Positions 1 to 51,914 of a stretch of 51,914 nt of DNA are shown piece by piece. The DNA lies in NCBI RefSeq assembly GCF_013620825.1, contig NZ_NJIC01000054.1:1-51914 (forward strand), in the 5' to 3' direction. The position numbers and the translations under genes were made by a program. Numbering within the stretch: the first letter of the stretch is position 1; every line of letters begins with the position of its first letter. The notes below the pieces were generated by a model. That model searched no databases and was not told where the DNA came from. It saw nothing but the letters and a program-made list of their open reading frames with translations. Source of the DNA: Rhodanobacter sp. PCA2 (GTDB lineage: Bacteria; Pseudomonadota; Gammaproteobacteria; Xanthomonadales; Rhodanobacteraceae).

Positions 1-1
1 C

Positions 2-433
2 TCTCGCCCGTCACCTACGCCATGGCATCATCAACCACCTCTACTTCCGGGTGACTCGGAAAAACGAGGACGCTTCAGTACGGATATGGAAAGAGGCCTT
101 TTAGCGCAAGGAACGTTACTTCTTGAGGGGAGCCTAGGTTGTGTTGGCCAACTGTCTAGGTGGCTCAGGCAAGCCCTGGTACGGGCGCAGTTGGACGGTG
201 CGAAGCTGCTAACCCAAGCGCATCTTAAAACCAGCGCTCTCCCGCAATCACAGTTTGCTGCCCTACATCGCGAGATCGAAGCGGGAGAGGCCAAGCTGGC
301 CTCTTACTCATCCGGCGAGTTTCAAGCACCCTTCCCGAGTACAACGGTAGCCGAGACCACAAGGCGTCGCCCGGGAACGCGCAAGCCACGGCGCCATGAG
401 CGTGATGCACGGGTTGGCGATGCAGCTCCTTAG
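2..433 (+). CDS. TniB-like AAA+ transposition ATPase, C-terminal fragment
   Basis: This reading frame is open from the left edge and stops at 431-433, so only the last ~143 codons are present; the gene begins outside the window. No Walker motifs are visible because that part is missing. The segment around positions 86-290 (GTLLLEGSLGCVGQLSRWL followed by helical, charged sequence) resembles the lid/C-terminal part of TniB/TnsC-type ATPases, which have a similar GxxGxLxxLL stretch. Its end overlaps the start of tniQ by 38 bases, the usual tniB-tniQ arrangement. In the Tn5053/Tn7 families this ATPase links the transposase to target selection. The identification rests on this short similarity and on the neighbour; the last ~35 residues are Arg-rich and uninformative. 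Confidence 0.5.
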   Translation, partial: SRPSPTPWHHQPPLLPGDSEKRGRFSTDMERGLLAQGTLLLEGSLGCVGQLSRWLRQALVRAQLDGAKLLTQAHLKTSALPQSQFAALHREIEAGEAKLASYSSGEFQAPFPSTTVAETTRRRPGTRKPRRHERDARVGDAAP

Positions 434-1760
434 AATCCCGGTGGCTTGCGATGAGGGACGAGCCATTGAATCACTACCCTCTTACATCATCCGTCTGGCT
501 CAACAACATGTGATTCCGGCGGGCACCCTGATCACTCGCTTGACGGAGGCGCATCCCATCTCCGGCACAGCAAGCGCAAAGGCGCAGAGTGCACCGTTGG
601 CCTGCCTGACGAGACCGAATCGGACTACCGCCGACGTCGTTCAGATGGTTGCTCTGGCCACAGGCACCGAGCCTATTGTGCTTCGAAGGATGACCTACCT
701 TTTCCTAGAGCAGGCGCTTGGGCGGACGGCAGGTGCATACGCGAAACGCCTTAGATGGTGCCCGGCTTGCCTTAAAGCAGACGTAGATTCCGGCCAGCCG
801 GCCTATCTTCGTCTTCTATGGTCGTTATCTGCGGTGGAAGCATGCGAGATACACGGATTGCGTTTGCAGGAGCGCTGCACGCATTGTGGCCACATCCCGC
901 GGGGTTATGCTCAATGGACTTGCTTAAGCCGATGCCAAAAGTGCAAGAAACAACACGAAGACCGGTCACACTCGAAAGTGTTACCCTCGATACAGCAGTT
1001 CGGCCTGGACCTTGCTGATCTTGTGGATGCAATAAGCCGACGCGCTGATAGCTTTCCTCGGGGCGGGGTAACTGCAGGTGTCAAGAAAGTCTTTGACGCA
1101 GTGTGGGAGGCCGAGCAGGAGATACGTCTGTGGAACAAGCTCTCCCGCGATCAGTGGATAAAATTGGCACTACAGGACGAGCCAATCAGTCTCACGGCAG
1201 CTAGGCAATTGTCCTCGTGTCTCGACGTGCCGCTTCCCCTTTTACTCGAAGGTCATGTTGGCACGGCCGTCTTCAAGTTTGTGTTGGAGAATCCTCCTCC
1301 AGCGCTAGCGCGAACGAGTGCGAAGCGCGTAGACCCTAGGAAACTACAGATAGCTTTTGAAGCCATCCTTGCCGAAAGTCATGAGCCGCCTTTGTCGCTC
1401 AAGGCCATCGCGACTACCCTCGGCGTCGCACAAAACACGCTGCGAAATCACTTCCCGCGCAAATCGGCCTTGGTTGTCGCCAACTGGTCTGCTTACCGAA
1501 CGAGTAGACCCGAGCGCTACAAGAACGAAGCGATAGCCGCTGCGAGGTCGCTCTTGTCGACATGGCATGACACTCAAACAGAGCTTCTGACCAAGAAGTC
1601 GTTCCTACGCGTTCTACTAAATCGTTCTTCGCTTCCAAAGAACTTACTGCGTGCAGTCATCGAATTCGTCTTAACCGAACAATCCGCCGCCCGACTTATT
1701 CTCCATGAGCTAGATGCAGAGACTCGAAATCCACTTGCAAACCGCGCTCCGTTTGCTTGA
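396..1760 (+). CDS. tniQ: TniQ family target-selection protein
   Basis: A 454-residue TniQ/TnsD-type protein. The N-terminal signature is visible at residues ~27-45 (ESLPSYIIRLAQQH), matching the family's 'ES(L/F)xSYxxRLA' start. Zinc-binding pairs follow at residues ~121-126 (WCPACL), ~148-153 (CEIHG), ~160-164 (CTHCG) and ~180-185 (CQKCK). A C-terminal helix-turn-helix-like segment lies near residues 335-355 (SLKAIATTLGVAQNTLRNHF). In Tn7-like and Tn5053-like elements TniQ reads the target site and recruits the TniB/TnsC ATPase. The overlap with the upstream ATPase fragment supports co-transcription. The ATG at 396 is used; a second in-frame ATG at 420 is possible. No integrase (TniA) is in view and would be expected further left. 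Confidence 0.85.
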   Translation: MSVMHGLAMQLLRIPVACDEGRAIESLPSYIIRLAQQHVIPAGTLITRLTEAHPISGTASAKAQSAPLACLTRPNRTTADVVQMVALATGTEPIVLRRMTYLFLEQALGRTAGAYAKRLRWCPACLKADVDSGQPAYLRLLWSLSAVEACEIHGLRLQERCTHCGHIPRGYAQWTCLSRCQKCKKQHEDRSHSKVLPSIQQFGLDLADLVDAISRRADSFPRGGVTAGVKKVFDAVWEAEQEIRLWNKLSRDQWIKLALQDEPISLTAARQLSSCLDVPLPLLLEGHVGTAVFKFVLENPPPALARTSAKRVDPRKLQIAFEAILAESHEPPLSLKAIATTLGVAQNTLRNHFPRKSALVVANWSAYRTSRPERYKNEAIAAARSLLSTWHDTQTELLTKKSFLRVLLNRSSLPKNLLRAVIEFVLTEQSAARLILHELDAETRNPLANRAPFA

Positions 1761-2013
1761 GGTTCACCCGCACCGAGTTCGCTGCTGGCGGAAGTGGTCA
1801 TCGTTGCAAATCACCCACGAGGCCATGAAGGCTTGGACAAAGTATCGCGAGCACGGTATGACTCGCCACAGACAACCTAAGTCAGACGTGTGTGGCGTGA
1901 CTCGACGGGCACAACGGTCTATGGCGAGCTCCTCGCCGGCAGCTGTTTCAGGCCGCTTCCCACGATAGTTTGCAGCTGCATCGAATGTTGTACCGTCAGA
2001 GCGGAGCACACCA

Positions 2014-2757
2014 GTGAATCGAAAAACGCCCGAGTGGGAACTATATGAGCGGGTGGTGGCACGAATGCTTGTAGATCAGTTGGAGACCGATCTTTGCGTT
2101 ACACCAAACGCGCGCATTGTCGGAAGGGTCACCGGAGTACGCAGGCAAGTCGATGTGCTGATCGAGGCACGGCATGACACCGACAACAGTCGCCGCTTAA
2201 TCGTGGATGCAAAGAGGAGAGCCCGAAAAATAGACGTCAAGGACGTGGAGAGTTTTCGGGGGCTGATGGAGGACGTGGGTGCGACCCACGGGTATCTTGT
2301 AAGCCCAGCCGGCTATACGAAAGCGGCTGAAAAAAGAGCGCAGGCTGCTGTCTCCATCCGTATCTTGCCGTTGGATCACCTGAAGGACTTCGATCCGTCG
2401 ACATGGCCACGTTGCCAGAGGAAGGGTTGCAAGCACGGTCGCGTTTTCTGGGATGGCTATCCTGAACTCACCATGGTCCTTCAACCGCTTCACGCTTCAG
2501 AACCTGTGCATTACCCAGCTGTGCACTATGTGGGAAAGTGCGACCGCTGCGGAAGGTTTCATGTGCAGTGTCTCGTTTGCAATGATATCTTGGCGCCATC
2601 GGAAGCCGATAATGATTGCGGCCATCAGTGCAGTTGCAGACCTCCTTGGTTCTGGCTCGCCTCCATCGAAGAGGACGATGATGGTTACGACTCGGCTGAG
2701 TTGCATGCGTGCCTGATGACTGGCCAAGTCATAACCGTCGACCGGCGGTCGCTCTAA
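2014..2757 (+). CDS. Mrr-like restriction endonuclease with zinc-finger C-terminus
   Basis: A 247-residue protein with a PD-(D/E)XK nuclease core in its first half: GVRRQVDVLIEA near residues 42-53 supplies the catalytic Asp, and LIVDAKRRA near residues 62-70 supplies the D-A-K motif, followed by a helical 'FRGLMEDVGATHGYLVS' stretch typical of restriction endonuclease_like/Mrr-cat folds. The second half is rich in paired cysteines (CQRKGC, KCDRCGRFHVQCLVC, CGHQCSC), suggesting one or two zinc ribbons for DNA or protein contact. The GTG start at 2014 is chosen because GGAG at 2003-2006 is spaced 7 bases upstream. It stands alone, 250 bases after tniQ and 470 before vsr. Probable defence nuclease; target unknown. 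Confidence 0.7.
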   Translation: MNRKTPEWELYERVVARMLVDQLETDLCVTPNARIVGRVTGVRRQVDVLIEARHDTDNSRRLIVDAKRRARKIDVKDVESFRGLMEDVGATHGYLVSPAGYTKAAEKRAQAAVSIRILPLDHLKDFDPSTWPRCQRKGCKHGRVFWDGYPELTMVLQPLHASEPVHYPAVHYVGKCDRCGRFHVQCLVCNDILAPSEADNDCGHQCSCRPPWFWLASIEEDDDGYDSAELHACLMTGQVITVDRRSL

Positions 2758-3231
2758 GTTCGACAGTGAGCAGCCATTTCGCTAGACGCGCAAAAATAAT
2801 CTGCTTCAAGAAAGGCGCTCTTCGACCAGAAGAAGACCCATGCGTGAGCAGGTAGGTTTGCTCACGATATGTCTGACTTCTATGGGAATTGATGTCCAAA
2901 AATCGGACAACTATGCATGGAGGAGCAAAGCGTAACCTATCCTCACATCCACCCAAGCAATGGCGGGAAGATGTCGTTGCTGGTTCCAAGAGGTCGACGC
3001 GACTACTACTCTCTGGTACTTGATACAGATGCACGTGCTGCGGGCAAATGCGTCGCGCAGACTTGTGGACATTCCCGACCACAAATCAGATAGCCGTTGC
3101 TTGACCTACCCGCCCCTATGGCGAGAACGCCGCTCACTACGAACACAGCAGAGTATTCCGCGGGAGACTGTGCCTGGCGTGCTCTAAAGTACACCGGTGC
3201 GGAGGCTTAAAATCGAGTAAAAGGTATTCCC
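2758..3231 (+). other. Intergenic stretch with two short possible peptides
   Basis: No convincing gene fills this 474-base gap. A 31-codon frame runs 2840-2935 (starts MREQVGLLTIC, ends NYAWRSKA). A second frame starts at the ATG at 2917, meets an amber TAG at 3091-3093 after 58 codons, and continues in frame to a TAA at 3208-3210 (last segment includes SAGDCAWRALKY). The interrupted frame could be a decayed small gene. It could also be chance; there are no domain matches I recognise. Confidence 0.3.
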
Positions 3232-3645
3232 GTGGATAAGGTCTCCCCCACGACAAGAAGCCGGATGATGCGTGCCGTCGGTCGACGCGACACCAAGCCC
3301 GAGCTTCTTTTTAGGTCTGCTGCTCATAGGCGAGGCTTCCGCTTTTGCATCTGTCGAAAGGATCTCCCCGGATGCCCGGACGTGGTCTTTCCGCGGCTAC
3401 GCCTTGCTGTGTTCGTGCACGGCTGCTTCTGGCATAGACATCCAAGTTGCCCTAGAGCGACCACCCCGACAACGAACCAACGCTTCTGGTCCGATAAGTT
3501 CGATGCGAACGTGGCTCGTGATCGAAGAAATCGGAAGCTTCTCGAACAGCGCGGGTGGGCCGTCATCGAAGTGTGGGAGTGTGAACTGGCTACTCTGGAA
3601 AGCGCCTTCCGGGTCGTAGACAAGCTGCTTCCCCGAGCGTATTGA
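3232..3645 (+). CDS. vsr: Very short patch repair endonuclease (Vsr)
   Basis: A 137-residue Vsr endonuclease, the family's usual length. It nicks 5' of the T in T:G mismatches created when 5-methylcytosine deaminates. Visible signatures: TRSRMMRAVGRRDTKPE at residues ~8-24, LPGCPDVVF at ~45-53 carrying the catalytic Asp, HGCFWHRH at ~62-69 (zinc/active-site His-Cys-His set), FWSDKFDANVARDRRN at ~85-100 and WAVIEVWECEL at ~108-118. The GTG start at 3232 has AAGG at 3221-3224, 7 bases upstream. Vsr genes normally accompany a C5 cytosine methyltransferase; the one here lies 8 kb downstream at 11673, at the other end of the same island, so the two probably function together. Confidence 0.93.
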   Translation: MDKVSPTTRSRMMRAVGRRDTKPELLFRSAAHRRGFRFCICRKDLPGCPDVVFPRLRLAVFVHGCFWHRHPSCPRATTPTTNQRFWSDKFDANVARDRRNRKLLEQRGWAVIEVWECELATLESAFRVVDKLLPRAY

Positions 3646-3687
3646 TGGCATGGAACGTATCTATCGTCTAGAGTTGGCAAAGGAAGA

Positions 3688-5208
3688 GTGCTCGTCAACG
3701 GCAGGGGGCCGCACGTGCGCAAGACATATCACGCATGGAGGCCACCGGTGCTCCATGCAAAAGGGGGGAAGCCACGCGGCCCTCTTGCGATAGAGCAAGG
3801 GGGCACTCCAAAGAGTCTCGGCTATGTTCCGAGCCCCTTCGGCTTCGACTCACCATCCGTCAATGTCGATTACGCGGTCCGCCCAATAGCCCGGGCGGTC
3901 GAGTGTTGGCTCGGAAGCTTAAAAGGCACGACAGGTACCCACGCATCCTTGCGATCTCCAGCCCCTATCGGCCTCCCACTGGCAAGCCGAGGACCCTCTT
4001 CTTTATCGGAGCCCCATGGTTGCGCCGACAAGAGCGTCGACGATGAAGCGATCGAATCCGATGACGTAGCAGCTCCACAGTCCAGCGTTCGCGCAAGTTT
4101 GCTCGAAAGAGCCATGGCAATTCTTTTTGCCGAGCGCGGACGGGCCGGACAACCTCTCCAGCAGGCGTCCCTTGAGCGGGTGTACTCGCTTCTCAAGCTT
4201 GAACCTACGGAGATTTTGCGGATAGCAAAGGATGCGGAAACTGCTGGACTCATGGGCCCAGTACAGGTCGATGATACGGAAGATGAGGCGGCTGAAGATG
4301 AAGAGCAAGAGAGACAGCTGGCTGGGTTGCTCGACCGACTCTTGCATCATGAACTCTTGGGTGCCGAGCAAGAGCGCAAGCTCGGACGCGCAGTGCAAAA
4401 AGGACGAAAATTTGAAGCCCAGATAGCGAGCGGACAGCTGCCGGCAACCCCAGAAGTCTTACGAGAACAGGCACACGGCCTCAAGGCACGAGAAGCGCTC
4501 GTGCTAGCCAACACCAGACTTGCGATGGATATCGCCCGCCGTCATGCCAATCATGCCGTGGAAATGGAGGACCTCCTTCAAGAGGGAATCCTTGGCCTTA
4601 TGCGTGCGGCGGAAAGTTACGATCCGGACCTTGGATTTCGATTCACTACCTACGCAACTTGGTGGGTAAAGCAGTCAATCCTTCGTGCCATCGGCAATAC
4701 CGGACGGGTCATCCGACTCCCTATTCACCGGGTTGATCAATTGAAGGCGTTGCGACGTGTCCTACGTCGGCTCCAGGCACAAGCGCCCGCGAGAAGAATT
4801 CGGCCGCAGCAGATCGCAGATGAGCTCGGTTGGCCAATAGAGAAAGTCGGAAAGCTGATGGTGCTTGAAGCCGAAAGTTTTGTGCCATTGGACCTGTCCG
4901 ATGGAGAAGGGCCGAGCCTTATCGACCAGCTTGCTTCTTCCGAGCCTACGCCTGAGGCCTTGGCGATCGAAGTCGACTTCGAGAACTTCATGTCCGTATG
5001 GATTTCAGCATTACCGGAGCGCGAAGCAGACATCCTACGGCAGAGGTTTGGTCTGGATGGTCAGAGCCCTGTGACCTTAGAAAGCGTAGGTAAGCAATAC
5101 AACCTTACACGTGAACGGATCCGGCAGCTGGAAAGCAAAAGCTTGAAAAAGTTAGCTCACCCGGCAAACAAGATGGTCGCGGAAGGAAGGGAATTTTTAA
5201 ATGACTGA
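3688..5208 (+). CDS. RpoD-like sigma-70 factor coupled to the drmA-drmB operon
   Basis: A sigma-70 family protein of up to 506 residues. Visible regions: 1.2-like (LLHHELLGAEQERKLGRAV, ~214-232), 2.1-2.2 (MEDLLQEGILGLMRAAESYD, ~293-312), 2.3-2.4 (FRFTTYATWWVKQSILR, ~317-333), region 3 (~340-405), and 4.2 helix-turn-helix (LTRERIRQLESKSLKKL, ~474-490). A short helical domain before region 1.2 (~143-190) may correspond to region 1.1. The start is uncertain: GTG 3688 has a purine-rich site only 3 bases away, and the first ~115 residues look unlike a protein, so the ATG at 4114 (364 residues) is a serious alternative. Its stop overlaps the drmA start by 8 bases, so it is translated with a defence helicase. 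A housekeeping paralogue, rpoD, lies at 15581. Confidence 0.85.
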   Translation: MLVNGRGPHVRKTYHAWRPPVLHAKGGKPRGPLAIEQGGTPKSLGYVPSPFGFDSPSVNVDYAVRPIARAVECWLGSLKGTTGTHASLRSPAPIGLPLASRGPSSLSEPHGCADKSVDDEAIESDDVAAPQSSVRASLLERAMAILFAERGRAGQPLQQASLERVYSLLKLEPTEILRIAKDAETAGLMGPVQVDDTEDEAAEDEEQERQLAGLLDRLLHHELLGAEQERKLGRAVQKGRKFEAQIASGQLPATPEVLREQAHGLKAREALVLANTRLAMDIARRHANHAVEMEDLLQEGILGLMRAAESYDPDLGFRFTTYATWWVKQSILRAIGNTGRVIRLPIHRVDQLKALRRVLRRLQAQAPARRIRPQQIADELGWPIEKVGKLMVLEAESFVPLDLSDGEGPSLIDQLASSEPTPEALAIEVDFENFMSVWISALPEREADILRQRFGLDGQSPVTLESVGKQYNLTRERIRQLESKSLKKLAHPANKMVAEGREFLND

Positions 5209-8200
5209 GCACTCGCAGACGGTCAAAAATGATTATTTCAGCAGAGCAATCAAATGGCTGCAGCATGAAATCATCGTAGACGCGAGGGGTGACCGAGCTA
5301 GAGAGAGTGATAGTCAGCCTTCGAGCCTGTTCTGGTTAGGTCGATTGTCGCCTGAGATTGATGTCAGCAATGTCGATGACGACCGGTTCGAGCGCTTGGC
5401 TCCCTGTGCTATTGGCCTGCGCATACGTCCGTCCCAAGCTGGACCTTGGTCTTTCGGCGTGAGTGCAACCTTCGTCGTATGGTCGAAGCCGGAGCGCGGC
5501 GGCACATGGCAAAAAAGTGGGCCTATCAGTGTGAAGCGCGAGATCACAGTCGAAGCAGACTTGGTTACCTCTCGCACGCTTAGTGAGCCCCTCAAGCAAG
5601 CCATCGTTCGGGAAACGGGTCGTGAGGATCTTGCAGCAGCGATCGATATCTCGCTTGAGACTCGAGATGGGCGACAGGAGCTTGTCATCCAACTGGTCAA
5701 TACGTCTGAAAGCAACGAAAAGGCTCCACAGGATCGGAATCTTTACGAGGCCTGCCTGGAGGTGGGTGGACTCACAACCACCCCGTTCGAACTTGAGGGG
5801 CTAGAAGACGCCTTCCGATATGACCGGGAACTTCCCGCGATAGGCTTAAACGCGGCTGTCCTGGATCGAGGCGGCAGGATCGCTACCAGCGATGTTCCCG
5901 AAGCTACACGATTCCGTCCGACGTTCGTCCCACCTGGGATTGACGAAGCAACGCTATCCTTCGTTCGCCTGGCGGAAGACCCTGTCCAGACGGCAACTTT
6001 GCTGCACGCCGCCCATAAGGCATGGGGCCTAGTGCATTGGAGCGAGCAATCTCTTTCGGAGCGTGCAGCAAGGGAAAGGTGGTCCTCCGAAATGGTCGAG
6101 GCTGCGGCTGCGGGCCGAACGGCCTTTTGGGAGGAGAACGCTAGATTGGAGCAGGGTCTCCGGCTGCTTGCGGAGGAGGAGGAGCTGAGGCGGGCCTTCA
6201 AGCTGATGAATGAGGCGATGGAGATATCCGCGAACGGGAGGTATCACGGCTGGCGCGCATTTCAATTCGGCTTTCTCGTGGCCAATCTAGCTTCGTTGAT
6301 GGAGCCATCGGAAGCCGAAATCGCAGACATCGTGTGGTTCGCGACTGGCGGTGGGAAAACCGAAACCTATCTTGGTCTGTTGGTCACGGCAATGTTGCTT
6401 GATCGCATGCGCGGCAAGCTTTCCGGGATAACTGCATGGAGCCGGTTCCCTCTGCGAATGCTTTCTCTCCAGCAGACGCAACGCTTTGCCGACGCGATCG
6501 CGGCCGCCGAGCTTGTTCGCCGACGCTACTTGATCGGAGGCGACACTTTCTCGCTTGGTTTTTTTGTCGGTCAAGGGGCGACCCCCAACGAGTTCAAGGC
6601 GGATCCCAAGGAGGACGAGCCGAATGCTTACGACGACGAATCGAACAAGCGATTCCTCATCCTGGATCGGTGTCCGTTCTGTCGTAATACTAGTGTCGAC
6701 ATTGCGTTCGACCTCGAAACCTGGACTTTGCAGCATCGGTGCACAGCGCCGAATTGCGAATGGCCCGAGCAGGCATTGCCGTTCTACATCGTTGATCAAG
6801 AAATTTACCGCTTTCTACCGACCGTGGTCGTCGGAACGCTCGATAAGGCTGCGTCAATAGGTATGCAGGCGGCTATGCGGGGCTTCATTGGGAACCCGCT
6901 CGGACTGTGTACAGGAAAAGGACACGGCTTTACTTACGCACCTCGCAGCAGCAGGCCTTCAGGTTGTCTCGTACCCGATTGCGCACATGCAGTCACGCCA
7001 ATATCTAAAGATCCGCGCTTCGCCCCGTCGCTTCGTCTGCAAGACGAGCTGCATCTTCTCAGGGACAGTCTTGGAGCCGTGGATGCCCACTACGAGGCCC
7101 TCTACGACCATCTGAGCGCAGCCACCTCCGAGAGAAAGCCGAAGATCTTGGGGTCGTCTGCAACGCTCGCGGGATACGAACATCAAGTAGATACCTTGTA
7201 CGGGAGGCGGGCGAGAGTCTTTCCTCAACCTGGCCCTGCCCCAGGTGTCGGTTTTTGGACTTCGGACTCCGGCCAGCTGATGCGGCACTACATTGCACTG
7301 GCACCGCGTGGCGCTACGGTCGAGCACGCGGTCGATCGCATCCTAACCGTACTTCAGCGCAGCATTCGACGGCTTCTGTCCGATCCCGAAGTGACGTGCC
7401 CAGAAATAGGCATACCTGTGGCAATGGCTGGGGAAATCGTTGATCTCTACGGGACCGACGTCGTTTACGGAAACACTCTGCGTGACCTGGATGCGATGAC
7501 TCGATCCGCAGAGACGCAGGTGCTTGTGGAGGGAAAAGTTACGCAAGCATCACTTACTGGGCGCACGGACTTCGAAGAGGTGCGCCAGACGCTTGCCCGA
7601 CTCGAAAAGCCACCCGCTCAATTTGATGAGAGGCTCCATCTGATCATGGCGTCCTCAATGATGTCACACGGTGTCGACATCGACCGGCTGAACGTTATGA
7701 CCATGGTCGGCTTTCCGTTAGGCACAGCAGAATTCATTCAAGCCACGGCCCGTGTAGGGCGCAAATATCCAGGGCTCGTGATTCTGGTGCCCAAGATGGG
7801 TCGAGAGCGGGACGCTGGGATTTACCGGACTTTTCCTAAGTTCGTGGAGCATGCCGATCGGTTGGTCGAGCCCATCCCGATTACTCGGCGAAGTCGAAGG
7901 GTTCTCCAGAGGACTTTGCCTGGTATGGAACTGGCTCGAATCCTGATGTTGGAAGAACCTGCAGCTGGTAAGTCCCTCGTCATGGCTAGAGCCCTGAAGC
8001 AATTCCGGGCTGACGAGAATTTCGACCCGGATGCCGAGGCGGAAGCCTTGATGGAAGCACTAGGCCTGATAGGTGAACTCAATGAGGCACTTCGTAAGGA
8101 TGTTGCTGAATGGGTGGATGTCTTTATGCGGAACATCAACGACCCGCCAGCTGACGTGAGGTTCAGCTCGGAGGCCAGTCCCGGAAGTGGGCCTATGCGC

Positions 8201-8257
8201 TCACTTCGTGATGTCGAAGAAAGTGTGACCGTCTATGGCAAGGAGGATCTGCGATGA
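5201..8257 (+). CDS. drmA: DrmA-like SF2 helicase (DISARM-type)
   Basis: A 1018-residue helicase resembling DrmA of DISARM anti-phage systems. Walker A is IVWFATGGGKTETYLGL near residues 379-395, a DELHLLRD motif II near 615, GSSATL (motif III) near 651, and ATARVGRKYPG (motif VI) near 848-858, preceded by SSMMSHGVDIDRLNVM. A four-Cys zinc ribbon (CPFC...CTAPNC) is inserted near residues 492-518. The first ~370 residues are a family-specific region without a motif I can name. In DISARM, DrmA and DrmB form a complex that binds and unwinds invading DNA. The ATG lies inside the end of the sigma gene and the stop overlaps drmB by ATGA, so sigma, drmA and drmB are one operon. Confidence 0.85.
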   Translation: MTEHSQTVKNDYFSRAIKWLQHEIIVDARGDRARESDSQPSSLFWLGRLSPEIDVSNVDDDRFERLAPCAIGLRIRPSQAGPWSFGVSATFVVWSKPERGGTWQKSGPISVKREITVEADLVTSRTLSEPLKQAIVRETGREDLAAAIDISLETRDGRQELVIQLVNTSESNEKAPQDRNLYEACLEVGGLTTTPFELEGLEDAFRYDRELPAIGLNAAVLDRGGRIATSDVPEATRFRPTFVPPGIDEATLSFVRLAEDPVQTATLLHAAHKAWGLVHWSEQSLSERAARERWSSEMVEAAAAGRTAFWEENARLEQGLRLLAEEEELRRAFKLMNEAMEISANGRYHGWRAFQFGFLVANLASLMEPSEAEIADIVWFATGGGKTETYLGLLVTAMLLDRMRGKLSGITAWSRFPLRMLSLQQTQRFADAIAAAELVRRRYLIGGDTFSLGFFVGQGATPNEFKADPKEDEPNAYDDESNKRFLILDRCPFCRNTSVDIAFDLETWTLQHRCTAPNCEWPEQALPFYIVDQEIYRFLPTVVVGTLDKAASIGMQAAMRGFIGNPLGLCTGKGHGFTYAPRSSRPSGCLVPDCAHAVTPISKDPRFAPSLRLQDELHLLRDSLGAVDAHYEALYDHLSAATSERKPKILGSSATLAGYEHQVDTLYGRRARVFPQPGPAPGVGFWTSDSGQLMRHYIALAPRGATVEHAVDRILTVLQRSIRRLLSDPEVTCPEIGIPVAMAGEIVDLYGTDVVYGNTLRDLDAMTRSAETQVLVEGKVTQASLTGRTDFEEVRQTLARLEKPPAQFDERLHLIMASSMMSHGVDIDRLNVMTMVGFPLGTAEFIQATARVGRKYPGLVILVPKMGRERDAGIYRTFPKFVEHADRLVEPIPITRRSRRVLQRTLPGMELARILMLEEPAAGKSLVMARALKQFRADENFDPDAEAEALMEALGLIGELNEALRKDVAEWVDVFMRNINDPPADVRFSSEASPGSGPMRSLRDVEESVTVYGKEDLR

Positions 8258-9996
8258 GGGATGAGCGTAGCGCGTCGCAAATTCAGTTTGGATTCCTTCC
8301 TCAGCAGACCGTTGATGTGAAGGGAGGCATATGGAAGGTCGCGTATTGGAACGACGCAATTCCCGAACATTCGGTAGATGCCAACGCTCTTCGCAAGGAG
8401 TTGTTACGAACGATCTCGCCTTGGACTCATGCTCAGACGGACAGCGGGTTTGCGGCACACCTGCGCGGTAACTACGCCCTGGAATTGCGTAAGTTGAACC
8501 GGGATCGCGGAGTAACACTCAAGCCCTTTCCCGCCATATGGATGTGTAGAGCCCCCAACTGCGGGAGGCTGCATCGACAAAAGGTCGGCAAGTGCCAGTG
8601 CGGGTCGTCCGGCAGTCGCGCGCAACTGCCTTTTGTGGGGTACCACGAATGTGGCGCGCTTCGAGAACCCCAACTGCCGATGTGCCCTGAGCACAGGCAG
8701 GTTTCCATCCAGTATCCGGGTACGTCTTCGGCACGGGATATCCGTTTCTATTGTCCTGTTTGTAAGAAGACCCTGCGCCAGGGGCTCGCGAACAACGTTC
8801 CTTGCGAGTGTGGCCACGGCCGGATGAGCTACAACGTTCATCGAGCCGCAAGCGTATACACGCCGCGCAGCGTCGTGATGGTCAACCCGCCTACAACCCA
8901 TCGAATTCAGCAACTTCGGGACGCCGGTGGGGAAGCGCGTGCACTGGAGTGGGTCCTCGACGGCATGACCGAGCGAGATGCCACCGATGCGGGTACGACG
9001 GCTGAGTCTTTGCGTCAGCAGCTCCGCGCCAACAACCTGCCTGAAGCGCTTGTAGACAGAATGGTCCAAGAAGCAATCGGCTCCGGAGCATTAGCCGGTC
9101 CGCCTACATCGCTTGAACTCGACATTCATCAGAAGGAAGTCGCCGAGGCTGAAGCCGTTCTTATGGCCATGGCTGCCGCGCAGTCGCGTATGACACTGGA
9201 GGATCTGAGGAAACGTGCCCCCCCCATCTCGCCGTCGGGCGTGCGGTACCACGAAAAATACGGGCGAGCGATCCGGACGGCAGGCATGGAAGCGGTTGAG
9301 CTATACGACCGCTTTCCAGTGATGGTCGGCCATTACGGATATACCCGTGGCGGAACCGCTCCCGGGGAGTCGACACTACGCCCCTTCAGGGACAAGAACG
9401 GGACCTACGCCGTGTATGGCGAAGTCGCCGAGACGGAAGCACTTCTGTTTAGGCTTTCACCGCTGCGCGTGTGGGATTGGATCGCTAACCGTGGTCTTGC
9501 AACGGGTGAGGCGCCTGGGACAGCACGCGAAGCCAGAGCCGCAATATTAAAGTCCGCCGACATGCCGGAATGGGGATACCAGGGAAATGAGCTTGGTTCG
9601 GCATTGCTTACAATGATCCATTCGATGGCTCACCGCACGCTTAGGATCCTCGCGGTACACGCGGGCATTGAACGTAACACACTCTCCGAAATGTTGGTGC
9701 CAAGCCACTTGGGCTTCTACATCTACGCCGCGGCAAAAGGAGACTTCGTTCTAGGAGGGTTGCAGGCAGTTTTCGAATCTGACCTCGATACATTCCTTAG
9801 GGCGCTGGTCAATGATGAGCACCGATGTGCTCTTGATCCAGGTTGTGAACGTGGAGGCGGGGCATGCACAGCATGTCTCCACATCGGAGAGCCGTCTTGT
9901 CGGCTCTTCAACCGCCACCTATCGCGAACTTCCCTCTTCGGGGCTGACGGCTATCTGCGGCCCGCAGCTTCAGTAATGGAGCGGGCTGCAGGGTGA
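8254..9996 (+). CDS. drmB: DrmB-like DUF1998 protein
   Basis: A 580-residue DUF1998/DrmB protein, the core partner of DrmA in DISARM. Cysteine clusters suggest several zinc sites: CRAPNCGRLH...CQCG near residues 94-113, CPVCKKT...CECGHG near 167-188, and the C-terminal set CALDPGCERGGGACTACLH...CRLFN near 528-554. The DUF1998 core is visible near residues 455-515 (ALLTMIHSMAHRTLRILAV, then LGFYIYAAAKGDFVLGGL). The ATG overlaps the drmA stop (ATGA), implying translational coupling. Its last 46 bases overlap the end of the convergent NERD-helicase gene on the other strand. DrmB is known from DISARM structures to help load DrmA on DNA; that role here is inferred. Confidence 0.85.
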   Translation: MRDERSASQIQFGFLPQQTVDVKGGIWKVAYWNDAIPEHSVDANALRKELLRTISPWTHAQTDSGFAAHLRGNYALELRKLNRDRGVTLKPFPAIWMCRAPNCGRLHRQKVGKCQCGSSGSRAQLPFVGYHECGALREPQLPMCPEHRQVSIQYPGTSSARDIRFYCPVCKKTLRQGLANNVPCECGHGRMSYNVHRAASVYTPRSVVMVNPPTTHRIQQLRDAGGEARALEWVLDGMTERDATDAGTTAESLRQQLRANNLPEALVDRMVQEAIGSGALAGPPTSLELDIHQKEVAEAEAVLMAMAAAQSRMTLEDLRKRAPPISPSGVRYHEKYGRAIRTAGMEAVELYDRFPVMVGHYGYTRGGTAPGESTLRPFRDKNGTYAVYGEVAETEALLFRLSPLRVWDWIANRGLATGEAPGTAREARAAILKSADMPEWGYQGNELGSALLTMIHSMAHRTLRILAVHAGIERNTLSEMLVPSHLGFYIYAAAKGDFVLGGLQAVFESDLDTFLRALVNDEHRCALDPGCERGGGACTACLHIGEPSCRLFNRHLSRTSLFGADGYLRPAASVMERAAG

Positions 9997-11585
9997 TCTG
10001 AAGGCATCAGTATCACGGCCGCTGCCCTCGCGCGACTGAGGCCGACGAAAGCGGCCACCAATCCTGAGGGCACATCGTGAGACCGGGAGAGAACGAGAAG
10101 AACAACGGGTGACTCAAGGCCCTTAAAGCGCGATACGCTTTCGCAAACAACGCCATCTCCTCCAAAGCCGACAACTGGTTGTTCACCGACATAGGCGTTT
10201 CGGAGCCGTTCTGCAAGGCGAGGTTCGTCGACGAGGATCGTGAGCTCTGATGCTTCGACTTCTTGGTCTTCCATCAAACGTTGACTCAGCTCCAGCACTA
10301 AGGATGCCAGGTCGTCCCCTGGTCCGTAAGTGATCGTGATCACCGGAGCTCCTTCAGCAGCACCTGGCGGCGAAGCGGTTCCGAAGATCGCATTCATGCA
10401 ACGAACAATCGGCGCTGAGTTTCGGCAGTTGTCAGATAGCTCTAGCTCTCCGAAGTGCTTCAAGCCACTGTGCCAGTCGCGACGCCAGAGTTCCTGGCGG
10501 TCGTCGGCAAACACGTACATCGGGCCGTGTTCCGGATCGGACAGCCCCGCTGAGAGCGTCTTGAACCAGAGAGGAGAGAAGTCCTGGCCCTCATCAACGA
10601 TTACAGCATCGTAAACACCGCTCTTGGCGGCAAAGGTGGCTTCCAGCTCTTTGGCGGCCTCGACGTCCCACCAGCTTTGATCCGGCACTGAAGGAGTCGT
10701 CATACCGGCTTGCCGCAAAGCCGAAGTACAGAGGTGATGAAAAGTAGAGACCTCCACTCCAAGGCAGCTGGCAAGATGGTGCCGGATCACACGCGACAGC
10801 AATTCGTTGTAGCAGACCATCAGAACCCGCGCCCCTTGCTCCGAAAGAAGGCGAGCTCGTTCGATAGCCAGCAGCGTTTTACCTGTACCGGGCCCTCCTG
10901 ATACCAACAGTCTGGAAACGGCCCGGAGTCTGGCGAAGCCCCGTTGCTGCGACTCGGTAAGCCGCACGATCTCGGCCTCCGTTTTCCGGAGGCCTATACT
11001 GAGAGTGCGTTCGATGGTCACGGTTGGCGCCAATAGGGTGACCAAGCGGTCGAGTTGGCCTGAGGAGAACGGCCGGGACGCACCCCAATGTCTGAAGACG
11101 CGGAGTAGCGCCTCTTCGATGGCCGTGAGGTCGCTTGAAAATAAAGTGATTTCCGGGGTGGCCACTGGCCCGAGACAGACGTGCGTCTCTACATCAGGAA
11201 AGGCTACTGCATGAACAATCGGTATTTGTGCCAGGGACTGGTCGAACGATGAGAGAAACGCCAACAACGCGTGCTTAGAGTGAGTAGCTTGAACGTACGG
11301 ATTCTTGATGGCGTGACTATGGCCGTGCCGGTCTACGGAGGTCCAGCGACCGTCCTCGATGACGATTCCTCCTCCCTTTACTTCAAGGACGACAAGGCCG
11401 TGCTTACGGTGAGCGACCAGGAAGTCTGCTTCACCGTCACCTTGGCGGCCTGCGCGCAGCGACTGCCAACGGACTGAATGAAAGACGATCCAATCGTCGC
11501 TTAGTCGTGCCAAAGCACCGAGCACCTCCCGCTCGGACTGGGGCGGGTGGGTGGCGCCCTCGTCAAGCTTGTATACGATCGCCAT
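9951..11585 (-). CDS. NERD nuclease-UvrD/Rep-type helicase fusion
   Basis: A 544-residue fusion. Residues ~10-110 form a NERD nuclease-related domain (PD-(D/E)XK type) with GEADFLVAH near 51-59 and VVLEVKGGG near 64-72 as the likely catalytic D...ExK set. A superfamily 1 helicase follows: Walker A GGPGTGKTLLA near 228-238, Walker B AVIVDEGQDFSPLWF near 307-321, and a late SRFKGLESPVVLLV motif near 485-498. The start at 11585 (MAIVYKLDEG) is preferred because GGAGG sits 9 bases upstream; a longer frame to 11660 lacks support. It diverges from the methyltransferase gene and converges on drmB. Such proteins recur in defence islands as DNA-degrading effectors. It may supply the nuclease activity that PLD-type DrmC supplies elsewhere; this is inference. 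Confidence 0.85.
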   Translation of the reverse strand: MAIVYKLDEGATHPPQSEREVLGALARLSDDWIVFHSVRWQSLRAGRQGDGEADFLVAHRKHGLVVLEVKGGGIVIEDGRWTSVDRHGHSHAIKNPYVQATHSKHALLAFLSSFDQSLAQIPIVHAVAFPDVETHVCLGPVATPEITLFSSDLTAIEEALLRVFRHWGASRPFSSGQLDRLVTLLAPTVTIERTLSIGLRKTEAEIVRLTESQQRGFARLRAVSRLLVSGGPGTGKTLLAIERARLLSEQGARVLMVCYNELLSRVIRHHLASCLGVEVSTFHHLCTSALRQAGMTTPSVPDQSWWDVEAAKELEATFAAKSGVYDAVIVDEGQDFSPLWFKTLSAGLSDPEHGPMYVFADDRQELWRRDWHSGLKHFGELELSDNCRNSAPIVRCMNAIFGTASPPGAAEGAPVITITYGPGDDLASLVLELSQRLMEDQEVEASELTILVDEPRLAERLRNAYVGEQPVVGFGGDGVVCESVSRFKGLESPVVLLVLSRSHDVPSGLVAAFVGLSRARAAAVILMPSDHPAARSITEAAGRR

Positions 11586-11672
11586 CCGTAGTCGCCTCCC
11601 CCTCGAGATTTTGTTCGGGATAGGGTAGCCTTTTTGCCAGCAACCTGAAGGCGCCAGCATCTCTCTTACGAC

Positions 11673-12728
11673 ATGGAAAACCCTCGCATCAAGGCAGTGG
11701 ATCTATTTTGTGGTGCGGGTGGCCTGACACATGGCCTCGCGAGCGCTGGTGTTGACGTGCGCGTCGGCGTCGATCTCGACCCGGACTGTCGATTCCCTTA
11801 CGAAGCCAATAACGCGGCTTCGTTCATGTGTGCCGACGTAAGGGCGTTGTCCGGAAGGCACTTCAGCAGCTTTCTAGAAGGTGCTGAGCTGACTCTTCTT
11901 GCTGGTTGCGCGCCATGCCAGCCGTTCTCTACATACAGTCAAGCTCGTGATCCGAAAGCCAGCAGTGACTGGGGCATGCTCCTTGAGTTCGGCCGACTGG
12001 TTTCCGAAGTGAAGCCAGACCTCGTAACAATGGAGAACGTGCCACAGCTTGCAGACAACGACGTGTTTAGAGACTTCGTCGCTAAGCTTGAGGGATATCA
12101 CACATGGTGCGGCGTCGTAGACTGCGCAGAATATGGTGTGCCGCAGCGGAGGCGCCGACTCGTGCTACTCGCGTCACGACTCGGCGAAATTTCGCTGCTC
12201 TCTCCGCAAGAGGTCGGCGCCCGCCGACGGACGGTGCGGTCGGCAATAGCTGATATGCCGTCGCTCGCTGCTGGAACGTCGGATCCCTCCGACTCTATCC
12301 ATGCTGCGGCAGGTATGTCCGAGTTGAACCTCAAGCGAATCCGGGCATCGCTGCCTGGAGGCAGCTGGCGTGACTGGCCGAAGTCCTTGCGCGCAAGTTG
12401 TCACCATAGGTCGACGGGTACTGGCTACGGGGCCGTTTACGGGCGCATGGAGTGGGGACGGCCCGCTCCAACAATGACGACCTTGTGCCATGGATTTGGC
12501 AACGGGCGCTTCGGCCACCCTGAACAAGATCGGGCGATAAGTCTTAGGGAGGCTGCGATTCTGCAATCCTTCCCAAAGCGATATAAGTTCGTTCCTGAGG
12601 GCGAACGAGTGCGCTTCACGTCGGTGGGGCGCTTGATCGGTAACGCGGTACCCCCACGCCTCGGACAGATCATCGGACGCAGCTTCTTCTCGCACGCTCG
12701 CGCTAACCCGAAAGCCAGACGGGCTTGA
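11673..12728 (+). CDS. C5 cytosine-specific DNA methyltransferase (DrmMII-like)
   Basis: A 351-residue DNA (cytosine-5) methyltransferase with the ordered motifs: I DLFCGAGGLTHGLASAG near residues 10-26 (SAM binding), IV GCAPCQPFSTYSQ near 78-90 with the catalytic Cys, VI MENVPQL near 120-126, VIII VPQRRRRLVLLA near 157-168, and IX/X LIGNAVPPRLGQIIG near 322-336. The target recognition region lies between ~200 and 300. Class 2 DISARM uses this enzyme type to mark self DNA, and the vsr gene in the same island fits a 5mC product. It starts 87 bases from the divergent NERD-helicase start. No clear Shine-Dalgarno site precedes the ATG, so leaderless or weak initiation is possible. Confidence 0.93.
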   Translation: MENPRIKAVDLFCGAGGLTHGLASAGVDVRVGVDLDPDCRFPYEANNAASFMCADVRALSGRHFSSFLEGAELTLLAGCAPCQPFSTYSQARDPKASSDWGMLLEFGRLVSEVKPDLVTMENVPQLADNDVFRDFVAKLEGYHTWCGVVDCAEYGVPQRRRRLVLLASRLGEISLLSPQEVGARRRTVRSAIADMPSLAAGTSDPSDSIHAAAGMSELNLKRIRASLPGGSWRDWPKSLRASCHHRSTGTGYGAVYGRMEWGRPAPTMTTLCHGFGNGRFGHPEQDRAISLREAAILQSFPKRYKFVPEGERVRFTSVGRLIGNAVPPRLGQIIGRSFFSHARANPKARRA

Positions 12729-13193
12729 CCTCTAGCCCGTCGTGGAGCACTACGAAGTTCTCTAGTTCGTGACTCTACGGATCACTGATGGTGCCCGGTT
12801 TGGGTTAAAGCTAGAGTGCCAAAGGTATTAGGCACCCCCCGCGCCCTCGCGTGCGTCCGTACTGCGTTGCGCCGGAGAGGATGACCATGATGCGACGTCG
12901 CTGTCGACCATCTCTTCGTGAGTGGAACATAGCGGTTGACCTCAGCCGGTTCGTCATCTTGTATAGCAAACCCAACCAAAGGTTGCTCTGCGCGTGACGT
13001 ATGCCCGCTATGGAGCCCAAGCGAAAACCTGTGCGGAAAGCCATAGTTTGGCCGAAGGGTACCTGCGAGCATCCAATAGCCGGCAGTCAATATATGCTTT
13101 ACGGTCGTGGACAAGTACGCAACAAGACAAATCGCTCGTATGGTCAAATTTGTTGCCGACCGAAATACTGAAATTACCTTTCCGTCATTTTAT
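12729..13193 (+). other. Non-coding stretch between methyltransferase and winged-helix gene
   Basis: I see no credible gene in these 465 bases. Frames open here have no recognisable protein features. The stretch holds one copy of the 10-base motif CAAACTATGG (13041-13050, minus orientation) and one copy of a 32-base direct repeat (13079-13110), both of which recur between 14713 and 14874. Confidence 0.6.
13079..13110 (+). repeat. 32-base direct repeat, copy A
   Basis: It begins GCCGGCAGTCAA, contains GCTTTACGGT and ends GG. It matches 14713-14744 at 26 of 32 positions in the same orientation. The two copies flank the winged-helix gene and the small membrane protein gene. Possible recombination or binding sites; function unknown. 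Confidence 0.6.
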
Positions 13194-13901
13194 TCAGAAA
13201 GGCACATCGTCCGCGGTCGGCGGCTTTGGTTGCGTTGTTTGTCTCGCTGTTGAGGCGGCTTGATCCATCGGGTCAGCTCGACGATTTCCGACGAAGTCAC
13301 CAAGCAAAGCGTAGAAGTTGACGGGGTGTCCACCGGACGCCGATGACTTTTCACCCATGTGAACATGAACAAGCCGATGGTTCACCAAGTGATCTATGCC
13401 TTGGCGTACATATCGAGCTTGCATTCCGCAGTATTCGCGAATCTTCTGATGGGCAATTCTCGCTATGTTGGTTGAATTGTTTCGGAGAGCAAGAAGCAAA
13501 ATGAGAATTTTTATTGCGCTAAGAGCAGATTCACCTCGATTTGGAAGTTGCCCAAGTGCGCCCCGAACCTGCTCGGGAACCTTAGTGAACGGCGCATTCG
13601 AAGTTCCTTCGAAGCCGGTCAATGTATATCGATAGGTGCGACGTGTTCGGTCGACGAGAACCAAGCCAGCATCTTCAAGAATGGCGATTCCATGAACCAC
13701 CATAGGTCTTGAGCATCCTGTCATAAGTTCAAAGCTGGTGAGCGAGATATCTGTCGATTTCGTTTTGAAATCCAAGACGGACGCAATTGCCAGATAGCAC
13801 TTGAGCGCCGCCACGTGCTTTCCGGTCGTAGACCCAGCTTTAAACCGGTTCAACCCACCTTCGCGGAAGACCCAGGCGGGCGGGAAATGTCCCCAGCTCA
13901 T
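13194..13901 (-). CDS. Tandem winged-helix DNA-binding protein
   Basis: A 235-residue protein with two predicted winged helix-turn-helix units. The first spans about residues 28-97 (helical KHVAALKCYLAIASVL, then DISLTSFELMTGCSRPMVVHGI, then wing-like VLVDRTRRTYRYTLTGF). The second spans about 122-195 (ALSAIKILILLLALRN, IREYCGMQARYVRQGIDHL, then VHVHMGE). The C-terminus is polar, Gln/Pro-rich and probably disordered. Tandem winged helices occur in plasmid/phage replication initiators and in transcription regulators; I cannot choose between them. The start overlaps the stop of the upstream 50-residue membrane gene by ATGA. Repeats on both sides could be its binding sites. No family name recognised. 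Confidence 0.65.
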   Translation of the reverse strand: MSWGHFPPAWVFREGGLNRFKAGSTTGKHVAALKCYLAIASVLDFKTKSTDISLTSFELMTGCSRPMVVHGIAILEDAGLVLVDRTRRTYRYTLTGFEGTSNAPFTKVPEQVRGALGQLPNRGESALSAIKILILLLALRNNSTNIARIAHQKIREYCGMQARYVRQGIDHLVNHRLVHVHMGEKSSASGGHPVNFYALLGDFVGNRRADPMDQAASTARQTTQPKPPTADDVPF

Positions 13902-14050
13902 TGGTCACCCCTCTTCTTCTTACGCGTGACAACTCTGCCGACGACGTCCAGTGCTTTCCAGGCGACTAGCAGGGCCAAGACACAAACGATGGCCAGAGCG
14001 GCCTCAGGCTTATCGTTGCTCACCATGGACAGGATTTCGTTCATCGGCAT
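13898..14050 (-). CDS. Small single-pass membrane protein upstream of winged-helix gene
   Basis: A 50-residue frame starting MPMNEILSMVSNDKPE. A clear hydrophobic helix follows (residues ~17-34, AALAIVCVLALLVAWKAL) and then a basic tail ending RKKKRGDQ, as in single-pass inner-membrane proteins with the C-terminus in the cytoplasm. Its TGA overlaps the ATG of the winged-helix gene in the classic ATGA form, which strongly suggests a real, translationally coupled gene. The start could also be the Met at residue 3; no strong ribosome site is visible for either. No family recognised. It might tether or signal to the downstream DNA-binding protein, but this is a guess. Confidence 0.65.
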   Translation of the reverse strand: MPMNEILSMVSNDKPEAALAIVCVLALLVAWKALDVVGRVVTRKKKRGDQ

Positions 14051-14180
14051 GACCAGGGTTGTTGTAATGGACGCACCCTAGGGTATCTACGGCGATGCAT
14101 CTAGATTGAACACTATCATGTCGCAACAATAAATATTAATAAAAACAATGTTTTATGTGAAAATACACCATCCATAGATA

Positions 14181-14227
14181 GTAAATGGCACAACCAATTT
14201 GGTCATAAAAGGCGGCCTGCCATTTAC
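14181..14227. repeat. Perfect 10-base inverted repeat, possible transposase-binding site
   Basis: GTAAATGGCA at 14181-14190 faces its exact complement TGCCATTTAC at 14218-14227. A smaller palindrome, ACCAATTTGGT, lies inside. A related GCGACATTTACC follows at 14271-14282. The (T)AAATGNC pattern recalls the short repeated TnsB/TniA sites at ends of Tn7-like elements; that link is inferred. Confidence 0.5.
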
Positions 14228-14712
14228 CATTCGATGGGTTTTTACGGTGCATCGAAACTCGGCTGTGTAAGCGACATTTACCCTCAAGCCGCTGCGTGGG
14301 GCTGGTTAGACGCCTGAATGCTCGACATCGAGCGTAGATCGCATGTGGTTGGTTGAGGGTGGCACGCCTCTGCTTACGACGATCAGCTGCCTGGTTTCGA
14401 GTCAGTGGCCTCGAACATCATTGGAACAAGGCGCCGGATTTCCGGCCGTCATCGCAGGTTTGGCAGCGCTGTTCGCGGTTTCTAGGCACTGCGGATGGCT
14501 GCGCCGGCGCCACAGATGAGGGGGCTGCTCAGCCGCTCATCACGGCTGGTCTATACCGCACGCTTATAGGCGCAGAACAATCAGATATGCCGCAGGAATT
14601 TCTGGTTCGGATCGCCCCGGCAGCACCTGCGATGCTGCCCACCGCTTCGGCGTTGCCGGCAAAGCTGTAACAGTGCCTGATCGATGGCGCCAGCGTGGCT
14701 ATAGGCACGCTG

Positions 14713-14744
14713 GCCGGCAGTCAAACTACGCTTTACGGTTACGG
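14713..14744 (+). repeat. 32-base direct repeat, copy B
   Basis: Second copy of the repeat at 13079-13110 (26 of 32 bases identical, same orientation). It lies 168 bases before the tRNA end, followed by three CAAACTATGG-type motifs. Confidence 0.6.
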
Positions 14745-14823
14745 CCATTTTGTGGTTTCAAGCACAAACCCCTTATCGCTAGCGACAAGCACCTGGCCAC
14801 GACTGGCTATGGCCGAAGCAGCA

Positions 14824-14874
14824 AACTATGGTTCCGAAAAACCATAGTTCGTTCTTTCCGCTCAAACTATGGTT
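14824..14874. repeat. Three AACTATGGTT motifs beside the tRNA
   Basis: AACTATGGTT occurs at 14824-14833, inverted (AACCATAGTT) at 14840-14849, and again at 14865-14874. The first two form a hairpin with a 6-base loop. A fourth related copy, CCATAGTTTG, is at 13041-13050. Such clusters next to a tRNA 3' end suggest arm-type recombinase or regulator binding sites. Confidence 0.55.
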
Positions 14875-14911
14875 TCCCGAACAAACACCATGTGGTTTGC
14901 AGCTGGCTGAA

Positions 14912-14984
<73 letters not shown>

Positions 14985-15115
14985 GTCGTGGCTGCGCGGG
15001 GCAGTGCGGCATGGTAGCGGCGGGGGGCGCGGGCGTCGAGCGCGCGGGGCTGCTGACAGAACGTTGTCAGTGGGTGGGCATAGTCTGGCGGCTCCATCCC
15101 CCTGGAGACACCCGC

Positions 15116-15487
15116 ATGAATACCGAAGCCGTGGCGAAACGATTGGTCGAGCTGTGCCGCAAGGGCGAATTCGAGCAGGCGCAGCGGGAGCTGTTCGCGC
15201 AGGATGCCGTGAGCATCGAGATGCCGGGCGCGCCGTCGGGCGCGCTGGGCGATGCGAAGGGACTGGAGGCGATCTACGAGAAGGGCCGCCAGTTCGGCGC
15301 CATGGTGGAGGCGATGCACTCCAGCGAGGTGAGCGATCCGGTGGTGGCGGGCGACTGGTTCAGTCTGTCCATGGCGATGGACGTCACGTTCAAGGAGCGG
15401 GGCCGCACGCAGATGGCGGAGCTCTGCGTGTACCACGTGCGCGACGGCAAGGTGGTGAGCGAGCAGTTCTTCTACGACATGGGCTGA
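15116..15487 (+). CDS. SnoaL/NTF2-like domain protein
   Basis: A 123-residue single-domain protein of the NTF2/SnoaL fold. The N-terminal helices carry the typical 'F..A..ELFAQDAVSIEMPG' run at residues ~18-40, then the FGAMVEAMHSSEVSDPVVAGDWFSLSMAMDVTF strands at ~62-95, and a final YHVRDGKVVSEQFFYD strand at ~106-121. Members are small stress-related or polyketide-cyclase-like proteins; the ligand cannot be read from sequence. The ATG at 15116 is chosen because GGAG at 15104-15107 is 8 bases upstream; a longer frame exists but runs through non-protein-like sequence. It stands alone between tRNA-Ile2 and rpoD and is followed by a strong hairpin. Confidence 0.8.
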   Translation: MNTEAVAKRLVELCRKGEFEQAQRELFAQDAVSIEMPGAPSGALGDAKGLEAIYEKGRQFGAMVEAMHSSEVSDPVVAGDWFSLSMAMDVTFKERGRTQMAELCVYHVRDGKVVSEQFFYDMG

Positions 15488-15500
15488 GCGGGCCGGATGC

Positions 15501-15528
15501 GACGACGGCCGCTTGCGCGGCCGTCGTC
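15501..15528 (+). terminator. Hairpin terminator after SnoaL-like gene
   Basis: Perfect 12-base stem GACGACGGCCGC / GCGGCCGTCGTC with a 4-base loop, 14 bases after the stop codon. Only two Ts follow, so efficiency is uncertain. It may act on both strands because rpoD converges here. Confidence 0.6.
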
Positions 15529-15543
15529 TTGCCCTCTCCCCGG

Positions 15544-15567
15544 CCCCCTCCCGCATGCGGGAGGGGG
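15544..15567. repeat. REP-like palindrome
   Basis: Loop-free 24-base palindrome of CCCCCTCCCGCA and its complement, preceded by CTCTCCCCGG. A related 'CCCCTCTCCC' hairpin is at 43531-43553. Dispersed units of this style are common between genes of Xanthomonad relatives. Confidence 0.6.
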
Positions 15568-15580
15568 GAACTCGAAGCGA

Positions 15581-17452
<1,872 letters not shown>

Positions 17453-17484
17453 TCAACGACCGCCGCAGGGTTCAAGAACCGGAC

Positions 17485-17513
17485 ATTATAGCGATGTGCT
17501 GCTTTTTTGACCA
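17485..17513 (-). promoter_or_regulatory. Sigma-70 promoter of rpoD
   Basis: On the minus strand a perfect -10 box TATAAT (17485-17490) is preceded by TGGTCA (17508-17513, 4 of 6 matches to TTGACA) with a 17-base spacer. The -10 lies 33 bases before the rpoD ATG, giving a short leader. Confidence 0.7.
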
Positions 17514-17599
17514 GTTTTCAAGTCGGAAAAGTTCACCGGGGCACACGCAAAAATCGCGCCAAATCGCGGGCTTGCGCGCCGGTTGAGGTTTCTAGCCAT

Positions 17600-18040
17600 T
17601 CAGCCGGTGTCGAGCCGGAACGTCACCGGCCCGTCGTTGACCAGGCTCACCACCATATGGGCGCCGAAGCGTCCGGTTTCCACCTGGGGATGCGCGGCGC
17701 GGGCCAGTTCCAGAAGTCGCCCGAACCAGCGCCGGCCGTGTTCGGGCGCCGCCGCGCTGGTGAAGCTGGGGCGCATGCCGGAACGGGTATCGGCGGCCAG
17801 CGTGAACTGGCTCACCAGCAGCAGGCCGCCGCCGGTGTCGGCGAGCGAGCGGTTCATCTTGCCGGCCTCGTCGGAAAACACGCGGTAGCCGAGCAGGCGT
17901 TCCAGCATGCGCCGTGTCTGCGGCTCGCCGTCGTGCGGCTCCACCGCCACCAGGGCCAGCAGGCCGGGGCCGATCGCACCGATGGTTTCGCCTTCGACCT
18001 CGACACGGGCGGAGAGCACACGCTGGATCAGGGCGATCAT
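17600..18040 (-). CDS. dtd: D-aminoacyl-tRNA deacylase
   Basis: A 146-residue Dtd, standard length. The enzyme hydrolyses D-amino acids wrongly attached to tRNA and thereby protects translation. Signature motifs are present: [17 protein letters not shown] at the start, SQFTLAADT near residues 78-86 (the SQxTL active-site motif), [11 protein letters not shown] near 90-100, and [11 protein letters not shown] at the C-terminus carrying the cross-subunit GP motif. The start at 18040 is chosen over a longer frame because the family begins exactly at MxAxIQRV. It is divergent from the acyltransferase gene 82 bases away and lies upstream of rpoD on the same strand. Confidence 0.96.
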
Positions 18041-18122
18041 GACGACTCGGCGGCAGGCGGAGCGCGCAGCATAAGCGCGCGGCGCGGCCGGGGGAAGCGG
18101 CCGCATCCCTTACACTGCGTCG

Positions 18123-19028
18123 ATGCGTGCCGACATGTATCTCGTCCATCTCCTGCTGCGCCTGCTCGCCCTGTTGCCGTTGCGCACCTTGCAGGCCGCC
18201 GGCGCGCTGCTGGGCCGCATCGCGCTGTGGCGGCGCACCCGTACCGCACACCACGTGGCGGTGAACCTGGCGATCGCCCGGCCCGGGCTGGACGAGGCCG
18301 CGCGCGCCGCCTTGCTGCGCGAGGCGCTGGCGGAGAGCGGCAAGTCGGCCACCGAGATCGTCAAGATCTGGGGCGGCGGCGCCGAACGCGCGCTGCGGCT
18401 GGTGCGCGAGGTGCGCGGCGAGGCGTTGTTCGACGCCGCGCTGGCCGCCCGCAAGGGCGTGATCATCGCCGCGCCGCACCTCGGCTGCTGGGAGCTGCTG
18501 AACTACTGGCTGTGCCGCAAGACGCCGATGGCGATCCTGTACCGGCCGCCGCGCATCGCCGCGGTGGAGGGCCTGCTGCGCAAGGTGCGCGGCGCGCTGG
18601 CGCCGGAGCAGGTGCGCGCCGAGGGCGCGGGCGTGCGCACGCTGTACAAGCGGCTCGCCGCGGGCGGCACGGTGGGCATCCTGCCCGACCAGAAGCCGCG
18701 TGCGGGCGAGGGCGAGTTCGCGCCGTTCTTCGGCCGCGAGGCGCTGACCATGGTGCTGCTGCCGCGCCTCGCCGCGCGCACCGGTGCCACCGTGCTGTAC
18801 GCGTTCGCCGAGCGCCTGCCGCGCGGCGCGGGCTACCGCATCCACTTCCTGCCTGCGCCCGACGGGCTGGCCGACGCGGACCTGGCCACCGCCTGCACCG
18901 CGCTGAACCGCGGCGTGGAAGCCTGCGTGAACCTGGCCTTCGCCCAGTACCAGTGGCAGTACAAGCGCTGGTCGGCCGACAACCGGCCCAGCCCCTACGA
19001 CCGCGGCAACCACGCCCGCACCGATTGA
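18123..19028 (+). CDS. LpxL/HtrB-type lysophospholipid acyltransferase
   Basis: A 301-residue inner-membrane acyltransferase of the LpxL/LpxM (lipid A late acyltransferase) family. An N-terminal hydrophobic anchor spans residues ~5-30. The catalytic H-x4-E box is HLGCWELLNYW near residue 120. A conserved GGTVGILPDQKP...GEFAPFFGREA block follows near 182-210. These enzymes transfer secondary acyl chains to Kdo2-lipid IVA; which chain cannot be told. No adjacent lipid A gene is visible. Its stop is only 4 bases from the stop of the convergent GH94 gene. Confidence 0.9.
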   Translation: MRADMYLVHLLLRLLALLPLRTLQAAGALLGRIALWRRTRTAHHVAVNLAIARPGLDEAARAALLREALAESGKSATEIVKIWGGGAERALRLVREVRGEALFDAALAARKGVIIAAPHLGCWELLNYWLCRKTPMAILYRPPRIAAVEGLLRKVRGALAPEQVRAEGAGVRTLYKRLAAGGTVGILPDQKPRAGEGEFAPFFGREALTMVLLPRLAARTGATVLYAFAERLPRGAGYRIHFLPAPDGLADADLATACTALNRGVEACVNLAFAQYQWQYKRWSADNRPSPYDRGNHARTD

Positions 19029-19032
19029 CCGC

Positions 19033-22000
19033 TCAGCCCAGCAACACGCGCACGCGATGGTCGCCGCCGTCGTCCGCCAGCGCGAAGGGTTCTTCCGGCG
19101 GCAGCGCCCGGCCATCCAGCTCCAGCACGCGCACGCCGCGGCAGACGCCGCGCGGATTCTCCACGCGTATCGCGTAGCGGGTGGACTGCTGCGCCCCGCG
19201 ATGGCGGTAATCCAGCTCGAAGCCGGACCAGTGCTTCGGCACGCAGGGATCGATGCGCAGGCGGCCGCCCTGCTTGCGGAAGCCCAGCATCGCTTCCAGC
19301 CCCGCGCGATACAGCCACGCGGCCGAGCCGGTGTACCAGGTCCAGCCGCCGCGGCCGGCCAGCCCGCCCACCGAATACACGTCGGCGCAGCTGACATAGG
19401 GCTCGACCCGGTAGTGCGCGGCCGCGTCGGCGCCGTCGCCGTGGCGCACCGGGTTGAAATAGCCGAACAGCTCGGCCGCGCGACCACCGTCGCCCAGCGC
19501 GACCCAGGCGAAGATCGACCACACCGCGCCGTGCGTGTACTGGCCGCCGTTCTCGCGCACGCCGGGCGGGTAGCCGCGGATGTAGCCGGGGTTCTCCTTC
19601 GCGTGGTCGAACGGCGGCGTGAACAGGCGCGAGAGCCGGTGTCCGGGGTCGACCAGCTCGCGCTGGTTCGAGGCCATCGCCTGCGCCGCGTGCGCCGGCT
19701 CGGCGGCGCCGGCCAGCACGCTCCACGACTGCGCGATGCTGTCGATGCGGCAGGCGTCGCTGCCGGCCGAACCCAGCGGCGTGCCGTCGTCGTAATAGCC
19801 GCGCCGGTACCAGGCGCCGTCCCACGCCTGTTCCAGCGCGGCGCGCTGGGCTTGCGCGTAGTCGCGCCAGCGTTGCGCGCGGGCGCCGTCGCCGCGTGCT
19901 TCGGCCAGCGGCGCGTAGGCCTCGATGGTGGATATCAGGAACCAGCCCATCCAGCTGCTTTCGCCGCGGCCGCCCGCGCCCACCGCGTTCATGCCGTCGT
20001 TCCAGTCGCCGGTGCCGATCAGCGGCAGGCCGTGCGCGCCGCGGGTGAGCGCGGAATCCAGCGCACGGGCGCAGTGTTCGTGCAGCGCGGGTTTCTCGTC
20101 CGACGTGCCGGGCTGGAAGAACGCATCGGTGGCGCCGTCGGGAATCGCCGCGCCGGTGAGGAGCGGCACCGCTTCGTCCAGCACCGCGGCGTCGCCGCTG
20201 ACCCCGACGTAGTGCGCGGCGACGTGCGCCAGCCACACGCGGTCGTCGCTGACGCGGGTGCGGATGCCCTGCCCGTTCGGCGGCAGCCACCAGTGCTGCA
20301 CGTCGCCCTCGGCGAACTGGCGGCCGGCCGCACGCAGCAGGTGTTCGCGCGCCAGGTCCGGGCGGCTCACGCACAGCGCCATCACGTCCTGCAGCTGGTC
20401 GCGGAAACCCCAGGCGCCGCTGGCCTGGTAATACGCGGTGCGCGCCCACAGGCGGCAACCGACCACCTGGTAGAGCAGCCAGTCGTTGAGCATCAGGTCC
20501 AGCGCGCGGTCCGGCGTGCGCACCTGCACCGCGTCCAGCAAGCCGTTCCATTGCGCGGCGACGGCGGCGAGCACGGCGTCGATGTCGATGCTGCGGTATT
20601 TCGCCACCAGCGCCTGCGCGCCGGCCGCGTCGGGGGCGTCGCCCAGCAGCCAGCGCAGTTCCAGTTCGGTGTGCGGCGGCAGCTCGATGCGCAGTTGCAG
20701 GGCGCCGCAGGGGTCCAGCCCTGCGCCCAGCCGGCCGGACAAGGGCGCATCGCCGTCCAGCGCGGCGGGTCGGTCCAGCGCGCCCAGCGGGCCGAGGAAG
20801 GCCGCGCGGTCGCCGCCGATCGCCTGCTGCGCGCCGCCGAGGTCGGCGAACGCCACGCGCTCGCCGAAGTCCGGCCGCCAGCGGTTGCGTGCGAACAGCG
20901 CGCCGGTCCGCTCGTCGCGCGCGGTCTGCACGAACGGCGCGGGCACGGAACCGTTCGGGCCCAGCGCCCATTCCACGTATGCCGTGAACGACAGCCGCCG
21001 CGGACGCGGCGAACGGTTCGCCAGCCGCACGCGGGCGAGCTTCAGCGCGTCGTCCACCGGCACGCATTGCAGCAGTTCCAGCGCGATGCCGTGGGCGTCG
21101 GTCTCGAAGCGGCTCCAGCCCTTGCCGTGGGTGGCCGCGTACTTCGCGCCGGCCACGCGTATCGGCAGCGCGGTGGCGCTCCACAGCGCGCCGTTGTCCT
21201 CGTCGCGCAGGTACAGCACCTCGTGCGGGCGGTCGCTCACCGGATCGTTCGGCCACGGCGTCAGCGGGTTCTGCTGACTGTTGATGGCCCAGGCGTAGCC
21301 GCCGCCTTCGGCCGAGACCAGGAAGCCGAACGCGGGATTGGCGATCACGTTCACCCAGGGCTGCGGCGTGCAGCGATCGTCGTCCAGCTCGATGCGATAG
21401 GCGCGGCCCCCGTCCACGAAGCCGCCGCAGCCGTTGGGAAATTCCGGCGATGCGTGGTCCGCGGTCGGCTCGCGTGCCGGTGCGGTGGCACGCAGCGGCG
21501 AGGCGGGTGGCGCAGCGGCGGCGGCGACGGCGGGCGACGGCACGGCTTCGCGATCCAGCAGCAGCCGCGCCACGCAGGCCAGTCCGTCGCGCAGCACGTC
21601 GGCCATCGCGCTTTCCCGCAGCGCGAACAGCTCGGCCCTGGGCAGCGCCGATGCCACCTGCAGTTGCGCCTGCTGCGCCTGCACCAGCGGCTCCAGCTGC
21701 GCCTGCAGGGCCGCATCGCCCGCATCGAGCAGCACCACGTCCACCGCGAAACGCTGCGCACGCCAGAAGTGCTGTGCCCGCAGCAACTCCTGCGCGCACG
21801 GCAGGTCGTCTTCGCCGTGCAGTCGCAGCAGCGCGATCGGGCGGTCGCCGGAAATGCCCGCGGCCCACAGCGTGGGGGCGCCGCCGCGGCCGCGCGCGAT
21901 GGCCTCCGGCGCAGCGCGCTGCGCAAGGTCGCTGACCAGCAGCGCATCCAGCCACTGCGCGGCGCGGTCGGCTTGCGCGTCGTCGATGCCGAACTGCCGC

Positions 22001-22875
22001 AGTCGCGCCGTGGCTTGCTGCCGGGCGCCGTCGAACAGGCGCGCCGGTGCGTCCGCGTCGTCGGCGAGCCCGGCCAGCGCGAGCGCGTCGTCGCGCCGCT
22101 CGGCCAGCCGCGTCCACAGCAGGATGGCGACCTCGCTGTCCGGCGCCAGCGTGAAATGCCGGCGCTGGGCGAACACCGGATCGAGCACGCAGCCGACGCT
22201 TCCGCCCAGCGCCGCGCCGGGCTGCAATGCCTGCGCCTGGCGCAGGCTGCGGCCGCGGCCGAGGAAGCGCATGCGGTCCGTCTCGAATTCCGGCGCGCCG
22301 GGCGGGTCGCCCACGATGCGCAAGGCTTGCGCGGCCCAGATCGCGGGCTCGCCATCCGCGCGTCGGCGCCGGCTGGCCAGCAGCAGGCCGCGCCCGGCCT
22401 CCCATTCGGTCTGCACGAACATCTTGGAGAACGCGGGATGCGCGTCGTCCGCGGCCGCCGGGCCCAGCACCAGCTCGGCATAGCTGGCGACCGACAGATG
22501 GCGCTGGCGGTCGCCGTGGTTGCTCAGCACCAGCCGGCGCAGTTCCACGTCCGCATCGGCCGCCACCGCCACTTCCAGCGTGCAGTGCAGGCTGTGGTGA
22601 CGGCGGCCGAACGTGGCGCGGCCGGGTTCGAACCGCACGCTGTCGTCGGGCGCGCTGCGGCCGAACGGCTGCTGCGTGGGCGACCAGGCCTCGCCGCTGT
22701 CCTCGTCGCGCAGCAGCAGCCAGCTGCCCCAGCCGTCGCAAGCAGCATCCTCGCGCCAGCGCGTCACCGCGAGATCGCGCCAGCGGCTGAAGCCGGCGCC
22801 GTGGCGGTCGACGGCCAGCGAGAGTCGGCCGTTGGAAAGCAGGGCGTGTCGGGGTGCGCGGCTGGAAGCGGTCAT
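19033..22875 (-). CDS. GH94-type glycan phosphorylase (NdvB C-terminal-like, soluble)
   Basis: A 1280-residue protein built like the phosphorylase part of cyclic beta-1,2-glucan synthase NdvB, with two carbohydrate-binding/glycosyltransferase-36-type regions but no membrane GT84 domain. Recognisable blocks: GGGYAWAINSQQNPLTPWPNDP near residues 525-546, ARTAYYQASGAWGFRDQLQD near 820-840, the GTGDWNDGMN block with the probable catalytic Asp near 965-975, and RENGGQYTHGAVWSIFAW near 1125. This layout fits 1,2-beta-oligoglucan phosphorylases, which cleave sophorooligosaccharides with phosphate. No signal peptide, so cytoplasmic. The start at 22875 (MTASSRAPRHALLSNG) fits the family. It is divergent from a GH144-like gene, suggesting one pathway. 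Exact substrate is inferred. Confidence 0.8.
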   Translation of the reverse strand: MTASSRAPRHALLSNGRLSLAVDRHGAGFSRWRDLAVTRWREDAACDGWGSWLLLRDEDSGEAWSPTQQPFGRSAPDDSVRFEPGRATFGRRHHSLHCTLEVAVAADADVELRRLVLSNHGDRQRHLSVASYAELVLGPAAADDAHPAFSKMFVQTEWEAGRGLLLASRRRRADGEPAIWAAQALRIVGDPPGAPEFETDRMRFLGRGRSLRQAQALQPGAALGGSVGCVLDPVFAQRRHFTLAPDSEVAILLWTRLAERRDDALALAGLADDADAPARLFDGARQQATARLRQFGIDDAQADRAAQWLDALLVSDLAQRAAPEAIARGRGGAPTLWAAGISGDRPIALLRLHGEDDLPCAQELLRAQHFWRAQRFAVDVVLLDAGDAALQAQLEPLVQAQQAQLQVASALPRAELFALRESAMADVLRDGLACVARLLLDREAVPSPAVAAAAAPPASPLRATAPAREPTADHASPEFPNGCGGFVDGGRAYRIELDDDRCTPQPWVNVIANPAFGFLVSAEGGGYAWAINSQQNPLTPWPNDPVSDRPHEVLYLRDEDNGALWSATALPIRVAGAKYAATHGKGWSRFETDAHGIALELLQCVPVDDALKLARVRLANRSPRPRRLSFTAYVEWALGPNGSVPAPFVQTARDERTGALFARNRWRPDFGERVAFADLGGAQQAIGGDRAAFLGPLGALDRPAALDGDAPLSGRLGAGLDPCGALQLRIELPPHTELELRWLLGDAPDAAGAQALVAKYRSIDIDAVLAAVAAQWNGLLDAVQVRTPDRALDLMLNDWLLYQVVGCRLWARTAYYQASGAWGFRDQLQDVMALCVSRPDLAREHLLRAAGRQFAEGDVQHWWLPPNGQGIRTRVSDDRVWLAHVAAHYVGVSGDAAVLDEAVPLLTGAAIPDGATDAFFQPGTSDEKPALHEHCARALDSALTRGAHGLPLIGTGDWNDGMNAVGAGGRGESSWMGWFLISTIEAYAPLAEARGDGARAQRWRDYAQAQRAALEQAWDGAWYRRGYYDDGTPLGSAGSDACRIDSIAQSWSVLAGAAEPAHAAQAMASNQRELVDPGHRLSRLFTPPFDHAKENPGYIRGYPPGVRENGGQYTHGAVWSIFAWVALGDGGRAAELFGYFNPVRHGDGADAAAHYRVEPYVSCADVYSVGGLAGRGGWTWYTGSAAWLYRAGLEAMLGFRKQGGRLRIDPCVPKHWSGFELDYRHRGAQQSTRYAIRVENPRGVCRGVRVLELDGRALPPEEPFALADDGGDHRVRVLLG

Positions 22876-22986
22876 GGCCTGAACTTCGTGACCAAAGCGA
22901 CTAGCATGAAAGCTCGCACGCATTCACGGCGTCAATGCACCGTGAACGGCACGCTGGGCAACCGACTTCCACGCTGCATTCCACGC

Positions 22987-24312
22987 ATGTCCACCGTCAC
23001 CACGCATCGACCGCCGGAATCCGGTCCGCAGTTGCGGCACCTGCAGAGCAGAGCCTGGGCCTATTTCCAGTACGAGACGAATCCGCACACCGGCCTGGTG
23101 GCGGACAAGACCGCGCCGGACTGGCCCGCCAGCATCGCCGCCACCGGCATGGCGCTCAGCGCGTACCCGGTGGCGGTGGAGCGCGGCCTGCTGGACGAGC
23201 GCACCGCGATCGCGCGCACGCTGGCCACCCTGCGCTTCTTCCGCGACAGCCAGCAGGGCGACGCGGCAGACGCCACCGGATACCGCGGCTTCTACTACCA
23301 CTTCCTCGACATGCGGACCGGCAGGCGCGCGTGGCAGTGCGAGCTGTCCACCGTGGACAGCGCGTTCCTGTTCGCCGGCATGCTCACCGCCGCGGCCTAC
23401 TTCCGCGCCGACACGCCGGAGCAGCGCGAGATCCGCGAGCTGGCGGAACTGCTGTACCGCCGCGCGGACTGGACCTGGGCGCAGGCCGCTGACGGCACCA
23501 TCGGCCACGGCTGGCGGCCGGAAAGCGGCTTCATCCCGCACCGCTGGCAGGGCTACGACGAAGGCCTGCTGATGTACATGCTGGCGCTGGGCTCGCCCAC
23601 CCACGCGCTGCCGCCGTCCGCGTTCGCGGCCTGGGCCTCCACCTACGAGTGGAAACGCGCCTACGACATCGACTACCTCTACTGCGGCCCGCTGTTCACC
23701 CACCAGCTCTCGCACGTGTGGATCGACTTCCGCGGCATCCGCGACGCCTTCATGCGCGACAAGGGCATCGACTACTTCGAGAACAGCCGCCGCGCCACCC
23801 TGGTGCAGCAGCGCTACGCGATCGACAACCCGCTCGGGTTCAAGGGCTATGGCGCGCAGTGCTGGGGCATCACCGCCAGCGACGGCCCCGGCGAGGCCAC
23901 ACGCAGCATCGACGGCGTGCAGCGCCAGTTCTACGGCTACACCGGACGTGGCGCGCCATGGGGCCAGGACGACGGCACGCTGTCACCGTGGGCGGTGGCC
24001 GCCTCGCTGCCGTTCGCGCCGGAGATCGTGCTGCCCACCCTGCACTACTTCATCCACACGCTGGCGCTGCACGACCGCCACCCCTACGGCTTCGAGGCGA
24101 GCTTCAACCCCACCTGGGGCGGCGACACCGCCTGCGGCTGGATTTCGCCGTTCTTCTTCGGCATCAACACCGGCCCCATCCTGCTGATGCTGGAGAACCA
24201 GCGCAGCGGCCTGCTGTGGAAACTGCTGCGCGGCAGCCCGCCGATCATGGCCGGCCTGCGCGCGGCCGGCTTCGCCGGCGGCTGGCTGGACGCGCAGGGC
24301 CGACGGCGCTGA
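22987..24312 (+). CDS. Glycoamylase-like (pfam10091/GH144-type) glycoside hydrolase
   Basis: A 441-residue protein of the glycoamylase-like family that includes GH144 endo-beta-1,2-glucanases. Typical (alpha/alpha)6-barrel blocks are present: FQYETNPHTGLVADKT near residues 29-44, CELSTVDSAFLFAGML near 119-134, GYDEGLLMYMLALGSPTH near 189-206, LFTHQLSHVWIDFRG near 236-250, and CWGITASDGPGE near 291-302. No signal peptide or lipobox is seen from the chosen ATG; an upstream ATG at 22907 would add a basic segment. It is divergent from the GH94 phosphorylase gene, so the pair plausibly hydrolyses and then phosphorolyses beta-1,2-glucan such as periplasmic glucans. The linkage specificity is inferred from the pairing. 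Confidence 0.75.
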   Translation: MSTVTTHRPPESGPQLRHLQSRAWAYFQYETNPHTGLVADKTAPDWPASIAATGMALSAYPVAVERGLLDERTAIARTLATLRFFRDSQQGDAADATGYRGFYYHFLDMRTGRRAWQCELSTVDSAFLFAGMLTAAAYFRADTPEQREIRELAELLYRRADWTWAQAADGTIGHGWRPESGFIPHRWQGYDEGLLMYMLALGSPTHALPPSAFAAWASTYEWKRAYDIDYLYCGPLFTHQLSHVWIDFRGIRDAFMRDKGIDYFENSRRATLVQQRYAIDNPLGFKGYGAQCWGITASDGPGEATRSIDGVQRQFYGYTGRGAPWGQDDGTLSPWAVAASLPFAPEIVLPTLHYFIHTLALHDRHPYGFEASFNPTWGGDTACGWISPFFFGINTGPILLMLENQRSGLLWKLLRGSPPIMAGLRAAGFAGGWLDAQGRRR

Positions 24313-24372
24313 CACTTTCGCGGCGGGCGCATACTGCGCCCCCGTCACCTTCACCACACGCGGAGCAAGACG

Positions 24373-25284
24373 ATGGAACTGGGCATGGTCGGGTTGGGCA
24401 AGATGGGCGCCAACATGGCGGAGCGGCTGGCGCGCGGCGGCCACCAGGTCACCGGCTTCGACCCCAGCGCCAACGCGCGCGCCGCGGTGGCCGCGAAGGG
24501 CGTGGCCGGGGCCGAATCGCTGGCAGCGCTGGTGCAGGCGCTGCCAGCGCCGCGCGTGCTGTGGCTGATGGTGCCCGCGGGCAAGATCACCGACGACACC
24601 GTCAACGCACTGATCCCGTTGCTCTCGAAGGGCGACACGGTGATCGACGGCGGCAACTCAAACTACAAGGACACGCTGCGCCGCGCCGCGCTCTACGCGG
24701 AACACGGCCTGGGCTACGTGGACTGCGGCACCAGCGGCGGCATCTGGGGGCTCAAGGAGGGCTACAGCATGATGGTGGGCGGCGACGAGAAAACCGTCGA
24801 CGCGCTGAAGCCCATCTTCGCCACGCTGGCGCCCGGCGCCGAGCAGGGCTGGGGCCGCGTGGGCCCGGTGGGCTCCGGCCATTTCACCAAGATGGTCCAC
24901 AACGGCATCGAATACGGCCTGATGCAGGCCTATGCCGAGGGCTTCTCCATCCTAGGCCACAAGAAGGAATTCGGCCTGGACCTGCACCAGATCGGCGAGA
25001 TCTGGCGCTACGGCAGCGTGGTGCGCTCCTGGCTGCTCGACCTCACCACCGACGCGCTGGGCAAGAACCCCACGATGGACGGCATCGCACCCTACGTGGT
25101 CGATTCCGGCGAAGGCCGCTGGACCGTGGACGAGGCGATCGACCTCGACGTGCCCGCGCCCATCATCACCGCCTCGCTGATCGAGCGCCTGCGCTCGCGC
25201 GACACCGACTCGTTCGCCGACAAGCTGCTCGCCGCGATGCGCAACGAGTTCGGCGGCCACGCGATCAAGAGCGAGCCGAAGTAG
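24373..25284 (+). CDS. gnd: 6-phosphogluconate dehydrogenase, decarboxylating, short form
   Basis: A 303-residue short-type (YqeC/GndA-like) 6-phosphogluconate dehydrogenase that oxidatively decarboxylates 6-phosphogluconate to ribulose 5-phosphate. The Rossmann motif is GMVGLGKMGANMAERL near residues 4-19. Substrate-binding blocks are VIDGGNSNYKDT near 95-106, DCGTSGGIWGLKEGYSMMVGG near 117-137, and HFTKMVHNGIEYGLMQAYAEGF near 169-190 with the catalytic Lys. It lacks the long C-terminal tail of the ~470-residue E. coli enzyme; short forms often prefer NAD. Its ATG has GGAGC upstream at 24361-24365. Confidence 0.93.
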   Translation: MELGMVGLGKMGANMAERLARGGHQVTGFDPSANARAAVAAKGVAGAESLAALVQALPAPRVLWLMVPAGKITDDTVNALIPLLSKGDTVIDGGNSNYKDTLRRAALYAEHGLGYVDCGTSGGIWGLKEGYSMMVGGDEKTVDALKPIFATLAPGAEQGWGRVGPVGSGHFTKMVHNGIEYGLMQAYAEGFSILGHKKEFGLDLHQIGEIWRYGSVVRSWLLDLTTDALGKNPTMDGIAPYVVDSGEGRWTVDEAIDLDVPAPIITASLIERLRSRDTDSFADKLLAAMRNEFGGHAIKSEPK

Positions 25285-25305
25285 GGAGCGTTTCGCGCCG
25301 CCCGC

Positions 25306-26316
25306 TCAATCCGCGGGCCGGAGCCGCGCCAGCGTGGCTTCGGCCTCGCGCACGAGCTGGGCGACGCGTTCGCCGGCGTGGACGATATCGTGGATCTGGC
25401 CGACCGACTCGCCGGCATAGATCGCCATGTCGTCGATGCGGCCGGTGGCGTCGATGGCAGGCGAGTCGGTGGAGAACGGATAGACCGGCTGGCCGCCGTC
25501 CTGCCAGGCGATCGGCTGGTCCTTCTCGGCCTCGGAACAGCCGTCGTAATCCCCTCGCGTGACGGCGTTGGGCAGCACGCGCACCGGCGCGGCGATTTTC
25601 CAGTTGCGCGCGAACACGGTGGTGCGCACGGTGTCCTCGGCGCGCGCCGCCACCAGCCGCTGCCGGTGGTGCGGATGGGCGAAGGATTCCTCCGTCGCCA
25701 GGAAGGCGCTGCCCAGGCTCACGGCCTGCGCACCGAGCGCGAGCGCAGCCACCAGCGCAGCGCCCGAGGCGATGGCGCCGGAAGCGGCCACCGGCACTTC
25801 GCCGGCAAGCGCGACGATTTCCGGCAACAGCGCGAACGTGGATACCTCGCCGCGCACATGGCCGCCGGCATCGACGCCCTGCGCGATCAGCACGTCGCAG
25901 CCGGCATCCAGCGCCAGCTCGGCATCGCGGCAACTGCCGACCTGGTGGATCACCTGCACCCCTTCGGCCTTGAGGTGCCGGACGAGGTCGCCGTCGACCT
26001 CCCAGAACAGCGCCATCGCAGGCACGCGCAGGCGCAGGCAGGCATCCACCTGGGCGCGCAGCAGCGACTGCTCGCAGGACGCCGGGATGAGGTTCACCGC
26101 AAAGTGCAGGTCGTCGCGCGTGGCCGCGCGCAACGCGGCGACCTCGCGCTCGATCAGGGCGACCGGCTCGCGCACCATGCCCATCACGGCGAAGCCGCCG
26201 GCGTTCGCGACCGCCGCCGCCAGCCGGCTGCGGGCGACGCCGCCCATGCCGGCCAGCATGATCGGATAACGGCATCCGAGCCGGTCGAGCAGCGGCGTGC
26301 GCAGCGCGGCGTGCAT
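25306..26316 (-). CDS. Nitronate monooxygenase family FMN enzyme
   Basis: A 336-residue TIM-barrel flavoprotein of the nitronate monooxygenase/2-nitropropane dioxygenase family. Visible FMN-site blocks: YPIMLAGMGGVARSRLAAAVANAGG near residues 17-41, HFAVNLIP near 71-78, IAQGVDAGGHVRG near 143-155 (phosphate-binding and active-site His), and VPVAASGAIASG...ALGAQAVSLGSAFL near 174-205. Such enzymes detoxify propionate-3-nitronate or related nitronates. The closest alternative is an FabK-like enoyl reductase, less likely given the motifs. It lies 7 bases after the stop of the sulfhydrylase gene on the same strand, so the two are co-transcribed. Confidence 0.85.
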   Translation of the reverse strand: MHAALRTPLLDRLGCRYPIMLAGMGGVARSRLAAAVANAGGFAVMGMVREPVALIEREVAALRAATRDDLHFAVNLIPASCEQSLLRAQVDACLRLRVPAMALFWEVDGDLVRHLKAEGVQVIHQVGSCRDAELALDAGCDVLIAQGVDAGGHVRGEVSTFALLPEIVALAGEVPVAASGAIASGAALVAALALGAQAVSLGSAFLATEESFAHPHHRQRLVAARAEDTVRTTVFARNWKIAAPVRVLPNAVTRGDYDGCSEAEKDQPIAWQDGGQPVYPFSTDSPAIDATGRIDDMAIYAGESVGQIHDIVHAGERVAQLVREAEATLARLRPAD

Positions 26317-26323
26317 GCCCTGC

Positions 26324-27595
26324 CTATGCGGCCGCCAGCGCCTGCTCGATGTCGGCGATCAGGTCGTCCACGTGCTCGATGCCGATGCACAGGCGCACGA
26401 GGTCGACGCTGACGCCGGCGGCCTTCAGTTCCTCGTCGTTGAGCTGGCGATGCGTGGTCGTGGCCGGATGGCAGGCCAGGCTCTTCGCGTCGCCGATGTT
26501 CACCAGGCGCTTGATGATGGCGAGCTTGTCCATGAAACGCGCGCAGGCCTCGCGGTCGCCCTTGATGCCGAAATTGAACAGCGAGGAGGGAATGCCGCCG
26601 TCCATGTATTTCTGCGCCAGCGCATGGTCGCGATCGCCTTCGAGGCCCGCGAAGTTCACCCAGCCCACCTTGGGATGCGCCTTGAGGTATTTCGCGATGG
26701 CCAGCGCGTTCGCGCAATGACGCTCCATGCGCAGGGACAGCGTCTCGATGCCCTGCAGGATCAGGAATGCATTGAACGGCGAGATCGCGCCGCCGGTGTT
26801 GCGCAGCGCCACCGTGCGGGCGCGGGCGATGAACGCGGCGTCGCCGAAGTCGTCCACGTACACCACGCCGTGATAGGCGGGCTCGGGCGTGGAGAACTGC
26901 GGGAAGCGCGGGTTGCCGCGCCACGCGAACCTGCCTGAATCGACGACGATACCGCCGATGCTGTTGCCGTGGCCGCCGAGGTACTTGGTGAGCGCGTGCA
27001 CGACGATGTCGGCGCCATGCTCGATCGGCCGGCACAGCGCGGGCGTGGGCACGGTGTTGTCCACCACCAGCGGCACGCCTTGCGCGTGGGCGACCCTGGC
27101 GATGGCCGCGAGATCGACCACGTTGCCGGCCGGGTTGCCGACCGATTCGCAGTAGACGAGCCTGGTCTTGTCGTCGATGGCGCGCGCGAAGGCATCCGGG
27201 TCGCGCGCATCCACCAGCCGCGCCTCGATGCCGAAATCGCGAAGCGTGTGGCGGAACAGCGTGTAGGTGCCGCCGTAGATCTGGCTGGTGGCCACGATGT
27301 TGTCGCCGGCCTTCGCCAGCGTCAGCACCGCGGCGGTGATCGCGGCCATGCCCGAGGCGAACGCGAGCCCGGCGAGGCCGCCTTCGAGCTGCGCCACGCG
27401 CTGCTCCAGCACGTCGGTGGTCGGATTCTGGATGCGCGTGTAGATGTTGCCGGCCACCTTGAGGTCGAAGAGGTCGGCGCCGTGCTGGGTGCTGTCGAAG
27501 TAGTAGCTGGTGGTCTGGTAGATCGGCACGGCCACCGAATGGGTCTGCGGGTCGCCGGCAAAGCCGCCGTGGATGGCGATGGTTTCGCGTTTCAT
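26324..27595 (-). CDS. O-acetylhomoserine sulfhydrylase (Cys/Met metabolism PLP enzyme)
   Basis: A 423-residue PLP-dependent enzyme of the Cys/Met metabolism family, typical for MetY (O-acetylhomoserine aminocarboxypropyltransferase). It makes homocysteine directly from O-acetylhomoserine and sulfide. Diagnostic blocks: VPIYQTTSYYFDSTQHGADLF near residues 22-42, YTRIQNPTTDVLEQRVAQLEGG near 52-73, VVDNTVPTPALCRP near 175-188, and HALTKYLGGHGNSIGG near 202-217 with the Schiff-base Lys. The start at 27595 has GAGGA 5 bases upstream on the minus strand. It is followed directly by the nitronate monooxygenase gene. Confidence 0.92.
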   Translation of the reverse strand: MKRETIAIHGGFAGDPQTHSVAVPIYQTTSYYFDSTQHGADLFDLKVAGNIYTRIQNPTTDVLEQRVAQLEGGLAGLAFASGMAAITAAVLTLAKAGDNIVATSQIYGGTYTLFRHTLRDFGIEARLVDARDPDAFARAIDDKTRLVYCESVGNPAGNVVDLAAIARVAHAQGVPLVVDNTVPTPALCRPIEHGADIVVHALTKYLGGHGNSIGGIVVDSGRFAWRGNPRFPQFSTPEPAYHGVVYVDDFGDAAFIARARTVALRNTGGAISPFNAFLILQGIETLSLRMERHCANALAIAKYLKAHPKVGWVNFAGLEGDRDHALAQKYMDGGIPSSLFNFGIKGDREACARFMDKLAIIKRLVNIGDAKSLACHPATTTHRQLNDEELKAAGVSVDLVRLCIGIEHVDDLIADIEQALAAA

Positions 27596-27748
27596 GGGAG
27601 TCCTCGAAAGCTTTCCGGGAGCGCCGCATGCGGGATGCATGCGGCGACCATCCTGCACTCTAGTGCGATATCCGTGCACCGCGTCGGCGCGCGCATAGTC
27701 CGGTCGCTCATATCCACATGCCGGGACGCGCGGATGCGGGAGCGCGCC

Positions 27749-29518
27749 TCACGCCGGATGGAACGGCCAGAACCGCGGGATCAGCCACATCGACAGCGCG
27801 CAGAACATCGCGATCAGCGGGATGCCCACCTTCATGAAGTCGGTGAAGCGGTAGCCGCCGGCGTAGTACACCATGGTGTTGGTGGGATAGCCGACCGGCG
27901 TGGCGAACGAGGTGGCGGCGGCGAACGCGACCGCCACCACGAACGGGCGCGGGTCGGCGTGCACGGCGTGCGCCACGCTGGCGGCGATGCCGACCATCAG
28001 CACCACCGAGGGGTTGTGGCCCATCAGCTCGGTGAGCAGGGCGGTGAGCAGGTACACCATCAGCAGCGCGGCGAGCGGGCCGTGGTTGCCCACCAGCCCC
28101 ATCCCGGCCTGCACCACGGCATGCGACAGCCCGGTGTTCTCGATCGCGGTGCCCAGCGGCAGGATCGCGCCGAGCAGCACGATGATCTTCCAGTCCATGC
28201 CTTCGTACACGTCCTTGCGGCCGAAGCAGCCGGTGAGCGCCATCGCCGCCGCGCCGCAGATCGCGGCCACCGGGATCGGCAGCCAGCGCAGGCCCGAGAC
28301 CACCACCACGCCGGCCATGATCGCCGCCGCCACGATCGCCTTGCGCGACATGCGCCGCGCATCGTCGCGTTCGCTGAGCACGATGAAGGCGTCGTCGCCG
28401 CGCAGCTGCGGCATGCTGGCTTCGTCCACCAGCACCAGCAGCACGTCGCCCACCGCGAGGCTGACGTCGCTGAGCTTGTCGCGCAGCACCTGGCCGCGGC
28501 GGTGGATCGCCAGCGCCACCGCGTCGGGGCGGCGGCCGAGGTCGGTCTCGGCCAGCCGCCGGCCCTCGGCCAGGCTGGCCGGCGCCACCATGATCTCGGC
28601 GAGCACGCGCGGATGGTCGGCGTCGCGCACGTAGCGGCTCTCGGGCACGTTGCGCAGGTGGGCGCGGCGCTGGAATTCCTCGATCTTCTCCCAGTCGCCA
28701 CGCACCAGCAGCACGTCGCCGGCCTCCATCTGCTGCGAGCGCGGCGACCACATGCGCCGCTCGCCGCGCAGCAGTTCCAGCGGATGCACGCCGTAGCGCT
28801 CGCCGAGTTGGGCGTCGCCGATGCTCGTGCCCACCAGCGGCGACTGCGCGGTGAGCACGAGTTCGGTGACGTACTTGCCTATCTCCACTTCCTCGATCTC
28901 GTCGGCATCGATGTGGCGCGGCAGCAGCCAGCGCCCCACCAGCATCAGGTAGACGATGCCGGCCACCGCCAGCAACGCGCCCATGCCGGTGAACTCGAAC
29001 ACGCCGAAGCCGGGCAGGCCGTGCTTCTGCGCCAGCGAATCGGCGAGCAGGTTGGACGAGGTGCCGATCAGGGTGCACACGCCGCCCATCTGCGCGGCGT
29101 ACGCCATCGGCATCAGCACGCGCGCCGGCGAGGTGCCGGTGCGCTGGCACACGCGCAGCGCCAGCGGCAGGAAGGTGGCGACCAGCGCGATGTTCTTCAC
29201 GAACGCGCCCAGCGGCGCGATCGCCAGCATCAGGGTGAGCGTGAGCAGCCATGGCCGGCGAATGCGCATCAGCAGCCGGCTGAGCGGCTCCAGCACGCCC
29301 GAGCGCTCGATGCCGATACTGAGCGCGAACATCGCCGCCACCGTCACCGTGGCCTCGTTGCTGAAGCCGGACAGCGCCTCCGCGGGACTGACGATGCCCA
29401 GCACCACCAGCGCCGCCAGCACCAGCAGCGCCACCAGGTCGATGCGCAGCTTCTCGCTGGCAAACAGCGCCATCGCCACCGCGACGATGGCCACCACCGC
29501 CCACGCCTGCCAGCTCAT
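27749..29518 (-). CDS. SLC13-family permease with two RCK_C (TrkA_C) domains
   Basis: A 589-residue inner-membrane transporter of the DASS/SLC13 type. N-terminal helices cover residues ~4-200 and include the hairpin/ion-site block MGGVCTLIGTSSNLL near 145-158; C-terminal helices cover ~395-589 with SFATPVGYPTNTMVY near 540-555. Between them are two soluble RCK_C domains (~205-285 and ~295-380), each with the GDVLLV pattern. The family co-transports Na+ with dicarboxylates, sulfate or similar anions; RCK_C insertions are common in bacterial members of unknown substrate. It is divergent from the patatin gene 165 bases away. Confidence 0.9.
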   Translation of the reverse strand: MSWQAWAVVAIVAVAMALFASEKLRIDLVALLVLAALVVLGIVSPAEALSGFSNEATVTVAAMFALSIGIERSGVLEPLSRLLMRIRRPWLLTLTLMLAIAPLGAFVKNIALVATFLPLALRVCQRTGTSPARVLMPMAYAAQMGGVCTLIGTSSNLLADSLAQKHGLPGFGVFEFTGMGALLAVAGIVYLMLVGRWLLPRHIDADEIEEVEIGKYVTELVLTAQSPLVGTSIGDAQLGERYGVHPLELLRGERRMWSPRSQQMEAGDVLLVRGDWEKIEEFQRRAHLRNVPESRYVRDADHPRVLAEIMVAPASLAEGRRLAETDLGRRPDAVALAIHRRGQVLRDKLSDVSLAVGDVLLVLVDEASMPQLRGDDAFIVLSERDDARRMSRKAIVAAAIMAGVVVVSGLRWLPIPVAAICGAAAMALTGCFGRKDVYEGMDWKIIVLLGAILPLGTAIENTGLSHAVVQAGMGLVGNHGPLAALLMVYLLTALLTELMGHNPSVVLMVGIAASVAHAVHADPRPFVVAVAFAAATSFATPVGYPTNTMVYYAGGYRFTDFMKVGIPLIAMFCALSMWLIPRFWPFHPA

Positions 29519-29683
29519 TCGGCGGCTTCCGCTCGAACGCGCGCCTGCGGCATTCCGTGTGATCTCGGCATCGTGGTCATCCTGGCGCACCCGGCATCGG
29601 TGCCAGGGGCATGCTACGCGACGGCGGCAGCGGCGCAAAACGCGGGCCTGCCGCATCCGGGCGATCCGGCGCAAAATGCGCGC

Positions 29684-30622
29684 ATGAGCACCACCTCTCC
29701 CAGCAAGCCCGGCGGCGTCCGCCGACAACCCACCGTGGCGCTCGCGCTGGGCGCCGGCGGCGCCAAGGGACTGGCGCACATCGGCGCGATCGAGGAGCTG
29801 GAGGCGCAGGGCTACCGCATCACCGCGATCGCCGGCAGCTCGATGGGCGCGCTGATCGGCGGCGTGCATGCGATGGGCAAGCTGGACGTTTACCGCGACT
29901 GGGTCAGCGCGCTGGCCAAGCTGGACGTATTGCGGCTGGTGGACTGGACGTTTTCCGGCGGCGGCCTGATCAAGGGCGAGAAGATCATCGGCACGCTGCG
30001 CGGGCTGATCGGCGACGCATTGATCGAGGACCTGCCGCTGGCGTTCACCGCGGTCGCCACCGACATCGACCGCGAGCGCGAGGTATGGCTGTCGCGCGGC
30101 CCGCTGTTCGACGCGATCCGCGCCTCGATCGCGATCCCCACGCTGTTCCGCCCGCACCACCTCGACGGCCGCCGGCTGGTGGACGGCGGCCTGCTCAACC
30201 CGGTGCCGGTGACGCCGTTGATCCGCGAGCCGGCGGATTACCTGATGGCGGTGAGCGTGGATGGCGCGGCCATCGAACCGGTGCCGCCGCCGGCGCCGAC
30301 CGGCGACGAAACCGCCGACGCGCCGGGCTACCGCCAGCGCATCGGCGCGTTCATCGGTCGCATGATCCCGCACGGCGGCAACGACGATCTGCCGCGCGAA
30401 CCCGGCGCGCTGGAGCTGCTCACCCAGTCGATGGACCTGATGCAGGCGAACCTGTCGCGGCTGCGCCTCGCCGCCTACGAGCCGGACCTGCTGATCCAGC
30501 TGCCGCGCAACATGGCCAGTCCCTACGAGTTCTACCGCGCCCGCGAACTGATCGAGCTGGGCCGGCAACAGGCGCGCGAGGCGCTGGCGAACTGGCCGCA
30601 GGCGATCGCGCCCGAGCGCTGA
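29684..30622 (+). CDS. Patatin-like phospholipase (RssA type)
   Basis: A 312-residue patatin-domain protein. The oxyanion hole GAGGAKGLAHIGAIEEL lies near residues 23-39, the nucleophile elbow GSSMGALIGG near 51-60 (GxSxG), and the catalytic Asp in VDGGLLNPVPV near 166-176. The length and order match the small cytoplasmic RssA-like lipases, which hydrolyse acyl esters; true substrate unknown. ATG at 29684. Its stop is 4 bases from the convergent DUF488 stop, and a short inverted repeat (GAGCGC/GCGCTC) spans the two stops. Confidence 0.9.
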   Translation: MSTTSPSKPGGVRRQPTVALALGAGGAKGLAHIGAIEELEAQGYRITAIAGSSMGALIGGVHAMGKLDVYRDWVSALAKLDVLRLVDWTFSGGGLIKGEKIIGTLRGLIGDALIEDLPLAFTAVATDIDREREVWLSRGPLFDAIRASIAIPTLFRPHHLDGRRLVDGGLLNPVPVTPLIREPADYLMAVSVDGAAIEPVPPPAPTGDETADAPGYRQRIGAFIGRMIPHGGNDDLPREPGALELLTQSMDLMQANLSRLRLAAYEPDLLIQLPRNMASPYEFYRARELIELGRQQAREALANWPQAIAPER

Positions 30623-30626
30623 GCGC

Positions 30627-30995
30627 TCAGCGCGGCCCGTGCGTGTGCAGCCAGTTTTCCAGGTAGGCCTTCATCACCACCGCGTTGTTGTGCTCCTCGT
30701 CGCGGGCGCCGTAGAGCAGGGTGACGGGATGCTTCGCGGCGCGTTCGGCCAGCGGTCGCCAGTACTCGGCGTGTTTGTCCAGCTCGCCGGCGTAGCGCTG
30801 GCGGAAGCCTTCCCAGCGCACCGGGTCGTGGCCGAACCACTGGCGCAGCGCGGTGGACGGCGCCAGCTCCTTGGCCCACAGGTCCAGCGGCACGTCTTCC
30901 TTCTTCAGCCCGCGCGGCCACAGGCGATCGATCAGCACGCGATAGCCGTCGGATTTCGCGGACGGCTCGTAGACGCGTTTCACGGCAATGCTCAT
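30627..30995 (-). CDS. DUF488 family protein (YeaO-like)
   Basis: A 122-residue protein of the DUF488 family. The conserved signature is easily seen: KRVYEPSAKSDGYRVLIDRLWPRGLKKEDV near residues 6-35, the LWAKELAPSTALRQWFGHD block near 39-57, FRQRYAGEL near 64-72, and TLLYGARDEEHNNAVVMKAYLE near 92-113. Function is not established for the family. The start at 30995 (MSIAVKRVY) has GGGGAG 7 bases upstream on the minus strand and is preferred over an 11-residue longer version. Confidence 0.93.
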   Translation of the reverse strand: MSIAVKRVYEPSAKSDGYRVLIDRLWPRGLKKEDVPLDLWAKELAPSTALRQWFGHDPVRWEGFRQRYAGELDKHAEYWRPLAERAAKHPVTLLYGARDEEHNNAVVMKAYLENWLHTHGPR

Positions 30996-31060
30996 GTCGC
31001 ACTCCCCGATGGGAATGCATCCAAGCATACGCCCGCATCAGCGTGCGGGCGTGATGCAGG

Positions 31061-31777
31061 TCAGAGCTCTTCGACCTTCGTCACCTTGCCCCGGCGCATC
31101 AGCCACGCCACGCCGCGCAGGTCGGCCAGGCCCACCCACAGGCGGTCGAGCATGCCGTACTTGGACACGCCCGCGGTGCGCGGGCGATGGCCCACCGGCA
31201 CGCTGGTGCTCTGGAAGCCGGCGCGCTTCACCAGCGCGGGCAGGTAGCGGTGCATGTGGTCGAAATAGGGCAGGCGCAGGAACACCTCGCGCTCGAACAG
31301 CTTGAGCCCGCAGCCGGTGTCGGGCGTGGCGTCCCTCAGCATGCGCGAGCGCACCGCGTTGGCGACCTTCGAGGAGATGCGCTTGTTGAAGCTGTCGCGC
31401 CGCGTGGTGCGCCAGCCGGCGAACAGCTTCACCCCGGGCGCCGCGGCGTCGCGGGCGGCGAGCAGTTTCGGGATGTCGGCGGGATCGTTCTGGCCGTCGC
31501 CGTCCAGCGTGGCGATCCACGTGCCGCGCGCCGCGCGCACGCCGTTCCACACCGCCGTGCTCTGTCCGCTGCGGGTGACGTGATGCAGCACGCGCAACTC
31601 GGGATGCTGCGCCTTCTGCGCATCGAGCACCGCGCGGCTGTCGTCGGCGGAGTCGTCGTCGACGTAGACCACTTCGTAGTCGAACTTGCCGCGCAGCGCA
31701 GCGGCGATCTCGGCGAGCAGCGGCGGGATGTTGTCGCGCTCGTTGAACACGGGTACGACGACGGAGAGCTGGGGCAT
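31061..31777 (-). CDS. Family 2 glycosyltransferase (dolichol-P-mannose synthase-like)
   Basis: A 238-residue GT2 enzyme of the DPM1/ArnC-like clade. Motifs: LSVVVPVFNERDNIPPLL near residues 4-21, VVYVDDDSADDS near 37-48 (nucleotide-sugar site), ATLDGDGQNDPADIPKL near 89-105 with the DxD-like metal site, and GLKLFEREVFLRLPYFDHMHRYLPALV near 156-182. It lacks the C-terminal double membrane helix of ArnC/GtrB types, so the acceptor may be polyprenyl phosphate or a lipid; this is inferred. Start at 31777 (MPQLSVVVPV) is preferred over one 10 residues longer. It is followed by a REP-like hairpin and is not clearly in an operon. Confidence 0.87.
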   Translation of the reverse strand: MPQLSVVVPVFNERDNIPPLLAEIAAALRGKFDYEVVYVDDDSADDSRAVLDAQKAQHPELRVLHHVTRSGQSTAVWNGVRAARGTWIATLDGDGQNDPADIPKLLAARDAAAPGVKLFAGWRTTRRDSFNKRISSKVANAVRSRMLRDATPDTGCGLKLFEREVFLRLPYFDHMHRYLPALVKRAGFQSTSVPVGHRPRTAGVSKYGMLDRLWVGLADLRGVAWLMRRGKVTKVEEL

Positions 31778-31851
31778 GGGGCCGGTCCGGAAACGGTCAG
31801 TGGCCATTATCGCCGATGCGGGTGACCAGCGGAGAACGGCCCGGCGCCCCG

Positions 31852-31934
31852 CCGTTCGCCCTGAGCGCAGGCTCGCAGAGCCGAAGTCGAAGGGCTGCCC
31901 TTCGACTTCGCTTCGCTACGCTCAGGGCGAACGG
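31852..31934. repeat. Large REP-like hairpin with nested stems
   Basis: Outer 16-base arms CCGTTCGCCCTGAGCG (31852-31867) and complement (31919-31934) enclose an inner perfect 12-base stem GAAGTCGAAGGG (31883-31894) / CCCTTCGACTTC (31898-31909). 'CCTTCGACTTCG...CTCAGGGCGAACGG' units are widespread palindromic repeats in related genomes. It separates parB from the GT2 gene. Confidence 0.8.
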
Positions 31935-31985
31935 GGCAACAAGGTGGGCACGGGAAACGGAGCAAACAGGTGGGGACGTGTTGCC

Positions 31986-32852
31986 TCAGCGCAACTTGCC
32001 GAGGATGCCTTCCAGCTCGTCGTTGCTGTGGTAGTGGATCACCAGCTTGCCGCGGCCGCCGCTGCCCGTGGCGACTTCCACGCGGGTGGCGAAGCGTTCG
32101 CCCAGTTCGCGCTCCAGCGCGTCGATGTTGGGATCGCGGGCGGGGGCGCGTTTGGCCTTGCCCCTGGGTTCGGCCTGGGCGCGGCGGGCGGCGTCTTCCA
32201 GTTCGCGCACCGACCAGCCCAGCGTCGCCGCCTGGCGGGCCAGCGGCACGGCGATGGTTTCGTCCAGGGTGAGCAGGCAGCGTGCGTGGCCCATCTCCAG
32301 CTTGCCCTCGTCGAGCAGCTTCTTGATGGCGTCGGGCATCTCGGTGAGGCGCAGCAGGTTGGTCACGGCGGCGCGCGAGCGGCCCACCGCGTCGGCGGCC
32401 TGCTGGTGGGTGAGCTCGAAGTCGCCGATCAGGCGCTTCAGCGCATCGGCTTCTTCCAGCGGCGTGAGGTCCTGGCGCTGGATGTTCTCGATCAGCGCCA
32501 TCGCGGGCACCGCGACTTCCGGCACCTCCTTCACCAGCGCGGGAAGCTCGGCGAGCTGGGCGCGCTGGGCGGCGCGCCAGCGGCGTTCGCCGGCGATCAG
32601 CTCGTAGCTGTTGCGGCCGATGGCGCGCACCACCACCGGCTGGATCAGGCCCTGCGCCTTGATCGACGCGGCCAGCTCGTCCAGCGCCTCGTCGTTCCAG
32701 TGGCGGCGCGGCTGGTACTTGCCGGGCTGGATCTGCTGGATCGGCAGCGTGCGCAGCTCGCCTTCCTGTTCCAGCACCGGCGCGGCGGCGCCGTCGCCGC
32801 CCAGCAGCACGTCCAGCCCGCGTCCCAGTCCACGTTTCTTTGCAGCAGCCAT
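31986..32852 (-). CDS. parB: Chromosome partitioning protein ParB
   Basis: A 288-residue ParB. The N-terminus KKRGLGRGLDVLLGG (residues ~5-19) carries the ParA-stimulating basic start. The CTPase fold shows QPRRHWNDEALDELAASI (~46-63), GLIQPVVVR, and the GERRWRAAQRA motif (~87-97). The helix-turn-helix for parS lies near 145-180 (THQQAADAVGRSRAAVTNLLRL). The C-terminal dimerisation region ends at LEGILGKLR. ParB spreads from parS sites and loads SMC. It starts 9 bases after the parA stop; rsmG-parA-parB is the usual origin-proximal order. No parS (TGTTTCACGTGAAACA) was found in the window. Confidence 0.97.
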   Translation of the reverse strand: MAAAKKRGLGRGLDVLLGGDGAAAPVLEQEGELRTLPIQQIQPGKYQPRRHWNDEALDELAASIKAQGLIQPVVVRAIGRNSYELIAGERRWRAAQRAQLAELPALVKEVPEVAVPAMALIENIQRQDLTPLEEADALKRLIGDFELTHQQAADAVGRSRAAVTNLLRLTEMPDAIKKLLDEGKLEMGHARCLLTLDETIAVPLARQAATLGWSVRELEDAARRAQAEPRGKAKRAPARDPNIDALERELGERFATRVEVATGSGGRGKLVIHYHSNDELEGILGKLR

Positions 32853-32861
32853 TCCTGAGCC

Positions 32862-33743
32862 TCAATCCTGGTGGTTGGCGGCGGGGGCCTTGAGGCCCAC
32901 GCCCAGCGGACCCGGCGCGGGCTGCGCGGGGACATCGGCCGGCTCGGGCGGCTCGGGCGCCCCGACCGGCGCCGGCGGCAGGCCGCGCTCGCGGCGGATG
33001 ATCTCGCCGGCCAGGCCGATGTAGGCGATCGCGCCGCGCGAGCTGCGGTCGTACAGGTGGATCGGCTGGCCGTGGCTGGGCGCCTCGGCGAGCCGCACGT
33101 TGCGCGGGATGATCGAGCGCAGCACCTTGTCGCCGAAATGCGTGGTGAGCTGGGCCGAGACCTCGTTGCCGAGGTTGTTGCGCACGTCGTACATGGTGCG
33201 CAGCAGGCCTTCGATCTCCAGCTTCGGGTTCAGCCGCTGGCGCACCGCCTTGACCGTCTCCAGCAGGCTGGACAGGCCTTCCAGCGCGAAGTATTCGCAC
33301 TGCACCGGAATCAGCACGCCGTCGGCGGCGGTGAGCGCGTTGAGCGTGAGCAGGTTCAGCGAGGGCGGGCAGTCGATCAGGATGGTGTCGTAGCGGCTGC
33401 CCACCGCGGCAAGCTGTTCCTTCAGCCGGTGCTCGCGCGCCAGCGTGTCCATCAGCTTCAGTTCGGCCGCGGTGAGGTCGCCGTTGCCGGGCAGCAGGTC
33501 GTAGTGGCCTTCGGTGGCGACCACGGCCTCGGCCGCCGTGGCCTCCTCCAGCAGCACCGCGCAGCCGTTCGGGCGCGCCGTGTGCTTGTCCACGCCGGAA
33601 GCCATGGTGGCGTTGCCCTGCGGGTCCAGATCGACCAGCAGCACGCGGCGCTTCGCCGCGGCCAGCGCCGCCGCGAGGTTCACTGCCGTGGTGGTCTTGC
33701 CGACGCCGCCCTTCTGGTTGGCGACAGCGATGATGCGTGCCAT
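32862..33743 (-). CDS. parA: Chromosome partitioning ATPase ParA
   Basis: A 293-residue ParA/Soj ATPase. The deviant Walker A motif NQKGGVGKTTTAVNLAAAL is at residues ~9-27, switch I VDLDPQGNATMASG at ~38-51, and switch II TILIDCPPSLNLLTLNAL at ~117-134. A Pro/Ala-rich tail (residues ~255-293) is longer than in typical orthologues. ParA binds nucleoid DNA and moves ParB-parS complexes apart. It is flanked by rsmG upstream (46-base gap) and parB downstream, all on the minus strand. Confidence 0.97.
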   Translation of the reverse strand: MARIIAVANQKGGVGKTTTAVNLAAALAAAKRRVLLVDLDPQGNATMASGVDKHTARPNGCAVLLEEATAAEAVVATEGHYDLLPGNGDLTAAELKLMDTLAREHRLKEQLAAVGSRYDTILIDCPPSLNLLTLNALTAADGVLIPVQCEYFALEGLSSLLETVKAVRQRLNPKLEIEGLLRTMYDVRNNLGNEVSAQLTTHFGDKVLRSIIPRNVRLAEAPSHGQPIHLYDRSSRGAIAYIGLAGEIIRRERGLPPAPVGAPEPPEPADVPAQPAPGPLGVGLKAPAANHQD

Positions 33744-33789
33744 GTGGTCGATCGTGTGCGCGAAAGGGGACCTAGATTAGCAGCCGGAT

Positions 33790-34425
33790 TCAGCTCGCGC
33801 TGCGGCCCAGCACCACCAGGCTGCGTTCGGCCTCCAGCCCCGGCACCGCCAGCGCGTGGATGCCGCGCAGCACGAAACCGGGCGGCACGCCGGGCAGTTC
33901 CTCGTCGGGCGCCCTGCCCTTCATCGCCAGCCAGATGCCGCCGGGCGCCAGCAGGTGGCCGCCCCAGGCCAGCATGTCGGCGAGGCTGGCGAAGGCGCGC
34001 GCGGTGATGCAGTCGAAGCTGCCCTCGACCTCCTCCACCCGCGACTGCACGGCGCGCACGCCTTCCAGCCGCAGCGCGCGGATCGCCTCGCGCAGGAAGC
34101 GCACCTTCTTGCCATTGGAGTCCACCAGCAGGATCTGCCGTCCTGGCGCGGCGATCGCCAGCGGGATGCCGGGCAGGCCGGGGCCGGTGCCGAGGTCGGC
34201 CAGGGTCCCGCCCTGCACGAACGGCAGGATCGCCAGCGAATCCAGCAGGTGGCGGGTGACCATCTCGGCCGGGTCGCGCACCGCGGTGAGGTTGTAGGCG
34301 GCGTTCCAGCGTTCCAGCAAGGCCTGGTAGTCCAGCAGGCGCTGCACCGCATCGGCGGGCAAGGCGAGGCCCAGCGTGGCGAGGCCCTGTTCCAGGCGTT
34401 GCTGCAGGGCGGCGCGGGCGGTCAT
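33790..34425 (-). CDS. rsmG: 16S rRNA (guanine527-N7)-methyltransferase
   Basis: A 211-residue RsmG/GidB. The SAM-binding motif LADLGTGPGLPGIPLAIA is at residues ~71-88, preceded by the family block LERWNAAYNLTAVRDPAEMVTRHLLDSLA at ~36-64. DSNGKKVRFLREAIRAL (~96-112) and TARAFASLADMLAW (~138-151) complete the fold. It methylates G527 of 16S rRNA near the decoding centre. The start at 34425 (MTARAALQQRL) is chosen over a frame 24 residues longer that runs into intergenic sequence. It precedes parA-parB, the gid-par cluster found close to many chromosome origins. Confidence 0.95.
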   Translation of the reverse strand: MTARAALQQRLEQGLATLGLALPADAVQRLLDYQALLERWNAAYNLTAVRDPAEMVTRHLLDSLAILPFVQGGTLADLGTGPGLPGIPLAIAAPGRQILLVDSNGKKVRFLREAIRALRLEGVRAVQSRVEEVEGSFDCITARAFASLADMLAWGGHLLAPGGIWLAMKGRAPDEELPGVPPGFVLRGIHALAVPGLEAERSLVVLGRSAS

Positions 34426-34510
34426 GCGGAATCCTGTGGCGGGAATGGGCCGGGCAGTATCCGGCAGAATGGTCCTGGCGATCATCATCATCGCCACGGC
34501 CGCACGCCCC

Positions 34511-34541
34511 GGAAAAAGGAAAACCCGCCGGGTGGCGGGTT
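34511..34541 (-). terminator. Rho-independent terminator of the SPFH gene
   Basis: On the minus strand an AACCCGCC/GGCGGGTT stem (34522-34541) with a 4-base loop is followed by TTCCTTTTTCC. It ends transcription of the gene at 34607-35065 before rsmG. Confidence 0.75.
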
Positions 34542-34606
34542 CAAGGCTTGCTTCGGCCCCTCACACGCGGCGCTCTCGGGCGGCCTGCGCGAATCCTGCT
34601 GAGGAC

Positions 34607-35065
34607 TCAGGCGAAATCCAGCTCCACCCGGGTCACCATCACGCCGCGCGCGCGCAGCATGCCGTTGAGGCTCTGCTTGAGCTGCTGGCCCAGCGCGCGC
34701 CGGTCGTGCGCGGCCGCCTCGGCCTCGCCGTTCAACGCTTCCAGCGCGCCGCGGCGGATCAGCTGGTCGGCCTGTTCGATCACCGCGTCGGCCCGCTCGG
34801 GCTCCAGCACCTGCCAGTACACGGTGCCGCGCACGTCGCGCGCATCGGCCAGCGGTTCCTCGAAGCGCAGCACGCGCCCGCCCAGGTCGATGCGATGCCC
34901 GACCCGGTCCAGCAACGGCAACACCACGTGGGTGCCCGGCTGCAGCAGCCGCACCGGCTTGCCGTGGCGGTACAGGCTGTAGACCTGTCCGTCCGGCACA
35001 TGCTTCACCGCCAGGACGGCAAGCGCGAGCAGACTGAGGGTGGTGGCGAGGATCAGGGCAAACAT
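34607..35065 (-). CDS. Short SPFH/Band 7-like membrane protein
   Basis: A 152-residue protein with one N-terminal membrane helix (residues ~1-20, FALILATTLSLLALAVLAV). A shortened SPFH/slipin-like domain follows: VPDGQVYSLYRHGKPVRLLQPGTHVVLPLLDRVGHRIDL at ~24-62, the strand VYWQVLEPERADAVI at ~82-96, and LKQSLNGMLRARGVMVTRVELDF at the end. Full slipins are ~250 residues, so the coiled-coil tail is missing. SPFH proteins organise membrane microdomains. Three bases before the ATG lies an unusual palindromic, AT-rich leader (35066-35093). A terminator follows the gene, so it is a single-gene unit. Role unknown. Confidence 0.7.
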   Translation of the reverse strand: MFALILATTLSLLALAVLAVKHVPDGQVYSLYRHGKPVRLLQPGTHVVLPLLDRVGHRIDLGGRVLRFEEPLADARDVRGTVYWQVLEPERADAVIEQADQLIRRGALEALNGEAEAAAHDRRALGQQLKQSLNGMLRARGVMVTRVELDFA

Positions 35066-35424
35066 GATTTTGAAATCAGTGAGTTACATGTAAAATGTCG
35101 TGTGGGACTGCAGGTTGATGATACAGTCGTATGTGCCTGCGAAGATTAATCTTAATTTAACGACGATTCCACGCCACTTGCAAGTCCTTGTATCGCGGCG
35201 GTTTGTCGGTCCCGACTGGCTGCGGAAAGCCATGCATCGGCCGTACCAAATGGGCTGGCCGCAGGCGTGCACAGGGTGGTTCGGCGCCTGATTGGGCGGG
35301 CGGTCACGCCCCGGGTGTCGATCCGGTGCGTTTTTTCCGTATTCGGGCTGCCCTCGCGGACGGCTTCGCCGTGCCACGCGCCACGCCCCGGCCCGCGGGC
35401 CGGGGCAGATATGGACCCGTTGGG
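35066..35424 (-). other. AT-rich leader and non-coding gap before the SPFH gene
   Basis: No supported gene in 359 bases. Just before the SPFH start are an imperfect GATTT/AAATC repeat (35066-35077) and a perfect palindrome TTACATGTAA (35084-35093), which could be an operator. 35130-35170 is AT-rich against a GC-rich background, compatible with a promoter. The rest, to the pirin stop, shows nothing notable. Confidence 0.5.
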
Positions 35425-36258
35425 TCAGAACTTGCCGGCGCGGAAGTCGGCGATCGCCTCGTGGATCTGCTCGGGCGTGTTCATCACGAACGGTCCGTAG
35501 CGGGTGACCTGCTCGTTGAGCGGCCGGCCCGCGACCAGCAGCACCCGCGCCGGCGCCTCACCGCCGCCGATGCGCACGCTGTCGCCGGGCGACAGCACCG
35601 CCAGCTCGCTGCGGGCGAGCCTGTCGCCGGCCACCTGGGCATCCGCGCCGTCGAACACGTAGGCGAAGGCGTGATGCCCTTCCGGCAGCGGAACCTCGAT
35701 CTGGGCGCCCGGTTCGACCGCGATGTCCAGGTACACCGGCGCGGTGACGATGCCGGCCACCGGGCCGGTGGCGCCGGCCAGCTCGCCGGCGATCACCTTC
35801 ACGGTGACGCCCTCGGCCGGATGCACCACCGGGATGCGTTCGGGGCCGATGTCCTGGTAGCGCGGCGCGGTCATCTTGTCGCTGGCGGGCAGGTTCACCC
35901 ACAGCTGGAAGCCCCACATCAGGCCGTCTTCCTGTTGCGGCATCTCCGAATGCAGGATGCCGCGCCCGGCGGTCATCCACTGCACGCTGCCGGCCACGAG
36001 GTCGCCGCGGTTGCCGTGGTTGTCGCCGTGCTGCATGTGGCCGGCCAGCATGTAGGTGACCGTCTCGAAGCCGCGGTGCGGATGCTCGGGGAAGCCGGCG
36101 ATGTAGTCGTCGGCGCTGTCGGAGCGGAACTCGTCCAGCAGCAGGAAGGGGTCGAGCATGTCCAGCCCGGGCTGGCCGATGATGCGCTTCAGCTTCACGC
36201 CCGCGCCGTCGGCGGTGTCGATGCCGCGGATGCGGCGGATGATGCGGCGTTCGCTCAT
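35425..36258 (-). CDS. Pirin family protein
   Basis: A 277-residue bicupin of the pirin family. The metal-binding N-terminal cupin is seen in EHPHRGFETVTYMLAGHMQHGDNHGNRG near residues 58-85 and VQWMTAGRGILHSEMP near 92-107, with conserved His and Glu ligands. The C-terminal pirin_C domain follows (PEGHHAFAYVFDGADA near 195-210). Some pirins are quercetinases and others bind redox or transcription partners; the activity here is undetermined. The ATG at 36258 (MSERRIIRRIRG) is used because longer frames read into repeat DNA. Confidence 0.92.
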   Translation of the reverse strand: MSERRIIRRIRGIDTADGAGVKLKRIIGQPGLDMLDPFLLLDEFRSDSADDYIAGFPEHPHRGFETVTYMLAGHMQHGDNHGNRGDLVAGSVQWMTAGRGILHSEMPQQEDGLMWGFQLWVNLPASDKMTAPRYQDIGPERIPVVHPAEGVTVKVIAGELAGATGPVAGIVTAPVYLDIAVEPGAQIEVPLPEGHHAFAYVFDGADAQVAGDRLARSELAVLSPGDSVRIGGGEAPARVLLVAGRPLNEQVTRYGPFVMNTPEQIHEAIADFRAGKF

Positions 36259-36380
36259 GGCGATGCTCCGGTGAGTTGATGCCGCCAAGATGCGCGCGTG
36301 CGGGGCGTTATCCAAGCCGCGCCGTCGGAACAGATTGTTTCGCTGTGCGAACCAGGAGGCCCGCGGGATGCTCTGACTTT

Positions 36381-36577
36381 GCTCGTCATCCCAGCGAAGG
36401 CTGGACAAGCGCAAAGCGCGCAGAACGCCCGCAGGGCGGCCCCGAAGGGGCGAGCGCAGCGAGTCATCCAGTGCCTGCAGGCCATGGAACACAAAGGCAC
36501 TGGATGACCAGCTTCGCTGTTGTGAAGCGCCTCCTGCTTGACCGGCCCTTCGGCCGTTGAAAGCCGCAGGAATGACG
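36381..36577. mobile_element. MITE-like palindromic element, copy 1 (shortened left arm)
   Basis: It begins GCTCGTCATCCCAGCG and ends CCGCAGGAATGACG. An inner 13-base inverted pair GTCATCCAGTGCC (36463) / GGCACTGGATGAC (36496-36508) is perfect. Most of it is near identical to 50363-50583, but the left arm lacks ~25 bases, so the long terminal inverted repeat is incomplete. No coding capacity. Confidence 0.8.
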
Positions 36578-36759
36578 GGGGGGCAGTCGATTAGTCGGAC
36601 CTTCCCAAGCCAAGGCTGTGATTGATTGTCCAAAAAGCGCTTTCCGGCGCTTTTCGGACTCGCCCGGCCCGGCCGATGGCCGGCTCGGGCTCCGCCAGCC
36701 GATCGCTGAGCGATCGGCTGGCGTGGGGGTCATCCATGGCCCGCGGCTTTCGCCGTGGC
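36578..36759. other. Hairpin-rich gap downstream of UPF0149 gene
   Basis: Contains a terminator-like stem AAAAGCGC / GCGCTTTT (36633-36654) with T/A runs on both sides and a perfect 14-base stem with a 3-base loop (36693-36723, arm CGCCAGCCGATCGC). No gene is visible. The first hairpin may end transcripts arriving from either side. Confidence 0.6.
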
Positions 36760-37449
36760 TCAGTGCACCCAGTGTCCGCTGCGGTGGCGCGGCGGCGCGT
36801 TGTCGCCGCGGGGTTCGGGTTCGGTGTGTCGCTGCACCATCGCCTCGAGTTCCTCCTCGGTGACGGGCTTGGCCTGCCAGTACTGGCCCACGGCCTCGAG
36901 CACGGCGGGCACCTGGGCCAGGCACTCGTCGTATTCCTCGTCGCTGAGCTTCTCGAATTCGGCCTCGGAGCTGAGCACGCCGTCGTCCACCGCCAGCGCC
37001 ATCACCGGGCCCAGCAGTTCCATCAGCTGGGGGTCGTCGGCGAGGCGGCTTTCCCACAGCACGGCGCGCAGGTCGATGCCGCGGCTGAAGCCTTCGCACC
37101 AGCCGGCGGCGGAGAGCTGCGGGCCGGTGTCGGTGTCGACCTCGCCCAGCACGGGCTCGTAGGCGTCCACGTCCAGCTCGGCGCTGATCGAGTCGTTGAG
37201 CTTGGCCAGCAGCTCCAGCACGCGGTTGCCTTCGGCCTCGTCGGCGAACGGCTCGTGCAGCACCTCGGGCAGCCATTCGTCCGGCAGCACCTGCAGCGGT
37301 CCCACCGCGAGCGCGCTGAGCAGGCCGTGCACGCCGTCCAGCAGCAGGCGGCCGTCCTCGCCGCTGGTGTGGGCGCGCAGGTAGCGGTCCAGTTCGTCGA
37401 GTTCGTTGTCGGTGAGGGAGCTGGGCCAGTCGGTCTTGCTAGTGTTCAT
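36760..37449 (-). CDS. UPF0149 family protein (YecA/YgfB-like)
   Basis: A 229-residue acidic protein of the UPF0149 family. Typical blocks: LDELDRYLRAHT near residues 18-29, LDGVHGLLSALAVGPLQVLPDEWLPEVL near 37-64, AAGWCEGFSRGIDLR near 115-129, and DDPQLMELLGPVMALA near 140-155. It lacks the C-terminal SEC-C zinc motif; instead it ends in a His/Arg-rich tail. YgfB in Pseudomonas is reported to affect gene regulation; the role here is unknown. Its ATG overlaps the xthA stop by 4 bases (ATGA), so it is the second gene of an xthA operon. Confidence 0.85.
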   Translation of the reverse strand: MNTSKTDWPSSLTDNELDELDRYLRAHTSGEDGRLLLDGVHGLLSALAVGPLQVLPDEWLPEVLHEPFADEAEGNRVLELLAKLNDSISAELDVDAYEPVLGEVDTDTGPQLSAAGWCEGFSRGIDLRAVLWESRLADDPQLMELLGPVMALAVDDGVLSSEAEFEKLSDEEYDECLAQVPAVLEAVGQYWQAKPVTEEELEAMVQRHTEPEPRGDNAPPRHRSGHWVH

Positions 37450-38225
37450 CGAATATCCAGTTGCACGGTCACCGGCGTGTGGTCGGAGGGGCGCTCCCAG
37501 CGCCGCGGTTCCCGATCGATCGCCGCGGCGACGGCGGCGGGTTTCAAGGCGTCGCCGAGCAGGATCAGGTCGATGCGCAGGCCCATGTTGCGACGGAACG
37601 CGGCTTGCCGGTAGTCCCACCAGCTGTAGTGGCTGCCGTCGCTTTCGAACAGCCGGAAGCTGTCGTGCATGCCCAGGTCGGTGATCGCCTTCAGCGCGGC
37701 GCGCTCGGGCGGCGAGCACAGGATGTCCTCGCCCCAGGCGACGGGGTCGTACACGTCGCGGTCGTCCGGCGCGATGTTGAAGTCGCCCAGCACCACCAGG
37801 TGCGGGTGGCGCTCGATCTCGCGGGCGAGGAATTCGCGCACGCGCTCCAGCCAGTGCAGCTTGTAGGCGTATTTCTCGTCGCCCACCGCCTTGCCGTTGA
37901 CCACGTAGAGGTCGACCACGCGCAGGCCGCCCACGCTGGCGGCGAGGATGCGCCGCTGCGGGTCGTCCAGCCCGGGAATGTCGGTGACCACGTCGGCGAA
38001 GTCGCCGAGCGCGTCGCGGGCGAGGATCGCCACGCCGTTGTAGGTCTTCTGTCCGGAAAACACCGCGCGATAGCCCGCGGCGGCCAGTTCGGCCGCGGGG
38101 AACTTCGCATCCTCCAGCTTGGTTTCCTGCAGCGCCACGATGTCCGGCTGCGCGTCCGCCAGCCACTGCGTCAGCTGCGGCAGGCGCACCTTCAGCGAGT
38201 TCACGTTCCACGAGGCGATCTTCAT
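37446..38225 (-). CDS. xthA: Exodeoxyribonuclease III
   Basis: A 259-residue ExoIII/AP endonuclease. All catalytic motifs are present: IASWNVNSLKVRLPQL near residues 3-18, ALQETKLED near 31-39 with the metal-binding Glu, VDLYVVNG near 103-110, LGDFNIAPDDRDVYDP near 146-161 (Asp/Asn pair), and WERPSDHTPVTVQLD near 242-256 with the SDHxPV His. It cuts at abasic sites and removes 3' blocks in base excision repair. It is translationally coupled to the downstream UPF0149 gene and divergent from the cold-shock gene. Confidence 0.96.
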   Translation of the reverse strand: MKIASWNVNSLKVRLPQLTQWLADAQPDIVALQETKLEDAKFPAAELAAAGYRAVFSGQKTYNGVAILARDALGDFADVVTDIPGLDDPQRRILAASVGGLRVVDLYVVNGKAVGDEKYAYKLHWLERVREFLAREIERHPHLVVLGDFNIAPDDRDVYDPVAWGEDILCSPPERAALKAITDLGMHDSFRLFESDGSHYSWWDYRQAAFRRNMGLRIDLILLGDALKPAAVAAAIDREPRRWERPSDHTPVTVQLDIR

Positions 38226-38492
38226 GCCGGCATTGTAAGTGCCTGTCCGTGATCTCCAAACCCCGCCGCCGCGGCCCGGGAGCGCCAGCGACGGGCGACG
38301 GGAAACCCCCGCGTAGCGGCCCGGGCCCGGGTTGCCGGTAGCTGAACCGCCCGTAACGCAGCCCGGCATCCGACGGGTTTTCCATGTAAGCTCGCCGTGG
38401 CAAGGGCCGGGGAGGACTCGGATTTCCTGCTCCATATTGCGGCCAGGCGCTCCGTCCGACCGCAAACCATTCATGTTTCAAAGGTATGTGTC

Positions 38493-38702
38493 ATGTCGGA
38501 ACGTCAGAGCGGTACGGTCAAGTGGTTCAACGACGCCAAGGGCTTCGGCTTCATCACCCCGGAAAGCGGTGAGGACCTGTTCGTGCATTTCCGCGCGATC
38601 CAGGGCAACGGCTTCAAGTCGCTGCAGGAAGGCGAGCGCGTCACTTTCGTGGTCACCAAGGGTCCGAAGGGCCTGCAGGCCGAGGAAGTGCAGAAGGCCT
38701 GA
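38493..38702 (+). CDS. Cold-shock protein (CspA family)
   Basis: A 69-residue single cold-shock domain. RNP1 is KGFGFITP (residues ~16-23) and RNP2 is LFVHFRAI (~29-36), with the KWFNDAKG start conserved. These proteins bind single-stranded RNA and DNA and melt secondary structure. About 265 bases separate it from the divergent xthA start, leaving room for the long structured leader typical of csp genes; no precise promoter is fixed. A strong terminator follows at 38728. Confidence 0.96.
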
Positions 38703-38727
38703 GCCTTCGGCACTCCGTCGCCTGGGA

Positions 38728-38757
38728 AAGCCCGCCGCAAGGCGGGCTTTTTCTTTG
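38728..38757 (+). terminator. Rho-independent terminator of the cold-shock gene
   Basis: AAAGCCCGCC / GGCGGGCTTT stem with a short GCAA loop, followed directly by TTCTTT, 26 bases after the stop codon. Confidence 0.92.
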
Positions 38758-38825
38758 CGCGCCTGTCGGCATTGCAATCGCCGGCGCCGGCCTGCAGGCT
38801 GGCGGCATCGCCCATGGAGGTTGCC

Positions 38826-39527
38826 ATGCTTGCCGACGATCTGTTGCTGCTCGCCCTCGACGACGAACGCGGCACGGTGCTGCCCCAGGCGGCGCTGGGC
38901 CTGCCGTATGGCCTGGCCGGCGGCGTGCTGATGGAGCTGGGCCTGCGTGGCCTGCTGCGGATGGACGGGGAAAAGCTGTCCGCCGTCGGCACGACCGGGG
39001 ACGCGATCCTGGACGACGCCTTGCGCGACATCGAGGCCAGGCCCGGCAAGACCGTCGCGCACTGGATCGCCCGCCTCTCCGGCGGGTCGCCCGGACTGCG
39101 CCAGCGCCTGCTGGACCGCCTGGTGGCGCAGGGCACGCTGGAAAAGCGCGAGCAACGCATCCTGCTGCTGTTCCATCACACGGTGTATCCGGAGCGCGAC
39201 GGACGCGTCGAGCACGACGTCCGCGCCCGCCTCGACGACGCGCTGCTGCACGGCGCGCGGCCGGATGCACCCATCGCGGCCTTGATCCATCTCGCCACGG
39301 CGTGCCAGCTGCTGGACGCGCTGTACCCGAAGGCGCAACACGCCGCGATAAAGGCCCGCGTCGCGCAACTCGACGATCCGCAACGCCTGGCGGCCGACAG
39401 CGTGGCGAACGCGGTCCAGCAGGCCCAGGCGGCCGCCGTCATGGCGGCGATGAGCGGCGCCATCGTCGCTTCCACCATCGCCGCGACGTCCGCGGCCTGT
39501 GCCGCCACCAGCGCGAGCTGCCACTGA
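38826..39527 (+). CDS. GPP34/GOLPH3-like domain protein
   Basis: A 233-residue protein of the GPP34 (GOLPH3/Vps74) family. The N-terminus LADDLLLLALDDERGTVLPQAALGLPYGLAGGVLMELGLRGLL (residues 2-44) matches the family opening, and the VAHWIARLSGGSPGLRQRLLDRLVAQGTLEKRE block follows (~80-112). In eukaryotes the domain binds PI4P and retains Golgi enzymes; in bacteria, mostly actinobacteria, it is uncharacterised. The C-terminal 40 residues are Ala-rich with a hydrophobic stretch (AAAVMAAMSGAIVASTIAATSAACAAT type) and a few Cys, possibly membrane associated. GGAGG lies 5 bases before the ATG. Confidence 0.8.
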   Translation: MLADDLLLLALDDERGTVLPQAALGLPYGLAGGVLMELGLRGLLRMDGEKLSAVGTTGDAILDDALRDIEARPGKTVAHWIARLSGGSPGLRQRLLDRLVAQGTLEKREQRILLLFHHTVYPERDGRVEHDVRARLDDALLHGARPDAPIAALIHLATACQLLDALYPKAQHAAIKARVAQLDDPQRLAADSVANAVQQAQAAAVMAAMSGAIVASTIAATSAACAATSASCH

Positions 39528-39569
39528 AGGCGGCGCGGCAAGCCGTGGCGACCTGACGCGCTCAGCGCG

Positions 39570-41630
39570 TCATTCGAGCAGGCCGTGGCTGCGCAGCAGG
39601 GCCTCCGACTCGGGCTTGCGGCCGCGGAACGCGACGAAGCTTTCCAGCGCGGGGCGGCTGGCGCCCACGGACAGCACCTCGCGGCGGAAGCGTTCGCCGG
39701 TGGCGGGATCGATCACGCTGCCGCCTTGCTTCGCCGCGTCCTCGAACGCGCCGAACGCGTCGGCGCTGAGCAGTTCGGCCCACAGGTAGCTGTAGTAACC
39801 GGCCGCGTAGCCGCCCGCGAAGACATGCGAGAACGCATGCGGGAAGCGCTGCCACGCCGGCGGGTGCAGCACCGCCACCTGCTTGCGCGCCTCGCCCAGC
39901 ACGGCCAGCGCGCGGGCGCCCCGCGCGGGGTCGTAGCCCAGGTGCAGGCTGAAGTCGAACAGCGCGAATTCCAGCTGGCGCACCAGGAACAGGCCGGCGT
40001 GGAAATGCCGCGCCGCCAGCATGCGCCGGAACAGCTCCTCCGGCAGCGTTTCGCCGGTCTGCCAGTGGCGCGCGAACAGGTCCAGCGCCTCGCGGTTCCA
40101 GCCGAAGTTCTCCATGAACTGGCTGGGCAGTTCCACCGCGTCCCACTCCACGCCGTCGATGCCGCCGATGGAGGGCAGGGCGATCTCGGTGAGCAGGTGG
40201 TGCAGGCCGTGGCCGAATTCGTGGAACAGGGTGAGCACGTCGTCGTGCGTCAGCAAGGCGGGCCGGCCCTCGGTGGGCGGCGCGAAGTTGCAGGTGAGGA
40301 AGGCCACCGGCAGCTGTTTCGCGTCGCCGTCGTCGAAGCGGGCGCGGCACACGTCCATCCACGCGCCGCCGCGCTTGCCGTTGCGCGCATAGAGGTCGAC
40401 GTAGGCGCCGGCGAAGACGCGGCCGTCGGCGTCCTGCACGTCGTAGTAGCGCACGTCGGGATGCCACACGTCGACGCCCTCGCGCGGCGCAAGGCGGATG
40501 CCGTAGAGCTTGTGCACGATGGCCCACAACCCGTCGATCACCGCGGGCAGCGGGAAGTAGGGCTTGAGCTGTTCCTCGTCGAGGTCGTAGCTGCGCTGGC
40601 GCAGCTTCTCGGACGCGTAGGCCACGTCCCAGGGCTCCAGCATGTCCAGCCCCAGCTCGCTGCGCGCGAAATCGCGCAGCGTGGCCAGCTCGCGCTGCGC
40701 CACCGGCTTCGCGCGCGCGGCGAGGTCGTGCAGGAATTCCATCACCTCGGTGGGCGAGCCGGCCATCTTGGTGGCCAGCGATTCCTCGGCCGCGTTGGCG
40801 TAGCCGAGCAGCTGCGCGGCCTCGTGGCGCAGCGCCATGATGCGTTCGATGCGCGCGGAGTTGTCGTACTTGCCGGCGTGCGGGCCCTGGTCGGAAGCGC
40901 GCGTCTGGTAGGCCCAGTACACGCGCTCGCGCAGGCCGCGGTTGTCGGCGTAGGTGAGCACGGCCTGCACGCTGGGCTGCTTCAGCGTGACGAGGTAGCC
41001 GTCCAGGTCCTGTTCCTTCGCGTACTGGCGCAGCACCGCGCGGCCGGACTCGGGGATGCCGGCGAGGTCGCGCTCGTCGGTGACGTGCTCGTGCCAGGCA
41101 TCGGTGGCGTCGAGCACCGCGTTGGAGAACTCGGTGGACAGCTTGCTGAGCTCCACGCCGATCTCGCGGAAGCGCGTGCGCGCGGGCTCCTCCAGCGCCA
41201 CGCCGGACAGCCTGAAATCGTGCAGCGCATGTTCCACCAGCGCGCGCTCGGGCCGGCCCAGCGCGGCGAACGCGGGCGCGTCGGCCACGGCCTGCACGGC
41301 GGCGTAGAGCTGGCGGTTCTGGCCCTGTTCCAGGCCGTAGTCGGTGAGCTTTTCCTCGGCCGGGCCGTAGACCTCGCGCAGCGCGGGGCTGTCGGCCACC
41401 GAATGCAGGTGCGAGACCGGCGCCCAGGCGCGGGCGAGGCGTTGTTCCAACCGCTCCTGGCCCAGCATCACGTGCGCGAAATCGCGCGGCGCATCGGGTG
41501 CGGCGAGCGCCGCGATGGCGGCGCGGTCGTCGGCCAGCAGGGCGTCGATCGCCGGCGCCACGTGCCCGGGACGGATGCGGGAAAACGCCGGCAGCGCGTC
41601 GTCGGCCAGCAGCGGGTTGTCATGGTTCAT
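39570..41630 (-). CDS. prlC: Oligopeptidase A (M3 metallopeptidase)
   Basis: A 686-residue M3 family zinc metallopeptidase. The HEFGHGLHHLL motif near residues 474-484 provides two zinc His and the catalytic Glu; the third ligand Glu is in ELPSQFMENFGWNREAL about 27 residues later. The upstream VFAGAYVDLYARNGKRGGAW block is typical of OpdA. It is a cytoplasmic enzyme that degrades signal peptides and other short peptides. The start at 41630 (MNHDNPLLADD) has AAGGAG 6 bases upstream. The stop shares a small hairpin (39554-39572) with the convergent GPP34 gene. Confidence 0.96.
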   Translation of the reverse strand: MNHDNPLLADDALPAFSRIRPGHVAPAIDALLADDRAAIAALAAPDAPRDFAHVMLGQERLEQRLARAWAPVSHLHSVADSPALREVYGPAEEKLTDYGLEQGQNRQLYAAVQAVADAPAFAALGRPERALVEHALHDFRLSGVALEEPARTRFREIGVELSKLSTEFSNAVLDATDAWHEHVTDERDLAGIPESGRAVLRQYAKEQDLDGYLVTLKQPSVQAVLTYADNRGLRERVYWAYQTRASDQGPHAGKYDNSARIERIMALRHEAAQLLGYANAAEESLATKMAGSPTEVMEFLHDLAARAKPVAQRELATLRDFARSELGLDMLEPWDVAYASEKLRQRSYDLDEEQLKPYFPLPAVIDGLWAIVHKLYGIRLAPREGVDVWHPDVRYYDVQDADGRVFAGAYVDLYARNGKRGGAWMDVCRARFDDGDAKQLPVAFLTCNFAPPTEGRPALLTHDDVLTLFHEFGHGLHHLLTEIALPSIGGIDGVEWDAVELPSQFMENFGWNREALDLFARHWQTGETLPEELFRRMLAARHFHAGLFLVRQLEFALFDFSLHLGYDPARGARALAVLGEARKQVAVLHPPAWQRFPHAFSHVFAGGYAAGYYSYLWAELLSADAFGAFEDAAKQGGSVIDPATGERFRREVLSVGASRPALESFVAFRGRKPESEALLRSHGLLE

Positions 41631-41733
41631 GGAAGCTCCTTGTCGACGCGAAGCGTGGCGAGCGGACCGGGCGAAAGCAAGCACGGAGGCGTGACGGATT
41701 CAGCTGTCATGCCGGGGGCGTAGCATCCGCGGC

Positions 41734-43455
41734 ATGTCGCCGACCGAGCTGGCCGAACTGATGGGTCGCACCGCGCTGTTCGCCCACCTGGGCGATGCGC
41801 AGCGTGCGGCGCTGGGCCGGCAGATGCGCTGGCTGTGCGTGCCCGGCGGGCAATACCTGTTCAAGGCGGGCGATCCGGCCGACGCGCTGTACCTGCTGCG
41901 CAGCGGCAGCCTCGGCGTGTTCGACGGCCCCACCACCCTGCTGCACCAGCTGGCGGCCGGCGAATGCGTGGGCGAGGCCAGCCTGCTCGGCGAGGACGGC
42001 CACCGCCTTTCCGTGCGCGCGCTGCGCGATTCCGAACTGCTGCGGCTGGACCGCAGCGCGTACGAGGCGCTGATCGAGCACCATCCCCGCGCGATGCTGG
42101 ACGTGGCCCGCGTGGCGATGCAGCAACTGCTGCAGGACGGACAGCGCGACAGCACGCCGGACAAGCCGCGCACCTTCGCCATCCTGCCGGTGGACACCGG
42201 CGTGCCCGTGCGTCCGCTGGCGCTGCAGCTGGCGAAGGCGCTGGAGGCGCACGGCAGCTGCACGGTGATCGACGCCGAAGCGGGCGCCAACCGCGGCAGC
42301 GACTGGTTCGCCGAGCGCGAGGCCGAGGCACGCTTCGTGATCTACCTCGACAGCACCGGCGATGCGCTGTGGCGCCAGCGCTGCCTGCGCCAGGCCGACG
42401 TGCTGCTGCTGCCCGCGCTGGCCGCCAAGCCGGCACGGCCCTGGCCGGAGGCCGCGCCCGGCCATCCCTCGCGCGTGCGGCACCGCCCGCGCCACCTGCT
42501 GCTGCTGCACGCAGGGCGCCAGGTGCAGCTGGGCGTGGCGCAGCGCTGGCGCGCGCAGTTCAGCGGCGCGCTGCAGCATCACCACATCCGTGGCGAGGAC
42601 GACGTCGCGCGCGTGGCGCGGCTGGCCAGCGGCCATGGCCGCGGCCTGGTGCTGGCCGGCGGCGGCGCGCGCGGACTGGCCCACCTCGGCGCGCTGAAGG
42701 CGCTGCGCGAGGCCGGCCACGTGTTCGACGCGGTCGGCGGCACCAGCATCGGGGCGATCATCGGCGCCGGCGTGGCGGACGGCTGGGATACGCCGACGCT
42801 GATGCGCAAGTACCACGCCGCCTTCGTGCGCGGCCGCCCGCTGTCGGACTGGACCCTGCCGCTGGTGGCGCTGACCCGCGGCCGCCGCGCCGCGACGCTG
42901 ATGCGCGAGGTGTTCGGCGCGATCGACATCGAGGACCTGCCCACGCCGTTCTTCTGCGTCTCCACCAACCTCTCCGGCGCGGGCCGCGTGGTGCACCGGC
43001 ACGGGCCGCTGTGGCTCTGGCTGCGCGCCTCCAGCGCGATCCCCGGCGTGCTGCCGCCGGTGCTGAAGCACGGCGAGGTCTACGTGGACGGCGCGCTGGT
43101 GGACAACCTGCCCACCGACGTGATGGCCGCCGACGGCCTCGCCCACATCACTGCGGTAAGCATCCGCGCCGACATCGAACTGCGCGGCGGCGTCGACGAT
43201 TTCGCCACGCCGCCATGGTGGCGCCTGCTGCTGCAACAGCGCAGCGAACCGCGCTGGCCACGGCTGGTGTCCACGCTCACCCGCGCCGCGATGGTCAACA
43301 GCGAGGAGGCCGGCGAGCACTGCCGCGCGCTGGCGCAGCGGCTGATCACGCCGCCGCTGGAGCATGTCGGTTCGCTGGACTGGAAGGACTGGGAGAAAGC
43401 GGTGGAGGCGGGCTATCGAGAGACGATGCGCGTGCTCGAGGCGGAGCGCAGGTGA
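41734..43455 (+). CDS. cNMP-binding patatin (NTE-like esterase)
   Basis: A 573-residue two-part protein. Residues ~13-125 form a cyclic nucleotide-binding domain (FAHLGDAQRAALGRQM, then GGQYLFKAGDPADALYLLRSGSLGVF, and GECVGEASLLGEDGHRLSVRALRDSELLRL). Residues ~300-480 form a patatin domain: oxyanion GGGARGLAHLGALKAL, nucleophile GGTSIGAIIGAGV, and catalytic DGALVDNLPTDVM. The order matches bacterial neuropathy-target-esterase-like phospholipases. The middle region (~145-290) resembles the family's linker without clear motifs. No transmembrane helix. Possible control by cAMP or c-di-GMP is inferred from the domain only. Confidence 0.92.
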   Translation: MSPTELAELMGRTALFAHLGDAQRAALGRQMRWLCVPGGQYLFKAGDPADALYLLRSGSLGVFDGPTTLLHQLAAGECVGEASLLGEDGHRLSVRALRDSELLRLDRSAYEALIEHHPRAMLDVARVAMQQLLQDGQRDSTPDKPRTFAILPVDTGVPVRPLALQLAKALEAHGSCTVIDAEAGANRGSDWFAEREAEARFVIYLDSTGDALWRQRCLRQADVLLLPALAAKPARPWPEAAPGHPSRVRHRPRHLLLLHAGRQVQLGVAQRWRAQFSGALQHHHIRGEDDVARVARLASGHGRGLVLAGGGARGLAHLGALKALREAGHVFDAVGGTSIGAIIGAGVADGWDTPTLMRKYHAAFVRGRPLSDWTLPLVALTRGRRAATLMREVFGAIDIEDLPTPFFCVSTNLSGAGRVVHRHGPLWLWLRASSAIPGVLPPVLKHGEVYVDGALVDNLPTDVMAADGLAHITAVSIRADIELRGGVDDFATPPWWRLLLQQRSEPRWPRLVSTLTRAAMVNSEEAGEHCRALAQRLITPPLEHVGSLDWKDWEKAVEAGYRETMRVLEAERR

Positions 43456-43530
43456 CTCTTTCCGGGAGAGGGCCGGAGGAGAAGTTTCGGCCACCTCTGC
43501 GATTCCGCTTCGACCGCGCCCTCACCCCAA

Positions 43531-43553
43531 CCCCTCTCCCGGAGGGAGAGGGG
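43531..43553. repeat. REP-like hairpin
   Basis: CCCCTCTCCC / GGGAGAGGGG stem with a 3-base loop, followed by CTTTTC. It may also terminate the upstream patatin transcript. Related to the palindrome at 15544. Confidence 0.65.
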
Positions 43554-43598
43554 CTTTTCAAGGGAGAGGGGGTTTGGCGGTGCGGCTAGAATGAGGCG

Positions 43599-44129
43599 AT
43601 GACTACCTTGCGCAGCTACAAGGGCATCGCGCCCGTCATCGGTGAACGCGTCTATGTCGACCCCGCCGCCAGCGTGATCGGCGACGTGGTGCTGGCCGAG
43701 GACGTGTCGATCTGGCCCGGCGCGGTGTTGCGCGGCGACGTGAATCACATCCGCGTGGGCGCGCGCAGCAACATCCAGGACGGCGCGATCGTGCACGTGG
43801 CGCACGCCGGCCGTTACGGTCCGGGCTTCCCCTGCCTGATCGGCGCTGACGTCACCATCGGCCACGCGGCGGTGGTGCATGCCTGCACCATCGAGGACGG
43901 CTGCCTTATCGGCATGCACGCCAGCGTGCTCGACGGCGCGGTGGTGAAGAAATACGGCTTCGTCGGCGCCGGCGCGCTGGTGCCGCCCGGCAAGGTGGTG
44001 GGCGAGCGCGAGCTGTGGCTGGGCAACCCGGCGAAGTTCGCGCGCCGGCTCAGCGACGAACAGGTCGAACAGCTGCTGTATTCGGCCGCGTATTACGTGC
44101 GGCTGAAGGACGACTACCTCGCCGGCTGA
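43599..44129 (+). CDS. Gamma-carbonic anhydrase family protein (YrdA-like)
   Basis: A 176-residue left-handed beta-helix hexapeptide protein. Repeats run from residue ~22 to 135 (ASVIGDVVLAEDVSIWPGAVLRGD). The metal ligands appear as His in IQDGAIVHVAHAG (~59-71) and in DVTIGHAAVVHACTIEDGCLIGMHASVLDGA (~85-115). The closing LWLGNPAKFARRLSDEQ (~144-160) is characteristic of YrdA/PaaY-like members. These are trimeric zinc proteins, some with carbonic anhydrase activity. It is convergent with the small membrane protein gene, stops 6 bases apart. Confidence 0.93.
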   Translation: MTTLRSYKGIAPVIGERVYVDPAASVIGDVVLAEDVSIWPGAVLRGDVNHIRVGARSNIQDGAIVHVAHAGRYGPGFPCLIGADVTIGHAAVVHACTIEDGCLIGMHASVLDGAVVKKYGFVGAGALVPPGKVVGERELWLGNPAKFARRLSDEQVEQLLYSAAYYVRLKDDYLAG

Positions 44130-44135
44130 GCGTGC

Positions 44136-44690
44136 TCACTGCGCCGCGGCGGATGCCCCTTCGCGCTGCACCGCCATCGCCGCCGCCTCCTCCGCGTGCT
44201 TGCGGTCCAGCAGCCGTCGCTGGGCATCGAGGTAGCCGCCCAGCAGGGCGAGCTTGTAGTCGTTCGCGTGCAGTTCGTAGTGCGCCGGGTCGTACTTGTA
44301 GTTGCCGGCGTCGTAGGCGCGCAGCAACTGCAGCTCGCGCTGCGCGTCGTCGAGGTCGCCCGCGGTGATCGTCTGCTCCAGGTCATCGCAGGCCGGCTTG
44401 AACGCGTCGCGCAGCCTGGCGAGCGCAGTGCGGTTCTGCGGGTCCATCTGCAGCACGCTGAAGTAGAACTCGAATGCGTTGCTGCCCACCGGGGCCACGC
44501 GGCGCCCATCGCGCAGCGCGTCGGCCGCCAGGCCCAGCAGGATACCCACGCCGCTTTCGTCGTGCGCCGGCACCGCGCTGGCACGGGCATTCAAGCGCCA
44601 CCAGCCGCCGCCGGCCACCAGCAGCAGCAGGACCAGAAGTCCGCCCAGCCATACCGGGCGGCGCGAAAAGAATGAAGCTAGACCTTGCAT
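44136..44690 (-). CDS. Membrane-anchored hypothetical protein with helical repeats
   Basis: A 184-residue protein with a single N-terminal membrane anchor (residues ~13-30, VWLGGLLVLLLLVAGGGWW). The rest is largely helical. NAFEFYFSVLQMDPQNRTALARLRDAFKPACDDLEQTITAGDLDDAQRELQLL near residues 69-122 has TPR-like spacing. The C-terminus is Glu/Ala rich. I do not recognise a named family; proteins of this kind in related genomes are annotated as TPR or hypothetical. It follows the PNGase gene on the same strand but is separated from it by a strong palindrome, so it may be independent. Confidence 0.7.
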   Translation of the reverse strand: MQGLASFFSRRPVWLGGLLVLLLLVAGGGWWRLNARASAVPAHDESGVGILLGLAADALRDGRRVAPVGSNAFEFYFSVLQMDPQNRTALARLRDAFKPACDDLEQTITAGDLDDAQRELQLLRAYDAGNYKYDPAHYELHANDYKLALLGGYLDAQRRLLDRKHAEEAAAMAVQREGASAAAQ

Positions 44691-44715
44691 GATGCCCCCT
44701 GACCGGAACCGCGAT

Positions 44716-44745
44716 CGCGGCCGTCCCCCCGGGGGGACGGCCGCG
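44716..44745. repeat. Perfect loop-free 30-base palindrome
   Basis: Fifteen bases starting CGCGGCCGTCCCCCC are followed immediately by their exact complement. There is no T-run on either side, so it is not a standard terminator. It lies 25 bases upstream of the hypothetical gene start at 44690 and downstream of the PNGase gene. Confidence 0.7.
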
Positions 44746-44808
44746 ACCGTGGCGGCAAGCTAGCGGTGCATCATGTCAGTGCGATGACTTGCCCCGGCGC
44801 GGCCGGCG

Positions 44809-46560
44809 TTACTGGCTGTCGCCCTGGTCGGGGGAGCCGTCCGGATGGCTGAACCAGTTCACGCTGTTCTGCCCGTTCGGGCAGGACGAGCCGCTGCTCC
44901 AGGCGGTGACCACGCCCGCCGCCGAGCTGACGTTGGCGGCGTAGCAGCTGCCCAGCGTGTCGTGGTACGTGAACGCCTGCGAGCTGGACTGGCCGTCGTG
45001 GCCCACGAGGTTCCAGTTCGCGTCGTAGCGCAGCGTGTCGGTGCTGCCCAGCGTATTGCCGACCTGGTCGGTGAACTTCGCGATGCCGCCGCCGAACCCG
45101 CGCGAACGGACCAGGCGGTAACCCTGCTGCACCGAGGTGGCGATGTAGTTGTGGCCGTCCGCGGGCGCCTCCTGGTCGTAGTCCAGGTGGAACGGGTAGC
45201 TGACCTGCTGCTGGTACTGGCTGACGATGGCCGGGCCGATCTTGCTGCGGCTGGTGCTGCTCACCGTGGTGAGCTGGTCGGTCACCTGGCGGTAGGTGTT
45301 CGCGTTGATCGTGAAGGCCTGGGTGTCGGCAAAGCCCACGGCCTGGTTCACTGTGCTCTTCATCGGGCCGCGCGAGGTGTTGACGTTGCCCTCGATCACG
45401 AACTGCCGCGTGAGCCTGGTGGTGATGGCGCCGTTGCCGCTGCCGTCCAGCGTGCTGCCGATGGTCGGCACCGGCGGCTGCCCGACCAGGGTGTTGCGGG
45501 TCACGCTGCCGGTGACCTGCTGCGAACCCGCGTCCTGGAAGAGCAGCAGCGTCGCGGCGCCGGAGAAATAGTTGTTCGCGCCGACCACGCTCACCGACAC
45601 CGTGTGCTGCGCGCCATCGCTGAGCATGCCGGCGAACGGGCTGAGATCGACCCGGTAGGGCATGAAGTTCAGCGTCTGCACGCCGGTGACCGGGCGCCAC
45701 AGGTAGGGATCGACGCCGCCGCTGTAGACCCACGGATACACCGGCGCCACGCCGGCCGGCTGGCCGTCGATGCTGACCTCGGCCTCGCGGAAGTTGCCGC
45801 CGCCGCATTCCTGCACCTGGCCGGCGTACTGGTCGGGCACGCAGGTGTACCAGAACTCGTCGTCGTGCTGGCTCTGGGTGAACACGTCGAGATAGGCGCG
45901 CTCCACGTTGCGCGGCAGGCTCAGCGTCTTCGACATGCTGCTGGTGGAGCTGTCCAGCTCGGTGGTGCTGCCCACCGGATCGCTGCCCAGCGGGATCACC
46001 TGGTCGGGCACGCGCGGCGCGGGCGCCTGCGCCGAGGCCGGGTAGAACAGCAGCCGCGCGCTGCCGTGGTACACGCCGGTGTAGGTGCTGTCGACGGCGT
46101 TCCACAGGATCGCCTGGCCCTGGCTGGCGTTCCGGAACAGCGCGCTGTAGTCGGTGAGGTCGCGCTCCACGTGCCAGCTTTGCGGCTGGCTGTGCGACGG
46201 CTCCTCGGTGGTGCCGAAATACAGGTTCACGCCGTTCAGCCAGATCTCGGCGGTGCGGTCGTAGTTGCGGCCCGCGGTCACCGAGAAATCCGCCTCCAGC
46301 ACCACCTTGGACCAGTGCGTGCCGCAACCGGCGGGTGGCGCGTAACCGTAGGGACGCGTGCCGAAATCGTTGAACACGTCGTTGGCGAACAACTGCACCA
46401 CGCACGGCGTGCCCGCCGGACGCGGCACCGCCGGATCGGCGACCGTGACATTGGAAGAACCCACCGGACTGCTGCCCGCACCGGCGGCGAACGCATTGCA
46501 GCCAACCCATGACAACCCGGCGACGGCCAGGCAGCGACTGAACGTACTCATGCGCAACAT
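44809..46560 (-). CDS. Secreted PNGase A-like peptide N-glycanase
   Basis: A 583-residue protein of the peptide-N4-(N-acetyl-beta-glucosaminyl)asparagine amidase A family. A signal peptide covers residues ~1-27 (hydrophobic core LAVAGLSWVGCNAFAAG). The family's N-terminal domain is clear: VVQLFANDVFNDFGTRPYGYAPP (~53-75), RNYDRTAEIWLNGVNLYFGTTEEPS (~98-122), and WHVERDLTDYSALFRN (~129-144). It would remove N-linked glycans from glycoproteins outside the cytoplasm. Acid-active bacterial PNGases of this type are known from Rhodanobacteraceae such as Dyella and Rudaea, from memory. GAGGG lies 9 bases upstream of the chosen ATG at 46560; the alternative Met at 46551 also gives a signal peptide. 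Confidence 0.85.
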   Translation of the reverse strand: MLRMSTFSRCLAVAGLSWVGCNAFAAGAGSSPVGSSNVTVADPAVPRPAGTPCVVQLFANDVFNDFGTRPYGYAPPAGCGTHWSKVVLEADFSVTAGRNYDRTAEIWLNGVNLYFGTTEEPSHSQPQSWHVERDLTDYSALFRNASQGQAILWNAVDSTYTGVYHGSARLLFYPASAQAPAPRVPDQVIPLGSDPVGSTTELDSSTSSMSKTLSLPRNVERAYLDVFTQSQHDDEFWYTCVPDQYAGQVQECGGGNFREAEVSIDGQPAGVAPVYPWVYSGGVDPYLWRPVTGVQTLNFMPYRVDLSPFAGMLSDGAQHTVSVSVVGANNYFSGAATLLLFQDAGSQQVTGSVTRNTLVGQPPVPTIGSTLDGSGNGAITTRLTRQFVIEGNVNTSRGPMKSTVNQAVGFADTQAFTINANTYRQVTDQLTTVSSTSRSKIGPAIVSQYQQQVSYPFHLDYDQEAPADGHNYIATSVQQGYRLVRSRGFGGGIAKFTDQVGNTLGSTDTLRYDANWNLVGHDGQSSSQAFTYHDTLGSCYAANVSSAAGVVTAWSSGSSCPNGQNSVNWFSHPDGSPDQGDSQ

Positions 46561-46734
46561 GCGGTTATCCCTCGGCATGCAAGCCTGCATGCGACGCTCG
46601 CGCGTTCGCCCGACAAGCCTGGTCATCCCCTGCGGCACGCATGCTGGCACCGGGATTTTTAAACTGGGTCAAATTCGACTGCGCATTTTCTTGCGCAAAT
46701 CTTCATCGATGCAGGCGCGATTTCCGCGGCGCGA

Positions 46735-47562
46735 TCAGCCGTCGCGCAGCGACTGGTACACCGGCTCGGTGTCGGGGCGCGTGCCGTGCCACAGCGCGAA
46801 CGCCTCGGCCGCCTGCTCCACCAGCATGCCCAGCCCGTCCCACGCATGGCGCGCACCCGCGGCCGTCGCCCAGGCGATGAAGCCGACCGCCGCGGCGCCG
46901 TAGGCCAGGTCGTAGCAGGACGCGCGCGCGCCCACCAGCGACATCGGCAGGTTCAGTCCGCCGCCCAGCACCCCGGCCGACGTTGCGTTGAGGATGAGGT
47001 CGTAGCTGCCGAGGTTCGCAAGATCGTCCCAGTAGCGCGTGTGCACGCGGGCGGGTTCGCCGATCGCGTCGGCCAGCGCGTCGGCGGTTTCCGGCGTGCG
47101 GTTGACGATGGTCAGCGTCTCCACGCCCGCATCCAGCAGCGCCCAGGCTGCGCTGCGCGCCGCGCCGCCGGCACCCAGCAGCAAGGCGTCGCGACCGCGC
47201 AGGTCGGCGCCGTGGCGCTCGGTGAGGTCGCGCAGCAGGCCGGCGCCGTCGGTGTTGTGCGCGGCGAGCCGGCCACCGGGCAGGGGGGAGAGCACGTTCG
47301 CGCTGCCGGCGCGCGTGGCCGCCTCGCTGCGTTCGTCCGCCAGCGCGAACGCGGCGCCCTTGTGCGGCAGCGTGATGTTCGCGCCCGCGCCGCCCGCGGC
47401 GAAGAACCCGCGCACCGCGGCGGCGAACGCCTCCGGCGTCGCGTCGATGGCGCGGTACTCCAGCGCGATGCCGGACTGCTGCGCGAAGGCCTGGTGGATG
47501 CGCGGCGACAGCGAGTGCGCGACCGGATGGCCGAACACGGCGAACTGGGATGGCTGGCTCAT
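46735..47562 (-). CDS. aroE: Shikimate dehydrogenase
   Basis: A 275-residue AroE that reduces 3-dehydroshikimate to shikimate with NADPH. Motifs: [20 protein letters not shown] near residues 10-29 (shikimate SxS site), [17 protein letters not shown] near 60-76 with the catalytic Lys, [11 protein letters not shown] near 103-113 with the Asp, and the Rossmann loop [19 protein letters not shown] near 128-146 followed by [26 protein letters not shown] near 245-260 closes the fold. The ATG at 47562 has GGGAG 7 bases upstream. Confidence 0.96.
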
Positions 47563-47687
47563 GCGGTGCTCCCGGTGTGGAAGCCCCATTGTAGGTGGCG
47601 GCACGCCACGCGCCGATCCGCCGCGCCGTCGCAGGCCGTGAGATGACGGCCACGCATGCTGCGTCCACCACCTGCGAGGACGCCGCC

Positions 47688-47924
47688 ATGCGCAACCCCA
47701 CCATCGACCGCCGCCGCCACGACCGCCTGCTGGGCATCGCCCTGGCATGGCTGGCCGGCGGCGGCGCGCTGCTGCTCACCACCCTGGTGCCGGCGCATAC
47801 CGCGCTGCTGGGCTGGGCGCCGCTGCTGTGGCTGCTGGCGGCGCCGCTGGCGCTGCTGCTGATCCTCGAACCGGGCCTGCCGCGGCAGCTGCTGATGCAT
47901 AGGCACGCGCGGCGCCGGTACTGA
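47688..47924 (+). CDS. Small two-helix membrane protein
   Basis: A 78-residue protein. A charged start ([14 protein letters not shown]) precedes two hydrophobic helices, residues ~15-34 ([20 protein letters not shown]) and ~40-62 ([21 protein letters not shown]). It ends with a basic tail (MHRHARRRY). GAGGA lies 8 bases before the ATG. No family recognised. It sits alone between divergent aroE and the RimK-like gene. Confidence 0.6.
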
Positions 47925-48099
47925 TTCCATCTGGCAGTGGAACGGCCGCGACAGGCAGGTCGCGGTGGGTCGCCGGGCGCGGGAGCAGGATGCCTTGCGT
48001 CGCCCGGCAGCGTGAGGGAACACGCCAGCCGCCGGCTGTTGCAGGAAGGCAACGGCCGGCGCGGCCCGTTTGCGCGAGCGCAGCCGTGCCGGTGCGCCC

Positions 48100-49584
48100 T
48101 CAGGCGCCGATGCCCTGCCGCTTGCGCTCCATCCGGCGCAGGAATTCCTGCATCACGCGCAGGTACAGCTCGCTGCCCAGGTGCGCGTCCTCGACGCCGG
48201 CATCCACCGAGGGGTTGTCGTTGACCTCGATCACCACCGGCTTGTCGCCCACCTGCTTGAGGTCCACGCCGTAGAAGCCGTGGCCCACCGCGCTGGTGGC
48301 CTTGAGCGCCAGCTTCAGCACCTCGGGCGGCGCCTGGTCCACCGGCAGCGTCTCGAAGCCGCCGGATTTCGCGTCGCCCTTGGCGGCGTGGTTGTAGATC
48401 TGCCAGTGGCCGCGCGACATGTAGTACTTGCACGCGTACAGCGGCTCGCGGTTGAGCACGCCGATGCGCCAGTCGAACTCGGTGTACACGTATTCCTGCG
48501 CCAGCAGCAGCGCGCTGTGCTGGAACAGTTCGCTGCTGGCCTTGTCCAGCGCCGCCTCGTTCTCCACCCGCACCACGCCGCGCGAGAACGAGCCGTCGGG
48601 GATCTTCAGCACCAGCGGGTAGCCCAGCCGCGCGGCCACTTCCTTCATGCCCTTGCTGTCGTCGCGGTAGAGGATCTCGGTGCGCGGCACCGCGAGCTTG
48701 CGCGAGACCATCAGGTCGTTGAGGAAGATCTTGTTCGTGCAGCGCAGGATCGAGGTCGGATCGTCGATCACCACCATGCCTTCCTTCTCCGCGCGGTGGG
48801 CGAAGCGGTAGGTGTGGTTGTCGCTGGCGGTGGTCTCGCGGATGAACAGGCCGTCGTACTCGGCGAGGCGCTGGTAGTCGTTCTTGCCGATCGTGTCGAC
48901 CTCGATGCCGAGTTCCTTGCCGGCGGCGACGAAAGCTTTCAGCGCCTTCTTGTTCGACGGCGGCATCTGCTCGTTGGGGTCGACCAGCATCGCCAGGTCG
49001 TAGCGGTACAGCTTGCGCGCGCGCGGCTTGCGCCACAGCTTGCGCGAGAAGCGGTCAAGCTCCTCGGCGAACGCATCTTCCTGGGCGTCGTCCAGCGTGT
49101 GCAGGCCCACCGGCTTGATCGAGCTGACCTGCCACACGCGGTCGCGCTCGAACTCGATGCGCAGCAGCGGGCAGGGAAAGGATTCGAACACCTGCCGCGC
49201 CAGGTCCTGCAGCGCGGGGTAGGCGGTCTCGCCGAAGTAGACCAGGATGCCGAAGTCGGTGGTGTCACGTCCGCCCGCGGGCAGGAAGTGGGTGAGCTTC
49301 TGGTTGAGGTCCTCGATGTCCACGCCGTACAGCGAGCGCCGGCGCAGGTCGTTCACCGTGCGCACCGACGGCATCACCCGGTGCCCGCGCGCCTCGGCCA
49401 GCAGCGACACGTAGTAGCCGGTGCCCAGGTACTTGTAGCTGCGGCAGAGGTTGAGGACGTGGGTGCGTTCGTCGTCGGCGCCCGCCGGCTCGCGCAGGTA
49501 GTCCATGGCGCTGACCACGTCCACGGACGGGTAGTAGGAGCCCCAGTCGGAGGCTTTCTCGACCACGATGACCAGACGGGCCAT
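48100..49584 (-). CDS. RimK-like ATP-grasp ligase with RLAN N-terminal domain
   Basis: A 494-residue protein. An N-terminal RimK-like ATP-grasp-associated (RLAN-type) region spans residues ~1-155 (VIVVEKASDWGSYYPSVDVVSAMDYL; CRSYKYLGTGYYVSLLAEARGHRVMPS). An ATP-grasp ligase spans ~285-480: NKIFLNDLMVSRKLAVPRTEIL, YPLVLKIPDGSFSRGVVRVEN, LAQEYVYTEFDWRIGVLNREPLYACKYYM, and the metal site VVIEVNDNPSVDAGVEDAHLG. Such enzymes add amino acids to a peptide or protein; the target is unknown. It is divergent from a GNAT acetyltransferase gene, a pairing known for this subfamily in predicted peptide-modification systems. Confidence 0.85.
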   Translation of the reverse strand: MARLVIVVEKASDWGSYYPSVDVVSAMDYLREPAGADDERTHVLNLCRSYKYLGTGYYVSLLAEARGHRVMPSVRTVNDLRRRSLYGVDIEDLNQKLTHFLPAGGRDTTDFGILVYFGETAYPALQDLARQVFESFPCPLLRIEFERDRVWQVSSIKPVGLHTLDDAQEDAFAEELDRFSRKLWRKPRARKLYRYDLAMLVDPNEQMPPSNKKALKAFVAAGKELGIEVDTIGKNDYQRLAEYDGLFIRETTASDNHTYRFAHRAEKEGMVVIDDPTSILRCTNKIFLNDLMVSRKLAVPRTEILYRDDSKGMKEVAARLGYPLVLKIPDGSFSRGVVRVENEAALDKASSELFQHSALLLAQEYVYTEFDWRIGVLNREPLYACKYYMSRGHWQIYNHAAKGDAKSGGFETLPVDQAPPEVLKLALKATSAVGHGFYGVDLKQVGDKPVVIEVNDNPSVDAGVEDAHLGSELYLRVMQEFLRRMERKRQGIGA

Positions 49585-49825
49585 GTCACCACTCAGGCTT
49601 GCGATTGCGGGGGGAAACGCCCTGCGCACAGGGCGGCGGGGACGCGCGAGCGCGCAGTGTCGCATGCCGCGGGCCGCGGCAATGAACCTTTTCTGAGTGC
49701 CCGCGCCGCGCCGCGATTGCCGCCCCGGCGCCCGGGCACTACAGTCCGCCCGGCTTGCCGCCGGGCCGGCGCCTTTCGGGCGCCGCCCGGCGGCTTGCAT
49801 CGCCCGATTCCAGGAAGCCCTCCCC

Positions 49826-50299
49826 ATGCCGACGGCCAACATGCGCATCCGCTCCGCCGAGCTTTCCGACCTCGACGACCTGGTGGCGCTGGAGCATCAC
49901 AGCTTCGAGAGCGACCGGCTGAGCCGCGCGCAATTCCGCCGCCACCTCGACAGCGACAGCGCGAAGGTGCTGGTGGCCAGCACCGGGCCGCACCGTTTCC
50001 TCGGCACCGTGGTGCTGTTCTTCCGCAAGCGCAGCGGCGTGGCGCGGCTGTATTCGATCGCCACCCACCACGAGGCGCGCGGCCAGGGCGTGGGCAGCGC
50101 CCTGCTCGACGCCGCCGAACAACTGGCGCGCCGCCGGCGCTGCCGCGCGCTGCGGCTGGAAGTGCGCACCGACAACCCCGGCGCCGTGCGCCTGTACGAG
50201 CGACTGGGCTACCGCCGCATCGGCCATGCCGCGGGCTACTACGAGGACGGCGCCGACGCCTGGCGCTACGAGAAGCTGCTGGTGGCGCAGGCCGCCTGA
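49826..50299 (+). CDS. GNAT family N-acetyltransferase
   Basis: A 157-residue single-domain acetyltransferase. The family fold is seen in RIRSAELSDLDDLVALEHHSFESDRLSRAQFRRHL (residues ~7-41). The acetyl-CoA loop is IATHHEARGQGVGSALLDAAE (~77-97, R-G-x-G-x-G/A), and LRLEVRTDNPGAVRLYERLGYRRIG (~110-134) follows. AGGAAG lies 8 bases before the ATG. In relatives the partner of the RimK-like gene is often a GNAT-peptidase C39 fusion; here only the GNAT half is present. Substrate unknown, perhaps the same peptide as the ligase. Confidence 0.9.
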   Translation: MPTANMRIRSAELSDLDDLVALEHHSFESDRLSRAQFRRHLDSDSAKVLVASTGPHRFLGTVVLFFRKRSGVARLYSIATHHEARGQGVGSALLDAAEQLARRRRCRALRLEVRTDNPGAVRLYERLGYRRIGHAAGYYEDGADAWRYEKLLVAQAA

Positions 50300-50362
50300 C
50301 AGGGCCTGCGAGCTTGCCGCGCAGGCGGCGAGAGCGGGTTTCCGTTCACCATCGACTGCCTT

Positions 50363-50583
50363 GCTCGTCATCCCAGCGGCTTTCAACGGCCGAAGGGCCG
50401 GTCAAGCCGGACAAGCGCAAAGCGCGCAGAGCGCCCACGGGCGGCCCCGAAGGGGCGAGCGCAGCGAGTCATCCAGTGCCTGCACGCCGGAACACCAAGA
50501 CACTGGATGACCAGCTTCGCTGTTGTGAAGCGCCTCCTGCTTGACCGGCCCTTCGGCCGTTGAAAGCCGCAGGAATGACGAGC
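50363..50583. mobile_element. MITE-like palindromic element, copy 2 (complete)
   Basis: A 221-base element bounded by 45-base terminal inverted repeats (50363-50407 and 50539-50583) that match at 43 of 45 positions and start GCTCGTCAT. An inner pair GTCATCCAGTG (50468-50478) / CACTGGATGAC (50501-50511) is perfect. The body is nearly identical to 36381-36577. No transposase is encoded, so it would depend on one in trans. Confidence 0.85.
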
Positions 50584-50617
50584 GAAATCAGACCAGTCTT
50601 GTGCGCGCGCGATGCGG

Positions 50618-51307
50618 CTACCGACCCAGCGGCGCGCTGATGCGCTGCTGCGTGGCCGCATCCGGCCGCGCCACCAGCGCACCGCTGCGCGTGAGGCTGA
50701 CGCTGTAGTGGCCGCCGTCCACCAGCGGCAGGAAGGTGCCGCTGCCGTAGACCGCGTCCACCATCGGCAATGCGCGCGGATACTGCCGGTGCAGGTCGAG
50801 CAGGTCGAAGCCGTCGGCGGAACCGAGGCCGGTCACGGTGCGCGGTGCGCTCGCTTCCCGGGCGGGATCGTCGTAGCGGCCGTCGATGCGGTCCAGCCGG
50901 TACAGCGGCGGCAGCCCGGCGAGCAGGGCAGGCAGTTTCCACCGCAGCACCACCGCCTCGACGCGCCAGTCGTCGCCAGCCAGCTGCAGCTGGCGCGTGT
51001 CGCCGTCGGGCCACGACAGCGTGACGGCCCAGCGCTGCGGCGAAAGGATGCGCGCGTCGATCTCCACCACCGGGGTTTCCTCGCCCAGCAGCCGATAGCC
51101 GCGCAGCGCCCAGCCGCCCGCACCCAGCAGCACGGCCAGCGCGAAACACGCCACGCACAGCAATCCATGCCAGCACGCGGCCAGCCGCGCACCGGCATCG
51201 AGGCGGCGCCGCAGCGTCAGCAGTTGCAGCAGGCTCAGCAGCAGCAGGACCGCCGCCAGCACGAGCAGCGCCGTGACGGGCAGGCGCAGCAGCTCGATCA
51301 GGTTCAT
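50618..51307 (-). CDS. Inner-membrane hypothetical protein
   Basis: A 229-residue protein with two N-terminal membrane helices (residues ~8-32, LPVTALLVLAAVLLLLSLLQLL, and ~45-66, GLLCVACFALAVLLGAGGW). A periplasmic-type domain of beta strands follows (VEIDARILSPQRWAVTLSWPDGDTRQLQLAGDDWRVEAVVLRWK, ~81-125). Near the C-terminus are YGSGTFLPLVDGGHYSVSLTRSGALVAR (~186-214). Similar proteins in Xanthomonads carry misleading 'efflux pump' names. No family with known function recognised. Divergent from lptM, 126 bases apart. Confidence 0.75.
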   Translation of the reverse strand: MNLIELLRLPVTALLVLAAVLLLLSLLQLLTLRRRLDAGARLAACWHGLLCVACFALAVLLGAGGWALRGYRLLGEETPVVEIDARILSPQRWAVTLSWPDGDTRQLQLAGDDWRVEAVVLRWKLPALLAGLPPLYRLDRIDGRYDDPAREASAPRTVTGLGSADGFDLLDLHRQYPRALPMVDAVYGSGTFLPLVDGGHYSVSLTRSGALVARPDAATQQRISAPLGR

Positions 51308-51433
51308 CGGGATTTCCGCGGGGAAGGCCCGCGCATGATAAGCCGCACCCGCACGCTCGCTATACTGCGTGCGTCATCGGCGCCTGCGGTGCCGTCCCGC
51401 CCATTCCCCCAGGCAATCCACGGGTACCCGACC

Positions 51434-51619
51434 ATGCGCCGTCCGCTGCTGCTGCCGCTCTGCCTCGTCACCCTCGCGCTTGCCGGCTGCGGCAACAAGG
51501 GCCCGCTGTACATGCCGGACAATCCGCATCCGCCGGTGTACGTGCCGCCCAAGGCCCAGCCCGCGCCGGCCGCCACCCAGGCGGCGCCGGCTCCCGCGGC
51601 CAGCAGCGCCACGCACTGA
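51434..51619 (+). CDS. lptM: LPS translocon maturation chaperone LptM (YifL-like lipoprotein)
   Basis: A 61-residue lipoprotein. The signal ends in the lipobox LALAGCGNKGPLYMP, with Cys near residue 19; the CGxKGPLYxP start of the mature protein is the LptM/YifL hallmark. LptM helps oxidative maturation of the LptD/LptE translocon in E. coli. The tail is Pro/Ala rich, as usual. A TATACT -10-like box sits at 51361-51366, though no clear -35 is seen. It is directly followed by dapF (10-base gap), the conserved yifL-dapF order. Confidence 0.88.
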   Translation: MRRPLLLPLCLVTLALAGCGNKGPLYMPDNPHPPVYVPPKAQPAPAATQAAPAPAASSATH

Positions 51620-51629
51620 GCGCTGGCGG

Positions 51630-51914
51630 ATGCTGCGCTTTTCCAAGATGCACGGCCTCGGCAACGACTTCGTCGTGCTGGACTGCCGCGCAACGCCGTT
51701 CGCGCTGGACGTGGCCGGCATCCGCGCGCTGGCCGACCGCCACACCGGCGTGGGCTTCGACCAGTTGCTCAGCGTGGAGCCGGCGCGCGATCCGTCCTGC
51801 GCGTTCCATTACGGCATCTGGAACACCGACGGCTCGCCCTCGGGCCAGTGCGGCAACGGCGTGCGTTGCGTGGCCGCATGGCTGCATCGCGCCGGCGTGC
51901 TGGCGCGATGCAGC
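51630..51914 (+). CDS. dapF: Diaminopimelate epimerase, N-terminal part
   Basis: The first 95 codons of DapF; the right edge of the window cuts it. It interconverts LL- and meso-diaminopimelate for lysine and peptidoglycan. The opening KMHGLGNDFVVLD (residues ~6-18), RHTGVGFDQLL (~38-48) and WNTDGSPSGQCGNGVRC (~64-80) are diagnostic, the last carrying the first catalytic Cys. It follows lptM in a probable operon. Confidence 0.95.
   Translation, partial: MLRFSKMHGLGNDFVVLDCRATPFALDVAGIRALADRHTGVGFDQLLSVEPARDPSCAFHYGIWNTDGSPSGQCGNGVRCVAAWLHRAGVLARCS

What the first reader, a model, noticed from the sequence alone, without database searches (positions are those of the whole stretch)
3688..9996. 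A sigma-70 factor translationally coupled to drmA and drmB: possible self-transcribing defence operon
Seen: an RpoD-like sigma gene ends 8 bases inside drmA, and drmA ends in an ATGA overlap with drmB, so the three are almost certainly one translation-coupled unit. Known: described DISARM loci contain drmA, drmB, drmC with a methyltransferase and drmD or drmE; a sigma factor is not part of the canonical set as I know it. Inference: the sigma factor may switch RNA polymerase to defence promoters on infection, may compensate when a phage takes over sigma-70, or may act as a sensor. This is my best candidate for an undescribed system in the window.
Basis: partly seen in the sequence, partly recalled or inferred. 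Interest (0 to 1): 0.88.

Follow-up and report, generated by a model that had tools for sequence, protein, structure and literature searches.

The report
Sigma factor built into DISARM-like defence
A rare, mobile anti-phage gene cassette related to DISARM carries its own RNA-polymerase sigma factor in every distinct relative that could be checked, so the sigma factor looks like a real part of the defence system, although what it does there is unproven.

Summary
In detail: a sigma-70 gene (ORF 3688-5208), drmA (5201-8257) and drmB (8254-9996) overlap by 8 and 4 bases. The linkage is conserved. The window's DrmA belongs to a small clade (100/100) of five lineages: this genome, one prophage-borne group, a second viral contig, a Roseomonas plasmid and a Burkholderia plasmid. 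A sigma gene lies in the cassette in 5 of 5 lineages, in 0 of 27 outgroup DrmA loci and 0 of 6 more. It is directly 5' of drmA in four; in Burkholderia it sits beside the NERD-helicase gene instead, yet is kept. The five sigmas share an N-terminal domain that 33 other sigmas do not match comparably; dN/dS is 0.10 and 0.21. Sigma fills the slot held by drmE or a UvrD helicase elsewhere. drmC, drmD and drmE were not found and NCBIfam cut-offs for DrmA and DrmB are not met, so I call it DISARM-like, not DISARM. MzaA of MZA is a precedent for a defence sigma, but MzaA's cut-off is not met. Self-transcription is plausible but untested: no sigma-70-type promoter was found upstream, and the DNA-reading residues stay close to RpoD's.

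The parts
3688..5208 (+). sigma-70 family sigma factor; homology-supported part about 4084-5208, true start uncertain
   Evidence: Pfam Sigma70_r2 3.5e-18 and _r4 1.2e-14; N-terminal domain shared with four other cassette sigmas; primary-sigma structures are the best PDB matches
4084..4284 (+). clade-specific N-terminal three-helix domain of the sigma factor, followed by an acidic linker
   Evidence: leave-one-out profile search; AlphaFold2 model mean pLDDT 83, no significant PDB match
5201..8257 (+). drmA-like YprA-family helicase (1018 aa)
   Evidence: PADLOC DrmA 1.9e-100; NCBIfam DrmAS 379.8 bits, cut-off 950
8254..9996 (+). drmB-like protein (580 aa)
   Evidence: PADLOC DrmB 6.9e-31; NCBIfam DrmB family 46 bits, cut-off 240; orthologue in L036 is annotated DUF1998
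9951..11660 (-). NERD nuclease fused to UvrD-type helicase; start probably 11585 (inferred from the alignment)
   Evidence: Pfam NERD 1.1e-13, UvrD-helicase 1.1e-7; orthologues in L024 lineage and L036
11673..12728 (+). DNA 5-cytosine methyltransferase, best PADLOC match DrmMII
   Evidence: Pfam 1.6e-48; DrmMII 3.8e-85
3232..3645 (+). Vsr endonuclease
   Evidence: TIGR00632 139.5 bits, cut-off 97.85; also in L024 lineage and L035
2014..2757 (+). Mrr-type restriction endonuclease, island neighbour; membership of the cassette not shown
   Evidence: Pfam Mrr_cat 3.4e-12
396..1760 (+). TniQ-family protein, probable mobility gene of the island
   Evidence: Pfam TniQ 1.2e-16
14912..14984 (-). tRNA-Met whose 3' end marks the island boundary
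   Evidence: ARAGORN; homology to same-genus genomes resumes exactly at 14912

Best explanation
This is a mobile DISARM-like cassette whose conserved core is sigma, drmA, drmB and a 5-cytosine methyltransferase, often with a NERD nuclease-helicase and Vsr. Shown: gene content, conserved linkage, shared sigma N-terminal domain, purifying selection. Inferred: the sigma binds host core RNA polymerase and drives or sustains transcription of the cassette, so that a mobile element has expression that does not depend on the host's own primary sigma, which differs between hosts and is a phage target. The drmA-drmB product then loads on unmethylated or single-stranded phage DNA as in DISARM, and the NERD-helicase takes the nuclease role of DrmC.
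For: Sigma in 5 of 5 lineages of the DrmA clade and in none of 27 plus 6 outgroup loci. The clade is one group with 100/100 support. In L036 the sigma sits in the NERD-helicase operon but is kept. Shared N-terminal domain. In plasmids, the only 2 of 485 records whose match covers at least 80% of the L024 sigma are the two that carry this DrmA. dN/dS 0.10 and 0.21 within one lineage. RpoD-like -10 and -35 reading helices are largely kept, as expected of a working sigma. All five lineages sit on mobile DNA: prophage or viral contigs, plasmids, a tRNA island.
Against: No sigma-70-type promoter in window 2700-5300 (0 found, 0.8 expected) or in L035 9900-11100 (0 found, 0.0 expected). Of 12 upstream stretches, the best sigma-70-like site was reached by at least 22 of 200 shuffles in every one. 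The RpoD-like reading residues argue against a wholly private promoter. Window drmA and drmB have strong ribosome-binding sites of their own, so overlap is not proof of joint function. The sigma core tree is unresolved: one clade is neither shown nor rejected (p-AU 0.306). The AlphaFold2 sigma model is only moderate (pTM 0.36, TM-score to the best PDB chain 0.38). The linkage has one evolutionary origin. Nothing here shows phage defence by this cassette.
Confidence: 0.5

Rival explanations
1. Phage-takeover bypass: the sigma reads ordinary sigma-70 promoters and replaces the host's RpoD when a phage blocks or redirects it, so host defence genes in general, and not only this cassette, stay on.
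For: The -35 helix reads RERIRQ or RERVRQ and the -10 residue Q437 is kept in all six aligned cassette sigmas (five lineages), so RpoD-type promoters are likely targets (residue numbers recalled). The divergent N-terminal domain and linker could evade anti-sigma proteins (inference).
Against: No test of anti-sigma resistance. A small N-terminal domain conserved only within the cassette family, among the 38 sigmas compared, suggests a cassette-specific partner.
Confidence: 0.22
2. Sensor or recruiter: the sigma, bound to RNA polymerase at phage promoters or to DrmAB through its N-terminal domain, brings the DrmAB helicase to transcribed foreign DNA; transcription of the cassette is not its main job.
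For: It occupies the slot 5' of drmA held by drmE or by a UvrD helicase in other DISARM-like operons; that those are working parts and not regulators is presumed. A clade-specific N-terminal domain exists.
Against: No interaction data. In L036 the sigma is uncoupled from drmAB and adjoins the NERD-helicase gene. The sigma keeps regions 2 and 4 of a working sigma.
Confidence: 0.15
3. Passenger: a sigma gene happened to sit beside drmA in the ancestor and has simply been carried along.
For: All linked cases share one DrmA ancestor, so there is one origin of the linkage. The clade is rare: three genomes among 1,459 counted as searched.
Against: NERD-helicase, Vsr and gene order vary between lineages whose DrmA proteins are 47-58% identical, while sigma is kept in 5 of 5, once in another operon. 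Purifying selection.
Confidence: 0.08
4. It is a form of the MZA system, and the sigma is MzaA.
For: MzaA is the best NCBIfam model for 4 of 5 cassette sigmas and third for L082.
Against: Scores of 231-304 bits against a cut-off of 800; only the C-terminal part of the 726-position model aligns. None of the 10 window proteins scanned matched MutL, Z1 or AIPR families in the rows shown (the PADLOC list for the methyltransferase shows 25 of 57). That these are the MZA partners is recalled.
Confidence: 0.02

Closest known systems
DISARM class 2 (drmE-drmA-drmB-drmC plus methyltransferase), as in L039 and L040
   Same: drmA-drmB pair in the same order, a variable gene 5' of drmA, a DNA methyltransferase nearby
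   Different: sigma in the drmE slot; no PLD nuclease drmC found; shorter DrmA (1018 aa against 1050-1467 aa in the 27 outgroup rows); DrmA about 26-33% identical; NCBIfam cut-offs not met
DISARM-like UvrD helicase - drmA - DUF1998 gene - NERD cassette of Rhizobium and Azospirillum plasmids (L148, L149, L150)
   Same: drmA-drmB core with a NERD-helicase 3', plus Vsr and 5mC methyltransferase in L149
   Different: UvrD helicase instead of sigma 5' of drmA; DrmA about 30-32% identical
MZA system (mzaABCDE), whose MzaA is a sigma-70 family factor
   Same: a defence locus with a sigma-70 factor; MzaA is the best or third-best NCBIfam model for these sigmas
   Different: the MzaA model is 726 positions long and its first 388 or more positions are unmatched; MutL/Z1/AIPR partners (recalled) not found among the window proteins scanned
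ARMADA and TALON (YprA-helicase defence systems, PMC12458937; abstract, sections 3 and 5 and found passages seen)
   Same: YprA-family helicase; TALON has a NERD nuclease
   Different: no BrxHII or PglX (ARMADA), no TPR-CSD or TBP (TALON) among the 10 window proteins scanned; 'sigma' occurs in that main text only as a supplier's name

Membership tests
DISARM | DrmA helicase | tested here: inconclusive
   PADLOC DrmA 1.9e-100, but NCBIfam DrmAS 379.8 bits against a cut-off of 950; groups with DrmA rows that include drmE-type loci, 100/100, midpoint root
DISARM | DrmB (DUF1998) | tested here: inconclusive
   PADLOC DrmB 6.9e-31; NCBIfam 46 bits against 240; no Pfam DUF1998 match for window or L024; L036 orthologue annotated DUF1998
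DISARM | DrmC PLD-domain nuclease (often missing, and reported dispensable, PMC9142583 passages) | tested here: not met
   no PLD among the 10 window proteins scanned; L039 control gene matches PLDc_2
DISARM | DNA methyltransferase (DrmMI or DrmMII) | tested here: met
   DrmMII 3.8e-85
DISARM | drmD (class 1) or drmE (class 2) | tested here: not met
   no DrmD or DrmE match in the rows shown for the 10 window proteins scanned; the slot 5' of drmA holds sigma; L039 control gene matches DrmE_C
DISARM | protects against phage | not testable with these tools
   needs plaque assays
MZA | MzaA above NCBIfam cut-off of 800 bits | tested here: not met
   250.9 bits for the window sigma; 231-304 in four other cassette sigmas
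MZA | MutL, Z1, DUF, AIPR partners (recalled) | tested here: not met
   none in the rows shown for the 10 window proteins scanned
working sigma factor (RpoD type) | regions 2 and 4 with -10 and -35 reading helices | tested here: met
   Pfam r2 and r4; aligned helices; primary-sigma chains lead the PDB matches, best E 2.7e-15
primary (group 1) sigma factor | region 1.1 | tested here: inconclusive
   L024 matches Pfam Sigma70_r1_1 at 0.0011, under cut-off; the RpoD 1.1 profile gives cassette sigmas E of 0.7 or more; hhalign probability 4%, E 0.0099; no significant PDB match
TALON | TPR-CSD and TBP genes | tested here: not met
   none among the 10 window proteins scanned
ARMADA | BrxHII helicase and PglX methyltransferase | tested here: not met
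   none in the rows shown for the 10 window proteins scanned

The most novel reading that the evidence does not exclude
A defence system in which a sigma factor is itself a working subunit: through its own N-terminal domain it ties host RNA polymerase to the DrmAB helicase and NERD nuclease, so that transcription initiation on incoming DNA becomes the trigger or the address for restriction.
Probability: 0.12. Interest if true: 0.88.

Novelty: new variant of a known kind. Interest (0 to 1): 0.62.

Why it matters
As far as I know few defence systems carry a full sigma factor, and how mobile defence operons secure their expression in new hosts, and during a phage takeover of RNA polymerase, is open. 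A cassette that keeps its own RpoD-type sigma across prophages, plasmids and an island makes that question directly testable. It also suggests that the slot 5' of drmA is a modular position (drmE, UvrD helicase or sigma), which may help to find out what those genes do.

Tried and rejected
Whole-collection scans of genome contigs with the window DrmA and with alignment A1 confirmed no relatives, so the genome survey rests on the genome search, which samples. The clade is rare there: 3 genomes (own, G125, G172) among 1,459 counted as searched (some genomes were searched more than once, and E limits differed between calls). No DrmA relative was found in 50,697 phage records at E 1e-5.

A first sigma tree contained wrongly cut ORFs and is replaced. 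There the core (223 columns) does not resolve whether the cassette sigmas are one clade. MzaA could not be put in the tree: the family search found none in 185 genomes at E 1e-80 and its controls did not ring, so absence is not shown.

Six other plasmid sigmas were looked at in context, H44, H70, H81, H88, H89 and H91, of 333 records; none is annotated beside a drmA or an MZA set. A seventh, H47, carries no annotation.

Promoter searches gave nothing above chance; 12 upstream stretches from diverged lineages have little power, and the shuffles were Markov resamples. Region 1.1 identity of the N-terminal domain was considered and left open.

Dropped before counts: L032 and L034 (contig ends inside drmA, so the 5' side is unseen). 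L024, L025 and L033 are 95-96% identical at DNA level and counted as one lineage. L025 and L033 were left out, and L025 out of the tree. Of the 27 outgroup loci, L094 has under 1 kb of 5' flank. In one search the NERD-helicase of L033 has dN/dS 0.65 with one gap, unlike the other genes.
Full report
What is there. drmA and drmB also have strong ribosome-binding sequences of their own. The sigma's true start is open: GTG codons at 3688, 3715 and 3748, TTG at 3949 and 4099 and ATG at 4114 are possible, and only the part from about 4084 has a counterpart in the other cassette sigmas. The cassette goes on with a NERD nuclease-UvrD helicase on the other strand (9951-11660) and a 5mC methyltransferase (11673-12728), and is preceded by Vsr (3232-3645). 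The genome's housekeeping RpoD is also in the window (15581-17452, minus strand); it is only 37% identical to the cassette sigma over about 237 residues, so the latter is no recent copy of it.

Where it sits. Homology to six same-genus genomes begins, in all six, at window 14912, which is the end of the tRNA-Met gene; none of the six has a DrmA match at E 1e-20. The cassette is therefore part of an island ending at tRNA-Met, with a TniQ gene at 396-1760. The window's first base is also the contig's first base, so the far end of the island is unseen.

Relatives. DrmA proteins that match nearly the whole length at about 47-56% identity were found in G125 and G172, a Roseomonas plasmid and a Burkholderia plasmid, and viral contigs (L034 is a fragment). 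The next plasmid matches are about 27-35% (best 40 of 85 records shown). G125, G172 and viral contig L033 carry about 14 kb of the same DNA at 95-96% and count as one lineage. In the DrmA tree of 35 rows the eight members of this group form one clade, support 100/100.

Linkage. Sigma is directly 5' of drmA in the window, L024/L025/L033, L035 and L082. In L036 it is on the other strand, next to the NERD-helicase gene, facing drmA-drmB. Thus 5 of 5 lineages carry it; L032 and L034 are cut inside drmA and cannot be judged. Among 27 more distant DrmA loci, none has a sigma match (E 1e-3) in the fetched stretch of 11.9-19.9 kb (L094 has under 1 kb of 5' flank). Six more DrmA loci (L138, L140, L144, L148, L149, L150) have none at E 1e-4. 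Fisher's test gives 5e-6 for 5/5 against 0/27 and 3e-5 without the window; relatedness makes these optimistic, since the clade has one origin. Other parts vary: the NERD-helicase is seen in 3 of 5 lineages, Vsr in 3 of 5, and a 5mC methyltransferase in 5 of 5, two of them distant versions of 30-36% identity (L082 is cut on the side of its methyltransferase).

The reverse question. In 72,556 plasmid records the window sigma matches 333, of which 1 (Burkholderia) covers at least 80% of it; Roseomonas is covered to 70% there. The L024 sigma matches 485, of which 2 cover at least 80%: Roseomonas and Burkholderia, the records that carry this DrmA. The reason is the N-terminal domain: profiles built from four lineages find the fifth each time (E 4e-6 to 5e-13), while the best of 33 other sigmas reaches 5e-4 in one of the five tests and about 0.003 or weaker in the other four. 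The core regions alone do not resolve a single origin (p-AU 0.306 for holding them together). The gene is under purifying selection within the L024 lineage (dN/dS 0.10 and 0.21; drmA 0.07 and 0.105).

What kind of sigma. It has regions 2 and 4. Its model matches primary-sigma chains in the PDB (best E 2.7e-15), but the model is moderate (mean pLDDT 72, pTM 0.36) and the overall superposition poor (TM-score 0.38), so the domain arrangement is unsure. The -35 helix reads RERIRQ or RERVRQ in all six cassette sigmas aligned. In the -10 helix Q437 is kept, while T440 is L in the window and R in L036, and W433 is H in L082 (E. coli numbering recalled). The N-terminal domain is modelled as three helices (mean pLDDT 83) with no significant PDB match (best E 1.1). 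Its likeness to region 1.1 is weak.

Slot comparison. In L039 the gene 5' of drmA is drmE and a PLD gene (drmC) follows drmB; L040 is annotated likewise. In L148, L149 and L150 a UvrD-type helicase precedes drmA and a NERD-helicase follows drmB (L149 genes checked). In the present clade sigma takes the first slot in four of five lineages. The drmA-drmB pair is thus constant while the 5' gene is exchanged.

Known or new. The DISARM structure paper (PMC9142583, passages) lists methyltransferase, DrmA, DrmB and DrmC plus less-conserved DrmD and DrmE. The YprA survey (PMC12458937, abstract, sections 3 and 5 and found passages) names ARMADA, BRIGADE and TALON; the word sigma occurs there only in a supplier's name. 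A sigma factor in a defence system is known as MzaA (PMC9523054, passages; NCBIfam NF041931). Searches of the open-access library listed no paper whose title or shown abstract start reports a sigma factor with drmA; three of these lists were capped (25 of 157, 15 of 20, 12 of 18). Ofir 2018 is not held, and Gao 2020 was not looked up. I file this as a new DISARM-like variant, not as DISARM or MZA.

How it probably works. Shown: conserved gene set, kept sigma, sigma regions 2 and 4. From the DISARM literature (PMC9142583, passages): DrmAB is a helicase complex activated by unmethylated single-stranded DNA, with methylation marking self. Inferred: the sigma gives this mobile cassette its own access to host RNA polymerase, so that drmAB and the NERD-helicase are made in new hosts and during phage takeover. 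The lack of a recognisable sigma-70-type promoter upstream neither supports nor excludes this. Rivals are a general RpoD substitute, or a sensor/recruiter subunit.

Noticed in passing
window 14812-14912: Several copies of a CAAACTATGGTT-like repeat, direct and inverted, next to the tRNA-Met end of the island; with TniQ at the other end this could be an end of a Tn7-like element.
   Followed up: partly
window 13194-13901 (-): 235-aa ORF with no Pfam match and weak PHROG matches to phage replication-initiation O-like proteins (6.7e-6).
   Followed up: no
L036 11980-17972: Burkholderia aenigmatica plasmid copy is decayed: drmA is split between two annotated ORFs and an IS3 element interrupts drmB, while sigma and NERD-helicase are annotated as full ORFs.
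   Followed up: no
L148, L149, L150: A second DISARM-like layout, UvrD helicase - drmA - DUF1998 gene - NERD-helicase, in Rhizobium and Azospirillum plasmids, with no sigma match and no PLD gene annotated.
   Followed up: partly
L024 980-9346: In the prophage-borne lineage a type I restriction-modification set lies upstream of sigma on the same strand, with two small ORFs between.
   Followed up: no
L035 3287-5094: The Roseomonas plasmid has a second 5mC methyltransferase (60% identical to the window's) beside a HEPN-like nuclease gene.
   Followed up: no
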